64,000 nt of DNA from the NCBI RefSeq assembly GCF_017873815.1, contig NZ_JAGGKQ010000011.1, positions 1 to 64,000 on the forward strand, read 5' to 3'. The DNA is from Halorubrum alkaliphilum. Lineage in GTDB: Archaea > Halobacteriota > Halobacteria > Halobacteriales > Haloferacaceae. Position numbers and translations under genes: made by a program. This document shows, piece by piece, positions 1 to 64,000 of this stretch; the stretch's first letter is position 1, and each line of letters opens with the position of its first letter. The notes beneath the pieces were generated by a model. The model did no database searches, was not told where the DNA came from, and worked only from the letters and a program-made list of their open reading frames with translations.

Positions 1-163
1 CGTCGCGGTTCGGGGGGAGTACGTAAACGCGCTCGAACGGCGATTCCTCGATTATGTCGGGATCTGATACGTCGTTACCTTGGGTCATATAGTCGGACAT
101 TTTTTGTTTTAGTTTGCTAATGTGTTCGCTCGCCGGTTCGTCGTCAATGGTGATCTTAATCAC
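1..163 (-). CDS. Hypothetical protein of the integrated element, C-terminus beyond window
   Basis: An open frame runs off the left edge. A GTG at 163 gives a start reading MIKITIDDEPASEHISKLKQ; a GTG at 172 and an internal ATG at 100 are alternatives. About 54 residues are visible, charged and partly helical, followed by a stretch reading FERVYVLPPNR. No family is recognised. It lies downstream of the replication ATPase in the same direction, so it may be a late gene of the same element. The start choice and the reality of the gene are uncertain because only the 5' end is seen. Confidence 0.4.
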   Translation of the reverse strand, partial: MIKITIDDEPASEHISKLKQKMSDYMTQGNDVSDPDIIEESPFERVYVLPPNRD

Positions 164-372
164 GCAAATCACCCGTACGGAAAACCGCGCGTGGATCGGT
201 GGCTTCGGTGTGATTGTTCCCACGCCTGATGTCCGAAGTGAAGCTAGCCGCGTCCCCAAACCTTGAGATCGACATTAAGGGACTTGGATTTCTCGAAGCC
301 ACCGGGCAAATAGCCTCACGGTGATTTGCCAAAACCCCGATCATCGGCAGATACATCTATTCAGTCACCTCC

Positions 373-671
373 GTGAACCATGTGAACCCCGTGTGTACCT
401 CTCTGGCCAAAGATTCACGGAGTAAAACCGCAACACGGGAGCCGTATTGGCATGCCGCGTGAACCATGTGAATCTTATTAGCACATGACCGGAGGGGGTG
501 GCCCGAACCGTGTGTATCTCTCTTGTTTACAACCACCATATCCATATCCAAGAAAGGTACACAAGGTTCACACAAAAGACTAACCGGCCTCACGTCATGC
601 GGTTTTGTGGTGTGAACCATAGCGGCCAAAGGTTCACAGAGGTTCACGGGGTTCACACGTTCCGGGTTCAT
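373..671. repeat. Iteron-like cluster, candidate replication origin or operator of the integrated element
   Basis: The heptamer GTGAACC or its complement GGTTCAC occurs exactly at 373, 382, 459, 565, 612, 631, 641 and 650. One- or two-base variants lie at 393, 412, 468, 503, 512, 556 and 665. Several are paired with 9-bp spacing: 373/382, 459/468, 503/512, 556/565 and 641/650. The cluster lies immediately 3' of the replication-type ATPase gene. Spaced short repeats beside a replication gene are typical of iteron origins, but an operator array is also possible. Open frames across the region (357-671 and 156-356, minus strand) abut each other closely, but their residues mostly read out the repeats. 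Confidence 0.6.
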
Positions 672-2533
672 AGGCCACCTCTTAGCACACGGTAACCGCT
701 ATCCGTCTTTTCTAGGAGTCGCGTCTCTGTGGCCAAGTCGTCTAATGCTGTTCGGGTGTTCTCCTCTCCCGCGCCAACAAGTTCCGCAACTTCATCCGGG
801 CTGGCCGTTGCTCCCGGACCATAACGCTCTTCTTTGAGTTTGTCTTTGATCCGTGTCTTCAACCGTCTAGTATCGACTGAACCGCCGGGGTTAGACGGTT
901 GAGGATCGGCTTCCGCGCTATCGCTAGACTCCCACTTGAGGTTATGCTCCTCACAGAGTTGCTGAAGTTTGGAACCAAGCTCCGGATCTTGTATTACTGT
1001 TCCGTCGCGCTTCCGTTCTTTCTCAAAGTCTAGTCGATCACGGATATGGCCAACCCATGAAGCCGACTTTTCAACCCCGCATACGTCCTCATATTGATCT
1101 ACAATATCGGTGTATGGAACAGCAACAGCCGCAAACGGATCGCCGTCCGTGAGGATCGTCGTCTCCTCAATCTCTTCAAGTGCCAAGTCCCGCAACACTT
1201 GGACAAATCGGGCGTCTTCGCTGTTCGCAACGGCTTCCTGATCGTGTTCACACACGGCGTTTATGAACGGCTCAAAGGAGTCTAGTTCGTCCCAGAGGAT
1301 AGCAACGGTAATCAGGGAGAGTAACTTTTCGCGCGTTCTCCCGGTGATATTGTTGGCCTCAAGATAACCGTAGGCTCTATGTTCAGCCTCTTCCCATTCG
1401 TTACTGTTCAAGAGCCGAAAGCGGGCATATAACAGCCGGTTCCGAATCTCCTTGGCCCGCGTGTCGTCTAGTGTTGCGGGCATATCCCGGTTCTCCGGTG
1501 AGGATCGAACTTGGATACACCGATTAACAATATCATCCTCCGGGGTGTATTGAGTCGCTATCGCTATGTGAGAGAACGGATCAAACACTTTCGGCTCAAA
1601 GCCGGTGTGTGACTGTTCCGCCCGTGTGACGATTTCTCCCTCTTTTTGTCCCGCTCGAACCACATTATCAAGCTCTCTCTGTTCATCCGGGCCTAAGCCG
1701 TGATATTCGCTCACAAAGTAGGAAACATCATATGCGTCAATCATGCGGAACATGGAAGCCGGAGTCGCGCTCGCGGCCACAACCGCCCGATACGACACAC
1801 GGGCTAACGTGTTGAGGAGTCGCGTCTTTCCGCCCGTTGTTTTGCCCATTAGCATGAGGTGAGGGACAAAGGTGAGATTAGGCCGGAGCCATGTCGAAAG
1901 CGCATAGGCTGTTAGGCCGTTGTAAATCTCTGGCTCCTTTGCGTCCCAATGATCACGGATGAACGCTCTTACATCGTCCCACAAGTCGCTGTATCCCTCT
2001 TTAGCGTGATCGCCCGGAGGATACCACATATCGCCCGCTCGAACAGCCGCCTGAACTTGAGCCGGTGAAAGTTCTCCTTCGTGTTCCCAGCTTCCCTGTT
2101 TGTCACAACCCTCACATTCGTTAGGCGGGCTAACCTCGCCGTTCTGGGGTGGGTTCTCATTTACTGTACCACATGAGTGTCTCCAAACCCCCAGATTCAC
2201 ACGCTTGGCTTGATTCGGGATAATCACCTGAATCGATCCATCGTCATGTACGACGGGTTCAGCTGGCCCGGTGAGATTAACGTCGGTGTGGCTCCCGTCG
2301 TCGAGGATCTCGATCGCGCCTTGGCCCGCCAGCCTATCAAGCGGGATATCCTCCTTCGGGCCTTTGTATCGGTTTCCAATACGGTTTTTATGAGTCTCCG
2401 GGATCGGAACCGACTGATCTTTCACCCGATATTCAACCGTAGTATTATCACTATCCGACTCGTACTGTTCGGTGACGGCTTTCCCCCCGTCGTTGCGGGC
2501 GTTGCTCCCGCCCGCACTTTCGTTTTGACTCAT
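668..2533 (-). CDS. P-loop ATPase, replication helicase/primase-like, of integrated element
   Basis: This 621-residue protein has a clear Walker A motif GKTTGGKT at residues 230-237, followed by an ATPase core containing SYFVSEYHGLG. A small Cys/His cluster (H119, C121, C140, C143) may bind zinc. The last 70 residues resemble a winged helix. The architecture resembles phage and plasmid replicative ATPases that open or unwind an origin, and the adjacent iteron cluster supports that role. The function is inferred from motifs and context. Three bases separate its ATG from the stop of the upstream 56-residue gene, so the two are probably co-transcribed. Base composition is clearly poorer in GC than the core genome to the right. 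Confidence 0.75.
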   Translation of the reverse strand: MSQNESAGGSNARNDGGKAVTEQYESDSDNTTVEYRVKDQSVPIPETHKNRIGNRYKGPKEDIPLDRLAGQGAIEILDDGSHTDVNLTGPAEPVVHDDGSIQVIIPNQAKRVNLGVWRHSCGTVNENPPQNGEVSPPNECEGCDKQGSWEHEGELSPAQVQAAVRAGDMWYPPGDHAKEGYSDLWDDVRAFIRDHWDAKEPEIYNGLTAYALSTWLRPNLTFVPHLMLMGKTTGGKTRLLNTLARVSYRAVVAASATPASMFRMIDAYDVSYFVSEYHGLGPDEQRELDNVVRAGQKEGEIVTRAEQSHTGFEPKVFDPFSHIAIATQYTPEDDIVNRCIQVRSSPENRDMPATLDDTRAKEIRNRLLYARFRLLNSNEWEEAEHRAYGYLEANNITGRTREKLLSLITVAILWDELDSFEPFINAVCEHDQEAVANSEDARFVQVLRDLALEEIEETTILTDGDPFAAVAVPYTDIVDQYEDVCGVEKSASWVGHIRDRLDFEKERKRDGTVIQDPELGSKLQQLCEEHNLKWESSDSAEADPQPSNPGGSVDTRRLKTRIKDKLKEERYGPGATASPDEVAELVGAGEENTRTALDDLATETRLLEKTDSGYRVLRGGL

Positions 2534-2536
2534 TCG

Positions 2537-2707
2537 TTAGTTGTGACTTTCAGTTAGTTCGAGGAGCGCTTCGGCGTGATCGGCCATAGGATACTCCGAC
2601 TTTGCCACCCGCTCCAAAGCCTCACGTTTGGCTTCAATCGCCGTTAGCGCGTCGTGAGAGGCGTTCGCTGTCGGCTTGGAGTCGCTGGGGCTTTCGGCTT
2701 GAGACAC
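2537..2707 (-). CDS. Small acidic helical protein (56 aa) between AbrB-like and ATPase genes
   Basis: The GTG start at 2707 shares its G with the TAG stop of the AbrB-like gene, and the stop lies three bases before the ATPase start. The protein begins VSQAESPSDSKPTANASHDA and continues as a charged probable helix (AIEAKREALERVAKSEYP). No family is recognised. The evidence is the tight stop/start overlap on both sides and an uninterrupted frame in an otherwise packed operon. It may be an accessory factor for the ATPase; that is inference. Confidence 0.55.
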   Translation of the reverse strand: MSQAESPSDSKPTANASHDALTAIEAKREALERVAKSEYPMADHAEALLELTESHN

Positions 2708-2847
2708 TATTCAGCCCCCTCAAGCGGTTTAACGTCAATCTGTACGATATCGCCGTATGAGAGACTAAGCTGTTCACGTACTGGCTCCGGGACCGTAACC
2801 CGTCCGTCTTTGAGAACGCGGGCGGTCGCGCTTCCTTTGGTACTCAT
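2707..2847 (-). CDS. AbrB/SpoVT-type swapped-hairpin DNA-binding protein (46 aa)
   Basis: The ATG at 2847 opens a 46-residue protein. Its central part, RVLKDGRVTVPEPVREQLSL, then YGDIVQIDVKP, matches the AbrB/MazE-like pattern: a G-R-V-T-[VI]-P core followed by R-x2-L-x6-GD. Such proteins dimerise into a swapped-hairpin barrel that binds palindromic DNA. It is the first gene of the minus-strand operon leading to the replication ATPase, so it is a likely autoregulator of that operon or of the divergent gene at 2904. A 13-bp palindrome lies in the intervening 56 bp. The family call is strong for so short a protein; the regulatory role is inferred. Confidence 0.75.
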   Translation of the reverse strand: MSTKGSATARVLKDGRVTVPEPVREQLSLSYGDIVQIDVKPLEGAE

Positions 2848-2903
2848 CTACGTTTACTTACGACCGTTGTATTTAATAGTAGTCACACCGTGACATCTTT
2901 TAT
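2848..2903. promoter_or_regulatory. Divergent promoter region with GTCAC-N3-GTGAC palindrome
   Basis: These 56 bp separate the AbrB-like operon (minus) from the gene at 2904 (plus). They are AT-rich, with TATA-like stretches TTTAATAG and CTTTTATATG. The perfect palindrome GTCACACCGTGAC lies at 2882-2894, between the likely promoter elements, which is suitable for a repressor acting on one or both sides. The AbrB-like protein encoded next door is the natural candidate ligand. Confidence 0.55.
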
Positions 2904-3548
2904 ATGGCCGGAGATATCAACCGGGAACAGCATAGCTTACTACGATCAGACTGGCGAGCATATCTCAAGGAGGGGCTGGGAACAACCGATAACGACCGGA
3001 AGCTTCGAGAACGGATCAGGGATCGTGTCGTAACTGGCTTATACGACGTTGCGATTCTCAATCAATACGCCCGTGACGACGATATCAAACAGATCTTTGG
3101 GCGATTGTCTAATGACCTAACAGAGAACACCGAACAATCCGATATCGTCAATGGGGAAGATAGGGAACTACCCGAAACGCACTTTGTCGCCGCTAGCGCG
3201 TTAGTCTCGCTCGCTTGGCGCGGACTCCGTGAATGTGGTATCGATAGGGATCGGATATTCAATCAAGTAGTGGTTCGTAGTATAGAAAGGGCGGAAGCGG
3301 ATTATCAAGGCGTTCCTCACGGGAGGATTGAATCCGACATCTCTCTCTCAAAACTTGAGACACATGGTGATGTTGAAGAAATGGATCCGATTGATAAATG
3401 GAAGCGGGGGCTTGGCCTCACTGGAGAGGATTTACGCACGCTTCATAACCGCGTAAGCGATCACCCGGAGGTGGAAACTACTTCGGGCGAAGATATTGGA
3501 GAGTTGATTGACGAATACCTAGTTAAAGGCGACGGTCGAAGCGACTAA
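2904..3548 (+). CDS. Haloarchaeal element-associated protein, unknown function (214 aa)
   Basis: The N-terminal part (SDWRAYLKEG..., then RKLRERIRDRVVTGLYDVAI and ILNQYARDDDI) has the pattern of a protein type common beside integrases in haloarchaeal proviruses and plasmids. That resemblance is recalled from general knowledge of such elements and was not searched. The protein is soluble, charged and mostly helical, with no visible catalytic motif. Its stop overlaps the integrase stop (convergent) by four bases. The promoter region is shared with the AbrB-like operon. A regulatory role in the element is possible but not shown. Confidence 0.6.
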   Translation: MAGDINREQHSLLRSDWRAYLKEGLGTTDNDRKLRERIRDRVVTGLYDVAILNQYARDDDIKQIFGRLSNDLTENTEQSDIVNGEDRELPETHFVAASALVSLAWRGLRECGIDRDRIFNQVVVRSIERAEADYQGVPHGRIESDISLSKLETHGDVEEMDPIDKWKRGLGLTGEDLRTLHNRVSDHPEVETTSGEDIGELIDEYLVKGDGRSD

Positions 3549-4879
3549 TCTTCTTGGAGTTTCTCAATTAGCGCTTTCTTGATAGCGGGATCCTCAAGTA
3601 GTTCATCAACATCTTCAATGTCGTCTATGGCTTGGCTATCGCCCGCTCTCCCAGCCTCCTTGTAAGACTCCTTCATATCGCTCTCAATTTGGTCCTTAGC
3701 GCTTTTTGCGTCCGGGGTGTAGACTGTTCCACACCGCGGGCACGCTTTCGCGTCCGGACCAAGCGGCTCCCCACAATGGCAAATGTCGGGTGAAAGACTG
3801 CTTTTGTCGTCTGGCTCCCGAATCCCTGCAGCCTCCTCGGCGGCACGAATGTGATCCTCATCGGAAAGATGCGAATACGTCGTTTCCATAACGTCCGAAT
3901 CCGGCGCGTGGCCGATAAGGTGTTTCACCGTCGCATCGTCCATCTTGTATTCGCGTTTTGCGATCGTCACAAAGTTGTGTCTCACCGCGTGGGGGTTGAG
4001 CGGCTTATCAATCCCCGCCTCCTCCTTGAGATTCTTTAGAGCGTACTGCATGGTATTCCGGGATACCATGCTGTCGGGTTCGGGGTTGCTATACCGTGGT
4101 TTCGGCGTAATGAGGTACGCATCCGGATTATCAGGGAAGGGGTGATATCGCAACCACTCACGGATCGAACCAACAGCACCCAAGAGCGGCCGTTTTGTGC
4201 CGTTCTCATCGGCACCTTTCAACCCGTCACTATCCGTATTCAGGTAATACACTCCCTCATCAAGATCCACGTCTTTGAGCCGGAGTGACCGAATCGCCGT
4301 GTTCCGTTGCCCGGTGTATAGCAACAGGTCAAAAATCGCTAAGTCCCGAGGGTGGTCGGCGGCGTCCCTGATGTTCGTAATCTCCTCTTTGGTTAGCATA
4401 TCCCGATCGTCAACGTGGGTCTTATCGCCGCTAATCAGGGTGATATCGTTCGGGTCGATCCCCAAGTCGGTATGATATCGGTAGAACCGACGGACGCACC
4501 CTTGCTCATTCCGGATCGTGTTATTTGCTAAACCGCCGTCCTTCACGTCCGGGTGTCGCCCGGTCCGCAAGTCGGTCATCAACTGGTTGATATCCTGTGC
4601 CGAAGCGTCACTCAACGACGTGTTGTATGGGTCGTACTGCAGGCGTTCGGATACGCGCTTGAGGTGTTGCATCCAGTATAGCAACGTGTTGGCCTTTTTC
4701 GGCTTGGTGTCGTTGGCGTATTCCCCGGTTGACGGCAAGGAAACCGTCATGTTCTCCGGATCGAACGCGTTACATAGCTCACGGATGAGATCGGCGTCGG
4801 ACGCGATCACCTCTCCGCGTTCAACTCCTCGCTGTAACGTCCCTTGCGCTTCCCGGTAGTTCTCCCGCGGTGTCGTCAT
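3545..4879 (-). CDS. int: Tyrosine recombinase/integrase with C-terminal zinc ribbon
   Basis: This 444-residue site-specific recombinase has an N-terminal SAM-like core-binding domain (about 60-150) and a catalytic domain with R192 (in TGQRNTAIR), H297-x2-R300 (HAVRH), H324 (LIGH) and the nucleophile Y335 (TTYSHL). Four cysteines (C367, C369, C380, C383) form a zinc ribbon after the catalytic domain, followed by an acidic tail. The ATG at 4879 is preferred; a TTG two codons upstream is also open. A TATA-like AGATATAAG lies about 25-30 bases upstream, suggesting a leaderless transcript. Its 5' end faces the disrupted host gene, the usual position of an integrase at an att junction. Confidence 0.9.
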   Translation of the reverse strand: MTTPRENYREAQGTLQRGVERGEVIASDADLIRELCNAFDPENMTVSLPSTGEYANDTKPKKANTLLYWMQHLKRVSERLQYDPYNTSLSDASAQDINQLMTDLRTGRHPDVKDGGLANNTIRNEQGCVRRFYRYHTDLGIDPNDITLISGDKTHVDDRDMLTKEEITNIRDAADHPRDLAIFDLLLYTGQRNTAIRSLRLKDVDLDEGVYYLNTDSDGLKGADENGTKRPLLGAVGSIREWLRYHPFPDNPDAYLITPKPRYSNPEPDSMVSRNTMQYALKNLKEEAGIDKPLNPHAVRHNFVTIAKREYKMDDATVKHLIGHAPDSDVMETTYSHLSDEDHIRAAEEAAGIREPDDKSSLSPDICHCGEPLGPDAKACPRCGTVYTPDAKSAKDQIESDMKESYKEAGRAGDSQAIDDIEDVDELLEDPAIKKALIEKLQED

Positions 4880-4913
4880 ACTCAATCCAATTCAAGCGCA
4901 CCGTCTTATATCT

Positions 4914-5204
4914 GTGGGGACTTTGCTCAAGGTAGTGTCGGTAGTGTACCACACCCACTTCATGTGCAACCGGACGTTCATCCACCAGTACGAGTACCTC
5001 TGGCCGTACCTGCGTGATCTGTACGGGACGCCGGGCATCACAGAGACGGTGAACATGGACCACATCAAGGAACACTACTACACGACCCACCCGGACGTGA
5101 CGCCGACCGGGATCATCGCGCGCGGCCCCGACCTCGACTGGGACGCCCCACACGACCGTGACCGGCTGACGGGATCGCCACCGACGCCTCACGCCGGCGA
5201 CTGA
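4914..5204 (+). pseudogene. C-terminal remnant of glutathione S-transferase/hydroquinone-reductase-like gene
   Basis: The frame from about 4944 reads VYHTHFMCNRTFIHQYEYLW, then YLRDLYGTPGITETVNMDHI, KEHYYTTHPDVTPTGI and a final DWDAPHDRDRL. This is the characteristic C-terminus of YqjG/ECM4-type glutathionyl-hydroquinone reductases (about 320 residues in full), which act on thiol-conjugated quinones. Only about 85 residues are present. The N-terminal thioredoxin-like domain with the catalytic cysteine is absent; the integrase gene lies directly upstream instead. A GTG at 4914 could start translation, but the product would be inactive. The most likely explanation is insertion of the element into this gene. 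Confidence 0.75.
4920..4965. other. Probable attachment-site junction between element and host gene
   Basis: Homology to the glutathione S-transferase-like host gene starts near 4944 (codons for VYHTHF), whereas the sequence before it does not read like the family. The octamer GGTAGTGT occurs twice, at 4931 and 4940, immediately before the junction and may be an integrase arm or core site. The matching copy should lie beyond the left edge of this window. Confidence 0.45.
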
Positions 5205-5489
5205 ACCCGCGAAAACGGCCGAACGCGACCGTAACGGTCGGTTTTAAAACGACCGTGAGCGGCTGCGACGATAGGCTATAAATGAACGATGCGGTGGCAG
5301 CAACACTACTCGTTGCCTTATAAACGGCCACTACACCGTGTTGCGAGCCCCGTCCCCGATATCGATCACCGGGCGTCCCGTAGCGACCGGGCGCTTCAGG
5401 CGAGAATCCGTCCGGAAAGCGAGTTTCCGACGGACTCCCGTTTATATATTACTGGCCGACTCATGCCGTCGGAAGACGACCGGTACCGC

Positions 5490-6221
5490 TTATAAGAGCT
5501 CGTCGAACTCTTTGTACCGGGTGATCTCGACGCCATCGTCGGTGACGACGGCGACGTTGATCCCGTTGCCGGACGCCAGATCCCGCTCGACGGCGGACTG
5601 GATCGCCTTCGCGGCGATGGTCTTCGCCTCGTCGACGGTGACGTCGTCGTGGTACTCCTGTTCGAGGACACCGAGTGCGTACTGCGACCCGGAGCCGGTG
5701 ACGGTGTACTCCTCCTCGGTCGTGCCGCCGAGGGCGTCGATGGAGTAGATGTGTGCGCCTTCGTCGTCGACGCCGCCCAGGATCGGCTGGACGATGAAAA
5801 AGGCCCCAGTCCGGAGCAGGTTGCCGGTGAGCGTCGAGAGCGCCTCCATCGACATGTCCTTGCCGCGGCGAGCCTCGTAGAGGTTGCTCTCGGCTTTGAG
5901 CGTCGAGATGAGGTTCTGTGCGGCCGAGACGGAGCCGGCGATGGTGAGGGCACCACGGGGGTGGACCTCCTCCACCTTCTGGACGTCCTTCGAGGAGACC
6001 ATGCCACCGAGGGAGGCGCGCATGTCCGTCGCCATCACGACGCCGTCGCCGGCGCGGATGCCGACGGTGGTGGTCCCGGTCTTCATTTCGCCCTCGCCGT
6101 CGGCCTGTGCCGCACGGCGCTCGCTGTGTTCGAACTCGCCGAGTTCCGGCCCGAAGACGGGCTGGTCGCGGCCGAGTTCGACGGATGGACCGTCCGAGAG
6201 ATCGTCAGTCGGTGTTCGCAT
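5490..6221 (-). CDS. psmB: 20S proteasome beta subunit
   Basis: Catalytic subunit of the archaeal 20S proteasome. The 243-residue precursor carries a 49-residue propeptide ending MKTG. Self-cleavage would expose T50 (mature TTTVGIRAGD). Relative to mature T1, D17 and K33 of the active site are present (ATDMRAS, QK), as are the GSGSQ and NGINV segments. The ATG at 6221 is chosen because longer starts add Arg/Pro-rich sequence unlike the family, and because a 49-residue propeptide matches haloarchaeal PsmB. The 285 bp between the gene's 3' end and the disrupted gene contains several TATA-like motifs but no gene that I can see. Confidence 0.95.
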   Translation of the reverse strand: MRTPTDDLSDGPSVELGRDQPVFGPELGEFEHSERRAAQADGEGEMKTGTTTVGIRAGDGVVMATDMRASLGGMVSSKDVQKVEEVHPRGALTIAGSVSAAQNLISTLKAESNLYEARRGKDMSMEALSTLTGNLLRTGAFFIVQPILGGVDDEGAHIYSIDALGGTTEEEYTVTGSGSQYALGVLEQEYHDDVTVDEAKTIAAKAIQSAVERDLASGNGINVAVVTDDGVEITRYKEFDELL

Positions 6222-6358
6222 TAGCGGCACGTTCGCTCCTCGCGCCCATAAAGGCAGCCTTTCGGGGACCGACCGCCGGTTCCGATGCCCATATCCCGGG
6301 CAGGCGGAGTCGCAACTCGTTGGCGGGAACGACTGGGTCAAAACGGCGGGTCTCGTTC

Positions 6359-6532
6359 CTACTCGTCGACGTTCTCGTACGCCTCGCCGGTGGTCTCGAC
6401 GAGTCGGTGAACCGGGACGTTGATACCGAGCCGGTCGCGGGCGAACACGGCGACGGGGAACAGCGAGATCCCGATGGCGATGGCCGCCTGGTGGAGACCG
6501 AACAGCGTCGTCGAGCGGATGCGGTCGAACAT
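6359..6532 (-). CDS. Small conserved-looking membrane protein (57 aa)
   Basis: The ATG at 6532 opens MFDRIRSTTLFGLHQAAIAI, followed by a hydrophobic segment (GISLFPVAVFA, about 15-31) and an acidic tail (VETTGEAYENVDE). One transmembrane helix is likely. Evidence for a real gene is the strong TATA box on the minus strand at 6561-6570, placed for a leaderless or near-leaderless transcript, and an acidic haloarchaeal-style C-terminus. The function is unknown. It lies upstream of psmB in the same direction, separated by 137 bp. Confidence 0.65.
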   Translation of the reverse strand: MFDRIRSTTLFGLHQAAIAIGISLFPVAVFARDRLGINVPVHRLVETTGEAYENVDE

Positions 6533-6560
6533 GGGTCTTCGATACCTCCCAGCAGAGACG

Positions 6561-6570
6561 TATATATAAG
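6561..6570 (-). promoter_or_regulatory. TATA box of the 57-aa membrane protein gene
   Basis: CTTATATATA (minus strand) lies 29-38 bases before the ATG at 6532, which puts the transcription start within a few bases of the start codon. Confidence 0.6.
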
Positions 6571-6818
6571 CCTTGTGTGCGGCAGATCGGGGTTTTCCCC
6601 CGCAGTCATGCGGTTTGTAAATCGTTTCGGACGTTCGAAACGTTCTCCGATACGGCCGGTGAGACGCGTATCTCAGGCCGAGTTCATCGGATTCGTTTCC
6701 ATAACTTATGTGAATCCTCTGTCGGGCATGCGCCTACCTGTGGCGCGGATGAAGAGTCGACACACGGCCGGGTAGGGGATCGAACGGGATATTACAGTCC
6801 GAGCGCGTATCCGGTTCC

Positions 6819-7445
6819 GTGCAAAACGTCACCGACCGGACGCGAAACCCGTTCGGCATGGCACCGGATTGCCCCTCGTTCGTTCCCGGATACGGCGACG
6901 CGAACGCCGACTTTCACGTGATCGGCGATCACCCCGGGATCCACGGCGGTGTCGACGACGGGATCCCGTTTACCGGGAACGCATGGTCGCACGTCCTTCT
7001 CAACGCACTCGTCGACGCCGGACTGCTCGCCGAGGCCGACCCGGTACGGACGGATCGGACGTACCTCTCGTACCTCCACATGTGCGTTCCCGAGGGAGAG
7101 CCGACCGACGACGACTACGACGACATGGAGCGCTTCTTCGACGCCGAACTCCGTGCGATCGCCGCCCACGTCCTGTTGCCGGTCGGGGCTCGGGCGACCG
7201 AACACGTCCTCGAATCGTACACCGCACGGGCGTGGAAGACCGAGATCGACATGGACGCGCTTCACGCCGAGGAACTGCTCGGCTCGGGATGGCTCGTCCT
7301 CCCGATAAAAGAGCCCGCGGCGTGGACCGACGGCGACGCGGAGCGGTTGGTGGCGGCACTCCGCGAACTCCGATCGACCGACTTCCGGCGTGAGAGCGAC
7401 CTCGGCCGGTTCATCGCCGGAAGCGACCCCTACCTCGTTCGGTGA
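6819..7445 (+). CDS. Uracil-DNA glycosylase superfamily protein
   Basis: A 208-residue protein with the UDG-fold signature GDHPGIHGG...IPFTG at residues 36-53, matching the family 4/5-like motif GExPG...G.PF.G that forms the uracil pocket. It lacks the N-terminal cysteines of the 4Fe-4S UDGs, so it is a divergent haloarchaeal member. DNA base-excision activity is likely but unproven. The GTG at 6819 is used because the peptide MQNVTDRTRNPFG precedes the domain in a family-like way; an ATG at 6858 is the alternative. It converges on the asparagine-synthase-like gene. Confidence 0.7.
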   Translation: MQNVTDRTRNPFGMAPDCPSFVPGYGDANADFHVIGDHPGIHGGVDDGIPFTGNAWSHVLLNALVDAGLLAEADPVRTDRTYLSYLHMCVPEGEPTDDDYDDMERFFDAELRAIAAHVLLPVGARATEHVLESYTARAWKTEIDMDALHAEELLGSGWLVLPIKEPAAWTDGDAERLVAALRELRSTDFRRESDLGRFIAGSDPYLVR

Positions 7446-7814
7446 GCCGGAGTCGTTCACGTCGAGCCCCGTCGATCCGAACCCCCTGACTCGGGCGACA
7501 ATCGAGAACCGTCGAATTCCGTCGATCCGAACGCGACGTATCTTTACGATCGGTGTCCTCGTCGATCATATATCCGACGTTCGTCCCGATAACTCCCGAT
7601 CGGAGAGGTTATATTTGTCACTACTCCGTGGATTTTATACGATACCGGTCTATCAGTAGGTAGACGCCCCGATCGAACGGGCGTCGGCCGCAGGACTGGT
7701 ACTCCAACGCGGCAGCTTGGTCAGTTCCGGCCTCCACGGGCCGGTTTTTCCCGTCACGACGAGTTTCGTAAGCGGCGGCGGCGAGAGACCGAAGCGGGCG
7801 GCGGGCGACCGTGC
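7446..7814. other. 369-bp convergent intergenic region with a hairpin
   Basis: No convincing gene on either strand. A perfect 7-bp stem, GACGCCC (7663-7669) with GGGCGTC (7679-7685), separated by nine bases, lies between two converging genes and could act as a bidirectional terminator. The stretch 7600-7660 is AT-rich and contains TATA-like sequences without a matching reading frame. Confidence 0.4.
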
Positions 7815-9035
7815 TCACGTCGCGAGCAACGACTCGATGTACTGGCCGACGTGGTCGTCCATTCGCCGTTTGAACCCGTTCTGTCGTGCGAGCCGATCGA
7901 TCTCTCGGGCGACGTACGTGCCGTACTGGACCGCCTTCTTGTCCGCGCTCCACACCGGCTCGGGGAGACGTTGGGCCGCGGTTCGACGAAGCGCGACCTT
8001 CCGTTGGTCGGGGGTAGCGAGGAGTTCGCCGGGCAGTCGGAGCGCGGCGTCGACGACGCGGTCGTCCAACAGCGGTGCGAGGGGCTCGACCCCGGCGGCA
8101 CGCAGCGCGAGGACGTCGCGTTCGAGCTGGGCGGGTAGCGTGTGGACGGTCTCGGTGCGCGCACCCCGGACGGTGTCGGCGTCGACGCGGTGGTCCTCGG
8201 CCGGTTCGACCACCTTGCTGTACCCGCCGAACAGCTCGTCCGCTCCCTGTCCGACCGCGAGTCGGTCGACCCCGTCGTCCGCGGCGGCCTCCGCGGTCAG
8301 GTACAGCGGGACGGCGATGTTCAGGTCCATGGGGTTCCGGCGGCCCGTCGCGGCCGCGATCTCGGGGATCACCCGGCGGAGATCCTCGTGTGTGATCTCG
8401 ACGACACGTACGTCGAGACTCATGGTCTCCGCGGCCGCGCGTGCGGCGGCGACGTCGTGACACGCCTCGAAGCCGGCGACGTAACACGGTGCGTCGGGGA
8501 CCGCGCTCGCGACGAGCCCGGAGTCGACGCCACCGGAAAAGGCGACCGCGAGCCGCCCGTCGGAGTCCGTCCCGGTGTCGGTTCCGGGGCCGGATCCGAG
8601 GTCGACCAGCGCCCCGTCGATCGCGTCGTCGACGGCCGTCTGCGCGACGGCCGGATCGTCGGGCCCCGACGTCTGGAGCGACCAGATCCGCCGGATCTCC
8701 GGGCCGGCTCCGGGATCGACCCCGGTACCCGTCTCTGCGTCCGACACGACCGACCCTGCCGGAACCGCCACGGGATCGTCGAGTCCCGTCAGGTCAAACC
8801 CCCACGCGCTGGACCGGATCGGGTCGTCAGCGTCGCGCTCGACGAAGAGGGGTTGTCGTCCGAGGACGTCGCGGACGAGCACCGGGGCGATTTCGTCCGG
8901 CGGATCCGCGAGCAGTCCGGCGAACCCGCACGTTCCGGGGAAGGGGTCCCCCGTCCGGATCGCGTCGGCGACGAGCGCGGCGGACGCGCCGCGGAGTCGG
9001 TCGTTGGGTTCGGCATCAACGGTCTCGTCGCTCAC
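7815..9035 (-). CDS. Asparagine synthase-like PP-loop ATPase
   Basis: A 406-residue protein. Its C-terminal half is an asparagine synthase domain with the ATP-pyrophosphatase loop SGGVDS at 167-172 and the family motif GQGADELFGGY. The N-terminal 150 residues resemble a reduced glutamine-amidotransferase domain (GFAGLLADPP) without the usual catalytic N-terminal Cys. An ammonia-dependent or non-canonical amidation is therefore more likely than glutamine-dependent asparagine synthesis. The GTG at 9035 is preferred because longer frames overlap the PHP gene. That gene ends 16 bases upstream in the same direction, suggesting co-transcription. Confidence 0.8.
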   Translation of the reverse strand: MSDETVDAEPNDRLRGASAALVADAIRTGDPFPGTCGFAGLLADPPDEIAPVLVRDVLGRQPLFVERDADDPIRSSAWGFDLTGLDDPVAVPAGSVVSDAETGTGVDPGAGPEIRRIWSLQTSGPDDPAVAQTAVDDAIDGALVDLGSGPGTDTGTDSDGRLAVAFSGGVDSGLVASAVPDAPCYVAGFEACHDVAAARAAAETMSLDVRVVEITHEDLRRVIPEIAAATGRRNPMDLNIAVPLYLTAEAAADDGVDRLAVGQGADELFGGYSKVVEPAEDHRVDADTVRGARTETVHTLPAQLERDVLALRAAGVEPLAPLLDDRVVDAALRLPGELLATPDQRKVALRRTAAQRLPEPVWSADKKAVQYGTYVAREIDRLARQNGFKRRMDDHVGQYIESLLAT

Positions 9036-9051
9036 GACTCGACCACCCGAA

Positions 9052-9735
9052 TCACCTGAGCCCGTTGACGGCCCGGAAGGCGCGTCGTTTCGCCCCGCCG
9101 GCGAACTGGCGGATCGAGACGCGCCACGGCGTCCGCTTGCCAACGACGCTTGTCCGCCCGTCAGCGATCGCGGACAGGATCGCCTCCGCGGAACGGTCGT
9201 CCGCGCCGACCTCGGTGACCGCCTGCCCGACCATTTCGGAGATGTGCGCGTCGCTGCCGGCGGTCATCGGGAGGTTCCGCCGGATCGCAAACTTCTCCGC
9301 CTGTCGGTTCGAGCGCCCGGTGAACAGCCGGGAGTTATACACCTCGATGGCGTCCGCGCTCGCGAGCTGCTCGTCCGTGATATGCGCGGCGACGCCGTGG
9401 CGCGACTTCTGGAAGGGATGGGGGATCACGGCGATCCCGCCCTGAGCGTGGATCCGGTCGAGCGTCTCATCGAAGGGGAGCCCGCTCTCGACGATCTCGT
9501 CGATACCGAACGCGAGCACGTGGCCGGCCGCACACGTTACCTCCATGCCGACGATACCGACGAGTCCGTAGTCGGCGGCCATCTCGGCCGCCTCGATGCT
9601 GGCGTCGATCTCGTCGTGGTCCGTGACGGCGAGCGCGTCGAGCCCGACCGCGGCCGCCTGCTCCAAGAGGAGTTCGACCGGGTCGCGCCCGTCGTGGGAC
9701 AGCTCGGAGTGGGTATGCAGCTCGACCGATAACAC
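9052..9735 (-). CDS. PHP-domain metal-dependent phosphoesterase
   Basis: A 227-residue protein starting MLSVELHTHSELSHDGRDP. It carries the PHP metal-ligand motifs: HTH near the N-terminus, VTDHDE, the IPHPFQ histidine and GSDAH. The family hydrolyses phosphate esters at a trinuclear metal site; the substrate is unknown. A PHP-associated C-terminal segment follows (KRTPWRVSIRQ). The GTG at 9735 places the first motif at the N-terminus, as usual; an ATG at 9789 would add 18 residues. It heads a two-gene unit with the asparagine synthase-like gene. Confidence 0.85.
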   Translation of the reverse strand: MLSVELHTHSELSHDGRDPVELLLEQAAAVGLDALAVTDHDEIDASIEAAEMAADYGLVGIVGMEVTCAAGHVLAFGIDEIVESGLPFDETLDRIHAQGGIAVIPHPFQKSRHGVAAHITDEQLASADAIEVYNSRLFTGRSNRQAEKFAIRRNLPMTAGSDAHISEMVGQAVTEVGADDRSAEAILSAIADGRTSVVGKRTPWRVSIRQFAGGAKRRAFRAVNGLR

Positions 9736-9828
9736 GGGTGTTCGTTCGTGGCTAGCAGTAAAAAGCGACCCGGTACGACGCGCGAACATGGCCGGGGATT
9801 GATACGGTCTGCCGGTAAACCGATAGGC

Positions 9829-10215
9829 ATGGTCTCCCGCGATACGAAGGTCCACCTCGGAACCGTCGGGATCACCCTTCTGGTCCTTTTGAGTGTTGAG
9901 TACGCCGGACTGCTGCCGGAGTCCGAGTCCACGATAGGAGTCATTGCTCTCGCGTCGTACGGCGCGATATTCGGCGGCGCACACCTCTATCTCGCGATCC
10001 GCGGCGACGACGGGATGGTGCCGGCGGCGGCGCGGTGGCGGTACGTCGCGACGCTCGCCGTCGTGTTGGTGGCAGGGGTCGTCTACGTCGTTGCCGGCAG
10101 TGTCGTCGTCGGTCCGGTCACCATCGGGACGGTCGCACTTGCCGTCGCCGGCGTCGCGGCTGCCACGTACCTCGTGACCGAGTCGATCGACGCGTATCGG
10201 TCGTCGTCGGTATAA
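9829..10215 (+). CDS. Four-helix integral membrane protein, unknown function
   Basis: 128 residues with hydrophobic segments at about 12-28, 38-56, 72-92 and 96-118 and short acidic loops (RGDDGM). No catalytic residues or named family are recognised. Transcribed divergently from the PHP gene. The ATG at 9829 starts MVSRDTKVHLGTVGI; upstream sequence in frame is basic and low in hydrophobicity, so it is probably not coding. Confidence 0.65.
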   Translation: MVSRDTKVHLGTVGITLLVLLSVEYAGLLPESESTIGVIALASYGAIFGGAHLYLAIRGDDGMVPAAARWRYVATLAVVLVAGVVYVVAGSVVVGPVTIGTVALAVAGVAAATYLVTESIDAYRSSSV

Positions 10216-10282
10216 GTCATTGCTGGCGCGGTGAACACGTCCGAAGCCCTCGGCTACCCCGTCGAGTCCGACCCTACACCAA

Positions 10283-10403
10283 AACCGCACCGCACCTCAC
10301 GCCTCCCCAGCCTCGTCGGGCGGCCTCGCTTCGCTTCGGCCGCCCGACTCCCTCGCGGTCCGCTCGCGCCCTGATAAGGGCGCTCGCGGGCGCGCCCGTT
10401 ATC
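10283..10403 (+). repeat. Structured intergenic repeat, copy A
   Basis: A conserved box ending CTCCCCAGCCTCG (10303-10315) is followed by a hairpin: TCGGGCGGCC (10316-10325) and GGCCGCCCGA (10338-10347) with a 12-base loop. Next comes the box CTCCCTCGCG (10348-10357). A second hairpin GCGCCCT/AGGGCGC (10366-10383) competes with a longer pairing of CTGATAA and TTATCAG. Related copies are at 40.45 kb and 50.65 kb; the boxes are conserved, while the stem sequence differs and both arms change together. The rest of 10216-10789 holds no convincing gene. Confidence 0.75.
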
Positions 10404-10416
10404 AGATCCGGATGAG

Positions 10417-10522
10417 GTCGACGTGGCGGAAGCCGGGACCGCATCGTCGACGTGGCGGAAGCCGGGACCGCATCGTCGACGTGGCGGAAGCCGGACCGCA
10501 TCGTCGACGTGGCGGAATCGGA
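10417..10522. repeat. Tandem repeat, about 29 bp, 3.6 copies
   Basis: Units starting GTCGACGTGGCGGAAGCC begin at 10417, 10446, 10475 and 10503. The third unit has lost one base and the last is partial and diverged. The array directly follows structured repeat copy A and precedes the rps15 promoter region. It is noncoding as far as can be seen. Confidence 0.8.
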
Positions 10523-10789
10523 AGTGCGTCGACCCACAAGAACACCCTTAAGAGGAGTGACGGCGAGTGGTTTCATGGGAACAGCACAGCTGCGGATCCG
10601 ACGCGCCGGGGTCTTTTCGCCCACGGCTTGGGAACGTAGCAGTGCACCGCCGCCTCCGACGACGGGGCCGAGGCGTCCGCTCGCGCGGTCGTCTCCCGAA
10701 GTCGCTCGCGTTCGCGAGCGGTTTCGGTCACGCCCCCTCGCGCGGAGTCGCGGTCACGTCTCGCGGTTGTGCCGTTCCAATTTACAACA

Positions 10790-11257
10790 ATGGCACGAAT
10801 GCACACGCGCCGTCGCGGGTCGTCCGGTTCGGACAACCCGGCGACGGACGAGAACCCGGAGTGGAGCGACGTCGACGCCGAGGATATCGAGTCCCGCGTC
10901 GTCGAACTGGCAGAACAGGGCCACGATCCCAGCGTCATCGGCATCAAACTCCGTGACGAGGGCGTCAAGGGCGTCCCGATCCCGGACGTCAAGCTGGCGA
11001 CCGGCAAGAAACTCACCGAGATCCTCGAGGACCACGACGCGGACGCCGACGTTCCCGAGGACATCCGCAGCTTGATGGCCCGCGCGATCCGGCTGCGCGA
11101 GCACATGGCCGACAACGGACAGGACCACCAGAACAAGCGCGCGCTACAGAACACGGAAGCGAAGATCCGCCGCCTTGCGGACTACTACCGCGGCGACGAA
11201 CTCGACGAGGAGTTCAGGTACACCTACGAGAACGCCGTCGAGCTGCTGGAAGAGTAA
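10790..11257 (+). CDS. rps15: 30S ribosomal protein uS15
   Basis: 155 residues, starting MARMHTRRRGSSGSDNP, with the archaeal S15 N-terminal extension and the C-terminal S15 helices (LREHMADNGQDHQNKRALQN, then KIRRLADYYR). It binds 16S rRNA in the platform of the small subunit. It is first in the rps15-recJ-like-pcc1-rps3ae cluster that is conserved in haloarchaea. The ATG at 10790 matches the archaeal N-terminus; an in-frame ATG at 10769 adds seven residues unlike the family. Confidence 0.95.
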   Translation: MARMHTRRRGSSGSDNPATDENPEWSDVDAEDIESRVVELAEQGHDPSVIGIKLRDEGVKGVPIPDVKLATGKKLTEILEDHDADADVPEDIRSLMARAIRLREHMADNGQDHQNKRALQNTEAKIRRLADYYRGDELDEEFRYTYENAVELLEE

Positions 11258-11285
11258 TCCGATACACACACCGATCATCCCACTC

Positions 11286-12449
11286 GTGACCGAAACCGCA
11301 ACCGCCACGCCCACGCCCGACGCGCTCGCCAGCGTCCTCGCCGACGCGCCGTTCGTCCGGCTCGTCGCGACCGACGACGGCGACGCGGTCGCGGCCACGG
11401 GGCTGCTCGCCGGAGCGCTCCGGGAGCGTGCGGTGCCGTTTCAGGCGCGAGTCTCGCGTGACCCCCTCCCCGAGACGGGCGACGACGAGGTCGCGGTGAC
11501 GGTCGGCGTCGATGCCGGCCCGCACTCGCTCCCGGGAGGGGGCTGCCCGGCGAGCACGACCGCCTTCGCGGTCGCTCGCGAACTGGGCGTCGATCCCGAC
11601 CCGGTGGTCGCGCTGGCCGGCGGCGTCGCTGCGGGGTCGATCCCCGGCACCGACGGCACGGGCGACGCGCTCGAAGCCGCCGAGCGCGCCGCCGACGTTA
11701 CGAGACGTCCCGGTGTCGGGATCCCGTGTGTGGATCTCGCGGACGGACTCTCGGCCTCGACGCTGCTCCGAACGCCGTACTCCGGCGATCCGGAGGCGAC
11801 GCGGGCGACGATCGCGACGCTCGGCCTCCCGGCGACGCTCGACGAGGACGCGCACCGACGACTCGCGTCGTTGGTCGCCGTCGACGTCGCGGCCGCGGAG
11901 GGGGCGAGCGATCGGGCGGCCTCGGCGGTCGAGCGCGCGCTCCGACCGTACGCGATCGCCAGCACGACGCCGGGCGCTCCGTTCGAGACGGTCGGCGGCT
12001 ACGCAGACGTCCTCGACGTCCTCGCGCGCGAGGAGCCGGGAGTCGGCGTCGCGCTGGCGATCGCGACCGACCCCGGAGACGGGCTCGTGAGCGCCGCTCG
12101 CGACGCGTGGCGCGCCCACGGACTGGCGGCACATCGCGCGCTCGACGCGGCGACGACCGGCCGATACGACGGCTGTGTCGTCGCCCGGGTCGACGCGCCC
12201 GCGTCGACGATTCCCACGATCGCCCGGATCGTCCGGGACTTCCGGTCGCCGGAGCCGGTCGCGGTCGTTCTCGACGAGTCGTCGGGGCGGATCGCGGCGG
12301 CCGCGACCGAGTCGATGGGGCTCGGCGATGTCTGCCGGTCGGTCGCCGCCGAACTCGGCGGCGAGGGCTGGGGGGCGGACGCACGCGGCGGAGTCGATAC
12401 GACGGCCGACCCGACGGACGCCCTCGCGGCGCTCCGGGAGGCACTATGA
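11286..12449 (+). CDS. RecJ/DHH-superfamily protein with degenerate active site
   Basis: 387 residues in the genomic slot of archaeal RecJ-like (GAN, GINS-associated nuclease) proteins, between rps15 and pcc1. The DHH-type fold is suggested by an N-terminal Rossmann-like segment (FVRLVATDDGDAVAATGLL), a VTVGVDAGPHS segment at the DHH position and a DHHA1-like Gly/Ala-rich C-terminus. The metal-binding DHH triad is not visible: the sequence has DAGPHS instead. It may be a non-catalytic replisome or recombination factor. The GTG at 11286 follows rps15 by 28 bases; the stop overlaps the pcc1 start (ATGA). Confidence 0.7.
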   Translation: MTETATATPTPDALASVLADAPFVRLVATDDGDAVAATGLLAGALRERAVPFQARVSRDPLPETGDDEVAVTVGVDAGPHSLPGGGCPASTTAFAVARELGVDPDPVVALAGGVAAGSIPGTDGTGDALEAAERAADVTRRPGVGIPCVDLADGLSASTLLRTPYSGDPEATRATIATLGLPATLDEDAHRRLASLVAVDVAAAEGASDRAASAVERALRPYAIASTTPGAPFETVGGYADVLDVLAREEPGVGVALAIATDPGDGLVSAARDAWRAHGLAAHRALDAATTGRYDGCVVARVDAPASTIPTIARIVRDFRSPEPVAVVLDESSGRIAAAATESMGLGDVCRSVAAELGGEGWGADARGGVDTTADPTDALAALREAL

Positions 12450-12799
12450 GCGACGATCCCAAGGGATCCGAGACGACGGCAGACCCGACGGAGCGGTCGG
12501 AGCCGACGCGGACCGCGACGGTTCACACGACTCACGCGGACGCGGGGGTCGTCGCAGCCGCGCTCGCGCCCGACGACACCGAGTCGATGTCGGTTGCCGT
12601 CGACGGCGACACGATCGAGGCGCGGATCGAACGACCCACGACCGGCGGAGTTCGGTCGACGGTCGACGACTACATCGTGAACTTGCGGGTCGCTGACCGG
12701 GTGATCGAGAGCACGGAGACGAACGGGGAGACGACGAACGAGGAGACGACGAACGCGACGAACACGAACGCGAACGACACCACCTATACCAACACATGA
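12446..12799 (+). CDS. pcc1: KEOPS complex subunit Pcc1
   Basis: 117 residues. The core (ATVHTTHADAGVVAAALAPD, then IEARIERPTTGGVRSTVDDY and NLRVADRVI) matches Pcc1, the dimerisation subunit of KEOPS, which makes the t6A37 modification of tRNAs. The last 25 residues are a low-complexity Asn/Thr/Glu tail, outside the usual Pcc1 fold. The start overlaps the recJ-like stop and the stop overlaps the rps3ae start, both as ATGA, so translation is probably coupled. Confidence 0.9.
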   Translation: MSDDPKGSETTADPTERSEPTRTATVHTTHADAGVVAAALAPDDTESMSVAVDGDTIEARIERPTTGGVRSTVDDYIVNLRVADRVIESTETNGETTNEETTNATNTNANDTTYTNT

Positions 12800-13440
12800 G
12801 CGAACGATCAGTATCCAAGAGCAGAGGACAGAAGCGCTGGTACGACGTACTGGCACCGGAACAGTTCGACCGACAGGTTCTCGGCGAGACGCTCGCCGAG
12901 GAGCCCGACCAAGTGGTCGGCCGAACGATCACGACCACGCTGGGCGAACTCACCGGCGACTCCGGCGCGAACAACACGAAGCTCACGTTCAAGATCACGG
13001 ACGTGGGCAGCGACACGGCCTACACCGAGTTCGTCACGTACGAACTCACGCGCGATTACCTGCGCTCGCTCGTCCGCCGCGGTGCCTCGAAGGTCGAGGC
13101 GTCGATCACGGTTGTGACGACCGACGACTACCGGATCCGCGTCCAGCCCGTCGCGCTGACGACGAAGAAGGCAGATCGCTCACAGGAGAAGGCGATCCGC
13201 CGCGTCATGATCGACAAGGTCCACGCCGCCGCCGAGGAACGCACCTTCGAGGCGTTCGTGGACGCGATCATCGACGGCAACCTCTCGTCGGCCATCTACG
13301 GCGAGGCGAAGACGATCTATCCGCTGCGTCGCGTCGAAGTCCAGAAGCTGACCCTCGAAGCGCGCCCCGCGGAGATCGCCGCCGAGGAGGAGGCGGCCGT
13401 CGATGTCGACGCCGACGAAGTGGCCGTCGACGACGAGTAA
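12796..13440 (+). CDS. rps3ae: 30S ribosomal protein eS1 (S3Ae)
   Basis: 214 residues starting MSERSVSKSRGQKRWYDVLA, with the eS1 pattern (GRTITTTLGELTGD, FVTYELTRDYLRSLVRR, then YPLRRVEVQK) and an acidic tail. It is located at the mRNA exit of the small subunit. Last gene of the cluster; its ATG overlaps the pcc1 stop. Confidence 0.95.
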   Translation: MSERSVSKSRGQKRWYDVLAPEQFDRQVLGETLAEEPDQVVGRTITTTLGELTGDSGANNTKLTFKITDVGSDTAYTEFVTYELTRDYLRSLVRRGASKVEASITVVTTDDYRIRVQPVALTTKKADRSQEKAIRRVMIDKVHAAAEERTFEAFVDAIIDGNLSSAIYGEAKTIYPLRRVEVQKLTLEARPAEIAAEEEAAVDVDADEVAVDDE

Positions 13441-13612
13441 CGACCGTCCGAGCGAACCGCAGTTCTCCGTTTATTAGTCGCGTAGCGGCGTCGCTGGAAT
13501 AGTGTGGGAATCAGCGCGGCGGCGCGCGCCCCCAAGCGCCTTATAAATAAGCGACTGGGGCGTTTGCGGTGTTCACCGCCGACCGACGGACGACCAGCTA
13601 TATGAGATCGCT

Positions 13613-14143
13613 TCACTCCACCTCCCGCGTCAACTGCTCGCGGTACGGCTCGAACCCCTGCTTTTCGTAGAACGCCCTCGCTCGGTCGTTGTCGACGGCC
13701 ACGTCGAGGCGCATCTCCGTACAGCTGTGATCGCGGGCGTCGGCCGCGGCGCGCTCGATCAGTCGATCGGCAAGGCCGGATCCGCGATACGGCTCCCTGA
13801 CGTAGAGGTCGCCGACGACGAGTCGATCGGGACGGTCGAAGACGGGTGAGCACTCGTCGACACTCGTCAGGACGTGGCCGGTCAGTTCGATGTCGGGGTG
13901 TGTAGGGGATGCGGTCGCCGGGTCGAGGCCGTCGCTCTCGACGACGACCCACGCACGGTTCCCCTCAGCTTCGAACCGTTCGCGATAGAACTCGACGTTC
14001 TCTTCGATCAGTTCCTCGTCGGGGCGGTCCGCCAGCGCGTGTGCGTCAACGCTGGCTGCGAGTTCACGGTGATACGGAAGCCATAGCTCAGCGACAAAGC
14101 GTCGGAGAGCCGCCTCGGTCACCGGGAGTCGTCGGATCTCCAT
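13613..14143 (-). CDS. GNAT-family N-acetyltransferase
   Basis: 176 residues with a C-terminal GNAT acetyl-CoA-binding motif (VREPYRGSGLADRLIERAA; the R-x-x-G-x-G/A loop) and the conserved end NDRARAFYEKQGFEPY. The N-terminal part contains an aromatic segment (LWLPYHRELAA) that probably shapes the acceptor site. The substrate is unknown. Monocistronic; the 172-bp gap to rps3ae holds a TATA-like CTTATAAATA and no gene. Confidence 0.85.
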   Translation of the reverse strand: MEIRRLPVTEAALRRFVAELWLPYHRELAASVDAHALADRPDEELIEENVEFYRERFEAEGNRAWVVVESDGLDPATASPTHPDIELTGHVLTSVDECSPVFDRPDRLVVGDLYVREPYRGSGLADRLIERAAADARDHSCTEMRLDVAVDNDRARAFYEKQGFEPYREQLTREVE

Positions 14144-14249
14144 ACGGCGTTCGTCTCGGGGGTGGACGAAAATTGTCCGGGATCGAGGTCCGACCCCGTG
14201 GGACCGAACCCGTCCGAACCGAAACCGTACGAGACCGAGATCGCGCCGG

Positions 14250-14765
14250 CTACGCGTTCGGTGGCGTGACGAGGGGCTCGATCTCCTCGTGGTCGAACCG
14301 GGCGAGGATCTCGCCGTCGATCGTTTTGAAGTAACTGGGGAGAACGCCCGCCTCGGCGGCCGACTCGGACATCCCCTGTGCCATCGTCATGTCGTACGAA
14401 CAGGGGACGAGGATCGCCCGGTGTCCCTCGGGGTCGATGAGCTCGATAACGACGAACATGACCCCGTCGACGGACGTCCCGTACACGAGGTACTCGGAGA
14501 ACGCGTCCGAGTCGTACGCCTCGGTGAACCGGTCGGCGAAGTTGTTCGGGAGCACGTGCATCAGACCGAACCGGTCGTGGTCGTTCATATCCGTGCTGAC
14601 CGTGTCGGTGTGGGCGGCCATGACGTACGTCGCCTCCCACCCGTCCTCGCGCCGGTCGTCAGCCAGCATTTGCGCCTCTTCGAGGGTCCGTTTCCACGCC
14701 TCGGTGTGTCCCTCGCCGAGGCTCTGCCGACGGCTGACGAACCGATCGACTTCTTCTGATGCCAT
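14250..14765 (-). CDS. Haloarchaeal protein of unknown function (171 aa)
   Basis: A soluble acidic protein starting MASEEVDRFVSRRQSLGEGH. It contains an N-terminal helix, a segment with HTDTV and a C-terminal predicted alpha/beta part (YGTSVDGVMFVVIELIDPEG). No catalytic motif or transmembrane segment is visible. Its even acidic composition and codon use argue for a genuine gene. The function is not recognised. Confidence 0.7.
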   Translation of the reverse strand: MASEEVDRFVSRRQSLGEGHTEAWKRTLEEAQMLADDRREDGWEATYVMAAHTDTVSTDMNDHDRFGLMHVLPNNFADRFTEAYDSDAFSEYLVYGTSVDGVMFVVIELIDPEGHRAILVPCSYDMTMAQGMSESAAEAGVLPSYFKTIDGEILARFDHEEIEPLVTPPNA

Positions 14766-14820
14766 CGTTGTGTGCCCCTCGTCGGGGGCACGGCATAACT
14801 CTTTTCGAGGACGTTCGAAC

Positions 14821-15228
14821 TCAGACGACGCCGAACCCGACTTCCATGACCAGCGAGACGAGGAGCGTGAGCACCCCGGCGAGGAACGTCTTCCCCGCCG
14901 GTCGGACCCGGTCCGTCGGCGGTGGAACGCGGATCCACCGAACCGGCGGCACCGCGCGAACGACCCGCTGGAATCGCGTTCGTCGAGTCCCCGACAGCGA
15001 CTCTCGCTCGGGATCCCTGCGCTTCGGCCACAGCCGGACCGTCGCGTAGCCGACGAGAAGCCAGCCGCCGAGAAACGTTAACGTCTTTCCGCGAACGAAC
15101 TCGCCGCCGGTCGCGATCCCGAGTACGATCGCGGTCGTCGTCACCACGACCGCGAGAACGAGCGCGTACCCCACCGCGTCGACCCACACGCGAAGCCGGT
15201 GCGATAGTCGGGCCGACGTGCCGGACAT
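14821..15228 (-). CDS. Membrane protein with three predicted helices, unknown function
   Basis: 135 residues. The start at 15228 (MSGTSARLSHRLRVWVDAVG) is chosen because a longer frame to 15279 overlaps the upstream ABC ATPase gene. Hydrophobic segments lie at about 19-37, 46-60 and 113-133, with a basic central loop (KRRDPERESLSGTRRTRFQR). It lies just downstream of the peptide ABC operon in the same direction with a one-base gap, so it may be co-transcribed. The function is unknown. Confidence 0.65.
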   Translation of the reverse strand: MSGTSARLSHRLRVWVDAVGYALVLAVVVTTTAIVLGIATGGEFVRGKTLTFLGGWLLVGYATVRLWPKRRDPERESLSGTRRTRFQRVVRAVPPVRWIRVPPPTDRVRPAGKTFLAGVLTLLVSLVMEVGFGVV

Positions 15229-15229
15229 G

Positions 15230-16609
15230 TCAGTGTCGGTCGTCGAGGACGGGTGCAGGTTCACGGAACCCGTCGTCATGACGGTGGCAGTAGCTCTTCC
15301 GGTCGTTCTCGCCCACGGTATAATACTCGGGATCTATCTCCTCGTCGCTCCCGTCGGGATCGACACCGTCACAGATGCTCCCGAACTCCTCGTCGAGGGC
15401 ATCGAGTGCGCGGCGTTCGTCGTGGTCGCCCGCGATGTCGGCGACGCGCTGGAGGACCTCTTCGGCCTCCGGCGGGACGTCGAGCCCGCCGAACAGCTCC
15501 TCGTACGTCTCGTCCATGGTCGCGAATCGCGTCTCCATGTCGAACCGTTCGCGGATCCGCTCACGGACCGATCGAGTAGCACGCATCCGTTCCCTGAGTA
15601 TCTCCCGTAGCGCGTTGATCCCGTCCCAGACGTCGTCGTCCAAGGCCTCGTACGCCTCCGGGCGTATCCGTGCCGGACACCGCGTGCTGAACGGGCAGCC
15701 GCTCGGTGGGTACCGCGGATTCGGCGGCGTCCCGTGAAGCGTGATCCGGTCGCGCCGTTGGGTCGGGTCGGGTCTCGGGATCGCCGACAGCAACGCGTGC
15801 GTGTACGGATTGGCCGGATCGTTGAACAGCTCCTCGGTCGGCCCGATCTCCATGATGTTCCCGAGGTACATCACCGCGACCCGGTCACAGATGTGCCGGA
15901 CAACTGAGAGGTCGTGTGCGATGAACAGATACGTGAGATCCAGTTCGTCCTGTAGCTCCTCAAGCAGGTTGATGATCTCCGCCTGTACCGAGACGTCGAG
16001 CGCGCTCACCGGCTCGTCGAGCACGATGAACTCCGGGTTGAGCGCGAGGGTCCGGGCAATCCCGATCCGCTGGCGCTGCCCGCCAGAGAACTGATGCGGA
16101 TACCTGAAGTAGTGTTCCGCCGCGAGCCCGACCTGATCGAGCAGTTTCTTCACGCGGTTCCGCCGCTCTCGGGGTGTCTTCCAGTCGTGTACGTCGAGCG
16201 GTTCCCGAACGATCTCCCCGATCGTCATCCGGTCGTTGAGGCTCGAATCGGGGTCCTGAAACACCATCTGGGCGTTCCGTCGCCACTCGTACAGCTGATC
16301 ACCGGTGAGCGAGGTGATGTCGGTGTCGTCGAACAACACCTCGCCACCGGTCGCTTCCTCCAACTGGATCAGCGTCCGACCGAGCGTCGTCTTGCCGCAG
16401 CCGGACTCGCCGACGAGCCCGAGGGTCTCGCCCCGATAGATGTCGAACGAGACGCCGTCGACCGCCTTGACCGGGGGGTTGTCGAACAGCCCGCCACCCT
16501 CGTAGTACGTCTTCAGGTCGCGGATGCTGACCATCGTGTCCCGACCTCGACTCCGTTCGTCGTCGTTCCGTTCCCCGTTCGGGGTGGTTTCGATCGTGTT
16601 TCCGCTCAT
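15230..16609 (-). CDS. dppF: Oligopeptide/dipeptide-type ABC transporter ATP-binding protein (DppF-like)
   Basis: 459 residues. Walker A GESGCGKT (67-74), Q-loop Q118, signature FSGGQRQR (174-181), Walker B VLDEP (196-200) and switch H232 show a complete ABC ATPase. The oligopeptide-type C-terminal cysteine motif (GCPFSTRCP) is present, but about 90 residues are inserted before the next cysteine. With the upstream DppD-like ATPase it would energise import through the two permeases. The start overlaps the dppD stop by four bases. An internal ATG (residue 26) could also start the conserved domain. Confidence 0.9.
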
Positions 16610-17985
16610 TCGCCATCACCTCCGTGACTGCGGCCGCCATGTCTGGCCACCGCCTCCGCCGTCGACACGTCGTCCGGGTACAACAGACAGGCGGCCGTAT
16701 GGTCGGCCTCGCCGTCCGCCTCGACCGGTATCGGGACAGGATGTACCTCGTGACACTCGTCGAAGGATTTCGGGCACCGCGGGGCGAACCGGCAGTACGT
16801 CGCCGGTTCGTTCGGCGTCGGTACGCTCCCCTCGATGGTCGAGAGTTTCTTCCCGCTCTGGTGGCCGGGGATCGATTCGAGCAACCCGCGTGTGTACGGG
16901 TGTTTCGGGTCCTCGAACAGCGGAACGACGTCCGCCGACTCGACGACCTCTCCGGCGTACATCACGTTCACTCGATCAGACACGTCCGCGATCACGCCCA
17001 TATCATGCGTGATGAACATGATCGCGACGTCCCGCGACTCCTGGATCTCGGCGAGGAGATCGAGAATCTGTGCCTGTATCGTCACGTCGAGGGCGGTCGT
17101 CGGCTCGTCACAGATCAGCACCTCTGGCTCACAGGCGAGCGCCATCGCGATCACCGCTCGCTGGCGCATCCCTCCGGAGAACTGGTGGGGGTACTCGTTG
17201 ACCCGCCGGCTGGCGTCCGGGATCCCGACCGCCTCGAGCAGTTCGGCCGCCTCCTGTGTCGCCGCCTTCCCGCGGATCCCTTGGTGTTGTCTGAGTGCTT
17301 CCTTGATCTGGTTTCCGACCGTGTACACCGGGTTGAGGCTCGTTAGCGGGTCCTGAAACACCATCGCGATCCGACCGCCACGCATCTTCCGCTGTGGCTC
17401 GCCCGACAGACGACTGATCTCGACGAACCCGCGCTGGATTCCCGCAGCGGAGTCCGCCGACCCGTCGGTAACGAACACGCACTCGTTCCCGCTCGTGAGC
17501 CCGAGTTCGTCGGTGTACCCGGCCGCCGCGACGTCGACGAGCGGCACCGAAGCGGGGTCGGCATAGCCGAACTCCTGAGGTGTCGCTGCCGTCGACGCGA
17601 ACAGTTCTTCCGCGTCGTACGTCGCTTCGAGGTCCGCGACGTCGACCGTCCGCTTCGGGAACTCGTCCGCGAACGTCCGGACCGTATCCATGTCGCGGTA
17701 GCGAACGCTGCTGCCCCGAAGCACGCGTCCGGGAGACTCGATGAGTCCCATCAACGACCGGGCGGTAACGCTCTTGCCGCTGCCCGACTCGCCGACGATA
17801 CCGACGGTCTCCCCGGGGTCGATATCGAAACTGATCCCGTCGACCGCTCGGATCGTTTCCTTCTCGGTGAAGAAGGCCGTCTGGAGGTTTCTGACGTCGA
17901 TGATCGCGTCGTGGGCAGTTGCGGATCCCGCGTCGGCCGCGCTCGATGGCTCCACAGTCCGTTCGATGTCGCCGTCGGCGGCCAT
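16606..17985 (-). CDS. dppD: Oligopeptide/dipeptide-type ABC transporter ATP-binding protein (DppD-like)
   Basis: 459 residues. Walker A GESGSGKS (65-72), Q-loop Q211, signature FSGGMRQR (269-276), Walker B CDEP (292-295) and H327 are intact, and the C-terminal Cys-rich oligopeptide motif is present. Between Walker A and the Q-loop about 100 extra residues (roughly 100-200) interrupt the usual spacing; they are acidic and look folded. Its stop overlaps the dppF start and its start touches the permease stop, so all five genes appear to form one operon. Confidence 0.9.
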   Translation of the reverse strand: MAADGDIERTVEPSSAADAGSATAHDAIIDVRNLQTAFFTEKETIRAVDGISFDIDPGETVGIVGESGSGKSVTARSLMGLIESPGRVLRGSSVRYRDMDTVRTFADEFPKRTVDVADLEATYDAEELFASTAATPQEFGYADPASVPLVDVAAAGYTDELGLTSGNECVFVTDGSADSAAGIQRGFVEISRLSGEPQRKMRGGRIAMVFQDPLTSLNPVYTVGNQIKEALRQHQGIRGKAATQEAAELLEAVGIPDASRRVNEYPHQFSGGMRQRAVIAMALACEPEVLICDEPTTALDVTIQAQILDLLAEIQESRDVAIMFITHDMGVIADVSDRVNVMYAGEVVESADVVPLFEDPKHPYTRGLLESIPGHQSGKKLSTIEGSVPTPNEPATYCRFAPRCPKSFDECHEVHPVPIPVEADGEADHTAACLLYPDDVSTAEAVARHGGRSHGGDGE

Positions 17986-19715
17986 CAGGCACCACCCCCA
18001 GCGGTCGCGGCCTCACTCTCCTCGACATCGGCCTCGGGGTCGATCGCGTCCCGGATCGCGTCGCCGAGCGCGTTAAAGGCGACGACGACGAGAACGATCG
18101 CGATCCCGGGAATGGTTGCGACGTGCCACGACGAGGTCGCGACGTACGACTGTCCGCCGTCGATGAGTCGTCCCCATTCGGGCGTCGGCGGGTTGATGCC
18201 GAGTCCGAGGAACGTCAGCGCGGCCGTCGAAATGATGACGCCGCCGATCAGTAACGATGCGTAGATCAGGATGTATCCCGCGATGTACGGAGCCATGTGT
18301 TTTCTCATCGTTCGTAACGGTGTCTGTCCGTAGCTCTTCGCCGCGTCGACCCACTCCTGTTCGGCGACCTGTAACGAGGGCCCACGTATCGCGCGCCACA
18401 TCCCTGGCCAGTACGCGAGGGCGAATATCAGTGCTAACAGGAATCCGCCGTCAAGCGGCTGGGCGATCGGATGGTTGCTCTCTTGGAAGATCACCGAGAG
18501 CAGCATGATGAGCAGCAGCGCCGGGATCGCCTGTATCGTGTCACTCGCCATCACGGTCGCGATGTCGGTGATACCCTTGTAGTACGCGGCGAGCAGCGAC
18601 AACACGACCGCGATGAGTGCGCCAAGACCGATCGCCGTGATCCCGATTATGAGCGACGTACGCGCACCGTACGAGAGGTGTGTCATCATGTCCTGTCCCC
18701 TCGCAGTCGTCCCGAGCGGTGCCCATCTGTCGTAGGTATCATAGCTCATCGGGCTGACGGTGCCTTGGCCGTCGGACCGACTATCGAGGTTCGCGAAGAC
18801 GTGCGTAGTCGACTCGACCTCGCCGTCATCGGTGAGATACTGGAAGTCGTGCGCGTTCGGCTGGTAGATGTTGTGTTCCGCTTGAACGGGGCTGACCGCC
18901 GGTGCCCACAACGCGAGAACGACGAACAGGAGCACGATGGCGAGTCCGAACAGCCCCCAATAGTTGCCCTTGAACCGTCGGATCGTGTCGTCGGCCGGCG
19001 TCCAGTCCGCCTGTCGGTAGTGAGTCCGATAGATCTCGAACCCCTTCCAGCCCCAGACCAGACAGACCATCGCGTAGAGGAACACGAGCGTGAGACGGAT
19101 CGCCCACGCGATCGCCGGTGAGAGCCCCATGAAGGTCCCCTCCCACCCGCCGTCGGGGGCACGATACCCTTGATTGGGGATCGTCTCCCGACTCGTGAGT
19201 GCGGGAAGCGAGGACGCGAGCGAGTCGACGCCGCTGGAGACGAGCGCAGTGACACCGCCCACCGGCGAGAGTGCGAACAGCGCGGCACCTCCGGCCAACA
19301 CGAGAGCCAATACGCTCCGTTTCGTCCACCGGCGTTGGTACCGAGTCAGATCCAGCCCCAGTACGTCGACCGCTCGGTCGGGGACTCGCCCCGCGAACGG
19401 AATCGACACGAGCAACAGCATCACGACCGCGGTTATCGCCGTTGTGATGCTACCGACGATACCGCCCGCCACCCCGGCGACGTTTCCGCCGACGTACCCC
19501 GGAACGCCGGCGAGGCCACCGGCGAGATACGAGACGATCCCGATCAGTTGACCGAGCCCTGCGAACGCGCGACCGATCTCAAGCAGGACCAGAATCGCCA
19601 CGCCGGCGAGCCAGATGAGCGCCGGGCGGGGATTCTTTCTGATCAGGTCCACGAACAGTTCGTCGTTTTCCTCGTCCTCATACGTCTCCTCGACGTTCGT
19701 CTGTCTCGAGCTCAT
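17985..19715 (-). CDS. dppC: DppC-like permease with a long N-terminal membrane extension
   Basis: 576 residues, against about 300 for typical DppC. The permease proper starts near residue 240 (RRFKGNYWGLFGLAIVLLFV). It contains the EAA coupling loop (EWVDAAKSYGQTPLRTMRKH) and the C-terminal helices ending near AFNALGDAIRDAIDPEA. Residues 1-240 add about five hydrophobic segments (about 33-47, 55-75, 85-105, 134-150 and 200-222) and a Gly-rich stretch, of no recognised family. They could form an accessory membrane domain or bind the neighbouring solute-binding protein. The start overlaps the dppB stop. Confidence 0.85.
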   Translation of the reverse strand: MSSRQTNVEETYEDEENDELFVDLIRKNPRPALIWLAGVAILVLLEIGRAFAGLGQLIGIVSYLAGGLAGVPGYVGGNVAGVAGGIVGSITTAITAVVMLLLVSIPFAGRVPDRAVDVLGLDLTRYQRRWTKRSVLALVLAGGAALFALSPVGGVTALVSSGVDSLASSLPALTSRETIPNQGYRAPDGGWEGTFMGLSPAIAWAIRLTLVFLYAMVCLVWGWKGFEIYRTHYRQADWTPADDTIRRFKGNYWGLFGLAIVLLFVVLALWAPAVSPVQAEHNIYQPNAHDFQYLTDDGEVESTTHVFANLDSRSDGQGTVSPMSYDTYDRWAPLGTTARGQDMMTHLSYGARTSLIIGITAIGLGALIAVVLSLLAAYYKGITDIATVMASDTIQAIPALLLIMLLSVIFQESNHPIAQPLDGGFLLALIFALAYWPGMWRAIRGPSLQVAEQEWVDAAKSYGQTPLRTMRKHMAPYIAGYILIYASLLIGGVIISTAALTFLGLGINPPTPEWGRLIDGGQSYVATSSWHVATIPGIAIVLVVVAFNALGDAIRDAIDPEADVEESEAATAGGGA

Positions 19716-20782
19716 TTTTCATACCCCACGCGCGGGTCGATGACCGTATATAAGAAGTCCTGGAGGATGTTCAAAAAGAGGATTATCAGGGTGAAAATGA
19801 ACAGTAGCGCACCGGCCATGGGGAGATCACCCTGCGTGATCGACTGGAAGAAGATCCTCCCGAGACCGTTGATGTTGAATATCTGTTCGACGATCACGGA
19901 GCCGCCGATCAGGAGGAACGCCTCGCTCGTGATCACCGGCAACAGCGGGATCAGAGAGTTCCTGAAGATATGCTTCCAGACGATCACTCGGTTAGTCAGT
20001 CCCTTCGCCTTCGCCGTCTCGACGAAGTTCGAGTTGATCGTCTCGAGCATGGCAGTCCGACCGATCCGCAACTCCGCCGCCATCGACGCGGACCCGAGGA
20101 TCAGCGCGGCCGGTAGAATGAGCTTGGTATCGATCGCCAAGGCCGTCCAGTCGGCCACGTACGGGACCGGAACAAAGAGGAGATCGGTCGTCGAGATCCA
20201 GTCGAGATCCGGCGTCCCGGTGATGCTGATGCTCCGTGCCGTGAAGTCGGGACCGAACGTGTACCAGTCGAACCCGAACGGCCCGCCGCCGTCCCGGGTC
20301 CGTCTGAGGGCGGCCAGCGCCAACACACAGAGCCAGAAGTTCGGGAGTGCCTGCCAGAGTATCCCGCCGAAGGACGCCGTGTAATCCCCAAAGGAGTTCG
20401 GATTGAGTCCGGCGTAAAAGCCGAGGGGGATCCCGATGAAGAGCGGCAGCAGGATCGCCCAGAACCCCAACCAGATCGTCGCGGGAGCGGAGCTGATAAC
20501 GATGTCGAGGATGTCACGCTCCGCCTGAACGACCCACGACTGACCGAAATCGAAGGTCAGGAAGCTCATGACGAAGTCGGTGTACTGCTCCCAGAGCGGG
20601 TCGTTGAGTCCGAGCCGTTCCCGCATGAGCTCCGCGTCCGTCCCGTCAGCCTCGGGACCGAGTCGGGCGGCGACCGGATCGATCGGTCCCATCCGGAGCA
20701 TGACGAACAGGAACGACAGCACTAAGAACAGTACTGGGATCGTGAGGAGGACACGCTTAATGAAATACTCCCACCGAGTCAT
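19712..20782 (-). CDS. dppB: DppB-like ABC permease
   Basis: 356 residues with the BPD_transp_1 fold: the N-terminal helix (FIKRVLLTIPVLFLVLSFLF), a DppB-type extracytoplasmic loop (LRMGPIDPVAARLGPEAD) and the EAA loop (NFVETAKAKGLTNRVIVWKH). The last segment (DFLYTVIDPRVGYEK) is typical of DppB. It pairs with the DppC-like protein, and the two genes overlap by ATGA. The 128 bp to the binding-protein gene upstream holds no gene. Confidence 0.92.
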   Translation of the reverse strand: MTRWEYFIKRVLLTIPVLFLVLSFLFVMLRMGPIDPVAARLGPEADGTDAELMRERLGLNDPLWEQYTDFVMSFLTFDFGQSWVVQAERDILDIVISSAPATIWLGFWAILLPLFIGIPLGFYAGLNPNSFGDYTASFGGILWQALPNFWLCVLALAALRRTRDGGGPFGFDWYTFGPDFTARSISITGTPDLDWISTTDLLFVPVPYVADWTALAIDTKLILPAALILGSASMAAELRIGRTAMLETINSNFVETAKAKGLTNRVIVWKHIFRNSLIPLLPVITSEAFLLIGGSVIVEQIFNINGLGRIFFQSITQGDLPMAGALLFIFTLIILFLNILQDFLYTVIDPRVGYEK

Positions 20783-20910
20783 CTCGACTCACTCCCGGAG
20801 TATCGTATTGAACGTTTTCTGGAGATTACTGTATGCATGCGTCAGATCGATGTGTGGAGGATGTCGGTTACCCGGCTAAAACGTTTTGGAAATGAAAAAC
20901 GTCGACCGGC

Positions 20911-22761
20911 TTACTGCTCTTCTTCGAGCTCGGTGTGCCAGTTGAGGTAGAAGCCGTTGGTTTCTCCCGGCATCCCCTCGGTTCGGGTGTTACGCGGCTC
21001 GAGCTGGAACGACCCGTACGGAGCGGCGGGCCAGCTCCAGATCCACCCGAGCGTGTACATCTCGAGGTCACCGTCCTCACCGCGGTTCTGTAACACCGAG
21101 AACTGCGAGACGTCGAGGTCGATGTCCGCGCCACTGCCGCTGAGTAGGTCGCGAACGAGTTCACCGGCCGTCTCGAACGCGACGTCCTCGTACGTCGTCA
21201 GGGTCAGTTCCGCGGGATCGTCAGCCGTGTATCCCGCGTCCGCAAGGACTTCCTGCGCGCTCTCGAGGTCGCTTTCCCCGCGGCTGTACGGGTAGTCGTC
21301 GACGAACGCGTCGTAGCCGTCGGCACCCGTGGGCCAGATGCCCGGGGGCAGGAAGCTGAACGCCGGGGTACCACGACCGGCGAACACCTCGTCGACGACC
21401 TGCTGTTTGTCGAGGACGTACGCGACCGCCTGACGAACCGGCGCGTCGACGTTCTCCGCGTTGAACCCGAAGTAGTACGTACTGAGCTCCGAGATTCCCA
21501 CGTAGTTCACTTCCTCGTTCAGTCCGCCCGCCGGCCCGTACGTCCCGACCTCACGGTTCCGGTCGTCGGTGTCGGCGTCGACCGCGTCCTGATCGTAGAA
21601 CGGCGTCGGGATCTCGAAGATGTCAGCGTTCTGTTCGAGCGCGTACGTCCAGATCGCGTCGTCGTTCTCGATGATCTCCCAGTTCAGCGCCTCGACGTCC
21701 GCGACGTCGCCGTAGTAGTCGTCGTTTCGGACGACACGAACGTCCTCGTCGGCGTTAAACTCGTCGAGCTCGAACGGACCGGTTCCGTTCGCGACCTCGG
21801 TAGTGAACTCCTGATGGGAGACTTCACCGTCGTAGCCGTCGATGTCGCCGACGTAGCCCTCGGGGATCACCGCGAAGCTGCTGTACGCGATGACGTCAAG
21901 CACATCGGGGTTCGGGCCGACGAGCTCGATCTCGAGAGTCTGATCGTCGATGACCTCGACCGCGAGCGAGTCCGGGACCGGGCCGTCGTCGTCCATCTCG
22001 ACGTCGATGCCGAGCCCGACGGGCTGGTTGAGCGTGAATCCGCGGCGTTCAGTGTTGGGTGACTCCACCGACCGACGCCAGGAGTACTTCACGTCGTCCG
22101 CGGTGACGTCCCCGCCGTCGTGGAAGGTCGCGTCGTCGCGAATGGTGAACGTCCACGTCGTGCCGTCCTCGGAGACCTCGAACTCGTCGAGGAGTTGGTT
22201 CTCGACCTCGGGGACCCCGTTGGGGAACTGCGAGAGGTTCTCGTAGATCTGCGTGATGACCCGTGAGGAGGCGGTGTCCGTCGACATGATCGGGTCGAGC
22301 TCGTCGAACGTGCTGTTGATCAGGTTGAGCTCGTCCTGCCCGTCGACCTGCGTGTTGTTGTGCTGTTGCCAGTGATCGCCGAGCGCGCCGGTCAGCGGTA
22401 CGTCGACGTAGTCGTACCAGAACAGCTCGGTGAAGCCGTGATAGATCGGGACGAGGACCGCGTCGTCACGGACCGCTTCCTCCATCTCGACGTACGCGTC
22501 CTGTCGGAGCCCCTCGTCCTCCGGAAGCGGGTTGTCGACCGCACGCTCCCACGCGGCCTGAGCCTTGTCAGCGTTGGTTCGCTCGGCGGTTCCTTCCTCG
22601 TCGTCCCCGTCCTCGGGGTCCTCGTCTTCGATGTCCCCGTCTTCGGGATCCTCCTCGTCGGCACAGCCGGCGAGGGCAACCGTTGCAGTTCCGCCGAGCA
22701 GCCCGAGCATACGACGACGGCTCGTGGCTTCATCGTCCGGTTTTCTGTCTGATTTCCGCAT
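20911..22761 (-). CDS. Peptide-type ABC solute-binding lipoprotein, apparently circularly permuted
   Basis: 616 residues with a Tat signal (SRRRMLGLLGG, residues 14-24) and lipobox LAGC (C33), followed by an acidic linker (34-60). Residues 62-140 (AQAAWERAVDNPLP, then RQDAYVEMEEAVRDD, VLVPIYH and LFWYDYVDVP) resemble the segment that normally closes SBP_bac_5 proteins. The usual N-terminal strand (LNLINSTFDELDPIMSTDTA) only follows after it. The protein ends at YLNWHTELEEEQ, where homologues normally continue into the moved segment. The order is therefore permuted, not duplicated. First gene of the ABC operon. Confidence 0.85.
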   Translation of the reverse strand: MRKSDRKPDDEATSRRRMLGLLGGTATVALAGCADEEDPEDGDIEDEDPEDGDDEEGTAERTNADKAQAAWERAVDNPLPEDEGLRQDAYVEMEEAVRDDAVLVPIYHGFTELFWYDYVDVPLTGALGDHWQQHNNTQVDGQDELNLINSTFDELDPIMSTDTASSRVITQIYENLSQFPNGVPEVENQLLDEFEVSEDGTTWTFTIRDDATFHDGGDVTADDVKYSWRRSVESPNTERRGFTLNQPVGLGIDVEMDDDGPVPDSLAVEVIDDQTLEIELVGPNPDVLDVIAYSSFAVIPEGYVGDIDGYDGEVSHQEFTTEVANGTGPFELDEFNADEDVRVVRNDDYYGDVADVEALNWEIIENDDAIWTYALEQNADIFEIPTPFYDQDAVDADTDDRNREVGTYGPAGGLNEEVNYVGISELSTYYFGFNAENVDAPVRQAVAYVLDKQQVVDEVFAGRGTPAFSFLPPGIWPTGADGYDAFVDDYPYSRGESDLESAQEVLADAGYTADDPAELTLTTYEDVAFETAGELVRDLLSGSGADIDLDVSQFSVLQNRGEDGDLEMYTLGWIWSWPAAPYGSFQLEPRNTRTEGMPGETNGFYLNWHTELEEEQ

Positions 22762-22959
22762 ACTCCTATCTTTTAGTGAACCATCTTAAAACCTTCTCGA
22801 CGTATCGGTAAGCGGTCCCTGAGTTTTTCAGTCGTCGATAGCGTACTCGGATCACACGGTTCGTGAACCGCTTGGGGGTTGAGCCCCGAGGCACTCGCCT
22901 TGCTCATCCGTAGCGAGTGGAGACGAAACCTTGAAGCGCCGTTCGGGCGGAAAGAGGGT

Positions 22960-23238
22960 ATGGAACTGCGGGTCATCGAGAAGACCGACACGGAACTCCG
23001 TATCGAGATCGCCGGCGAGGACCACACGTTCATGAACGTTCTTAAGGGGGTGTTGCTGGAGGCCGACGACGTTGCCGCCGCAACGTACGACATGAATCCC
23101 GAACAGTCCGGAGGCCAGACCGAGCCCGTCCTCACCGTGAAATCCGAGACGGTCGATCCGCTCGACGCGTTGGAGACGGCCGCCGAGTCGATGACCGACC
23201 GGACGACGGCGCTCCGGGACACGGTGACTGCCGCCTGA
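22960..23238 (+). CDS. rpoL: DNA-directed RNA polymerase subunit Rpo11 (L)
   Basis: 92 residues, [20 protein letters not shown], with the alpha-like dimerisation motif ENHTFMN-type sequence ([15 protein letters not shown]) and a C-terminal helix. It pairs with Rpo3 in the assembly platform of RNA polymerase. The ATG at 22960 is at the family N-terminus. Monocistronic; the roughly 200 bp upstream contains TATA-like stretches but no gene. Confidence 0.93.
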
Positions 23239-23389
23239 GAACAGTCACGGGGGTTCCCGATCGTTCACCGTCGGCTCGTTCCGACCCAGGTCACTTTTTC
23301 ACGCTCCGTGAGTCCTCTCAGTCCGCCGTTTCTCTCGGTCGTTCCGACGGAGGGCCATACCTAAGTACCGACTCGCCAATGGTGAGAGC

Positions 23390-24436
23390 ATGTCACCGAG
23401 CGTTCTCATGCTGGGGTGGGGATACCCGCCGAACATCACCGGCGGGCTGGACGTCCACGTCGGGGAGCTGTTCTCCGGGTTACGAGACGAGTACGACGTC
23501 GACGCCAGGCTGGTGTTGCCGGCGGAGCTCGCCCCGGAGGACGAGCCCGGCGTGGAGGGCGTCGAGACGGGCGAGGGCGATGTTGCCACCCGCGTCGGCC
23601 GTCTCAGCGACCGATTCGTCGAACTCGCGCCCGACTACGACGTGATCCACACGCACGACTGGTTCGGCTACGGCCCCGGGCGCGAGGCCGCGCGGGCGTC
23701 TGACGCGACGTGGGTCTCGTCGTTCCACTCGCTCGCGAGCGACCGCAACATCGACCCGCCAAAACGCGAAGTCGAGACGGAGCGCCGGCTGGCGAACGCC
23801 GCGGACACGAATATCTCCGTCAGCGAGATCGTCCGGGAGGACGTCAAGGAGCTGTACGGCGCGGACTCCCGCGTCGTCTACAACGGGTTCTCGAAGCCAG
23901 AGTTCTCCGGAAAGGACGTGCGTGCCGACCTCGGCATCGACGGCGAGATGCTCTTCTTCGTCGGTCGTCATACCGACCAGAAGGGGATCTCACACCTGCT
24001 GTACGCGATGAAGAAGCTCCGCGGCCGCGACGTCACGCTCGTCGTCGGCGGCTCCGGCCACCAGACGGAGCAGCTGAAGCGGTTCTCGGAGCTCGTCGGG
24101 ATCGAGGAGGACGTCGAGTTCGTCGGCTACGTGCCCGAAGCCGAGTTGGGCGACTACTACGCCGCCTCGGACGCGTTCGTCTCGCCGTCCTTCTCCGAGC
24201 CGTTCGGGATCACGATCACGGAGGCGCTGGAGGCGGGAACGCAGGTCGTCTCGACGCGGTGTGGAGCCGCGGAGATCCTGCCGGAGGACTGTTTGGTCGA
24301 GGTCACGCCTGACTCCGAGTCGATCGTCGACGGGCTCGTGACCGCGCTGAACCGGGAGTCGCTGCCGGAGTACGAGCGCCGCGACTGGTCCGAGGTCGCC
24401 GGCGACACGCTGGAGATATACGAAGAGGTCGCGTAG
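23390..24436 (+). CDS. GT4-family glycosyltransferase, glycogen synthase-like
   Basis: 348 residues with the GT-B fold. The N-terminal motif MLGWGYPPNITGGLDVHV binds the nucleotide sugar; GRHTDQKGISHLLYAMKKL and the E-x7-E motif in SEPFGITITEALEAG mark the C-terminal donor domain. Homologues are annotated as glycogen/starch synthases or as general glycosyltransferases. The acceptor is unknown. It ends seven bases before the convergent gene at 24444. Confidence 0.85.
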   Translation: MSPSVLMLGWGYPPNITGGLDVHVGELFSGLRDEYDVDARLVLPAELAPEDEPGVEGVETGEGDVATRVGRLSDRFVELAPDYDVIHTHDWFGYGPGREAARASDATWVSSFHSLASDRNIDPPKREVETERRLANAADTNISVSEIVREDVKELYGADSRVVYNGFSKPEFSGKDVRADLGIDGEMLFFVGRHTDQKGISHLLYAMKKLRGRDVTLVVGGSGHQTEQLKRFSELVGIEEDVEFVGYVPEAELGDYYAASDAFVSPSFSEPFGITITEALEAGTQVVSTRCGAAEILPEDCLVEVTPDSESIVDGLVTALNRESLPEYERRDWSEVAGDTLEIYEEVA

Positions 24437-24443
24437 CCGACGC

Positions 24444-24785
24444 CTAGTTCTCGCGATACACGTCGATCTGCGCAACTGGCTCCGGGTGTCGGATCCGGAA
24501 CCCGTCGGCCGTCTCGATCACGCCCCGAGTCGTCTCGACCGCGCCACGGTACGGCGTCCCGTCGCCGTCCCGTGGCTCCTCACCGCTGTACGGAGACGTG
24601 TACGGCGAGGCGTACGGGGAGTCGTCGAGGGGTTCATCGAAGCTCTCCGGCGGGAGGTATATCCGCTCACCGTCGTCGGAACGAACGATCACGGCCACGT
24701 CTCGTGTCCCTGTCACGTCGATGACCGTTCGGTTCTCCGTGACGCGCGTGTCGATGCCGACTTCAGGGGCGTCAATGTCGTCCAT
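24444..24785 (-). CDS. Haloarchaeal protein of unknown function with SPY repeats (113 aa)
   Basis: A small acidic protein with a beta-rich N-terminal half (RTVIDVTGTRDVAVIVRSDD, then RIYLPPESFD) and a short repetitive linker SPYASPYTSPYSG. The second part ends ADGFRIRHPEPVAQIDVYR. No transmembrane segment or catalytic motif is seen. Divergent from rpa1. The conserved-looking strands suggest a small binding domain; the function is not recognised. Confidence 0.65.
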   Translation of the reverse strand: MDDIDAPEVGIDTRVTENRTVIDVTGTRDVAVIVRSDDGERIYLPPESFDEPLDDSPYASPYTSPYSGEEPRDGDGTPYRGAVETTRGVIETADGFRIRHPEPVAQIDVYREN

Positions 24786-24904
24786 GTCGCTCTATGTGGG
24801 CGGGATCGGATTAACTGTGCCGACGCGAGTACGGGTCCTGTCGCCTCGTGGTCGCCCCTGGGTGGTGTGAACCCTTTTGTGCGGTCGCGTCGAACTTCGC
24901 ACCG

Positions 24905-26179
24905 ATGGACGTCAACAGCCATGCCGAGGAGCTCGCCTCCGACCTCGGCGTCGACAAAGCGGAGGTCAAAGCGGACCTCGAGAATTTACTGGAGTACAGC
25001 GTCCCGATAGACGAGGCCAAACAGAGCGTGCGGCGGAAACACGGCGGCGGTGGCGGCGGATCGAGTCCAACGCCGGACGCGGTCGATCTCGCGAACATAA
25101 CCATCGACCACGGGAACGTCACCGTCACCGCCCGCGTGCTCACGCGCGGGACCCGAACGATCCGGTATCAGGGCGACGACCTCACGATCCGCGAGGGCGA
25201 GTTGGCGGACGGAACGGGGACGATTTCCTACACCGCGTGGCAGGACTTCGGGTTCGAACCCGGCGACTCCCTGACGATCGGCAACGCCGGCGTCCGTGAG
25301 TGGGACGGCTCGCCCGAACTCAACCTCAACGACTCGACCACGGTCGCCATCGCCGACGACCCGGTCAACGTCGACCACGAGGTCGGCGGCGACCGCGACC
25401 TCGTTGACATTGCGGCCGGCGATCGGGGACGCAACGTGGAGGTCCGTGTACTCGAGTGCGAGGAGAAGACCATCTCCGGGCGGGACGGCGAGACGGAGAT
25501 CCTCGAAGGGGTCGTCGGCGACGAGACGGCCAAGCTCCCTTTCACCGACTGGGATCCCTCTCCCGAGCTGGAGCCCGGCGCGGACCTCCGGATCGAGGAC
25601 GTGTACGTCCGCGAGTTCCGCGGCGTCCCGTCGATCAACCTCACCGAGTTCTCGACGGTGACTCTTCTTCCCAACCCGGTCACCGTCGCGGACGACGCCC
25701 CCCGACTCTCCGTCGCGGACGCCGTCGACTCCGGCGGGATGTTCGACGTCGAGCTCGTCGGGAACGTCCTCGAAGTACGTGACGGCTCCGGACTGATCGA
25801 GCGCTGTCCCGAGTGTGGGAGAGTCGTCCAGAACGGACAGTGCCGAAGCCACGGTGCGGTCGACGGCGAGGATGACCTCCGCGTGAAGGCGATCCTCGAC
25901 GACGGGACCGCTACCGTCACCGTCGTGCTCGACGACGAGATCACGGCGGAGGTGTACGGCGGTGGCCTCGATGACGCCCTCTCAGCGGCAAAAGACGCGA
26001 TGGACAAGGACGTGGTCGCGGACGCCATTGCGGAGGGCCTCGTCGGTGGAGCATATCGCGTCCGGGGGAGCCTCTCAGTCGACGAGTACGGCGCGACCCT
26101 CGACGCGACCGCGTTCGAGGTCGCGGACGACGACCCCGCGGACGTCGCTCGCGCGGCCCTCACAGAGGTGCGAGGATGA
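24905..26179 (+). CDS. rpa1: Replication protein A (single-stranded DNA-binding protein)
   Basis: 424 residues. An N-terminal helical segment (1-45) is followed by a Gly-rich linker, then OB folds (about 60-145, 165-260 and 285-400) and a zinc finger CPECG...CRSH (about residues 303-318). It binds single-stranded DNA in replication, recombination and repair. The ATG at 24905 begins MDVNSHAEELASDLGVD, the usual haloarchaeal start. The stop overlaps the start of the RPA-associated gene, forming the rpa1-rpap1-phosphoesterase operon known from Haloferax. Confidence 0.92.
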   Translation: MDVNSHAEELASDLGVDKAEVKADLENLLEYSVPIDEAKQSVRRKHGGGGGGSSPTPDAVDLANITIDHGNVTVTARVLTRGTRTIRYQGDDLTIREGELADGTGTISYTAWQDFGFEPGDSLTIGNAGVREWDGSPELNLNDSTTVAIADDPVNVDHEVGGDRDLVDIAAGDRGRNVEVRVLECEEKTISGRDGETEILEGVVGDETAKLPFTDWDPSPELEPGADLRIEDVYVREFRGVPSINLTEFSTVTLLPNPVTVADDAPRLSVADAVDSGGMFDVELVGNVLEVRDGSGLIERCPECGRVVQNGQCRSHGAVDGEDDLRVKAILDDGTATVTVVLDDEITAEVYGGGLDDALSAAKDAMDKDVVADAIAEGLVGGAYRVRGSLSVDEYGATLDATAFEVADDDPADVARAALTEVRG

Positions 26180-27909
26180 GCGACGACGGGCCCGGGACTC
26201 GCGAGGTCGCCCACCGGCTGTTCGCCGCGGAGTTCGACGACGCCTCGCTGTCGTATTCCGAGAGCGACGAGGAGCGCGCACCGAACTACGTGGTCACGCC
26301 GACGGGCGCGCGGGTGAACCGGCTGTTCGTCGCGGGCGTGCTCACGGAGGTCGAGCGCGTCAACGACGAGACGAGCCGCGGTCGGGTCGTCGATCCGTCG
26401 GCCGCGTTCGTCACCTACGCCGGGCAGTACCAGCCGGACGAGGCGGCGTTCCTCGAACGCGCGGGCCCGCCGACGTTCGTCGCCCTGACCGGCAAAGCGC
26501 GGACGTTCGAGCCGGAGGACTCCGACCGGGTGTTCACCTCGGTTCGCCCGGAGAGCCTCAACGAGGTCGACGCCGACGTCCGCGACCGGTGGGTCGTCTC
26601 CGCGGCCGAGGCGACGCTCGACCGGCTCGCCGTCCTCGCAAGGGCTCTCGACTCCGACCTGCGGGGTGAAGAGCTCCGCGCGGCCCTCGAGTCGGGCGGC
26701 GCGTCCGCGTCGCTCGCGGCGGGGATCCCGAAAGCGATCGACCACTACGGTACCTCGACCGCCTACGTCGAGGCGATCCGCCGGCTCGCGGTCGACGCCC
26801 TGGAGTTGATCGCTGGCGATCGCGAGGAGGTCCGGACGCCCGACATCGCCCCCGGCGAGGGTGGCGACGCCTCTGTCGGTGCCCTCCCCGATACCGACGT
26901 CCGGATCGCGACGGACGCTCCTGCCACGCACGTCGACAGCGAGAGCCTCGACGAGTCCGGCGAGGAGCCGGAAGTCGTCGATGACGAGGACGCCGGCAGA
27001 GCCGACGATGAGGGCCTGGACGGACTCAACGACGACGGACTCGGCGGTGACGACGGACTCGACGATGACTCGGACGCGGCGGTCCCGGCAGCGGAGACCG
27101 CGACTGGAGACGAGACCGAAGTGATGACCGGGACCGAAGCCGGATCGACCGAAGCCGGATCGACCGAAGCCGGATCGACCGAAGCCGGATCGACCGAAGC
27201 CGGATCGACCGGGACGGAACCGACGCTCGACGCGATCGATGACGGGAGCGACGACTTCGGCGACGACGAGGTCGGCGCATTCGACGATTCCGAAGGCAGC
27301 GACGGATCCGACATGTTGGGTGATACTGGGGGCAACGACTCCGGACTCGGGGATTTCGACGATGGCTCCGCGGAGCCCGACCTCGACGACGGGCTCGATG
27401 CGGAGACCGAGGACGGCGAGGGCTCGACTGCGGACGCCGACGCCGCAAGCGAGATGTACGAGCTCGACGACGAGGAGCGCGAGGAGATCGAATCCGAGTT
27501 CGGCACCGACTTCTCGACCGGCGGGGAGGTCGGCGATCCCGGCGAGGCCGACATCGACGTTCCGGATCCCGAGGAGCTATCGGAGACGCCGGACCCGGGC
27601 GAGACCGCAGAGACGCCCGGGACCGACCCCGGCGATGCGGACGGCGACACCGGCGGTGACGCCGACGACAGCGACGGGGACGCTGACGACAGCGACACCG
27701 GGGAGGACGACGACATCGACCTCGAAGCCGCCGCCGTCGAGACGATGACCGACCTCGACGACGGAGAGGGCGCGGACCGTGCCGCCGTCGTCGAGGCGGT
27801 GGCCTCGGAACACGGGGCGGACGAGTCGGACGTCGACGACGCGATCCGAGACGCGCTAATGAGCGGGAAGTGTTACGAGCCGGCCGACGGAGTGCTCAAG
27901 CCGATCTGA
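26176..27909 (+). CDS. rpap1: RPA-associated protein Rpap1 with acidic repeat linker
   Basis: 577 residues. The N-terminal 220 residues (REVAHRLFAAEFDDASLSYS, then RVNRLFVAGVLTEVERVND and FVALTGKARTFEP) match the RPA-associated family (COG3390), an OB-fold partner of RPA. Residues 230-510 are a very acidic Asp/Gly/Ser/Thr linker that includes five 15-bp DNA repeats. The last 60 residues (MTDLDDGEGADRAAVVEAVA, then SDVDDAIRDALMSGKCYEP) form a probable winged helix. The long linker is unusually large for the family. Confidence 0.88.
   Translation: MSDDGPGTREVAHRLFAAEFDDASLSYSESDEERAPNYVVTPTGARVNRLFVAGVLTEVERVNDETSRGRVVDPSAAFVTYAGQYQPDEAAFLERAGPPTFVALTGKARTFEPEDSDRVFTSVRPESLNEVDADVRDRWVVSAAEATLDRLAVLARALDSDLRGEELRAALESGGASASLAAGIPKAIDHYGTSTAYVEAIRRLAVDALELIAGDREEVRTPDIAPGEGGDASVGALPDTDVRIATDAPATHVDSESLDESGEEPEVVDDEDAGRADDEGLDGLNDDGLGGDDGLDDDSDAAVPAAETATGDETEVMTGTEAGSTEAGSTEAGSTEAGSTEAGSTGTEPTLDAIDDGSDDFGDDEVGAFDDSEGSDGSDMLGDTGGNDSGLGDFDDGSAEPDLDDGLDAETEDGEGSTADADAASEMYELDDEEREEIESEFGTDFSTGGEVGDPGEADIDVPDPEELSETPDPGETAETPGTDPGDADGDTGGDADDSDGDADDSDTGEDDDIDLEAAAVETMTDLDDGEGADRAAVVEAVASEHGADESDVDDAIRDALMSGKCYEPADGVLKPI
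27136..27210 (+). repeat. Five 15-bp in-frame repeats within rpap1
   Basis: The unit GAAGCCGGATCGACC begins at 27136, 27151, 27166, 27181 and 27196 without a mismatch, encoding repeated EAGST. The perfect identity suggests recent expansion by slippage in the disordered linker. Confidence 0.95.
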
Positions 27910-28727
27910 TGGTCCCGGGTGAGCGGGTCGCCGTGGAGCCGGTCGTCGGCGAGCCGGCGGCCGTCGCCGACCTCGGGGGCGAGCGTGCGCTGCTCGTCGC
28001 CGACGTTCACGCCGGCATCGAGGTCGGCCTGCGCTACGAGCGCGGCGTCGAGTTGGACAGCCGTGCGACGGAGCGCCGCGAGCGACTGTGCCGGTTCGTT
28101 CGTGAGACCGACGCCGACCGGCTGGTCGTGCTCGGGGATCTGGCCCACCGGATCGGCGCGCCAGAAGGGGACGAGCGCGAGGAGATCGAAGAGCTCGTTC
28201 GGGCGATCACCGACCGCGTTCCGATGACGCTCGTGGAGGGAAACCACGACGCGGGCGTCGCCGAGGCGTTCGCGGACGTGGTCGACGTGGTCGGTCCGGG
28301 AGGCGCGCTGCTCGATCACGACGGTGTCGACGGTGACGATATCGACGGCGACGGCGGAGTCGCCGTCCTTCACGGGCATACGTGGCCCGATCCCGAGCTA
28401 CTCGATGCCGACGTGATCTGCATGGGCCACGAGCACCCGCAAGTCAGGCTGGAGGACTCGGTCGGCGGATCGCGCGTCGAGCGCGCGTGGCTTCGCGGGG
28501 AAGTCGATCCACGGGCGTTTATCGAGAGCCGCGGAGAGAGGGACGCGGATGCGATCGAGGACCCACCCGAACTCGTCGTCTTCCCCGCGTTCAACGAGCG
28601 GTCCGGGGGGACGTGGGTGAACGTCGAGGGGCAGTCGTTCCTCGCACCGTTCCTCCCCGGCGCGCTCCCGGCCGGCGACGCCTACCTGCTGGACGGGACA
28701 CGACTCGGGGAGTACCGACGGGTGTGA
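27909..28727 (+). CDS. rpe: Calcineurin-like metallophosphoesterase of the rpa operon
   Basis: 272 residues with the metal-binding motifs LLVADVHAGIEVG, VLGDLAHR, VEGNHD, LHGHTWPD and GHEHP, which define the COG1407 phosphoesterase family. Its presence directly after rpa1 and rpap1 (start overlapping the rpap1 stop as TGATG) matches the haloarchaeal operon, in which it is linked to DNA repair; its substrate is unknown. An acidic insertion (DHDGVDGDDIDGDGGV) precedes the HGH motif. Confidence 0.88.
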   Translation: MVPGERVAVEPVVGEPAAVADLGGERALLVADVHAGIEVGLRYERGVELDSRATERRERLCRFVRETDADRLVVLGDLAHRIGAPEGDEREEIEELVRAITDRVPMTLVEGNHDAGVAEAFADVVDVVGPGGALLDHDGVDGDDIDGDGGVAVLHGHTWPDPELLDADVICMGHEHPQVRLEDSVGGSRVERAWLRGEVDPRAFIESRGERDADAIEDPPELVVFPAFNERSGGTWVNVEGQSFLAPFLPGALPAGDAYLLDGTRLGEYRRV

Positions 28728-28751
28728 CCGGATCGACTCGCTTCCGGCGTC

Positions 28752-29195
28752 TCACTCCTCGACCGGACGGAACCGGAACCCGTCCCACGACTGGCTCTCC
28801 GGCTCACGGATCCCCGCTCCGGGCTCGCGGAGCTCGTCGGCGTGGACCGGCTCGACGCGGTCCTCGATGGCGACGTCGAAGGTCTCACCGGAATCGTCCT
28901 CGCGCTCGGCTATCTGTCCGAGGGCGCGAACCGGTGGCCCGTCGTAGTCGTCGCCCATCTCGAACTCAACGATCGCGAGGCTGTTCGGCTCCCGCACCCC
29001 GGGCGGCGTCGCCGTCGACATCGTCCACGTGATCACGCGTGCCTCGTGCTCACGGAGGTCGACCGTCCCCACCCGTTCGGTTCCGTCCGGGCCGACCGGG
29101 TGTGGCGGGTACGACACCGCGCCGCCCGCGTACTCGGCCGCCTCGAAGATCGGTTCCTCGCCGCTTCCTGCCGTGTCGGATGCGTGGTCGCTCAT
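28752..29195 (-). CDS. DUF35-type OB-fold acyl-CoA-associated protein
   Basis: 147 residues, paired with the thiolase gene whose stop overlaps its start. The core (VRALGQIAEREDDSG, and LREHEARVITWTMST) fits the DUF35 OB fold that accompanies archaeal thiolases and is thought to channel acyl-CoA. The usual N-terminal zinc-ribbon cysteines are not present. It probably works as a complex with the neighbouring thiolase-like protein. Confidence 0.75.
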   Translation of the reverse strand: MSDHASDTAGSGEEPIFEAAEYAGGAVSYPPHPVGPDGTERVGTVDLREHEARVITWTMSTATPPGVREPNSLAIVEFEMGDDYDGPPVRALGQIAEREDDSGETFDVAIEDRVEPVHADELREPGAGIREPESQSWDGFRFRPVEE

Positions 29196-30352
29196 TGGGT
29201 GCCCTCCAGGATCGTCGTGGTCACGCAGTTGCCGAACCCGCCGACGTTACACGCGAGGCCGGTGTCGGCCTCGACCTGCCGCGGACCGGCGTTTCCGGTG
29301 ACCTGCTCGTATATCTCGTACACCTGTGCGACGCCGCTGGCTCCCAGCGGATGCCCCTTCGATTTGAGGCCACCAGAGGTGTTGATCGGTAACTCGCCGT
29401 CGCGGTCGGTGACGCCCGCCTCGACCGCCTTCCATCCCTCGCCCTTCTCGAAGAAGCCGAGGTCCTCGCTCTGGAGGAACTCGAGAATGGTGAACATATC
29501 GTGGAGCTCCGCCACGTCGACGTCGTCCGGCCCGATGCCGGCCATCTCGTAGGCGATGTCGGAGGAGTCGGCGACGCCGCCCATCGTCGTCGGGTCCGCG
29601 CGCTCGTGGACGACGTGGGTGTCGGTCGCGCCGCCGATCCCCGAAACCACGGCGTACTCGTCCTCCGGGACGTACTCGGCGGCGACGGACTCAGGGCAAA
29701 ACACGAGCGCCGCGGAGCCGTCCGTGATCGGACAGAAGTCGTACAGCCGGAGGGGGTCGGCGACGACCGGCGACTCCAAGACCGTGTCGAGGTCGACCTC
29801 CTTTTGAAACTGCGCGTGTGGATTGTCGACGCCGTTCCTGTGGTTCTTGACCGCGACCTTGCCGAGGCTCTCACGGGGCGCGTCGTACTCGTCGAGGTAG
29901 AGGCGCGCGGTGAGCCCGGCGAAGGATGGGAGCGTGACGCCGTGTTTGTACTCGACCGGGTGCGTGAGCGACGCGATCACGTCGGTCGCTTCCGCGGTCG
30001 TCCGGTGGGTCATCTTTTCGCCGCCGACCAACATCGTACAGTCGCTCGCGCCGGAGGCGATCGACTGCCACGCGGCGTACACTCCCGCCCCACCCGACGA
30101 GGAGGTCTGGTCGATCCGGGCGGTGTACGCGGGCATGGCACCGAGGTCGTGGGCGAGCGCGTTCGGGACGCCGGTCTGTCCCTCGAACTCGCCGCTGGCC
30201 ATGTTCGAGACGTACAGGTGATCGAGGTCGCCGCCGCCGATACCGGCGTCGTCGAGCGCGGCTTCGCCCGCCTCCGCGAGCAACTCGTTCACCCACGCGT
30301 CACGCTGCCCGAACCGGGTCATCGACGCGCCGATTATCGCTACGCGTTCCAT
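29192..30352 (-). CDS. Thiolase-superfamily protein lacking the usual nucleophilic cysteine
   Basis: 386 residues. Thiolase landmarks include AELHDMFT (H284), SGGLKSKGHPLGASG (H334) and ACNVGGFGNC (C368). At the position of the acyl-accepting cysteine, normally C-x-S-G, the sequence is TSSSGG (S84 at the Cys position). Classical two-step thiolysis would therefore not proceed in the usual way. Similar haloarchaeal proteins are annotated as thiolase-domain or SCP-x-like proteins. Adjacent DUF35 partner gene. The actual reaction is unknown. Confidence 0.82.
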   Translation of the reverse strand: MERVAIIGASMTRFGQRDAWVNELLAEAGEAALDDAGIGGGDLDHLYVSNMASGEFEGQTGVPNALAHDLGAMPAYTARIDQTSSSGGAGVYAAWQSIASGASDCTMLVGGEKMTHRTTAEATDVIASLTHPVEYKHGVTLPSFAGLTARLYLDEYDAPRESLGKVAVKNHRNGVDNPHAQFQKEVDLDTVLESPVVADPLRLYDFCPITDGSAALVFCPESVAAEYVPEDEYAVVSGIGGATDTHVVHERADPTTMGGVADSSDIAYEMAGIGPDDVDVAELHDMFTILEFLQSEDLGFFEKGEGWKAVEAGVTDRDGELPINTSGGLKSKGHPLGASGVAQVYEIYEQVTGNAGPRQVEADTGLACNVGGFGNCVTTTILEGTQ

Positions 30353-30450
30353 ATCCGTGGGTCCGCCGGCGGCACCTAAAACGTACCTTTCCGTAGTCGA
30401 GCGCTCCGGGCGGGCGGAGGGGTCCCGCGGTCAGTCCGCCGGGACGGACA

Positions 30451-31167
30451 TCAGTCCGCTGGCGTCGGCGTCGGTCCCCGCTCCGACTCGGCGACCGTGA
30501 CGTCGGCGAACGCCGCCCGACGGGCGTAGAAGAAGTAGACGTACGGCACCTTCGCCAACACGTCGAGGAAGACGTATGTGAACGCGATGCCGACCGCGCC
30601 GGCGAAGCCGAGCCCCTCCGGCCCCATCAGCCAGACGAAGGGGTACGCCAGCCACAGCAGGCCGATGTGGTTCTTGAGGAGGCTGAACAGCCCGAGCTGT
30701 GCCGGGTCGTCGGGGACCGACCGCGGGAACACCACGTACAGGTAGACGAACAGGCCGATGTGGAACGCGCCTGACAGGGCGAACAGCGCCCACTTGAGCG
30801 TCCCGTCTGCCACGACCGCAGCGGCACCGAAGGCGATCATCAGCGCGTCGGCGATCATCACGCCCGCGATGGCTCGGCGAGAAGCGCCGGCCACGTAGCC
30901 GACGAACCCGACGAGCAGGGGAGTCGTGACGAGCCAGTCGATGTACCGGAAGCCGACTAGTTCCGTTCCGTTAATCGTCGTCGTTCCGATCCCGAGCGCC
31001 ATCGCGACGTACGAGAGTCCGGCAAAGCCCGGAATGACCGCCAGTGCGGCGAGGCGTCCCCGATGCTCAGATCCTTCGAGGCTACGGTACAGCGCCGCGG
31101 TGATTCCAACACCGACGAGGAAGGCGGCAGCGGCCACCCAGTACGCGACCGAGATGGGGTCCGTCAT
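30451..31167 (-). CDS. sop1: Sensory rhodopsin I
   Basis: A seven-helix retinal protein of 238 residues. [15 protein letters not shown] with D77 (counter-ion position) and the Schiff-base lysine K206 in [18 protein letters not shown] match sensory rhodopsin I. H167 ([10 protein letters not shown]) corresponds to the SRI-specific H166 of Halobacterium salinarum. It senses orange light (attractant) and near-UV light through its transducer, encoded immediately upstream with overlapping ATGA. The C-terminal tail is short and acidic. Confidence 0.95.
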
Positions 31168-32708
31168 CGCTCACCCCCATCCGTCGTGGCCGGCGTTCCG
31201 ACCGGTCCGGCGTCGAGGTCGGTGGAAGTCGTTCCGGACTCGACGGTAAAGGTCGCGACACGGTCCTGAAGCGTCGTCACAGCGTCCTGCTGGAACGCTC
31301 GGAGCGAGTCGGAGACCCGCTCGACGACCTCCTGCCCCTCCTTGATTTCGGTCGCCGCATCGGTCGCGGTGTCGGCCGTTTCGGTGCTGAGTTCGGTGAT
31401 CGAATCGACCGACCCCGCAGTGTCCTGAACGGTATCGGCCTGATCCGCCGTGGTTCGCCGGATCTCCTCGAGTGACTGGTTGATCTCCTCCGCGGAGTCC
31501 GCGATGGTCTCGATGTCCGTCAACGTCGACTCGACGGTGTCGGTTCCGCTCTGGACCCGTTCCTGCGTCGACCGGATGGATACTGTCACTTCCTCGGTCT
31601 GGTCCGCGATTTCGTCTATCATCTCGTCTATCTCGTTCGCCCGCGACTGCGTCTCCTCGGCGAGGCTCTTCACCTCCTCGGCGACGACGCTGAATCCGCC
31701 GCCGTCGATGTCTCCGCCGGCTCTCGCAGCTTCGATCGACGCGTTCAACGCCAGCATGTTGGTCTGTTCGGCGATCTCTCCGATGATATCGACGATCTCG
31801 GTGATCTCACTCATGCCGGATTCGAGGCTCTCGACCCGATCGACCGCCTGTTCGGCCTCTGCCTCCACTTCTGCCATCTCGTCGAGTGCGGCCTGTGAAG
31901 AGTTTCGTGCGTCGCTGCTCGCCGTTGCGACCTCCTCGCTCCGTTCGGAGAGGTCGTCGACCGTGGCAGCGATCTCCTCGGCGGAGGCGCTGACAGCGTC
32001 GATGTCGGCCGCGATCGACTCTAACTCCTCGTGTTGTTCCTCGGCCTGTGTTCGGATCGTCGAGGCGGTCCCAACCGCGCCGCCGACGCGCTGTTCGACC
32101 TCCGTGCTCATCTGAGCCATCTCGCCGGCGTCCGTCTCGATCCGATCGGCCATCTCGGTGACCGTTTCGACGGTGGCCTGTAGGTCGTCCATCATTCGGT
32201 TGAAGGACTCGCCGACCGTTGCGAGCGCCTCGTCGCTCTCGTCGACCTCGACTCGTTGGGTGAGATCGCCCGTTGACGCCCGCTCCATCACCTCACCGTA
32301 CCGTTCGGCGGTCCTTCGGTATCGGTCGGCCATCTCCGTGGCTTCGGTTTGGGCGTCCGACAGCTCCTCCTGTGTGCGTTCCATCTCAACGAGTCGCTCC
32401 TTGAGCGAGAGGCGCATCTCCTCGATCGACCCGGCCAACTGGCCGAACTCGTCGCTCCGGGTCGACCTGACCTGACTGTCAATGTTGCCGCGGGCGACGC
32501 GCTCGGTCTGTGCGCCAATCTCGGTGACGCTGGCAATCGTTTCGGCCGCGTTGATCGAGCCGAGCGTCAACAGTCCGGCGACGGCTGCCACGATAGTCGC
32601 GTTAACATCGTTTGTGACCACCCCGACGATGATAATAAACCCCCCTGTGGCGATATAACCAGCACCGAGTTTTGCTCCATAGCTGTTTTTCACCGCTGCT
32701 ATCGGCAT
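31164..32708 (-). CDS. htr1: Sensory rhodopsin I transducer HtrI
   Basis: 514 residues. Two N-terminal transmembrane helices (about 10-31 and 36-59: [14 protein letters not shown] and [15 protein letters not shown]) with no extracellular sensory domain match HtrI. A HAMP region ([19 protein letters not shown]) follows. The signalling tip reads [20 protein letters not shown] and continues with [13 protein letters not shown], flanked by methylation-helix heptads. It relays SRI photosignals to CheA/CheW. A TATA-like GGTTTATCAC lies about 25-30 bases upstream of the ATG at 32708, so the transcript may be leaderless. Confidence 0.95.
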
Positions 32709-32785
32709 ACGCTTACATCGATAACCAGAGTGATAAACCGCCGCCCCAATCTATCAAAGTCGATAATTCGGTCTGAAATAGCTAG

Positions 32786-35230
32786 TCACTCCGCCCGACG
32801 CCCAGCGTGACCGGGATAGTCGCGCTCGAATCGCGAGCCGATCTCCTCGCGGTCGATCCGGATGATTACCGGGCGGCCGTGAGGACAGGCGTACGGATTC
32901 TCACAGTCGTCGAGTCGGTCGAGTAGGTCGAGTACTCGCCCTTCTGTCAACGACGTGTTTCCGGTCACGGAGGGGTAACACGCGAGGTCGGCGAGCAGTT
33001 CGTCGACGACAGCCGTCACCGGTTCCGGTATCGTCCCATTGCCCCCTGCGCCTCCCTCGCCACGTCCGATGCCGTCGGCATCAAGGGTGCCATCGGCTTC
33101 ACGCTCGCTCTCGGCGTCCACAGCGTCGGAGACGAACGCCGAGAGGGCGTCACGGAGGAGTTCGGGGTCGAGCGCCGCGTCGAACACGGCGGGGACCGCC
33201 TCGACGACGACCTCACGGTCGCCCGCACGCTCGGCACGGAACCCGATCTCGGCGAGGTCGTCAACGAACTCGCCGAACAGCGAAGCCTCCCGCGCAGTCA
33301 ACTCGATCGACACCGGCTCGGCGAGCGCTTGTGCCGGCGCGCCGTCGGCGAACTCGCGTTTGAGCCGCTCGTAATTCACCCGCTCGTCGGCGGCGTGTTG
33401 GTCGATCAACACGAGCCCGTCCGAGGCCTCGGCTATCACGTACGTCTCGTGGAGCTGACCGAGCACGCGCAGGCGGGGCAGCGACTCGAACCCGCGTTCG
33501 TCCGCCGTCTCGTTGCCGGCGAGCGTGCGCTGGTTCGTGGGTCCTGACGTGGGCTCCGACTGATGTCCGTCTCGGATCGATGTCCCGGGAGATGACTTGC
33601 CGCGAGTTGGCGGATGCGACTCCGACCCCGACCGTCGTCTGGAAGGCTGACTCGCTGCGTCCTCGCCATTGCTCTCGGAGGCCGACCCCGTCGTATCAGC
33701 CGAGTTATTCGTGATCTCGACGCTGTTCGTGGCGTCAGAAACGCCGTCTCCGACGAATCCGGCGTCCTCATCCCCGACTTCCCCTCCGTTGGCGGAGCCG
33801 ACTTCCCCTCCGTTGGCGGAGCCGACTTCCCCTCCGTTGGCGGAGCCGACTTCCCCTCCGTTGGCGGAGCCGACCTCCTCATCTTCGGCGGCGGATTCGA
33901 CTTCCTCATCTCCGGCAGGTCCGACCTCCTCGCCGGCGGCGTCACGAGGTTCGGGTCCGCCGCCGATTCCCTCAACCGACCACGCGTCCGCGTCGTCGGG
34001 TTCGAGTCGTGTCGCGGACCCTTGTGGGTCGGGTTGTTCTGTCTCAGCGCTACCGTTCGTCTCCGTTGTATTGCCAATTCCCGCCCCGCCGACCGCCTCG
34101 GTGCCAAGGGGCTCAGGGTCGACGGCGGCCTCGTCCGGGGCAGACTGTCCGCGTGGAGCGCCCGACCGGATCAGTCCGTGATCGAGCAGGGCGGAGCCAA
34201 CAGCGTCCTCAACCGCAGACCGAACGGCAGCCTCCTCGTCGAACCGGACCTCCAGCTTTCTTGGATGGACGTTGACATCGACGTCGTCCGGTGGGACCTC
34301 GACGAACAGGACGGTAAACGGGTATCGGTCCGGCGCGAGCTGTCCGTCGTAGGCATCGAGGACGGCCTCCCGGAGACTGCTCGCGGTGACGTACCGACCG
34401 TTGACGTATGTCCCGAGATAGTCGCGGCTCGCTCGGGTCGTCTCCGGATGCGAAACCAACCCAGTGACTCGGATGACGGACGGTGAGCCGTTTTCCGTCC
34501 GGGCGTTCAGACTCGACGAGTCAGCGCTCCCCTCATCCGGACGCCAGTCGACATCGAGCATTCCTTCGGCGACCTCTCTTCCGTACACCGCCAACACCGC
34601 CGAGCGGAGGTCGCCGTTCCCCTCCGTAGCGAACGTCTCCCGACCGTCGTGTTCGAGCGAGATGGCGACATCGGGGTTCGCGAGCGCGTAACTCGTGACA
34701 ACGGTGTTGACGTGGTCGAACTCGGTTGTCACCCGCTTGAGAAACTTCTTCCGCGCAGGCGTGTTATAAAACAGGTCGTCGACCTCGACGACGGTCCCCG
34801 TCGGACAGCCTGCGGGGCGCACCTCGCCGACGGAGCCACCCTCGACTGATATCTCCGCGCCGGCGTCCGCGTCGGGCGGCTTCGACCGGACCGTGAGTCG
34901 GGAGACACCCCCGACGGTGTACAGCGCCTCGCCGCGGAACCCGAGGGTGGCGACGCCGGCGTCCAGATCGTCGATGTCGCCGATCTTCGAGGTGGCGTGT
35001 TCGGCGACGGCGGCTTCGAGCTGGTCGCCTTCGATCCCGACGCCGTCGTCGCGGACGCGGATCCCCTCGGTGCCACCGGCCTCGACACTCACGGCGACGC
35101 GGCTCGCGCCCGCGTCGAGGCTGTTCTCGACCAGCTCCTTGACGACGCTAGCCGGCCGCTCGACGACCTCGCCCGCGGCGATCCGCTGGATCGTCCGCTC
35201 GTCCAACCGTTCGATCTCGGGCGGCTCCAT
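32786..35230 (-). CDS. mutL: DNA mismatch repair protein MutL
   Basis: 814 residues. GHKL ATPase motifs: KELVENSLDAG (residues 31-41, with catalytic E35 and N36), DDGVGI (61-66) and TLGFRGEAL (95-103). The C-terminal dimerisation domain has the endonuclease motif DQHAADERVNYE (near 608) and CPHGRP, so nicking activity is expected. The central linker (about 350-570) is a highly acidic, repetitive spacer containing four identical 24-bp repeats. The ATG at 35230 (MEPPEIERLDE) is preferred over one three codons upstream. No mutS is adjacent. Confidence 0.93.
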   Translation of the reverse strand: MEPPEIERLDERTIQRIAAGEVVERPASVVKELVENSLDAGASRVAVSVEAGGTEGIRVRDDGVGIEGDQLEAAVAEHATSKIGDIDDLDAGVATLGFRGEALYTVGGVSRLTVRSKPPDADAGAEISVEGGSVGEVRPAGCPTGTVVEVDDLFYNTPARKKFLKRVTTEFDHVNTVVTSYALANPDVAISLEHDGRETFATEGNGDLRSAVLAVYGREVAEGMLDVDWRPDEGSADSSSLNARTENGSPSVIRVTGLVSHPETTRASRDYLGTYVNGRYVTASSLREAVLDAYDGQLAPDRYPFTVLFVEVPPDDVDVNVHPRKLEVRFDEEAAVRSAVEDAVGSALLDHGLIRSGAPRGQSAPDEAAVDPEPLGTEAVGGAGIGNTTETNGSAETEQPDPQGSATRLEPDDADAWSVEGIGGGPEPRDAAGEEVGPAGDEEVESAAEDEEVGSANGGEVGSANGGEVGSANGGEVGSANGGEVGDEDAGFVGDGVSDATNSVEITNNSADTTGSASESNGEDAASQPSRRRSGSESHPPTRGKSSPGTSIRDGHQSEPTSGPTNQRTLAGNETADERGFESLPRLRVLGQLHETYVIAEASDGLVLIDQHAADERVNYERLKREFADGAPAQALAEPVSIELTAREASLFGEFVDDLAEIGFRAERAGDREVVVEAVPAVFDAALDPELLRDALSAFVSDAVDAESEREADGTLDADGIGRGEGGAGGNGTIPEPVTAVVDELLADLACYPSVTGNTSLTEGRVLDLLDRLDDCENPYACPHGRPVIIRIDREEIGSRFERDYPGHAGRRAE
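33781..33876 (-). repeat. Four 24-bp in-frame repeats within mutL
   Basis: Identical 24-bp units begin at 33781, 33805, 33829 and 33853 (plus-strand CCCCTCCGTTGGCGGAGCCG then ACTT), encoding repeats of EVGSANGG. Further degenerate copies of the acidic pattern (EEVGSA) flank the array. The repeats lie wholly in the disordered linker between ATPase and endonuclease domains. Confidence 0.95.
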
Positions 35231-35357
35231 TGCTATCACGTACTCCGGCGAGCGCGTACTTCAAACCGTTCCCCGTTTCGTCTATCCACGGCACGCGGCT
35301 CGGGCCGGACGGGTAAACGCCCGGAATCGGTCGATCCGCGACGCCGTCAGACCCGAC

Positions 35358-36491
35358 TCACGGCGTGGCGGGTTCGGGGTCCTCGGTACGGAAAAAGACG
35401 TCTTCGCCGGTCTCGGGGTCGAACAGGTGGAGGTCGGAGTCATCGAAAGTGATCCCGACCGTTTGATCCGGTTCCGGTTTGATCTCAGGCCGGGAGCGGG
35501 CGAGGAAGTCCTCCCCAAGCGTCAGGTGGACGTAGTTGTCCGAGCCGATCGGCTCGACGACTTCGACGGAGGTCCGCACGAGTTCGCTTCCGTCAGGGTT
35601 CTCGATCACGGTGACGTTTTCGGGACGGATCCCGAGCGTGTACGACGAGTCATGGAGTGTATGCCCGCGGAGGTACTCCTCGCTGAGTTCGATCTCGAAG
35701 CCAGCGCTCTCGTTTGTCAGTGTGGTTGACGAACCGGACGTGTCGACGTCGACATCGATGAAATTCATCGACGGTGAGCCGATAAAACCCGCAACAAAGC
35801 GGTTAATTGGGTTCTCGTACACCTCGGTCGGCGCACCGACCTGCTGGAGCTTTCCGTCGTTGAGTATGGCGAGTCGATCACCCATCGTCATCGCCTCCTC
35901 CTGGTCGTGAGTGACGTACATCGCCGTGACGCCGAACTCTTTCTGGAGCTTCTGTATCTCCGCGCGCATCTCCGTCCGGAGCTTAGCGTCGAGATTCGAG
36001 AGCGGCTCGTCGAACAGGAACACCTCCGGCTCGCGTGCGATGGCGCGGCCGAGCGCGACACGCTGTTTCTGTCCGCCGGAGAGCTCGTCGGGCTTGTCGT
36101 CGAGGAGCTCCGCAATGCCCATCATTTCGGCCATCTCTCGGACGCGGTCGTGGCGTTCCTCCGTCGTCATCTCGGTACTCATCTTGAGGCCGAACGCCAT
36201 GTTCTCGCGGACGGTCTTGTGCGGATACAGCGCGTAGTTCTGAAACACCATCGCGACCGGACGGTTCTTGGCGTGGATGTCGGTCACGTCCTCGTCGTCG
36301 AAGCTGATTGTCCCCGAAGTCGGTTCTTCGAGTCCGGCAACCATCCGAAGGGTAGTCGTCTTCCCACAACCCGATGGCCCAACGACGGTGACGAACTCGC
36401 CGTCCTCGATTTCGAGGTCGATGTCGTCGACGGCGACAATGGTTCCCCTATCGAACTCCTTTCTGAGAGCGTCGAGCGTGACTTCCGCCAT
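35358..36491 (-). CDS. Carbohydrate ABC transporter ATP-binding protein (MsmX/UgpC type)
   Basis: 377 residues. Walker A GPSGCGKT, Q-loop VFQNYALYPH, signature LSGGQKQR, Walker B LFDEPLSNLDAKLR and the switch histidine in THDQEEA are intact. The C-terminal TOBE domain (GIRPENVTV and VEPIGSDNYVHL) identifies the MalK/UgpC subgroup that serves sugar importers. Start M3 (MAEVTLDALRK) fits the family better than the ATG two codons upstream. Divergent from the sugar-binding protein and permease genes, which it presumably energises. Confidence 0.92.
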   Translation of the reverse strand: MAEVTLDALRKEFDRGTIVAVDDIDLEIEDGEFVTVVGPSGCGKTTTLRMVAGLEEPTSGTISFDDEDVTDIHAKNRPVAMVFQNYALYPHKTVRENMAFGLKMSTEMTTEERHDRVREMAEMMGIAELLDDKPDELSGGQKQRVALGRAIAREPEVFLFDEPLSNLDAKLRTEMRAEIQKLQKEFGVTAMYVTHDQEEAMTMGDRLAILNDGKLQQVGAPTEVYENPINRFVAGFIGSPSMNFIDVDVDTSGSSTTLTNESAGFEIELSEEYLRGHTLHDSSYTLGIRPENVTVIENPDGSELVRTSVEVVEPIGSDNYVHLTLGEDFLARSRPEIKPEPDQTVGITFDDSDLHLFDPETGEDVFFRTEDPEPATP

Positions 36492-36497
36492 TTCCAT

Positions 36498-36634
36498 ATA
36501 CGGAGGTGCCCTGCTATATTAGTCCTTCGGCAATTTTTCAAACAGTGATGTAATATCTCATCCTAAATATAAGTATAACGAACGATCCAAGATATTAAAT
36601 GTGTGAAGATAGAATTCATCGTTTGTTACGAGCC
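36498..36634. promoter_or_regulatory. Divergent promoter region of the sugar ABC transporter
   Basis: 137 bp, much richer in AT than its surroundings. A TATA-like CTAATATAGC (minus strand, near 36515-36524) precedes the ATPase gene, and AAATATAAGTATAAC (near 36566-36580) precedes the binding-protein gene. Coordinated control of both halves of the transporter is likely; no clear palindrome is seen. Confidence 0.5.
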
Positions 36635-37885
36635 ATGAACGCAGACAGACGGACACTACTCAAGACGATCGGTGGATCGAGCGCGCTCGCGGCGTTCGCG
36701 GGCTGTGTGGGAGTTGACGACGGTGAGGATGACGACGACGAACCCGGAGCCGACGCCGACGGCGGCGTGGCCTCGATGTGGATCGACATGCAGGAGGCCG
36801 AAGAAGCAGACTTCAGCGACGACGTTTCGCAGTTCGGATCCGAAACCGACCACGTCATCGAAGTCGAAGAGCCCGGTGGCGAGCTCGACGAACAGCTCGA
36901 CACCGCGATCCCCGCCGGCGACGGCCCGGATGGTTGGATCTGGGCACACGACTGGATCGGCCGGTTTGCCGTCCGCGAGGAGCCGCGCTTCCTCTATGAC
37001 GCCTCCGACGACGTTGACATCGACCTCGACGCGTACACCGCACCCGCTCAGGAGGCGATCCAATTCGACGGCGGGCTCTACGGCCTGCCGTTCGCCTCCG
37101 AGACGGTGACCCTGTTCTACAACGAGGACATGGTCGACGAGCCGCCGGAGACGTTCGACGAGATGATCAGCGTGATGGATGACTTCCACAATCCCGAGGA
37201 GGGTGAGTACGGCCTCTCGTATCCGGTCACCGACCCGTACTTCGTGAGCGGGTTCCTCCAAGCGTACGGCGGCGACATCTTCGACGAGGCGAACCTCGAA
37301 GTCGGCCTCGACGCCGACGAAGTGAAGCAGGGTCTCGGCCGGCTCGAGGAGCTGTTCGACTACGTTCCCGCCGACCCCGGCTACGAGTCACAGATCGTCG
37401 CGTTCGCCGACGGGCTCGCGCCGTTCGCGATCAACGGGCCGTGGGAGATCGGTAACCTCTCCGATGAGATCGAGAATCTCGGCGTCGCGGAGCTACCGAC
37501 GGTCGACGGCAACCACCCACGGAACTACACTGGAATCCAGACGATCTACTTCAGCGCCATGCTGGAGGACTCCGGACAGGACGCGGTCGACGCGCTCACC
37601 GAGTTCGCCGAGTGGTACACCACCAGCGAGGATGTCATCACCCACAACGCCGACCGGCACAGCTACATTCCGGTGCTTGCCGATGTGGTCGAGGGGAACG
37701 ACCTCTCGCCGGAGGTCCAGGCGTTCGCCGAGCAGGTCGACAACGGTGTCCCGATGCCGACACACCCCGACATGGACAACGTGTGGGACCCCCTAGAGGA
37801 GGCGCTAACACGCGTGTTTAACGGCGACCAAGGCGGCGACGAGGCGCTCGACCAGGCCGCCGAGGAGATCCGAGACAGCCTGTAG
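36635..37885 (+). CDS. Sugar-binding lipoprotein of ABC transporter (MalE-like)
   Basis: 416 residues. The Tat signal DRRTLLKTIGG is followed by the lipobox FAGC and an acidic linker (DDGEDDDDEPGAD). The mature part follows the SBP_bac_1 pattern of maltodextrin-type binding proteins (WIWAHDWIGRF, GLYGLPFASETVTLFYNEDM, FAINGPWEI). The substrate is probably an oligosaccharide, inferred from family only. The ATG at 36635 gives MNADRRTLLK; an upstream in-frame ATG at 36599 adds 12 residues. First of three genes. Confidence 0.9.
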   Translation: MNADRRTLLKTIGGSSALAAFAGCVGVDDGEDDDDEPGADADGGVASMWIDMQEAEEADFSDDVSQFGSETDHVIEVEEPGGELDEQLDTAIPAGDGPDGWIWAHDWIGRFAVREEPRFLYDASDDVDIDLDAYTAPAQEAIQFDGGLYGLPFASETVTLFYNEDMVDEPPETFDEMISVMDDFHNPEEGEYGLSYPVTDPYFVSGFLQAYGGDIFDEANLEVGLDADEVKQGLGRLEELFDYVPADPGYESQIVAFADGLAPFAINGPWEIGNLSDEIENLGVAELPTVDGNHPRNYTGIQTIYFSAMLEDSGQDAVDALTEFAEWYTTSEDVITHNADRHSYIPVLADVVEGNDLSPEVQAFAEQVDNGVPMPTHPDMDNVWDPLEEALTRVFNGDQGGDEALDQAAEEIRDSL

Positions 37886-37905
37886 ACGCGTTTATATCAT
37901 CTATC

Positions 37906-38940
37906 ATGGCCACCTCAACCGGAACCGGGTCGAGTTCCAGCCCGCTGTCGCGGATCGCCGCCGCACTCCCCTTCACCAGACGCGACTGGGGGATCCTGTT
38001 GGTGATTCCCGGCGTGGTGTTGTTCTCGGCGTTCATGCTCTACCCGATCTTCTACCTGTTTTATATCTCGTTGACCGACGCGACCTTCGCCGGCTCCGTG
38101 ATCGGGGGCGGAGCCGAGCTGATCGGGCTCGACAACTACGTACAGCTCCTGACCGACTCGCAGTTCTGGACATCGATGTCGATCACGTGGGCGTTCGTCG
38201 CCGTCTCGCTGGTGATCAAGGTGTTCGTCGCCGTCGGCATCGCACTGTTATTAAATCACGCGCGTGTCGCCGGCAAGCGCTACATGCGCGCGGCGGCGAT
38301 CGTTCCGCTTGGCTTCCCCGCGATCTTCACGATCACGGTGTGGCGCGGAATGTTCAGCGACGCACGGTTCGGCGTGTTCAACGTGATGCTCGACTACTAC
38401 AACACCGCGATTACCGGCCTGTTCGGCCTCGTCGACGTCGCCGTCTTTTTCACCGCGGTGGCGGTCCCGACGTTTCTGCTCGTCGAGCTCCCGGTCGGCT
38501 TCCTCAGCGGTCGCTGGTCGGCGTTTTTCGCGTACGTCACCACCGAAGTCTGGCTGGCGTACCCGTTTATGGTGATCATCATCGTGAGCGCACTCCAGGA
38601 CGTTCCGCGAGAGCTCCACGAGGCAGCCATGGTGGACGGCGCCGGCTACCTCCAACGGTTCCGGACGGTGACGCTCCCGGCCATAAAGCGACCGGTGCTG
38701 TTCGCGGCGATTCTCACGGGCGCAACCTCGTTCCAGCAGTTCCTCATCCCATGGGTGTTCAATCAGGGGGGACCCGCACGACAGAACGAACTGATCATCG
38801 TCTACGGCTACCGTGAGGCGATCAGCTTCAACGAGTTCGGCCTGTCGGCAGCAATCCTGATCGTTGCCATCGCGTTCATCGGGCTGTTCATGTACGTCGC
38901 CGTCCGGTGGGGCCGTCTCGCCGAGGGGGTGGACGAATGA
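37906..38940 (+). CDS. Sugar ABC permease (MalF-like)
   Basis: 344 residues with six predicted helices. The EAA loop ELHEAAMVDGAGYLQRFRTV is near residue 245. The N-terminal helix (WGILLVIPGVVLFSAFMLYP) is typical of MalF-type permeases. It begins 20 bases after the binding-protein gene, and its stop overlaps the next permease start (ATGA). Forms the heterodimeric channel with the MalG-like protein. Confidence 0.92.
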   Translation: MATSTGTGSSSSPLSRIAAALPFTRRDWGILLVIPGVVLFSAFMLYPIFYLFYISLTDATFAGSVIGGGAELIGLDNYVQLLTDSQFWTSMSITWAFVAVSLVIKVFVAVGIALLLNHARVAGKRYMRAAAIVPLGFPAIFTITVWRGMFSDARFGVFNVMLDYYNTAITGLFGLVDVAVFFTAVAVPTFLLVELPVGFLSGRWSAFFAYVTTEVWLAYPFMVIIIVSALQDVPRELHEAAMVDGAGYLQRFRTVTLPAIKRPVLFAAILTGATSFQQFLIPWVFNQGGPARQNELIIVYGYREAISFNEFGLSAAILIVAIAFIGLFMYVAVRWGRLAEGVDE

Positions 38941-40004
38941 TCGACGCGCTTCGCGGGGCGGCGGCGCTGCTCGTTTCCAAGCTCGTCCACTTCGTGACGG
39001 CTCCCAAGCGGTTCGTCGTCATGATCCAGCGGGCCGTCCACGACGTACGGACCGGTGAACGGACCGTATTCGACGTTGGAAAGAGCGTCTTCATGACGAC
39101 ACTCGGCGTTACGATGCTGCTCGTGCTGTTGTTCCCGTTGTACTGGATCACGGCGGCGTCGTTCGCGGAGGGCACCCGGCTGTTCAACACTGGGGGTATT
39201 TTCCCCGACCCGGCGACGTACAACCTCGACGCCTACCGGTGGGTTATCTTCGAGTCCGACTTCTTCTTTGTCGACGGCGACTGGGGATACCCACAGCTTC
39301 TCATCGGCGGTGGCGGGCTGGTCCCGCTCAGTATCGACTGGATCGGTACCGACACCGGCCCCGGCGCGCTGTTTAACAGCCTCTATCTCGTGTCGGTGAC
39401 CATCGTCGCCGGCTTCGCGATGATCGTTCCGGGAGCGTACGCGTTCTCGCGCCGGAGCTTCATCGCGCGTAAGCGAATCCTCTACGGATACGTGCTGTTC
39501 ACGCAGATCGGTGCCGGACTGTCGATCGCAACGCTTGTCGCGCTCTACTCGCTGTTTAGCGCGTACGGAGTGACGAACAACCTGTTCATTCTTGGACTGT
39601 TCTACGCTGCCGGCGCGATCCCGTTCAACACCTGGCTGTTGAAGACGTACATGGACAACATCCCCGTCTCCTACGAGGAGGCGGCGATGGTCGACGGCGC
39701 GAGCTTCCTCCAGACGATCCGGGAGATCATCATCCCGCTGACGAAGCCGGGATTGGCAGTCATCCTCATCTTCGTCTGGCTCGCCGGCTGGAACGAGTTC
39801 ATCATCGCGCAAACACTGCTCAGCCCCGAGAACTATCCGCTCTCGGTCGAGCTGTACAACCTCGCGACAGAGGGTCGGTTCCAGACCCCGTGGACGCGCT
39901 TCGCGGCGTTCGCGAACCTGTTTGCGCTCCCGGTCGCGATTGTCTACTTCATGGCCCAGCGGTCGGTCGAAAGCGGCCTGTCTTTCGGCGGGATGGAAGG
40001 GTAA
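38937..40004 (+). CDS. Sugar ABC permease (MalG-like)
   Basis: 355 residues. The EAA loop SYEEAAMVDGASFLQTIREI and the terminal helices (FAAFANLFALPVAIVYFMAQ) match MalG. The N-terminal 50 residues before the first helix are longer than usual and contain an amphipathic stretch (LVHFVTAPKRFVVMIQRAVH). The ATG at 38937 overlaps the preceding stop. Last gene of the transporter unit. Confidence 0.92.
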   Translation: MIDALRGAAALLVSKLVHFVTAPKRFVVMIQRAVHDVRTGERTVFDVGKSVFMTTLGVTMLLVLLFPLYWITAASFAEGTRLFNTGGIFPDPATYNLDAYRWVIFESDFFFVDGDWGYPQLLIGGGGLVPLSIDWIGTDTGPGALFNSLYLVSVTIVAGFAMIVPGAYAFSRRSFIARKRILYGYVLFTQIGAGLSIATLVALYSLFSAYGVTNNLFILGLFYAAGAIPFNTWLLKTYMDNIPVSYEEAAMVDGASFLQTIREIIIPLTKPGLAVILIFVWLAGWNEFIIAQTLLSPENYPLSVELYNLATEGRFQTPWTRFAAFANLFALPVAIVYFMAQRSVESGLSFGGMEG

Positions 40005-40226
40005 CACAACACCCTCCCGGCAGCCGTTTTTATAACCGATCCGCGGCGATCCACACCGGGTGAGGCGCTCGGATCCGTTCCCGGTTAGTACCGAGGCGAG
40101 CGTGAGCGACGGCGGGAGTAAGTCTCGCAATACGGTTTGGTAGTTGTTTATAAGTGGGTTAGTGGTGTTGCTGGCGGCGATTTATATATGGGTGGTGCTG
40201 TGGTGACCGCTTCCATATCTCCAGCT

Positions 40227-40594
40227 GTCCATTTATAAACGGTTAGCGACGAATCGTCGGTGAAGACTTCCAAAGCCCCAGCCTGCTCCGGTCGAGGGGC
40301 TCGCTGCGCGCTCAAACGGGCTCGCTATGCTCGCCCGTTTCAGTGCTTGCGTCGTCATCAGAACGCTCCGCGTTCTGATCGGCTCACGAGAGCGCCGCTC
40401 TCGTGAACGCCCGTCTTCCCGGAGCAGGCTGCCCCTTTGAGTCCCACCCCGCACCGCACAGCACCCGCACCTCACGCCTCCCCAACCTCGCCGGAACGGT
40501 GCTCGCAAGCGCCGTTCCGGGCTCCCTCGCGCCGTCGGTTCGCGCCCTTTCAAGGGCGCGAACCGGGGCGCGCCACAGCATCGTCCATTTATAA
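40227..40594 (+). repeat. Structured intergenic repeat, copy B: branched hairpin element flanked by 12-bp direct repeats
   Basis: GTCCATTTATAA occurs at both ends (40227-40238 and 40583-40594). Inside, an 11-bp outer stem GCCTGCTCCGG (40281-40291) with CCGGAGCAGGC (40419-40429) encloses three perfect hairpins: 40314-40340 (8 bp), 40357-40379 (9 bp) and 40384-40406 (10 bp). Then follow the box ending CTCCCCAACCTCG, a hairpin CCGGAACGG/CCGTTCCGG (40491-40520), the box CTCCCTCGCG and a 12-bp hairpin GGTTCGCGCCCT/AGGGCGCGAACC (40537-40564). The whole stretch 40005-40767 has no convincing gene; before 40227 it shows only TATA-like motifs. Confidence 0.75.
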
Positions 40595-40717
40595 GCGATC
40601 GTCGCTGTCGCTTACAGTCTGTTTAAATACGATCCTGCCACCACCGATGTGAGACACTCACTCCCGACATCGATCGTGGTTTGCTCTTCGCTCGCTTTGT
40701 TCGCGCTGCGTCTCACA

Positions 40718-40773
40718 GGATACGAATCCTGCGCGCATTTGCGGCTCACGGATTGTTCGCCGCAAAATGCGCG
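40718..40773 (-). repeat. Inverted copy of the tRNA-Leu 3' end and trailer
   Basis: CGCGCATTTGCGGC (40732-40745) is the reverse complement, lacking one T, of 40759-40773, which is the end of the tRNA acceptor stem plus its trailer. The T-loop-like block ATACGAATCC (40720-40729) follows in the mirrored position. The result is a hairpin of 14 bp, with one unpaired base, at the tRNA 3' end, with a 13-base loop. Confidence 0.65.
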
Positions 40774-40852
40774 GGACCGGATTCGAACCGGCGGACCCCT
40801 ACGGGATAGCGTCCTAAGCGCTACGCCTTTGGCCTGGCTCGGCAACCCGCGC
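40768..40852 (-). tRNA. tRNA-Leu (anticodon UAG)
   Basis: An 85-nt class II tRNA. The acceptor stem GCGCGGG pairs with CCCGCGC, followed by the discriminator A; no CCA is encoded. The anticodon stem GTAGC/GCTAT-type region holds the loop CTTAGGA with anticodon TAG. A long variable arm (TATCCCGTAGGGGTC) and a T-arm with TTCGAAT are present, all as expected for tRNA-Leu. Confidence 0.93.
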
Positions 40853-40928
40853 GCAACACACCGTACACGGAAGCGATTCAAGAACCTAACGAACCGCGGG
40901 CGGACGAAAAAGCCCCGTGACAGGCGGG

Positions 40929-41627
40929 TTAGCAGTACTCACAGTTACAGTACTTTTCACACACTGGATTATCACAGTTCGCGCCTCGTGCGGAGCAGTG
41001 TTCGCGTCCGTGGCGGATCAATAAGACGTGAAGTGGATAGATCAGTTCGTCCGGGATCTGCTCGTCTAACACCTCGTGAGCGCGGCCATTAGAGGCCGAT
41101 TCGGGAACGAGTCCAAACCGCTTCGAGACACGCTCGACGTGAGTATCGACCGCCATCGTCGGCTTTCCAAAGTGAAAATTCAACACAACGCTTGCGGTTT
41201 TCGGCCCGACGCCTTTGATATCCGTCAACCACGCTTTGGCATCGTTAGTCGCCATCGCGTCGAGAAACGCCAGCGAGTACGCGCCGCCAGTCTCCTCTCG
41301 GATCGCGGTCAGCGCACGCTGGATACGAGCGGCTTTCTGGTCGGGGAGTCCGGCCACACGGATCGTCTCTTTTAGTTCGTCGTGATCGGCGGCCTCAATC
41401 GCCGCGAAGTCGTCGTACCGGTCGAACAGCGCCTCCGACGCCCGCCGAGTATTCTCGTCAGCGACGTTTTGTGAGAGGATCGTCGTCACCAGTTGTCGGA
41501 CCCCCTCACCCGGGTCAGCGGTCGGGTCCGCGCCGTGTTCTGCCACCCGATCGACGGGATCGTATAAGAACACGAGATCATCGTGAAGCTCGCGAACGCG
41601 CGTCTCGTTCCACGTCTGCGTCGACAT
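40929..41627 (-). CDS. nth: Endonuclease III (DNA glycosylase/AP lyase)
   Basis: 232 residues of the HhH-GPD family. Helix-hairpin-helix LTDIKGVGPKTASVV with catalytic K143, and AVDTHVERVSKR with D161. The cysteine-rich C-terminus (C211, C218, C223, C227, C229, C232) suggests a 4Fe-4S cluster, although the spacing C-x6-C-x4-C-x5-C differs from the bacterial C-x6-C-x2-C-x5-C. It removes oxidised pyrimidines and cuts at AP sites. The ATG at 41627 starts MSTQTWNETRV. Divergent from the TFB-like gene. Confidence 0.92.
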   Translation of the reverse strand: MSTQTWNETRVRELHDDLVFLYDPVDRVAEHGADPTADPGEGVRQLVTTILSQNVADENTRRASEALFDRYDDFAAIEAADHDELKETIRVAGLPDQKAARIQRALTAIREETGGAYSLAFLDAMATNDAKAWLTDIKGVGPKTASVVLNFHFGKPTMAVDTHVERVSKRFGLVPESASNGRAHEVLDEQIPDELIYPLHVLLIRHGREHCSARGANCDNPVCEKYCNCEYC

Positions 41628-41752
41628 ACCATTACTACGTGTGAGAGCGACTTGAGGGCGGCGGCTGTGGAGCGGCGGTGCGGCGTCCACTCCACGGAGA
41701 CACAGCCACGCCGACGCCGCTATTTATATACTGTCAGGGAATACGAAGGGGT

Positions 41753-42061
41753 GTGTATCGAGCCAGTGATCGCGTCGACAACGAGGAGTGGATCTCCCGG
41801 CTCGAAGCCGCGTGTGCGGAGCTCGGCCTCGACGATGAGGTCTGCTCGACCGCGACCGATGTGTTTCTCTCGGGCATCCCGGACGCCGACCGGTCGAAGG
41901 CCGCAACCGCCGCCGCAAGCCTCTACGCCGCCGCCCTGATTCGCGGGCAAGAGCGCTCGCAGTCCGCCGTCGCTGACGCGATGGATGTCTCTCGACTCTC
42001 CGTACAGACGCGCTGGAAATCCCTTTTGGAGGAGGCCGGCTTCTCTCCGCCGACGTGGTAA
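41753..42061 (+). CDS. Single cyclin-repeat TFB-like protein
   Basis: 102 residues from a GTG at 41753. The pattern LEAACAELGLDDEVCSTATD, ADRSKAATAAASLYAAALIR, then QSAVADAMDVSRLSVQTRWK is that of one TFIIB cyclin repeat. There is no zinc ribbon, B-finger or second repeat, so it cannot serve as a normal TFB. It may modulate transcription by binding TBP/DNA or be a stripped-down paralogue. A TATA box CTATTTATATA lies about 25-33 bases upstream, consistent with a leaderless mRNA starting at this GTG. Confidence 0.7.
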   Translation: MYRASDRVDNEEWISRLEAACAELGLDDEVCSTATDVFLSGIPDADRSKAATAAASLYAAALIRGQERSQSAVADAMDVSRLSVQTRWKSLLEEAGFSPPTW

Positions 42062-42105
42062 TCGGCTCGGGACGCTGCCACACAGAACAGGTAACTCACC
42101 AACAG

Positions 42106-42173
42106 ATTTATATATAATTGTAAAGTTTCCTTTACTGTAAAGCGTACTTTACGGAACGGACGCTTTACACGTC
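42106..42173 (+). promoter_or_regulatory. Promoter with two tandem 16-bp palindromic operators
   Basis: A TATA box ATTTATATATAA (about 42106-42118) is followed by two palindromes, GTAAAGtttcCTTTAC (42120-42135) and GTAAAGcgtaCTTTAC (42137-42152), and a further half-site CTTTAC (42163-42168) just before the ATG at 42174. The centres are 17 bp apart. The sites cover the expected transcription start, so occupancy should repress. The HTH protein encoded by the second gene of the unit is the obvious ligand. Confidence 0.75.
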
Positions 42174-42590
42174 ATGAACGAACACGAAATCTCCGCAACG
42201 AAACGGCTCTCCAGGCGGAAACGCTACAAGCAACTGATGTACGGTCTCCTCCTCGGGGGAATTCTCGCGCTGTGGACCGGGATGTATCTCGATCGGTTCC
42301 TCGTCGGCGTTCTTCTCTATTGGGGCGGCTTCTTCGGAATGATAGCCGTCTGGCAGCTCAGCTCTGTGACGCTGTACGACGAACGCGACACCGCCATCGA
42401 ACGGAAGGCGAGCGACTACACGCTCGGCGTCTTCGCGTTCGTCTTCGTCCTCGGTGTTCCCGGTGGGATCGCCTTAGAAGCGGGTGGCATCCTCGAACTG
42501 CCCGCCGCCTTCGATGGGGCGATGTGGACGCTGTTCGCGATATACGTCGTCTTCGCCGTCGTCTACACCGTACTTCGACGGCGATCATGA
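42174..42590 (+). CDS. DUF2178-like integral membrane protein
   Basis: 138 residues with four predicted helices (about 21-37, 43-62, 84-105 and 113-132) and, between the second and third, the segment LYDERDTAIERKASDYTLGV that is typical of DUF2178 proteins (DERD). It is paired with an HTH regulator gene by a four-base ATGA overlap, as is usual for this family. The function of the family is not established; a membrane partner of the regulator is inferred from the pairing. Confidence 0.8.
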   Translation: MNEHEISATKRLSRRKRYKQLMYGLLLGGILALWTGMYLDRFLVGVLLYWGGFFGMIAVWQLSSVTLYDERDTAIERKASDYTLGVFAFVFVLGVPGGIALEAGGILELPAAFDGAMWTLFAIYVVFAVVYTVLRRRS

Positions 42591-42799
42591 GAAACGACGT
42601 CCGTGATCGACGGGCCGAGACCGGCGAGAGCCAGGCCGACCTCGCCGCCGCGGTCGGCGTCACCAGACAGAGCATCAACGCCATCGAGCGCGGACGCTAC
42701 GACCCCTCGCTCGATCTGGCGTTCGCGCTTGCCGACCACTTCGACTGCCGAATCGAGGACCTATTCGATCCCGACGCGGAAGCCGCCGACGAGGAGTGA
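42587..42799 (+). CDS. Small XRE/Cro-type HTH regulator (YozG-like)
   Basis: 70 residues, almost entirely a helix-turn-helix of the XRE type: MRNDVRDRRAETGESQADLA, AAVGVTRQSINAIERGRYDP and SLDLAFALADHFDCRIEDLF. Such short regulators usually dimerise and bind palindromes. It is the second gene of the operon behind the doubled GTAAAG-N4-CTTTAC operator and is likely to repress its own promoter. Confidence 0.9.
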   Translation: MRNDVRDRRAETGESQADLAAAVGVTRQSINAIERGRYDPSLDLAFALADHFDCRIEDLFDPDAEAADEE

Positions 42800-42819
42800 G
42801 CGTCCGATCCCGGGTAGCC

Positions 42820-43458
42820 TCACTTCGGCGTCGCGACGACTCCGAGGTGGTCCTCGTGGAACCGATCGAGACGCGCGGTTTCGAGCACCTCGTAGGCGTT
42901 CCGGAGCCGGTCGAGCGACCGCTCGAACACCGCCTCCGGCTCGGCGGTGGAGTCCTCGCTTCGCGCCTTGATCGCGAGCACCAATCGGCCGTCGTCCGCG
43001 AGGAACCGTGCGTTCCGCACCGCCACGTCCGCCTGTCCGCGGGTCGCGACATCCTGAACGATCGCGTCAACGCCGGACTCGACCACGTGCGCGTACGTCG
43101 TCGGCTTCCGGGCGTCCTTCAGGAGGGGAAAGAGTCGGTCCCGGGGCTCCGCGGCCTCGACGAGGTCCCGCGCCGGACGCGGCGCAAACTCCACCGCATA
43201 CGTCGGCCCGGCGAAGTCGGCGACGTGGCTCACGGTCGTCCCACTCGCTGCGCCGAGGTACAGTACGGTCTCGCCACCCGTCAATCCGGTGTCGAACCCG
43301 AGTTCAAACATTCCACCGAGCTTCGAACGCTCGGGGTCCCACGCGCGCCAGTCGCCGTCCGTGGGCTCGCCGTAGACCGGCGGGCCGCGGGTCGCGAGTC
43401 GCGTCTCGTCCTCGAACTCGTGCCGTTCGACGCCATCCGGCAGGGAGCGATCACTCAT
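42820..43458 (-). CDS. flpA: Fibrillarin-like rRNA/tRNA 2'-O-methyltransferase
   Basis: 212 residues with the fibrillarin fold. SAM-binding motif VLYLGAASGTTVSHVAD, then VYAVEFAPR-type motif II (YAVEFAPRPARDLVE), QDVATRGQADV and a C-terminal catalytic region. It is the catalytic subunit of archaeal C/D-box RNPs. The gene overlaps the end of nop5 by eight bases, so the two partners are co-translated. The start is at 43458 (MSDRSLPDGV). Confidence 0.92.
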   Translation of the reverse strand: MSDRSLPDGVERHEFEDETRLATRGPPVYGEPTDGDWRAWDPERSKLGGMFELGFDTGLTGGETVLYLGAASGTTVSHVADFAGPTYAVEFAPRPARDLVEAAEPRDRLFPLLKDARKPTTYAHVVESGVDAIVQDVATRGQADVAVRNARFLADDGRLVLAIKARSEDSTAEPEAVFERSLDRLRNAYEVLETARLDRFHEDHLGVVATPK

Positions 43459-44449
43459 CCGTGTCACCCCCGTTCGTGCCGTTCTCCGCTTCGTTGCCCT
43501 CGTCGTCTCCAGTGCTCCCGCCCTCGTCGCTTCCGTCCGACCCCGACCGCGCCCGGATCGTCGCCATCCGGGCGCGGAGGTCCGCGTGGATCGACTCCCG
43601 GCGTTCGCCGGAGTAGTGGTCGACGCGAGCCGCGAGCGTCAGCTTGCCCGCGAGCGCTCGCGCGGCCGAGCCGCGCTCCTCCGGGGGAGTTCCGCGGACG
43701 AACTCGTGGGTGTAGATGATCCCGTGTTTCGGCGACGGCGCGTGCCCGGAGAGGTGTGCGAACAGCGCGTCCTCCGCACCGAGTACCTGAACCGTTCCGG
43801 AGGGTTTCTTCGCCAGCGACTCCAGCCCGCCGGCGAGCGCGATCAGCCGCGCCGCGAGCTCCGGACCGGCCATCTCCGTCAGGTTGGGCGCGACCGCGGG
43901 CGCGAGCCGATCGATGGTCGTCGCGAGCGCGTCCCGCTCGTCCGCGAGCCCGACAACGCGCTCGGAGAGGGCGATCGCTCGACGCTCCAGCTCGCCCGAC
44001 GGTTCCCGGCCGGCGACCGCTCGCGCGCCCTCGATCCCGGGATCGACGTCGTCAAAGAGGCTTCCGGACCACTCAGCGGCGCGTTCGGACAGCTCGTTGG
44101 CGACGCGCTCGCAGTCATCTCTCGCCCGCACGGCGTGGATCAGCTGTCGGTCGTCCGCGCGTTCCCGCTCTCTAACGCTCGCGCGGGTCGCTCCGGTCGT
44201 TGCGGCGTGGAGACGGTCGTAGTAGTCCTCCTCGTCGGCAGCGAACCCGGAGGCGACCGCGAGCCGCGGCCACTCCCGTGGCTCGTCGGCCGTTCCGTCC
44301 ACGATTCGCGCGTGGGTCGGCTGGGTGGAATCGTCGACGTCCTCCGCCGGAAGACCGGCGAACCAGCCGTCACCGGGGTCGATCGGAGCGGCGGCAGCGG
44401 GAACGCCGGCGTCGGAAGCGCCGTCGTGTTCCGAGTTGGGATCAGTCAT
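43451..44449 (-). CDS. nop5: Nop5/Nop56-58 C/D-box RNP core protein
   Basis: 332 residues. The Nop domain (ALATTIDRLAPAVAPNLTEM, AGPELAARLIALAGGLESLA, KKPSGTVQVLGAEDALFAHL, then SPKHGIIYTHEFV) links guide RNA-L7Ae with fibrillarin. The N-terminal fibrillarin-binding part is short and acidic, the middle is a coiled-coil region, and the tail is a Gly/Asp/Glu-rich extension instead of the basic one seen outside haloarchaea. Operon with flpA. Confidence 0.92.
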   Translation of the reverse strand: MTDPNSEHDGASDAGVPAAAAPIDPGDGWFAGLPAEDVDDSTQPTHARIVDGTADEPREWPRLAVASGFAADEEDYYDRLHAATTGATRASVRERERADDRQLIHAVRARDDCERVANELSERAAEWSGSLFDDVDPGIEGARAVAGREPSGELERRAIALSERVVGLADERDALATTIDRLAPAVAPNLTEMAGPELAARLIALAGGLESLAKKPSGTVQVLGAEDALFAHLSGHAPSPKHGIIYTHEFVRGTPPEERGSAARALAGKLTLAARVDHYSGERRESIHADLRARMATIRARSGSDGSDEGGSTGDDEGNEAENGTNGGDTDE

Positions 44450-44553
44450 GACCGACGCTACTCGGTCCGGTCGTATAGACGTTCCCGAAGCGTCGTCCGA
44501 AGGGAGGGAGGGAGGTGGGCGGACGAGGACCGGGGCGAGGCCGACCGACGGCG

Positions 44554-44763
44554 TCAGTCGTCGGCCGGGTCGGCTCGGACGTCCGCGAAGACGCCGCCGG
44601 CACCCGTTTTGGCCTCGGCGAGCGTTGCGCCCGCGAGTCCGCCGACCGCACCGCCGGTGCTCGCCGCGTTCCGGCTCACGAGCCCGCCGACTGCTGCGCC
44701 GACCGCCGCTCCGACCGCCGCGTACTTCGCTCTCGATACTGCCGTAGTGATTCTGGATCCCAT
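44554..44763 (-). CDS. Small glycine-zipper-type protein (69 aa)
   Basis: MGSRITTAVSRAKYAAVGAA continues with VGAAVGGLVSRN and GGAVGGLAGATLAEAKTGAG, a G/A-x3-G pattern of glycine-zipper membrane proteins. The C-terminus is acidic (DVRADPADD). One or two membrane helices are possible. The function is unknown. The sequence just upstream on the minus strand is AT-rich and includes a TATA-like region around 44785-44795. Confidence 0.6.
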   Translation of the reverse strand: MGSRITTAVSRAKYAAVGAAVGAAVGGLVSRNAASTGGAVGGLAGATLAEAKTGAGGVFADVRADPADD

Positions 44764-44851
44764 ATCCGAGAGATATCGCCCAGATTACAAAAATCTGTCT
44801 GCCGTCGTGGTACTGCGGGAGTATCGGTGGCGGGCCGGTAGCTGGCGGCTC

Positions 44852-45634
44852 TCACTGGAGCCGTTTCGTCGTCTCGACGAGCGGGTGGCGGGCGTAGTCG
44901 ACGATCTCGATGTCGGTAATCGCTTCCAACCCCTCCTTTTCGGCCGTCTTCGCCATGCCGAGTTCGACCGTCGTCCCGGGTACGATCACGTACGCGTCCA
45001 TCGACTCGACCCCCATCTCGTGGGCGGCCATCACGCGGTGGTGGCCGTCGGCGAGGTGGAGCACGCCACCGTTGTCGATGACGACGAGCGGCTCGGCGAG
45101 TTCGCGTTCCAGCTCGTACTGCCGCCCCTCCAGCTCATCGGCGTACACCCGCGCCTGCGTCGGGATCAGGTCGTCGAGCGCGACCTCTCGGCGGCTCTCC
45201 GTGAGCTCGACGCCGTGGATCTGTTCGAGCGTCCGCATGAGCTTCCCCACCTTTCCGGGGGTCGCGCGCTCGATCTGGGATCGAACGACGTCCGTGTTGG
45301 AAATGATCCCGACGAGGTTGTCGGCGTCGTCGACGACGGGGAGCTTCTGGATCCCGGATCGGAGAATGACCCGTGCGGCGTCGGTGACCTTCATTTCGGG
45401 ATGCGCGACTATCAGGTCGGTGGACATCACGGTGAACACCGGGGCGTCCTCGTCGGCGAGCAGCAGATCGCCGGCGGACACGAACCCTTCAACGGTCCGT
45501 CCATCGGTGACGGGGAACCCCTTGTGGCCCGTCGTTTCGACCATTCGTTCGGCGACCGACGAGACGGTGTCGTCGGGGGTTACAGTCTCGACGTCACGGG
45601 TCATGTACTCGCCGACCGTCGGCTTTCCGGTCAT
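44852..45634 (-). CDS. Tandem-CBS protein with C-terminal ParB-like domain
   Basis: 260 residues. Two CBS motifs (MTRDVETVTPDDTVSSVAER, and MSTDLIVAHPEMKVTDAARV with KLPVVDDADNLVGIISNTDV) probably bind an adenosine ligand. The second half contains a ParB/sulfiredoxin-like segment, GGVLHLADGHHRVMAAHEMG, as in ParB-N domains that bind CTP or act on nucleotides. Regulation of the ParB-like part by nucleotide binding to the CBS pair is a reasonable inference. Separate transcription unit. Confidence 0.82.
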   Translation of the reverse strand: MTGKPTVGEYMTRDVETVTPDDTVSSVAERMVETTGHKGFPVTDGRTVEGFVSAGDLLLADEDAPVFTVMSTDLIVAHPEMKVTDAARVILRSGIQKLPVVDDADNLVGIISNTDVVRSQIERATPGKVGKLMRTLEQIHGVELTESRREVALDDLIPTQARVYADELEGRQYELERELAEPLVVIDNGGVLHLADGHHRVMAAHEMGVESMDAYVIVPGTTVELGMAKTAEKEGLEAITDIEIVDYARHPLVETTKRLQ

Positions 45635-45674
45635 CGGATAACGTACGAGGTCGGTCGCATTAAAATCTGGGGGG

Positions 45675-46541
45675 TCACCGGAGCGCCGCGGCGGGCTCGT
45701 ACTCCAGTCCCTCGCGAACGACGAACTCCAGCGCGTTGACGACGTAGTGGGCGACGACGACGACGAGAAGACTGCCCGTGTACACGAACAGCGTTGCGAG
45801 CGCGAACCCCAGAACGCCGGTGACGGCGATGCCGAGCCGGCCCTGCGCGCCGTGACCGAGACCGAAGGCGATTGAGGACGCGACCGCGAGGAGCCACGGG
45901 TCGATCTCGAACCCGACCGCGAACGCGCCGATCAGCGCGCCCCGGAACAGCGCCTCCTCGAAGAGGGCGATCACGGGGAGGACGACGACGAGCAGGAAGG
46001 CCCACCCTCGCGCGTCCGTCGGTGCCATCGCCTCGCGGAGCCGTTCCGGCGCGGTCGCGCCGACGCGCGTCCCGAGCGCCGCGGCGACCTCGTTGCCGGC
46101 GTAAAGCGCGACCCCGGCGGCGACTCCCCAACCGAGGACGAACGAGGCGGGCACCACGTCGAGGCCGAACGCCGACGCGGGGACGCCGGTCCACCACGCG
46201 ACCGCGACGAGAGCCCCCAGCGCGACCCCCTGTGAGACCGTCAGGTTCGCCAGAAGAAGCGTTGTCGTGAGGGTCGGCTCTGACCGTCGATCCGGATCGT
46301 GAGAGACGGTGTCCGCGGGAGCAGCGGCGTCGGGGGCCGCGTCGCTGGCGGCGTCGGGGGCCGCGTCGCTGGCGGCAGTGGCATCGTCGTCGGCGGACGC
46401 GTCGGCCGGCTCGCCCGCGAGGTCGCTCGCGTCGTCGACGATCCGGATCCGTTCGAGCGTCCGCTGGGAACGGCGAGTGAAAGAGAGCAACAGAAGCGTG
46501 AGAGCGACGGTCGCGACCGCGAACGTCGCCCAGTCGGTCAT
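45675..46541 (-). CDS. CPBP-family intramembrane metalloprotease
   Basis: 288 residues. The Abi/CPBP motifs are present: EEALFRGAL (the EExxxR glutamates), SSIAFGLGHGAQG (the H motif) and HYVVNALEFVV. About seven membrane segments are predicted. Between the first helix and the rest is an Ala/Asp-rich linker with a duplicated 24-bp unit (46327 and 46351). The family cleaves membrane or prenylated substrates, or acts in bacteriocin self-protection; the substrate here is unknown. Confidence 0.85.
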   Translation of the reverse strand: MTDWATFAVATVALTLLLLSFTRRSQRTLERIRIVDDASDLAGEPADASADDDATAASDAAPDAASDAAPDAAAPADTVSHDPDRRSEPTLTTTLLLANLTVSQGVALGALVAVAWWTGVPASAFGLDVVPASFVLGWGVAAGVALYAGNEVAAALGTRVGATAPERLREAMAPTDARGWAFLLVVVLPVIALFEEALFRGALIGAFAVGFEIDPWLLAVASSIAFGLGHGAQGRLGIAVTGVLGFALATLFVYTGSLLVVVVAHYVVNALEFVVREGLEYEPAAALR

Positions 46542-46556
46542 TCGTCGCGGGAGCGA

Positions 46557-48932
46557 TTACTGCGGGCTCGGACTGGAGGGCTTCGAGACCCCCTGCTCTT
46601 TCAGCGCCGAGCCGGTGATCGATTTGAGACGGGCGACGAGCGAGTCTTTCTCGGCTTCGCCCTCCAAGGCGATGTCGAGCACCTCACTGATGTGTGAGAC
46701 GGGGATTATCTCCACCATCTCCTCGTACTCGTCCTCGATCATCACGTCCTGCTCGTTGGCGGCAGGGATGATGACCCGCGTACAGCCGGCCTTCGCCGCC
46801 GCCTCGATCTTGTGGGTGACGCCGCCGACCGGGAGCACGTCGCCGCGAACCGACAGCGAACCGGTCATTGCGAGGCTCTGATCGACGCCGACGTTCTCCA
46901 ACGCGCTGATCACGGCGGTCGCGACCGTGATCGATGCGCTATCCCCGTCGACTCCCTGCTGGCCCGCTTGGACGAACTGGATGTGGATGTCCATCTCCGA
47001 GATGTTCTCGTCGGAGAACTTCTTGATGATCGCGGAGACGTTCGAAACGGACTCCTGGGCCATCTCCTTGAGCTGTCCGGTGGCGATCACTTCTCCGGGA
47101 CCCTGCGAGGGCGCGACCTCGGCCATCACCGGGAGCATGATCCCGGAGTCCTCGCCCATCACGGCGAGCCCGTTGACGCGGCCGACGACGTAGCCGTCGG
47201 AGACCTGGAGCTCGTAGTCCTTGCGCCGCTCGATGAAGTCGTCGGCGAGCTGCTGTTCGATGGAGCGCGACCGCCCCTTCGCGGCGAGCACGTGCTCACG
47301 AGTGGTCAACTCGGCGTCCTCGCCGCGGGCGATGTCGCCCGCGACCCGGACCATGCCGCCGAGGTTCCGCATCTCCAGCGTGAGCTGGCCCTTCCGGCCG
47401 GACCGACGCTTGGCTTCGAGGATGACCTCCTCGACGGCCTCGGCGGTGAACTCCGGAAGCCGACCGTCCTTTGCGACCTCCTGAGCGATGAAGCGCACGT
47501 ACTTCCGGCGCATGTCGGGAGTGTCCTCGATCGTGTCCTCCATGTACACCTCGTATCCGTACCCCTTGATACGGCTCCGGAGCGCCGGATGCATGTTCTC
47601 CATCGCGTCGAGGTTCCCCGCCGCGATCATGACGAAGTCGGTCGGGACGGGCTCCGTCTGGACCATCGCGCCCGAGGAACGCTCGGACTGACCGGTGATG
47701 GAGAACTCGCCCTCCTGGATCGCCGTCATGAGGTGCTGCTGGGAGCGGACATCGAGCGTGTTGATCTCGTCGATGAACAACACGCCCTTGTTCGCCTTGT
47801 GGATCGCGCCCGCCTCGACGCGGTCGTGGCTGGGCGTCTCCATCCCGCCGGACTGGAACGGGTCGTGGCGGACGTCGCCGAGCAGCGCGCCGGCGTGGGC
47901 ACCCGTCGAGTCGCGGAACGGCGCGGTCTTCGTGTCGCCGTTGTTCACGAGCAGGTTCGGGATCATCGCGTCCGAGCCCCGGTTCAAGTAGCGGAAGACG
48001 AGGTAGACGACACCGGCCGCGATGATGCCGATGAGGATCTGGCCGACGATGATGAGCGCGTACGCCAACACGACGGCGACGATGATCCACATCAGAAGCG
48101 ACCGCATCTGGTTGCGCTTGCGCGCCTCCTCCTTGTGGGCGTCGACGATCTGATCGCCTTTGCCCGCGGGCACCGTCCGAACCTTCGGCTTGTTGCCGTC
48201 GTCCGGGTTGTGATAGACCAGAACGTCCTGTAGCTCCTCTTTGGGGAGCAGCTCCGACATCGCCTTCGCGAGCATCGACTTCCCGGTCCCCGGCGAGCCG
48301 ATCATCATCACGTGGCGGCGCTGCTTGGCCGCCTTGATGATCACATCGCGGGCGTGCTCCTGCCCGATGACCTGATCGACCAGCCGGTCGGGAATCTCGA
48401 TCGCCGAGGTGTCGTCGATCTTCAGGCCGCCGAGCAGGTCGTCCTCGTCGGGGTCCTCCTCGACTTCCGCGCCTTCGACCTCGACCGTGCTACCGAGTTC
48501 GTCGATGCCGCCGTCGTCGACAGGCCCCTCGATACCGTCCTCGGAGCCGTCGGGCGTGGTCTCGTCGTCGATGTCGACCTCGTCGTCGATGTCGATCCCG
48601 TCGTCCCACGGGTCCTCGTCGTTCGACTTCCCGTTCGCACTCGACTCTCCGTTTTCCTCCCACTCGACGTCGTCTCCCGACTCCTCGCCGTCGTCCACGG
48701 TCACGTCGGGAGTACGGAAGCCGTCGTCGGACGGGTCCGGACGGTCCGGATCCGAGTCGGAACCGGCACTCGCCGGCGGTTCGTCCGGACGCTCGCCGTC
48801 CGGAACGGACTGCTCGTCGACGTCGGGATCGGAGCGGGGGTCCTCCTCGTCGGGGGGCACGCCGTCTCCGTTTTCTGCCGGATTTCGGGCGTCCTCGTCC
48901 GGCGGATCGTTCGGGTCCTTCTCGTTGCTCAT
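46557..48932 (-). CDS. lonB: Membrane-anchored Lon protease (LonB)
   Basis: 791 residues. The N-terminal 190 residues are extremely acidic and low in complexity. The AAA+ domain has Walker A IGSPGTGKSM (near 215) and an inserted pair of membrane helices (about 277-318, SLLMWIIVAVVLAYALIIVG). The C-terminal protease domain has the Ser/Lys dyad: S in GDSASIT (near 664) and K in VTHKIEAA (near 707). Archaeal LonB is the main ATP-dependent membrane protease and is essential in Haloferax. The ATG at 48932 (MSNEKDPNDPP) is chosen. Confidence 0.95.
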   Translation of the reverse strand: MSNEKDPNDPPDEDARNPAENGDGVPPDEEDPRSDPDVDEQSVPDGERPDEPPASAGSDSDPDRPDPSDDGFRTPDVTVDDGEESGDDVEWEENGESSANGKSNDEDPWDDGIDIDDEVDIDDETTPDGSEDGIEGPVDDGGIDELGSTVEVEGAEVEEDPDEDDLLGGLKIDDTSAIEIPDRLVDQVIGQEHARDVIIKAAKQRRHVMMIGSPGTGKSMLAKAMSELLPKEELQDVLVYHNPDDGNKPKVRTVPAGKGDQIVDAHKEEARKRNQMRSLLMWIIVAVVLAYALIIVGQILIGIIAAGVVYLVFRYLNRGSDAMIPNLLVNNGDTKTAPFRDSTGAHAGALLGDVRHDPFQSGGMETPSHDRVEAGAIHKANKGVLFIDEINTLDVRSQQHLMTAIQEGEFSITGQSERSSGAMVQTEPVPTDFVMIAAGNLDAMENMHPALRSRIKGYGYEVYMEDTIEDTPDMRRKYVRFIAQEVAKDGRLPEFTAEAVEEVILEAKRRSGRKGQLTLEMRNLGGMVRVAGDIARGEDAELTTREHVLAAKGRSRSIEQQLADDFIERRKDYELQVSDGYVVGRVNGLAVMGEDSGIMLPVMAEVAPSQGPGEVIATGQLKEMAQESVSNVSAIIKKFSDENISEMDIHIQFVQAGQQGVDGDSASITVATAVISALENVGVDQSLAMTGSLSVRGDVLPVGGVTHKIEAAAKAGCTRVIIPAANEQDVMIEDEYEEMVEIIPVSHISEVLDIALEGEAEKDSLVARLKSITGSALKEQGVSKPSSPSPQ

Positions 48933-49101
48933 AGAATCGATATCCGTTATCAAAGTGGAAGGGTCGGCTACTGATATACTTTCTCCCCGCGGATGTTCCG
49001 GACGCAGCGTGCGAGACACACGATATCGGCAGTATCCGGGCCAAAGAGCCGTTCAACCGGTCCCGCGGTGTTTATAAACCGCGGCACCGCTACTCCCGGG
49101 T

Positions 49102-49626
49102 ATGCGGGGGTTCTACATCGGGCGGTACCAGCCGTTTCACGACGGCCACAGACACATGGTCGAGGAGATCGTCGACGAGGTCGACGAGCTCGTCTTGGGG
49201 ATCGGCTCCGCCGGCGACTCGCACACGACGAGAAACCCGTTCACCGCGGGCGAGCGCGTGATGATGGTGACGAAGGCCGTCGAGGAGCTCGACGCCACGA
49301 CGTACGTCGTGCCGATCGAGGATCTGGATCGGAACTCCGTCTGGGTGAGCCACGTCCGGAGCATGACGCCTCGGTTCGACGTCGCGTACTCCAACAATCC
49401 GCTCGTCGTCCGGCTGTTCGAGGAGGCCGGCGTGGAAGTTCGGGGCTCCCCGATGTTCCGGCGGGAGGTGCTGGAAGGGGCCGAGCTCCGCGAGCGGATC
49501 ATCCACGGTCGCGACTGGGCCGATCTGGTTCCCGAGACCGTCGCGGACGTCATCCGTGAGATCGACGGAGCCGAGCGGATCCGCCGGATCGCGGAGACCG
49601 ACGCGATTGAGGAGACGGGGGAGTGA
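49102..49626 (+). CDS. nadM: Nicotinamide-nucleotide adenylyltransferase
   Basis: 174 residues, MRGFYIGRYQPFHDGHRHMV with the H-x-G-H nucleotidyltransferase motif (HDGH), and the archaeal NMNAT features GIGSAGDSHTTRNPFTAGER and the NPLVVRLFEEAGVEV region. It condenses NMN with ATP to make NAD. First gene of a two-gene unit with the SAM hydrolase-like protein, 16 bases upstream. A TATA-like TTTATAAACC lies about 25-33 bases before the ATG. Confidence 0.94.
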   Translation: MRGFYIGRYQPFHDGHRHMVEEIVDEVDELVLGIGSAGDSHTTRNPFTAGERVMMVTKAVEELDATTYVVPIEDLDRNSVWVSHVRSMTPRFDVAYSNNPLVVRLFEEAGVEVRGSPMFRREVLEGAELRERIIHGRDWADLVPETVADVIREIDGAERIRRIAETDAIEETGE

Positions 49627-49642
49627 GTCGGGGCGACCACCG

Positions 49643-50464
49643 ATGATCACGCTCGCTTCCGACTTCGGGGCGCCGTATCCGGCGGCGATGAAGGGCGTCG
49701 TTCGTCGACGGAGCGACGCGGAGCTGATCGACGCCAGCCACGACCTCCCGCGCGGCGACCCGCACGCGGCGGCCTTCTGGCTGCGCTTCGTCCTCCCGGA
49801 GTTCCCGCCGGCCGTCCACTGTGCGGTCGTCGATCCCGGCGTCGGCACCGACCGCGCCGCGATCGTCGTTCTCGCGGGCGAGCACGCCGTCGTCGCCCCC
49901 GACAACGGGCTCGCGGTACCGCCGGCCCGGGCGCTCGCGGCGGCGACGGGAGCGGACTCGGAGGAGCTCGAAGTGTTCGAGATCGCGGTCGACGACCCCA
50001 CGAGCGCGACGTTTCACGGCCGAGACGTGTTCGCGCCCGCGGCCGCCCGGATCCGTGAGGACGCGTGGACGGGGACGGGCGTCGACCGGGAGGCCCTCGC
50101 CGCGCTCCCGTCACTGACACCGGCGGACGAGTACGTCGACCGCCGTTTCCCGGAGCCGACCGTCGAGCGCGACGGAGAGGCGGTCGTCGCGGTCGCCGGC
50201 GAGGTCCTCGTCGTCGACGACTTCGGGAACGCGATCACGAACGTTCCCGCCGACGCCGTCGCGGCGGTGGAGCCGGGCGACCGGGTTCGGGTGAACGGTG
50301 GCGATCCCGTTCCGTTCGTGGAGACGTTCGCGTCGGTCCCGCAGGGCGACCGACTCGTGACCGTCGGCAGCCACGGCCACGTCGAGTGCGACGTCAACGA
50401 CGGCCGAGGAACGGACGCGTTCGGAGTCGACGCGGGCGATCCGGTTCGGCTCTCGTTCGAGTAG
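49643..50464 (+). CDS. SAM hydrolase (SAM hydroxide adenosyltransferase, DUF62) family protein
   Basis: 273 residues with the fluorinase/DUF62 fold. Motifs are ITLASDFGAPYPAAMKGV, IDASHDLPRGD, VVDPGVGTDRAAIVV, APDNGL, FHGRDVFAP and VDDFGNAITN. The family uses S-adenosylmethionine and water to give adenosine and methionine; halide-using relatives have a different active-site loop. Co-transcribed with nadM. The ATG at 49643 is the family start. Confidence 0.9.
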   Translation: MITLASDFGAPYPAAMKGVVRRRSDAELIDASHDLPRGDPHAAAFWLRFVLPEFPPAVHCAVVDPGVGTDRAAIVVLAGEHAVVAPDNGLAVPPARALAAATGADSEELEVFEIAVDDPTSATFHGRDVFAPAAARIREDAWTGTGVDREALAALPSLTPADEYVDRRFPEPTVERDGEAVVAVAGEVLVVDDFGNAITNVPADAVAAVEPGDRVRVNGGDPVPFVETFASVPQGDRLVTVGSHGHVECDVNDGRGTDAFGVDAGDPVRLSFE

Positions 50465-50589
50465 GGTGGACGCGGTGAGCGACCGTAGGAGTGGATCGCT
50501 CATACAACCTTCGCGATCTAGTTATAAGAGGTCAGGATCGGGTCGAATATAGTCTTATAAATCGACTACGACACCCACTGATCGGGCCA

Positions 50590-50725
50590 AGGCTTGCTGT
50601 CGGCGCGCGCGAGAAGCGTGCGCGAGGGAGACCGGCGGCGGCCGCACTGCGGTGCGGTTTCGCGGCCGCCGCCGGTCGAGGCTGGGGAGGTGCGAGGTGC
50701 GGTACCGTGCGAGGTGGGGTTTTGT
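50590..50725 (-). repeat. Structured intergenic repeat, copy C
   Basis: On the minus strand a box ending CTCCCCAGCCTCG (plus strand 50677-50689) precedes a 15-bp perfect hairpin: ACCGGCGGCGGCCGC pairs with GCGGCCGCCGCCGGT (50631-50645 and 50662-50676), with a 16-base loop. The box CTCCCTCGCG (50621-50630) follows, then a GC-rich stretch. The arrangement matches copies A and B, but the stem is unrelated and longer. The surrounding gap 50465-50799 holds TATA-like motifs and no convincing gene. Confidence 0.75.
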
Positions 50726-50799
50726 AGGCGAGTATCACCAGTACGCTCCCGGCCACTCATTAAATAGTATATAAGACGGACCGAAGCCGGACGTCGATC

Positions 50800-51261
50800 T
50801 TATAACTCGACGCCGGAGGGGATCAGGCTCTCGCTCCGGAGGAGGTTACCGTCCCGGTCGTACACGAGGAAGGTGTCCTGATCGTAGGTGACGAGTCGCT
50901 CGCCCTCGATGTCGATCTCGATCCGGAATCGCGCGTCGTCGCCGTCGGCGGACTCCCGGGCGGCACGGATGAACGGAAGGACGTCGTCGGCGGTCTCGTT
51001 GAGTTCGAGGACGAAGTCGCCGGTGTATCGGTTCGTTACACCCACGACGCCCTCGGCGTTCGCACCGTCCGAGAGGGGTTGTTGGAGCCGGAAGGCGACG
51101 TCGACGCTCTCTCCTTCGAGGAGGTCGCCGTCGGCACCCGAGAGGCGGTCCCGCAACAGCCCCTCCGGTCCGTGGAAGTCGATACGGACCAGGGGCGTCG
51201 TCGGTCCGTCGGCGTCGTCGCCGACGCCCTCGACCGTCAGATCAAAGTAGTCACGCCGCAT
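50800..51261 (-). CDS. Haloarchaeal protein of unknown function, DUF5793-like (153 aa)
   Basis: A soluble acidic protein starting MRRDYFDLTVEGVGDDADGP. It is mainly beta-strand (VRIDFHGPEGLLRDRLSG, then FVLELNETADDVLPFIRAA and RFRIEIDIEGERLVTYDQDT), with the look of a small conserved haloarchaeal domain. I associate it with DUF5793 from memory only. The function is unknown. Divergent from the pilB-type gene. Confidence 0.65.
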   Translation of the reverse strand: MRRDYFDLTVEGVGDDADGPTTPLVRIDFHGPEGLLRDRLSGADGDLLEGESVDVAFRLQQPLSDGANAEGVVGVTNRYTGDFVLELNETADDVLPFIRAARESADGDDARFRIEIDIEGERLVTYDQDTFLVYDRDGNLLRSESLIPSGVEL

Positions 51262-51377
51262 CTCTTATATCGTCGTTAGTGGTCGGGCCGTATCAACGTA
51301 ACGGGCGCGACAGACTCAGATCGGACGATCGGTGGAAGGTATTTAAGCCGAGGTCGTTCGTACATGGACACGACACG

Positions 51378-53066
51378 ATGTCGGGGGACACACGAACGGG
51401 CGCGATGGAGGAGCGCATCGACGCGTTCCGACAGCGCCTCGAACGGACGTGGGAGATGCTTCAGGGCTCCGATCTCGAGGTCCGTCCCTTCCGCCCGGGT
51501 GAGGACGGCCCGCTTGCGTCCTTTTCGATTCCCCCCGAGGAACGCGAGATCGACCGGTACTGGGTGAACGCCCCGTACGCCTACGTCGTGATCACCTACC
51601 ACGATCCGGAGAGCGCACACCGGTACTACACCGTCGAACCGGATCTCGACGGGTTCGAGCGATCGCTGCTGGACCGCGTCGCCGACGACATCCGCGATCC
51701 GCTGCTCTACCGGGAGGGAACCGGCCACACCGACGAGGCAACCCTCCGAGCCGAGTTGGAGTCGCTGCTTGAGGGGTACGGCGTCGACGTCGGGATGGGT
51801 ACGTTCCACGCGCTCGCGTACTACCTCTACCGCGATTTCCGCGGGTTCGGGAAGGTCGATCCGCTCCTCAACGATCGCCACATCGAGGATGTCTCCTGTG
51901 ACGGCTACGATCTCCCGATCTTCGTCTATCACGACGAGTACACGGACGTCCGGACGAACGTCTCTTTCGCGAAGGAGGAGCTCGACAACTACGTTATCCG
52001 ACTCGCTCAGCAGTCCGGCAGACATATCTCGGTCGGCGATCCGATGGTCGAGACGACGCTCGCCGACGGCTCCCGGGCCGAACTCGCGCTCGGCGAGGAG
52101 GTGACCCCGCGTGGCTCGGCGTTCACCATCCGGCAGTACGCCGAGGAGCCGTTCACGCCGATCGACCTGATCGAGTACGGCACCTTCTCGGTCGAACAGA
52201 TGGCGTACTTCTGGCTCTGTATCGAGCACAACAAGAGCCTCATCTTCGCGGGCGGCACCGCCTCCGGGAAGACTACCTCGATGAACGCCGTTTCGATGTT
52301 CATCCCGCCGCGTGCGAAGGTGCTCTCCATCGAGGACACCCGTGAGCTCTCCTTGTACCACGACAACTGGCTCTCCTCGGTCACCCGCGAGCGACGCTAC
52401 GAGGGGACCGATATCGACATGTACGACCTGTTGCGTTCCGCGCTACGACACCGACCCGAGTACATCATCGTCGGCGAGGTGCGCGGTGAGGAGGCCATCA
52501 CGCTGTTTCAGGCGATGAACACGGGACACACCACGTTCTCGACGATGCACGCCGACTCGATTGAGACCGTGATCAACCGGTTGGAGAACGAGCCGATCAA
52601 CGTCCCGCGCGCGATGGTCCAGTCGCTGGACATGCTCTCCGTCCAGACCCTGACTCGGTCGAACGACGAGCGAGTTCGCCGTGCGAAAACGATCGGCGAG
52701 ATCGGCGGGATCGACCAGCGGACCGGCGAACTCGACTACTCCTCGGCGTTCGAGTGGCGTGCCGACAAGGACGAGTTTCGCCGGAACGACTCGATGCTGT
52801 TGGAGGAGATCGCCGACGATCGGGGCTGGTCGCGGTCGGAACTCCTCCGAGAGGTTCGCCGCCGGGAGCGGTTCCTCGAGTTATGTCGCCGGCTCGGCGT
52901 GGCCGACTACCGCCGGTTCACGGCCCTCGTCAACGAGTACTACGCCGACCCCGGACGCGTGATGGATCGACTCAAGACGCGTGCTGAGGGCGACGAGAGC
53001 GGCGAAATAGACGTGACCGACGAGAGCGACGATATCGACGTGAGCGGCGAGAGCGACGCGGAATGA
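51378..53066 (+). CDS. pilB: Type IV pilus/archaellum-type secretion ATPase (PilB family)
   Basis: 562 residues. Type II/IV secretion ATPase motifs: Walker A FAGGTASGKTTSMNA (near 290-302), Asp box LSIEDTRELSLYHDNWLSS, Walker B YIIVGEVRGEEA and the His box TTFSTMHADSIETVINRLE. It would power pilus subunit assembly through the membrane protein encoded next. The ATG at 51378 is used; a TATA-like GTATTTAAG is about 35 bases upstream. The C-terminal 80 residues (ERFLELCRRLGVADYRRFTA) are typical of haloarchaeal members. The stop overlaps the pilC start. Confidence 0.92.
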   Translation: MSGDTRTGAMEERIDAFRQRLERTWEMLQGSDLEVRPFRPGEDGPLASFSIPPEEREIDRYWVNAPYAYVVITYHDPESAHRYYTVEPDLDGFERSLLDRVADDIRDPLLYREGTGHTDEATLRAELESLLEGYGVDVGMGTFHALAYYLYRDFRGFGKVDPLLNDRHIEDVSCDGYDLPIFVYHDEYTDVRTNVSFAKEELDNYVIRLAQQSGRHISVGDPMVETTLADGSRAELALGEEVTPRGSAFTIRQYAEEPFTPIDLIEYGTFSVEQMAYFWLCIEHNKSLIFAGGTASGKTTSMNAVSMFIPPRAKVLSIEDTRELSLYHDNWLSSVTRERRYEGTDIDMYDLLRSALRHRPEYIIVGEVRGEEAITLFQAMNTGHTTFSTMHADSIETVINRLENEPINVPRAMVQSLDMLSVQTLTRSNDERVRRAKTIGEIGGIDQRTGELDYSSAFEWRADKDEFRRNDSMLLEEIADDRGWSRSELLREVRRRERFLELCRRLGVADYRRFTALVNEYYADPGRVMDRLKTRAEGDESGEIDVTDESDDIDVSGESDAE

Positions 53067-55141
53067 TCGTCTTCGTTCCGCTCGTCGTCGCCGTCGCGGC
53101 CTGTGTGGCGCTGGCCCTGCCACGGGTCTCTACGCGCGCGGATCTTCTCGCTACGCGGGTCGCGCTCTCGTTTTTCGGCGAGTACGTCGCCGAACACGGC
53201 CGGAGACAGCGAGAGCGTGATCTCCTCCGTGCCGCACACGTCGGGGGGACCCATCGGGTGTACGCCGCACGAACCATCCTGTACTCGGCCGTGTTCGGCG
53301 TCGCGGGCAGCGTCATTGGCGTGTACCTCGCCGGCGGGATCCTGACGGCGCTGGACGTGGGCGAAGCGGCCCTCGTCGACGCTCTCCCCGGGTCCCTCTC
53401 GTTTCTGGCCGCGGTCGCCCGACTGACCGAGGTAGGGCTACTCGAACTGTTCGTGCTGCTTCTCATCTCCTCAGCCACCGTCGGGTCAGCACTCGCCGTC
53501 GGAACGTACTACGGGCGCTGGGCGGTGCTGGGACAGCGGGCGACCGCGCGAGCGGCGGAGATAGACGCGACGCTCCCCCGGACGGTCGCGTTCGTGTACG
53601 CGCTCTCGCGGTCGGGGATGGCGTTCCCGCGCGTAATGGACACGCTCGCCGAGAACGAGGCAGTGTACGGCGAGGCCGCGACCGAGCTGTCCGTCGCCGT
53701 TCGGGAGATGAACGCCTTCGGTACCGACGTGTTGACCGCGCTCCAACACACCGCACGGCGGACCCCGAGCGAGGATCTCTCGGAGTTCGCCGAGAACCTC
53801 GCGTCGGTGCTCGGTACCGGACAGTCGCTGTCGACCTTCCTCGAGGGACAGTACGAGCGCTATCAGGAGGAGGCGGAGGCGAAACAGCAGCGGTACCTCG
53901 AACTGCTCTCGACGTTCGCCGAGGCGTACGTGACGACGCTTGTGGCCGGCCCGCTCTTCTTCATCACCATTCTCGTCGTGATCGGCCTCGTCCTGGACGA
54001 CACCCTCCCGCTGTTGCGCGTCGTGGTCTATCTCGGCGTGCCACTCGCGACGTTCGGGTTCGTCGTCTATGTCGACAGCATTACCCAAGGGATCGGAGGT
54101 ACGGAGAGCGTCACACGCTCGGACCCGCCGGACTCGACCGGCGAGACACAGCTCCCGGACGGGGGGTCCGTCGCCGACCGGTGGGCGGCGAGTCGGGAAC
54201 GGCTCGACGCCTACGACCGGCTCGAAACCGTCCGCGAGTGGGTCGAGTCGCCGGTCGAGAAGGTCGTCGACTCCCCACGATCCGTGTTCGCCGTCGCCGT
54301 GCCGCTCGGGGTCGTTGGGACGGTCGTGGCCGTCCATCCGATCACGTGGGGGGCCCCGACCGCGGTCGCCGCGCAGGTCGAGACGGCCGTCGTCACCGCA
54401 AGCGCGCTCGTCCTCACCGCCTACGCGCTCGTCTACGAGGTCAAGAAGCGGCGGATCCGACGGATCGAGTCCGCGATTCCGGACTTCCTCGACCGGCTCG
54501 CCAGCGTCAACGAGGCCGGTACCTCCGTCGTCTCCAGCCTCCGTCGGGTCGCCGGGTCGGACCTGGAGGCGCTGACCGCGGACGTGCGTCGCGTCCGGGT
54601 GGACATGGACTGGGGTGCCGACGCCACGTCGGCGCTCCATCGTCTGGACGGTCGAGTGGCGTCGCCGATGACATCGAGAGCGGTCGTGTTGGTCACGAAC
54701 GCGATGCACGCGAGCGGCGACATCGCGCCCGTGTTACGGATCGCCGCCGACGAGGCGCGGGCGACGTGGGCACTCCGCCGGGAGCGTCGACAGGTAATGT
54801 TGACGTACCTGATCGTTATCTACGTCTCCTTTCTGGTGTTTCTCGGCGTCATCGCCGCCCTCTCCGTCTCCTTCATCCCCGCGATCGAGGAGGCCACTGC
54901 CGGGGCCGGGGGGACGTCGACCGAAGTCGGCGGCGGACTCGGCGGGATCGCCGGCGGATTGGGCGAGATCGACACGTTCGCCTACGAGCAGGTGTTCTTC
55001 CACGCGGCGGCTATACAGGCGCTGTGTTCCGGGATCGTCGCCGGCCAGCTCGGCGAGGGATCGGTCGCCGACGGCGCGAAACACGCCGCTATCCTGTTGA
55101 TCCTCACGCTCGTCGCCTTCGCGGTCATGGGCTCGGTATAA
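53063..55141 (+). CDS. pilC: Type IV pilus assembly membrane protein (PilC/TadC type)
   Basis: 692 residues with two T2SF domains. The first (about 150-320) contains ATLPRTVAFVYALSRSGMAF and the helices after the DLSEFAENLASVLGTGQSLS segment; the second (about 460-690) contains AIPDFLDRLASVNEAGTSVV. About nine helices are predicted. It forms the inner-membrane platform with the PilB ATPase. No pilin or prepilin-peptidase gene is seen nearby. Confidence 0.9.
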   Translation: MIVFVPLVVAVAACVALALPRVSTRADLLATRVALSFFGEYVAEHGRRQRERDLLRAAHVGGTHRVYAARTILYSAVFGVAGSVIGVYLAGGILTALDVGEAALVDALPGSLSFLAAVARLTEVGLLELFVLLLISSATVGSALAVGTYYGRWAVLGQRATARAAEIDATLPRTVAFVYALSRSGMAFPRVMDTLAENEAVYGEAATELSVAVREMNAFGTDVLTALQHTARRTPSEDLSEFAENLASVLGTGQSLSTFLEGQYERYQEEAEAKQQRYLELLSTFAEAYVTTLVAGPLFFITILVVIGLVLDDTLPLLRVVVYLGVPLATFGFVVYVDSITQGIGGTESVTRSDPPDSTGETQLPDGGSVADRWAASRERLDAYDRLETVREWVESPVEKVVDSPRSVFAVAVPLGVVGTVVAVHPITWGAPTAVAAQVETAVVTASALVLTAYALVYEVKKRRIRRIESAIPDFLDRLASVNEAGTSVVSSLRRVAGSDLEALTADVRRVRVDMDWGADATSALHRLDGRVASPMTSRAVVLVTNAMHASGDIAPVLRIAADEARATWALRRERRQVMLTYLIVIYVSFLVFLGVIAALSVSFIPAIEEATAGAGGTSTEVGGGLGGIAGGLGEIDTFAYEQVFFHAAAIQALCSGIVAGQLGEGSVADGAKHAAILLILTLVAFAVMGSV

Positions 55142-55167
55142 GTGTCGTCGCGATTGAGGCCCCGTAC

Positions 55168-55800
55168 ATGGATCTCCAGTCGACGTACGACCGGATCGCC
55201 GCACATTTTTCCGAAACTCGGGCGTACGCGTGGCCGGAGGTCGAGTCCTTCCTCGCGGACCGCGAGGGGGAGCGCGCTATCGACATCGGCTGCGGAAACG
55301 GTCGGCACACGGAGCTACTGGCCGAGCACGCGTCGCGGGTGGTCGGCCTCGACCTCAGCCGGGCGCTCCTCGACGAGGCGGCGTCGCGAGCGCGGGAGCG
55401 GGGGTTCGGGGAGGCGGCAACGTTCGTCCACGGGGACGCGGCCGCGTTGCCGGTTCGAACCGGGACGATGGATCTCGTCGTGTACGTCGCGACGCTCCAC
55501 CACCTCTCGTCGCGGGCGGCGCGGGTCGAGAGCCTGAACGAGTTGGCGCGGGTCATGCGGCCGGGCGGGGTCGGGCTGGTGAGCGCGTGGAGCACCGCCC
55601 ACGACCGATTCGACCGGACGGAGGGGTTCGACACCACCATCGACTGGACGCTGCCGGGCGGGGAGACGGTACCGCGATACTATCACGTCTACGCGCCCGA
55701 GGAGTTCGAAGCGGATCTCGCCGAAAGCGACCTCGCGGTCGTCGACGCCGAGGTCTCCAGCGGGAACTGTTATGCCGTGGTCCGGAGCGACCAAAGGTAA
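55168..55800 (+). CDS. Class I SAM-dependent methyltransferase, Trm9-like
   Basis: 210 residues. MDLQSTYDRIAAHFSETRAY is followed by motif I AIDIGCGNGRHTELLAEHA, motif II VVGLDLSRALLDEA, the LVVYVATLHHLSS segment and RVMRPGGVGLVSAWS. The order and the SETR/W-P-x-V-x-x-F start resemble tRNA wobble-uridine methyltransferases (Trm9/ABH8). The ATG at 55168 follows the pilC stop by 26 bases, so it may be read from the same transcript, though a functional link is not evident. Confidence 0.85.
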   Translation: MDLQSTYDRIAAHFSETRAYAWPEVESFLADREGERAIDIGCGNGRHTELLAEHASRVVGLDLSRALLDEAASRARERGFGEAATFVHGDAAALPVRTGTMDLVVYVATLHHLSSRAARVESLNELARVMRPGGVGLVSAWSTAHDRFDRTEGFDTTIDWTLPGGETVPRYYHVYAPEEFEADLAESDLAVVDAEVSSGNCYAVVRSDQR

Positions 55801-55828
55801 CGGAGGGTAGTGGTCCGTCTGCTCCACC

Positions 55829-55966
55829 GTTCGACCGTTTCGCCACCGACGGTTCGACCGTTTCGCCACTGACGGTTCGACCGTTTCGCCACCGATAGTT
55901 CGACCGTTTCGCCACCGACGGTTCGACCGTTTCGCCACCGACGGTTCGACCGTTTCGCCACCGGCC
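55829..55966. repeat. 23-bp minisatellite, six copies
   Basis: Units starting GTTCGACCGTTTCGCCAC begin at 55829, 55852, 55875, 55898, 55921 and 55944, exactly 23 bp apart and with only a few substitutions. The period is not a multiple of three, so it is not protein-coding. There are no spacers, so it is not a CRISPR. It lies in the 306-bp gap between the methyltransferase and chemoreceptor genes, upstream of the chemoreceptor promoter. Confidence 0.95.
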
Positions 55967-56106
55967 GTTCACCCACGGACCGTCCTTTCGCCGGTCGTGT
56001 CCAGGTCGCTCGCGGCTCCGCGTTCCGACCGACGAGAGGAACCTAGTTCTCATGTATGATACTCCTGGGGAAGGATTAAATACCACGTCTCAGCCTCAAA
56101 GAAACG

Positions 56107-58593
<2,487 letters not shown>

Positions 58594-58669
58594 CCCCGTC
58601 ATCGGAACACGGAACGTTTATGAAAACCGTTCGACCTACATATAATCGCGTCACGCGACGCGACAGTTC

Positions 58670-58740
58670 GCGCCGGTGGTCTAGTGGTAGGACCTGAGCC
58701 TTCCAAGCTCATGGCCCGGGTTCAAATCCCGGCCGGCGCA
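58670..58740 (+). tRNA. tRNA-Gly (anticodon UCC)
   Basis: A 71-nt tRNA with acceptor stem GCGCCGG/CCGGCGC, discriminator A, D-arm GTCTAGTGGTAGGAC, anticodon stem CTGAGC/GCTCAT-type with loop CTTCCAA (anticodon TCC), and T-arm CCGGGTTCAAATCCCGG. No intron, no encoded CCA. A TATA box ACATATAAT lies at 58638-58646, about 25-30 bases upstream. Confidence 0.95.
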
Positions 58741-58997
58741 TCTTCCCGCAGCTACGAACGAGGAGCGACAGCGACGAGTGAGTCGTTCGGGAAGATGCGC
58801 CGAGGGATTTGAATCCTACCAGTCGCGCACAGCGAGCGAAGCGAGCGAGCACGTCTGGTTCCGGTTCAAATCCCGGGCGGCGCACGACCGAAGGGAGTGC
58901 GCCGCCCGTACCCTCGCTCGTTCACTCCGTTCACTCGCGAGGGTCCCGGCCGGCGCAATTCTCGAACGAAGTAAAGAAAATCGCTGAGGGATTTGAA
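58741..58997. repeat. Array of tRNA-Gly 3'-end copies, direct and inverted
   Basis: Downstream of tRNA-Gly are: an inverted copy of its end and trailer, CGGGAAGATGCGCC (58789-58802), joined to GGGATTTGAA (58804-58813, inverted T-loop); a near copy of the 3' end, GGTTCAAATCCCGGGCGGCG (58863-58882), whose own inverse GTGCGCCGCCC follows; an exact direct copy TCCCGGCCGGCGCA (58944-58957); and a final inverted GGGATTTGAA (58988-58997). The pattern resembles nested attachment sites left by integrating elements. No reading frame here looks genuine. Confidence 0.7.
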
Positions 58998-59152
58998 TAG
59001 GCTCTTGGCCAACCTGTCGAAAAAAGTAATCTATATATGATATGTCCTGCTACTGACTGCTGAATATAGAGGGTGTATGCAGCACGACGCCTCTGTTTGT
59101 TCCGCACCAAAATTGGTGAATAACCTACTCGATACACGTGCTAACTCATCAC

Positions 59153-59413
59153 TTACCGTGACCTTGTCTGGTTCTTTTCATCCCAATCCGGTAGCCATCC
59201 CGTGTTTGCGGTAACAAACAAAATCCCATAAATAAAGAGAGGTATGAGGATTCCGGCAGAGATGAGGAAAGCAAAGTCAAACTCACCCGGATTGTCAAAG
59301 AAGACGCCAGTATATTGAAGAACAGCAAAGATCAGTAACGCGACCAACGTCGATTTGCCGTATTCACTAAACGAGGGACTCGGAAATTCCATACGGAAAA
59401 TAGAAGCTTTCAT
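59153..59413 (-). CDS. Small two-helix membrane protein in AT-rich islet (86 aa)
   Basis: MKASIFRMEFPSPSFSEYGK is followed by two hydrophobic helices (about 21-38, TLVALLIFAVLQYTGVFF, and 46-68, FAFLISAGILIPLFIYGILFV) and a charged end (DWDEKNQTRSR). The gene and its flanks (about 58960-59560) are far richer in AT than neighbouring DNA, and the product is less acidic. It sits just beyond the array of tRNA-Gly 3'-end copies, so it is probably the last piece of an integrated element. The function is unknown. Confidence 0.6.
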   Translation of the reverse strand: MKASIFRMEFPSPSFSEYGKSTLVALLIFAVLQYTGVFFDNPGEFDFAFLISAGILIPLFIYGILFVTANTGWLPDWDEKNQTRSR

Positions 59414-59597
59414 TGTATAAGTTAATTCCCGTCAGAACCGGCCCGAATCTCGTACGACATTTGCGCCCTGTATTCATCACGGGTTTATATCAATTTCCAG
59501 ATGATAATGTTTCACTGAGTTCGGGAAGAGATATTAAACAAAACGAGTGGCTGCCGCTCACGGTTACTTAAAAAGAGAAACGCTCCGCATCCCCGCC

Positions 59598-59762
59598 TCA
59601 CCCGAACCGAGTCACCGCGGGCGATACCCGCGTGGCGGCGATCGGTTCGTCGTCCGGAGCCGGATCCACGTCGGCGGTCGACCGGTACACTCGATCGGCG
59701 TGCTCTACGGGCGGCACGCGAGTACTGGTGTGGATCGGTTCGGCGTCGTCGTCAGCGGTCAT
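59598..59762 (-). CDS. Possible small acidic protein (54 aa)
   Basis: The ATG at 59762 opens MTADDDAEPIHTSTRVPPVE, ending VSPAVTRFG. The composition is acidic and Pro/Thr-rich, in haloarchaeal style, and a TATA-like TTTTATTC lies about 30-40 bases upstream on the minus strand. No domain or homologue is recognised, so it remains a candidate. Confidence 0.35.
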   Translation of the reverse strand: MTADDDAEPIHTSTRVPPVEHADRVYRSTADVDPAPDDEPIAATRVSPAVTRFG

Positions 59763-59986
59763 GGTTCGTGTCATCACGCGTCATGCGGGGCGCTAGAATA
59801 AAAGTACTCGGATCGTAGTAACTAATATAATATAACGTGTTCAGCCCCGTTCAAGGCCGTTAAGCCGGCTCGGTGGGGGCACGGTCGATCCGTCGTCTCC
59901 CAAGATCGGACCGTCATCTCGGAACGATTGTTCGAGGGAACGCCGTCGTCGTCGACTCAAAAGGCAGAGGCCCGACACCGGCCAGC

Positions 59987-61678
59987 CTACCGGCTCCGGT
60001 CCGGGATCGTCACCGTGACGATGTTGCCGTCGTCGTACTCGAACCCGATATCGCCATCGAGTCGTCGCAGACACCAGTAGACGATCCAGAGCCCGATCCC
60101 CTGCCCGTGGTCGAGCGACGTCTCCTCGGCCGCTCGGAGCGCATCGAGCTCCATCTCCGGGATCTGCTCGTTCCGGTCCCGGATCCGAAACGCGACCTTT
60201 CCGTCGGCCTCCGGCGGGACGAACGCGCTCACGTCGACCGTCGGCCCCGGCTCCGCCGAGTGGACGATCGCGTTCTCGACGAGGTTCGCGAGGAGCATCG
60301 AGAGCAGCTTCGTATCGACCCGGATCCGGAGGTCGGGCGGCGTCACCGTCCGGTTGATGGCTGCTTCCGGGTCCACATCGGCAACGCGCTCCTCGACGTC
60401 GTCCAACAGTTCGGACACGGAAACCTCATCGGGGTGGACCGCCCGCTCCTGAACCTGCTCGAACTCCCGCGCCTTCTCCGCGATCGAGAGCAACCGATCG
60501 CTCGCGTCCGCGATCGTTCCCGCCTGCGTCGCGTGCTTCGGGTCGGTCGCGACGCCCTTCAGCAGCTCCGCGTAGCCGGAGATGACCGTCGTCTCGTTCC
60601 GGAGGTTGTGCCTGAGAACCCGGTTGAACACCATCAGCTGCTGTTCGCGCCGCCGCTCCTCGGTCACGTCGTACAACACGAGCATGCTTCCGACCCCGTT
60701 CCCGCTCGGATCGGTCAGGGGCGTGTGCGACACGCCGAACGTCCGGCTTCCCGCCGCCCCGCCGGAGAGCTCGCCGGACTCGCGAAGCGTTGCGAGGTCG
60801 GCTTCCAGCGCCGCCGCGAGCGGCACGGGCAGCCCCGCCGAGAGGGCGTCGCCGAACAGCTCCTCGGCCCGGTCGTTGGTTCGTACGATCTGCTCCTCGG
60901 CGTCGACGACGAGCACGGGATCGGACAACGAGTCCAGTCCGCTCCGTTCGGCCATTCGCTGTGTCGCCGGGTTCGTGTCGAACATGTGGGTCCCGACGAA
61001 CGCGTACGCGTCGAGCGCGACGTGGACCAGCATGAGCGGTGCGGTGAGATGGAGCTGCGGGACCGGGCCAACCTCGAACAGCCACAGGAGGACGCCGACC
61101 GTCGGCGGCGCGGTGCTCAGGATGACGGCGGTCGTCTCCCGGCGATATAAGGGCACGTAGCTCAGGATCGCGCCAATGAGGAGGAGCGATCCGACGCCGG
61201 CGGTCCCGATCGAAAAGAGGAGCGCGAAGATCCCCCACGGCTGGACCGCGTACGTGGCCGTCGCCAGTCCGAACGCGGGATCGACACGGAACCCGGTCCA
61301 CACGAGTTCGTGTATCGAGTTCGTCGCCGCCAGCCCGGCCGTCAGGAGGGGTACGGCAGCGACGATCCCGAAGAACGGGGTCCGGATCAGGTCCCCGCGA
61401 CCGGTGTAATCGAGGCCGAACGCGAGGAAGAACGGGCCCATGAAACAGACGCCGAGAAAGGAAACGACCGCGAACGCCAAACGCAACGCGGGCTCGAAGA
61501 CGAGCAACGAGGCTCCGTACGAGAAACAGAAGACCGCGACCGACGCCATGTTACCCATGAACCACGCCGCGCCGGACCGGTGTCGCTGACGAGACAGATA
61601 CCACAACAGGGCGGTCGCACCGATCCCGGCCGCGACGGAGGCGGCGATGAACCCGATACCGAAGGGGGTCGGCGTCAT
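59987..61678 (-). CDS. Sensor histidine kinase with N-terminal 7TM domain and PAS
   Basis: 563 residues. Seven hydrophobic segments fill residues 5-228 (7TM histidine-kinase N-terminal domain). A PAS-like domain (about 245-340: DSLSDPVLVVDAEEQIVRTN) follows, then the phosphoacceptor H357 in VLRHNLRNE, and a HATPase with N box LLANLVENAIVHS and G box DHGQGIGLWIV. It would sense a membrane or intracellular signal and phosphorylate an unidentified partner. No response regulator is adjacent. Confidence 0.9.
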   Translation of the reverse strand: MTPTPFGIGFIAASVAAGIGATALLWYLSRQRHRSGAAWFMGNMASVAVFCFSYGASLLVFEPALRLAFAVVSFLGVCFMGPFFLAFGLDYTGRGDLIRTPFFGIVAAVPLLTAGLAATNSIHELVWTGFRVDPAFGLATATYAVQPWGIFALLFSIGTAGVGSLLLIGAILSYVPLYRRETTAVILSTAPPTVGVLLWLFEVGPVPQLHLTAPLMLVHVALDAYAFVGTHMFDTNPATQRMAERSGLDSLSDPVLVVDAEEQIVRTNDRAEELFGDALSAGLPVPLAAALEADLATLRESGELSGGAAGSRTFGVSHTPLTDPSGNGVGSMLVLYDVTEERRREQQLMVFNRVLRHNLRNETTVISGYAELLKGVATDPKHATQAGTIADASDRLLSIAEKAREFEQVQERAVHPDEVSVSELLDDVEERVADVDPEAAINRTVTPPDLRIRVDTKLLSMLLANLVENAIVHSAEPGPTVDVSAFVPPEADGKVAFRIRDRNEQIPEMELDALRAAEETSLDHGQGIGLWIVYWCLRRLDGDIGFEYDDGNIVTVTIPDRSR

Positions 61679-61919
61679 CGTCGCGCCGGCGGATGACGAT
61701 CGTGAACGGTCATATGTCGTGTGGTAATCGTCGCGGAGCCGAGCGGCGGACCGGTTCGCGTCCGACCGCGGAGGTCACGCGTCGTATAATGATCACGAAC
61801 GATATGAGTAGTCGTCACCCGGCAACGTTTGTCGCGTCTCGGGCGGGCTCTCCGAGCGTCGACTCACGACTGGAAGACGGAACCGCCCGACGAACCACGG
61901 GAGGGGGTGGGCGTCGGGT

Positions 61920-63308
61920 TCAGTCGTCTGCGGCCGCCGTTCCCTCGACGGCGGTTTTCTCCGAGAAGAAACCGTGGGTGTTCGCCACCTCCGAGATCTT
62001 CGGCTGGAACACCCACGCCGTGAGCGCGATGATCGGGATCATCGACGCGCCGACGATCGCGTAGCCGACGTGGAGGTTCGGCAGGAACGCGGCGGAAAAC
62101 GCCAGCGGGTACACGACGCCACCGACCGTCCCGACGCCGCCGACGATCCCCGCGACGGATCCCGAGTTGTCCGGGAACATTGCCGGTACCTGCGCGAAGA
62201 TAGCTCCCTCGGAGAACGCACAGCCCATGCCAACGAAGAAGCCAGCGACGACGGCGACGTAGATGTTCCCCGTGAGTCCGGCCGCGGTCATCCCGAACAT
62301 CGACAGCATGACGAACACGAGCGTCGCGAACGTCCACTGGTTCCGGTACTCGCCCTCGAAGCTCGGAAGGCGGCCGAGGTACCTCCCCTCGAAGCTCGGC
62401 AGGAGGTTCCGCTCCTTGCGAGCGACCACGTCGCTGACGTACCCGCCGATCGGGCGGAGCAGCCCGGCGGCGATCGAGAACGTCGCCGCGAACGTCGCCG
62501 CGATGACGATGTCGCCCTGACCGAACGCCTCGCGGTAGTAGGTCCCGAGCCAGCCGTTCATCGCCAGCTCCAGTCCGAACGTCATGATGTACGCGACCGC
62601 GAGCACGACCGCGCCGTACCGCGTGGCGATGAACTTCCACTGCTCCCAGCTGATCCCCGCCTTCGTCGCCTCGCGCTTGGCCTCGGACTTCGCCGCGCCA
62701 CACAGGACGTAATAGGCGATCCCGAGCAGCACCGCGAGCACGCCAGTATAAAAGAACGCCGCGCGCCAGTTCGAGGACGTGGCCAGGAATCCCGGCCCGA
62801 AGATCGGGTCGACGTACCCCTCGCCGAATATTCGTGGCAGGGTGAAGTACGCGCCGAGGCCCGCGCCGGCGTTGCCGATTCCGGCGAAGATACCCTCCGC
62901 CGTGCCGAGGTTCTCCTCCTCGAACCACTCGGCGACGTGCTGGATCCCGATGACGAAGGTGATCCCCGCGAGCGACGCGATGATTCGGGAGGCGGTGAAC
63001 ACCTCGTAGGTCGTCGCGAAGGCGCTGAGTATCGCGAACGTGCCGACGACTATCAGGGTCGCGCTTCCGGTGACGTCCGCGCCGAACTTGTCCGTCAGCG
63101 GCCCGATGACGATCCGGCCGAGCGGGACGGCAACGATCGCCGCGCTCGCGACGATCCCCAACTGTGGGACGGAGAGCCCGAACTCGTCGGCGATCCCGCC
63201 AGTGAACGGCGCGAAGGAGAACCAGATCACGAACCCGAGGTTGAACATCGCGGTCGCGAGGATCAGGTTCCGGTACTTTCCGTACAGGAGATCCGTGAAC
63301 TTCACCAC
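61920..63308 (-). CDS. narK: NarK-type nitrate/nitrite transporter
   Basis: 462 residues, twelve predicted helices, MFS fold. The start MVKFTDLLYGKYRNLILATA and the glycine-rich nitrate-signature regions (GIFAGIGNAGAGLGAYFTLP, and GSVAGIVGGVGTVGGVVYPL) fit the NNP family. A cytoplasmic loop contains two related stretches, LLPSFEGRYLGRLPSFEGEY. Downstream of the nitrate reductase gene at the right edge, in the same direction, so it probably supplies nitrate for assimilation. The 241-bp gap to the histidine kinase gene holds nothing recognisable. Confidence 0.9.
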   Translation of the reverse strand: MVKFTDLLYGKYRNLILATAMFNLGFVIWFSFAPFTGGIADEFGLSVPQLGIVASAAIVAVPLGRIVIGPLTDKFGADVTGSATLIVVGTFAILSAFATTYEVFTASRIIASLAGITFVIGIQHVAEWFEEENLGTAEGIFAGIGNAGAGLGAYFTLPRIFGEGYVDPIFGPGFLATSSNWRAAFFYTGVLAVLLGIAYYVLCGAAKSEAKREATKAGISWEQWKFIATRYGAVVLAVAYIMTFGLELAMNGWLGTYYREAFGQGDIVIAATFAATFSIAAGLLRPIGGYVSDVVARKERNLLPSFEGRYLGRLPSFEGEYRNQWTFATLVFVMLSMFGMTAAGLTGNIYVAVVAGFFVGMGCAFSEGAIFAQVPAMFPDNSGSVAGIVGGVGTVGGVVYPLAFSAAFLPNLHVGYAIVGASMIPIIALTAWVFQPKISEVANTHGFFSEKTAVEGTAAADD

Positions 63309-63729
63309 GGATCACCCCTGAGGGACCGACGGTTCGGACGGGGCAGGGTCGACATCGGGTCGGGACCACACACCGAACGCGACTCGAACTGACTGAACAT
63401 GGGTTTTCTCACGAAACAACGACAAGGTACAGGACCTAATAAGGTATTTGATTGACATACCGGTAGTTCAATGGAGAAAAAACGGTACCTTCCACGAGAC
63501 GATCTCTCACCACGATATGTTCTACGTGGTGGCCGAGAAATAAAAGGACAGGTGATTCGACGAGCGAATATTGGAAGAACGAGAGGTGCCGCAACACTTG
63601 CCGATCCGTTTAAGGTGTATGATCGGAGGCATCACGAGCGAGAGGTTCGGTTCTCGACGAGCGTGCTTCGAACGAGAATCCGTCCGCCGCGTCGAGCCCG
63701 GATCCGCGTCGGTGGAGGCGGCGACGCGT
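63309..63729. other. 421-bp intergenic region between nitrate reductase and narK
   Basis: No convincing gene. The 63400-63560 part is AT-rich, with a direct-repeat-like TTGACATACCGGTAGTTCAA and a small palindrome CACCAC/GTGGTG (about 63508-63530). It probably carries the narK promoter and nitrogen control sites, but none can be assigned from sequence alone. A plus-strand frame (63471-63827) is Arg-rich and unlike the acidic proteome. Confidence 0.4.
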
Positions 63730-64000
63730 TCAGGGGTACGACCCGGTTCCACCCGCCCGTTGTGAACCGGTTGCGAGGTCGGCGTCGGTGCGGTCCGGAG
63801 CGCTCAGGCCGACCGCACATTGCTTGAGGTTCGGCTCGGCGGAGTCCGGGTCCGCGGCGGACAGCGTGAGCTCGTTTGCCGCCGGGTTGTGGACCGGGAG
63901 CCAGACGAGCCCCGGCGGAACGTTCCCGTCGGGTTCGACCGCGACCGCGACCGCGGCGCGACGCGACTCGATCACCGTCTCTCCACGGTCGAACGCACGG
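63730..64000 (-). CDS. nasA: Assimilatory nitrate reductase, C-terminal end (partial)
   Basis: Ninety codons up to the window edge. RAFDRGETVIESRRAAVAVA, then GLVWLPVHNPAANELTLSAA and DPDSAEPNLKQCAVGLSAP match the molybdopterin-dinucleotide-binding C-terminal domain of NasA/NarB-type nitrate reductases (the usual F-x-P-x-H-x-P...N-L/A-T, then PEPxxKxCAV pattern). The N-terminal part with the 4Fe-4S cluster lies beyond the window. An adjacent NarK-type gene supports a nitrate-assimilation cluster. Confidence 0.85.
   Translation of the reverse strand, partial: RAFDRGETVIESRRAAVAVAVEPDGNVPPGLVWLPVHNPAANELTLSAADPDSAEPNLKQCAVGLSAPDRTDADLATGSQRAGGTGSYP

Follow-up and report, generated by a model that had tools for sequence, protein, structure and literature searches.

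A Halorubrum repeat that keeps its place, orientation and boxes while its hairpins are replaced

The window, i.e., the whole 64-kb stretch of Halorubrum alkaliphilum DNA analysed here, holds three intergenic repeats that agree in their boxes and differ in their stems. What keeps such stems paired when their sequences are not kept? A first-pass annotation had seen in them a dispersed structured repeat with conserved boxes, and had taken the complementary change in both arms as a sign of selection on structure (RNA or cruciform DNA) or of a mobile module with exchangeable stems. The three copies lie where that annotation placed them, with the boxes exactly as described and the stems perfectly paired (Table 1); the end given for copy 1, 10403, falls a few bases past the last paired base of its hairpin 2 at 10396. 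They are the only exact matches of box 1, CTCCCCARCCTCG, in the window. Because the box alone, searched at two mismatches, is found seven times in the 64 kb with 5.6 matches expected, which is not above chance, the window on its own is thin evidence, and it is the whole genome that settles whether the repeat is real.

Distribution and architecture of the family

The genome-wide search proposed at the outset retrieved 66 exact copies of CTCCCCARCCTCG from the window's 3.1 Mb genome, compared with a single match of the reversed control; one of these copies, L036, lies in a coding region and matches by chance. The family is genus-wide. In a first sample, all 34 other genomes of the genus carry 12 to 178 exact copies, and a complete Halorubrum genome added later carries 193. 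In genomes of other families the count is 0 to 4, near the reversed control. When the distribution was re-tested with a longer pattern in 119 genomes of the taxonomic family, 12–167 copies were found in 12 of 12 Halorubrum genomes, 62 in one genome of another genus, and 3–4 in two others; the other genera yielded no copy. Named matches in the public genome collection are nearly all from Halorubrum, with Halobellus captivus in addition. The element family is centred on Halorubrum. Two genomes, G019 and G017, are copy-poor, with 12 and 16 copies versus 33–178 elsewhere in the first sample.

The elements look chromosomal: all 54 plus-strand copies of G018 lie on a single contig (C1), the phage collection gave no matches, and 4 of 72,556 plasmids match weakly. 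A plasmid or phage origin was set aside on the lack of phage matches and on these four weak plasmid matches. At four loci (L003, L031, L044, and L057) tracts of G and C stand in place of hairpin 1, with some contigs ending nearby; sequencing or assembly thus fails at strong hairpins, and copy numbers from draft genomes are lower bounds.

The core of the element, about 100–125 nt long, is composed of GCACCTCACGC, box 1 CTCCCCARCCTCG, hairpin 1, box 2 CTCCCTCGCG, hairpin 2, and box 3 CGCCACCGCA, in this order. In about half of the copies, the 60 nt that follow box 3 include a TTTATAA-like sequence, the start of which nearly always lies 5–14 nt past the box (127 of 270 copies); it is present in convergent gaps as well, where a promoter is not needed. 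Fuller copies extend upstream of the core by a long hairpin 0, which is closed by CTCCAAAGCCCCAGCC and GGCTGCCCCTTTGAG, has a symmetric GCCCC/GCCCC internal loop, and is preceded by tandem units bearing more TTTATAA motifs. Copy 2 belongs to a longer composite element of this type, reaching from about 40267 to 40595. Upstream of its hairpin 0, at 40147-40283, and likewise at L002 and L004, imperfect tandem units of about 55–75 bp resemble TTTATAAGTGGTTGCTGGCGGATCGACGGTGAACACCTCCAAAGCCCCAGCCG, each with a TATA-like motif. On the complementary strand, copies with hairpin 0 (e.g., 40267-40490) display four conserved G tracts, GGGGAG, GGGGTGGG, AAAGGGGC, and CTGGGGCTTTGG, two of which belong to hairpin 0's symmetric GGGGC/GGGGC loop. 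It is conceivable that these tracts form a G-quadruplex in the potassium-rich haloarchaeal cytoplasm.

At several fixed junctions, two-hairpin modules of about 46–54 bp are nested in the element and leave the other helices intact. Many of them (40356-40409 in copy 2; e.g., L006, L025, and L041) follow the plan (C)AGCG-stem-loop-stem-GGCAG-stem-loop-stem-CGAC; the modules occur in both orientations, draw on a limited set of stems, and might constitute an independent mobile unit. A scan with TGGCAGCCGG for free-standing modules returned matches that mostly lie near element copies, the rest being at about control level.

Copy 1 is directly followed by an S15-Halobacteria ribosomal protein leader (RF03143, 70.5 bits) at 10575-10645 (+). 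Between copy 1 and the S15 promoter, at 10417-10530 (+), lie about four tandem GTCGACGTGGCGGAAGCCGGGACCGCATC units, which were not seen upstream of S15 in relatives.

Table 1. The three repeat copies of the window and their parts
Feature	Positions	Strand	Sequence or remark
Copy 1	10303-10396	+	boxes and paired stems
Copy 1, lead and box 1	10290..10315	+	lead CCGCACCTCACGC, box 1 CTCCCCAGCCTCG
Copy 1, hairpin 1	10316..10347	+	stem TCGGGCGGCC/GGCCGCCCGA
Copy 1, box 2	10348..10357	+	CTCCCTCGCG; 3' end is the basal arm of hairpin 2
Copy 1, hairpin 2	10355..10396	+	GCGGTCCGCTCGCGCCC/GGGCGCTCGCGGGCGCGC, then degenerate box 3
Copy 2	40478-40580	+	boxes and paired stems
Copy 2, 5' box	40267..40283	+	CTTCCAAAGCCCCAGCC; basal arm of hairpin 0
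Copy 2, hairpin 0 region	40284..40426	+	
Copy 2, nested two-hairpin module	40356-40409		within hairpin 0 region; TCAGAACG/CGTTCTGA and CACGAGAGCG/CGCTCTCGTG
Copy 2, closing box	40427..40450	+	GGCTGCCCCTTTGAGTCCCACCCC; closing arm of hairpin 0
Copy 2, lead and box 1	40466..40490	+	lead CGCACCTCACGC, box 1 CTCCCCAACCTCG
Copy 2, hairpin 1	40491..40520	+	CCGGAACGG/CCGTTCCGG; about 12 near relatives at other loci of the same genome
Copy 2, box 2	40522..40531	+	CTCCCTCGCG
Copy 2, hairpin 2	40528..40572	+	CGCGCCGTCGGTTCGCGCCC/GGGCGCGAACCGGGGCGCG
Copy 2, box 3	40569..40580	+	CGCGCCACAGCA
Copy 2, motif after box 3	40588..40595	+	TTTATAAG; at the family's fixed spacing
Copy 3	50595-50689	-	boxes and paired stems
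Copy 3, lead and box 1	50677..50702	-	box 1 CTCCCCAGCCTCG
Copy 3, hairpin 1	50631..50676	-	ACCGGCGGCGGCCGC/GCGGCCGCCGCCGGT
Copy 3, box 2	50621..50630	-	CTCCCTCGCG
Copy 3, hairpin 2	50604..50624	-	short form CGCGC/GCGCG
Copy 3, box 3	50595..50607	-	CGCGCCGACAGCA

Paired stems and hairpin exchange at fixed addresses

A regular-expression hairpin parser resolved 281 of 317 copies, which reveal 198 distinct hairpin-1 sequences. Their outer six positions are paired at 83.5%, as opposed to 56.0% after shuffling of arms between copies (58.8% at most in 500 shuffles). A smaller set of 136 distinct hairpin-1 sequences yields 84.8% versus 55.6% (maximum of 1000 shuffles, 59.1%), with all six outer positions paired in 52% of sequences versus 3% after shuffling. 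The variable stem of hairpin 0 is paired at 72% versus 51%. Wobble pairs account for less than 1% on the box strand, and 2x2 internal loops read TC/TC 81 times out of 85 in hairpin 1 and 149 times out of about 160 in hairpin 2. The initial description of a dispersed structured repeat, whose stems differ in sequence and pair better than chance, is thereby confirmed. Neither of the two outcomes named in advance as refuting it, a lack of additional copies or pairing at chance level, was observed.

Orthologous addresses were compared in two species pairs, the closer of which provides only two shared addresses. For the more distant pair, 600 kb of each of the single-contig genomes G026 and G061 were chained at 87.2% identity. 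Their collinear part contains 28 boxes in G026 and 42 in G061; 23 addresses are common, and 22 of these keep the same orientation. Nevertheless, not one of the 21 parsed pairs of orthologous hairpins 1 is identical, and their mean identity of 0.614 hardly differs from the 0.597 of shuffled partners. The same holds for other parts when orthologs are compared with random copies (hairpin 0, z 0.9; spacer, z 1.4; box, z -1.3; hairpin 1, z 0.7), hairpin 2 being slightly more alike at orthologous addresses (z 3.1). The downstream flank is clearly orthologous, with z 11.0 for the 60 nt after box 3 and z 16.7 for the next 100 nt. Of 2183 cross pairs between the two genomes, 28 do have identical hairpins 1, and never at a shared address; the same hairpin sequences turn up again at other addresses.

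Along this line, both shared addresses of the closer pair, G015 and G020 (95.1% identity over 72 kb), have the same orientation and the same flank, and all of hairpins 0, 1, and 2 are new there. One address has in both genomes the same box-3 variant, an unusual CCCCCGCAACGATT after hairpin 2, which places a breakpoint at the foot of hairpin 2. Place, orientation and boxes are therefore kept, and hairpins 0 and 1, and largely hairpin 2, are replaced. Stems that were repeatedly swapped and are yet always paired imply that the fold is kept and not the sequence.

How small are the units of exchange? With hairpins 1 counted as similar from an identity of at least 0.85, no linkage to hairpin 2 was detected in G026 (hairpin-2 identity 0.787 versus 0.788 for random copies) or G061 (0.728 versus 0.734), and the window's genome shows a weak one (0.591 versus 0.542, a value reached in 20 of 500 permutations). 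The two hairpins being unlinked in two of three genomes, exchange extends down to single hairpins across a box of about 10 nt.

The first-pass annotation had further suggested looking for the window's own copies at orthologous loci, which succeeded for one of them. At the place of copy 2, four other genomes have a core with different hairpins, and others have a short gap without a core. At the orthologous sites of copies 1 and 3, inspected in 29 relatives each, no copy was found; upstream of S15, synteny differs in relatives, and there is no clean empty site. Presence or absence of the element differs between species, and a clean filled/empty pair was not found. Taken together, the idea of exchangeable stems is borne out directly at orthologous loci. 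Of complementary change in both arms, the paired stems hold, but point-by-point compensatory mutation mostly does not, since whole hairpins are swapped in place. The mobile module is likewise an apt description of the hairpins and not of the complete element, which stays in place across species and keeps its orientation at nearly all shared addresses.

Gene context and competing explanations

In 1.4 Mb annotated with a simple codon-usage gene caller, none of 83 boxes lies inside a called gene; all are in gaps. The element occupies 22 of 85 convergent gaps (26%), 42 of 516 tandem gaps (8%), and 16 of 220 divergent gaps (7%; p = 7e-7), so that convergent gaps bear it three times as often as the others. 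In tandem gaps it is oriented sense in 28 cases and antisense in 15, and the presence of both orientations makes a strict one-strand terminator unlikely. This pattern fits a boundary working both ways, or a fold that either strand can use. It also fits insertion or retention biased away from promoters, and the convergent-gap enrichment could be mere promoter avoidance.

With moderate confidence we favor a joint reading, namely a REP/BIME-like chromosomal element that is read by its fold, has its hairpins exchanged in place by ectopic copying, and acts at gene 3' ends. The cell would recognize the fold and the unpaired boxes rather than the stem sequences. If any well-paired stem suffices, swaps would be nearly neutral and the stem sequence would be unconstrained. 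Hairpins would be copied ectopically between dispersed copies, by gene conversion or by template switching at short homology, and copying would presumably enter and leave in the conserved boxes. The mechanism of exchange is a guess, because boxes of 10–13 bp are short for standard homologous recombination, and the exchange itself is read from genome comparison. If whole alleles were replaced through transfer from other strains, part of the same pattern could result. The proposed action at gene 3' ends would be located above all between converging genes, where the element may serve as a two-way boundary for converging transcription or supply hairpins to the 3' ends of transcripts.

We regard it as improbable, though worth stating, that exchange is the task of a dedicated system, in which a nuclease, a recombinase or a process tied to replication would act on the unpaired boxes by cutting or switching, and would carry individual hairpins from one dispersed address to another. 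If this were true, each genome would hold much the same places with stems ever reshuffled, and selection would act on the fold and not on the sequence.

Equally doubtful is a non-autonomous mobile element of the PATE, small mobile repeat or REPIN type. It would depend on a Y1 (IS200/IS605-type) transposase, which recognizes single-stranded hairpins; there would be repeated landings in the same intergenic hot spots, and small two-hairpin elements would land inside larger ones. The nested modules of common build, with the other helices left intact, point in this direction, as do the same kind of nesting and palindromes in Haloquadratum PATEs and SMRs (PMC3119063) and the varying presence between species. 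However, independent landings should agree in orientation at about half of the shared addresses, instead of at 22 of 23. The Y1_Tnp domain (PF01797) was not found in G002, G004, G005, G015, G018, and G027, all six of which carry the element, three of them abundantly (G015, G018, and G027 with 121, 124, and 104 copies, respectively). Nor are the boxes carried by IS200-type loci: 30 Y1 loci contain no box 1, and other boxes appear there as scattered single short matches only. Hence a Y1 transposase as mobilizer and IS200/IS605 ends as the source of the boxes were both rejected. As Y1 transposases were not found in several copy-rich genomes, an engine of the REP/RAYT or IS200 type seems unneeded today. 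Terminal inverted repeats as in MITEs are absent, the 5' box CTCCAAAGCCCC and the 3' box CGCCACCGCA not being complementary.

Also unlikely in our view is a structured RNA, or an RNA 3'-end element, that is transcribed from the complement of the box strand, has tandem G.A pairs in every hairpin, and evolves its stems by compensatory change. Two weak hints speak for the complement of the boxes as the folded strand. First, the TC/TC bubble is strongly one-sided; on the complementary strand it reads GA/GA in the context CGAG/CGAG, a known stable context of tandem sheared G.A pairs. Second, isolated mismatches of the transition type are, on the box strand, A.C in preference to G.T, and thus of the G.U type on the other. 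In hairpin 2 there are 16 versus 2 distinct contexts (p = 0.0013; 9 versus 2, p = 0.065, when one recurrent variant is left out); in hairpin 1, 15 versus 8, which is not significant. The TTTATAA motif at its fixed distance from box 3, convergent gaps included, is in line with an RNA as well. On the other hand, wobble pairs, scarce on the box strand and at about 1–2% on the other, are too few for compensatory point drift, and stems at orthologous addresses resemble each other no more than random ones do; scarce wobble pairs and whole-stem swaps together argue against slow compensatory RNA evolution. No Rfam family matches: covariance models gave no gathering-level match at the elements (best E 0.32, at 40100-40700), and a relaxed threshold returned chance-level matches only. 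The gap in fold energy between the strands is explained by base composition, being equal to that of shuffled sequence, and fold energy was therefore discarded as a strand test.

Least likely of all are functionless palindromes, made and perfected by replication template switching and lying as neutral junk in gaps: quasi-palindrome correction would be expected to leave perfect stems with few wobble pairs, and purifying selection on promoters can produce a 3' gap location, but the boxes are near invariant genus-wide, the TC/TC bubble is retained and not corrected, addresses and orientations are long-lived, and copies are kept in all sampled Halorubrum genomes.

Relation to known repeats and significance

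Among known repeats, REP/BIME (PMC3733652) and, in Haloquadratum, PATEs and small mobile repeats (PMC3119063) come nearest, the resemblance being that all are extragenic and palindromic. REP/BIME repeats and the element have in common short extragenic palindromes, unpaired tags, tens to hundreds of copies and a location in intergenic gaps (for the element, 66 copies in the window's genome, and 0 of 83 boxes in called genes), and no transposase is known for CGTC-type REPs (PMC3733652). In contrast, the feet of the element are CTCCCCARCCTCG, CTCCCTCGCG, and CGCCACCGCA instead of GTAG or CGTC, and its stems are not conserved within the family, with 198 distinct hairpins 1 among the 281 parsed copies. 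Two or three hairpins, several boxes and in-place exchange between species set it further apart. In the main text of the REP surveys searched, including PMC3733652, haloarchaea were not found.

The PATEs and SMR-A of Haloquadratum walsbyi are transposase-free, palindromic, heterogeneous and mutually nested, and 'SwitchRepeats' at identical positions have been given for this species (PMC3119063). The Halorubrum element is likewise haloarchaeal, transposase-free, palindromic, heterogeneous and nested. However, PATEs have near-terminal palindromes related to IS605 ends, whereas the Halorubrum boxes were not found at IS200-type loci, and unlike PATEs the element keeps its address and orientation and is centred on Halorubrum. 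REPINs are similar in their paired hairpins, their tens to hundreds of copies and their vertical maintenance in a lineage, but they need a resident RAYT, and several copy-rich Halorubrum genomes yielded no Y1 transposase. In all, the element departs from these kinds in the features that define them, i.e., tags, conserved stems, a resident transposase and IS605-like ends.

Integron attC sites have variable stems that are recognized via structure and extrahelical bases; the likeness to attC is one of working principle alone. The mode of evolution of the element is unusual. A search of the open-access literature returned no description of the Halorubrum family.

Palindromic repeats of prokaryotes are usually compared via their sequence. 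At an orthologous site of this family, sequence is nearly useless, and fold, boxes, place and orientation are what persists. The element thus constitutes a natural experiment on what such repeats need. Its exchange is fast enough to renew the stems within about 5% genome divergence and acts on units of about 30 bp; if it is ectopic conversion, this would set a tight limit on the homology required in haloarchaea, and if it is a dedicated mechanism, that mechanism would be new. Stable addresses and abundant copies make both the convergent-end function and the exchange rate testable in culturable Halorubrum.
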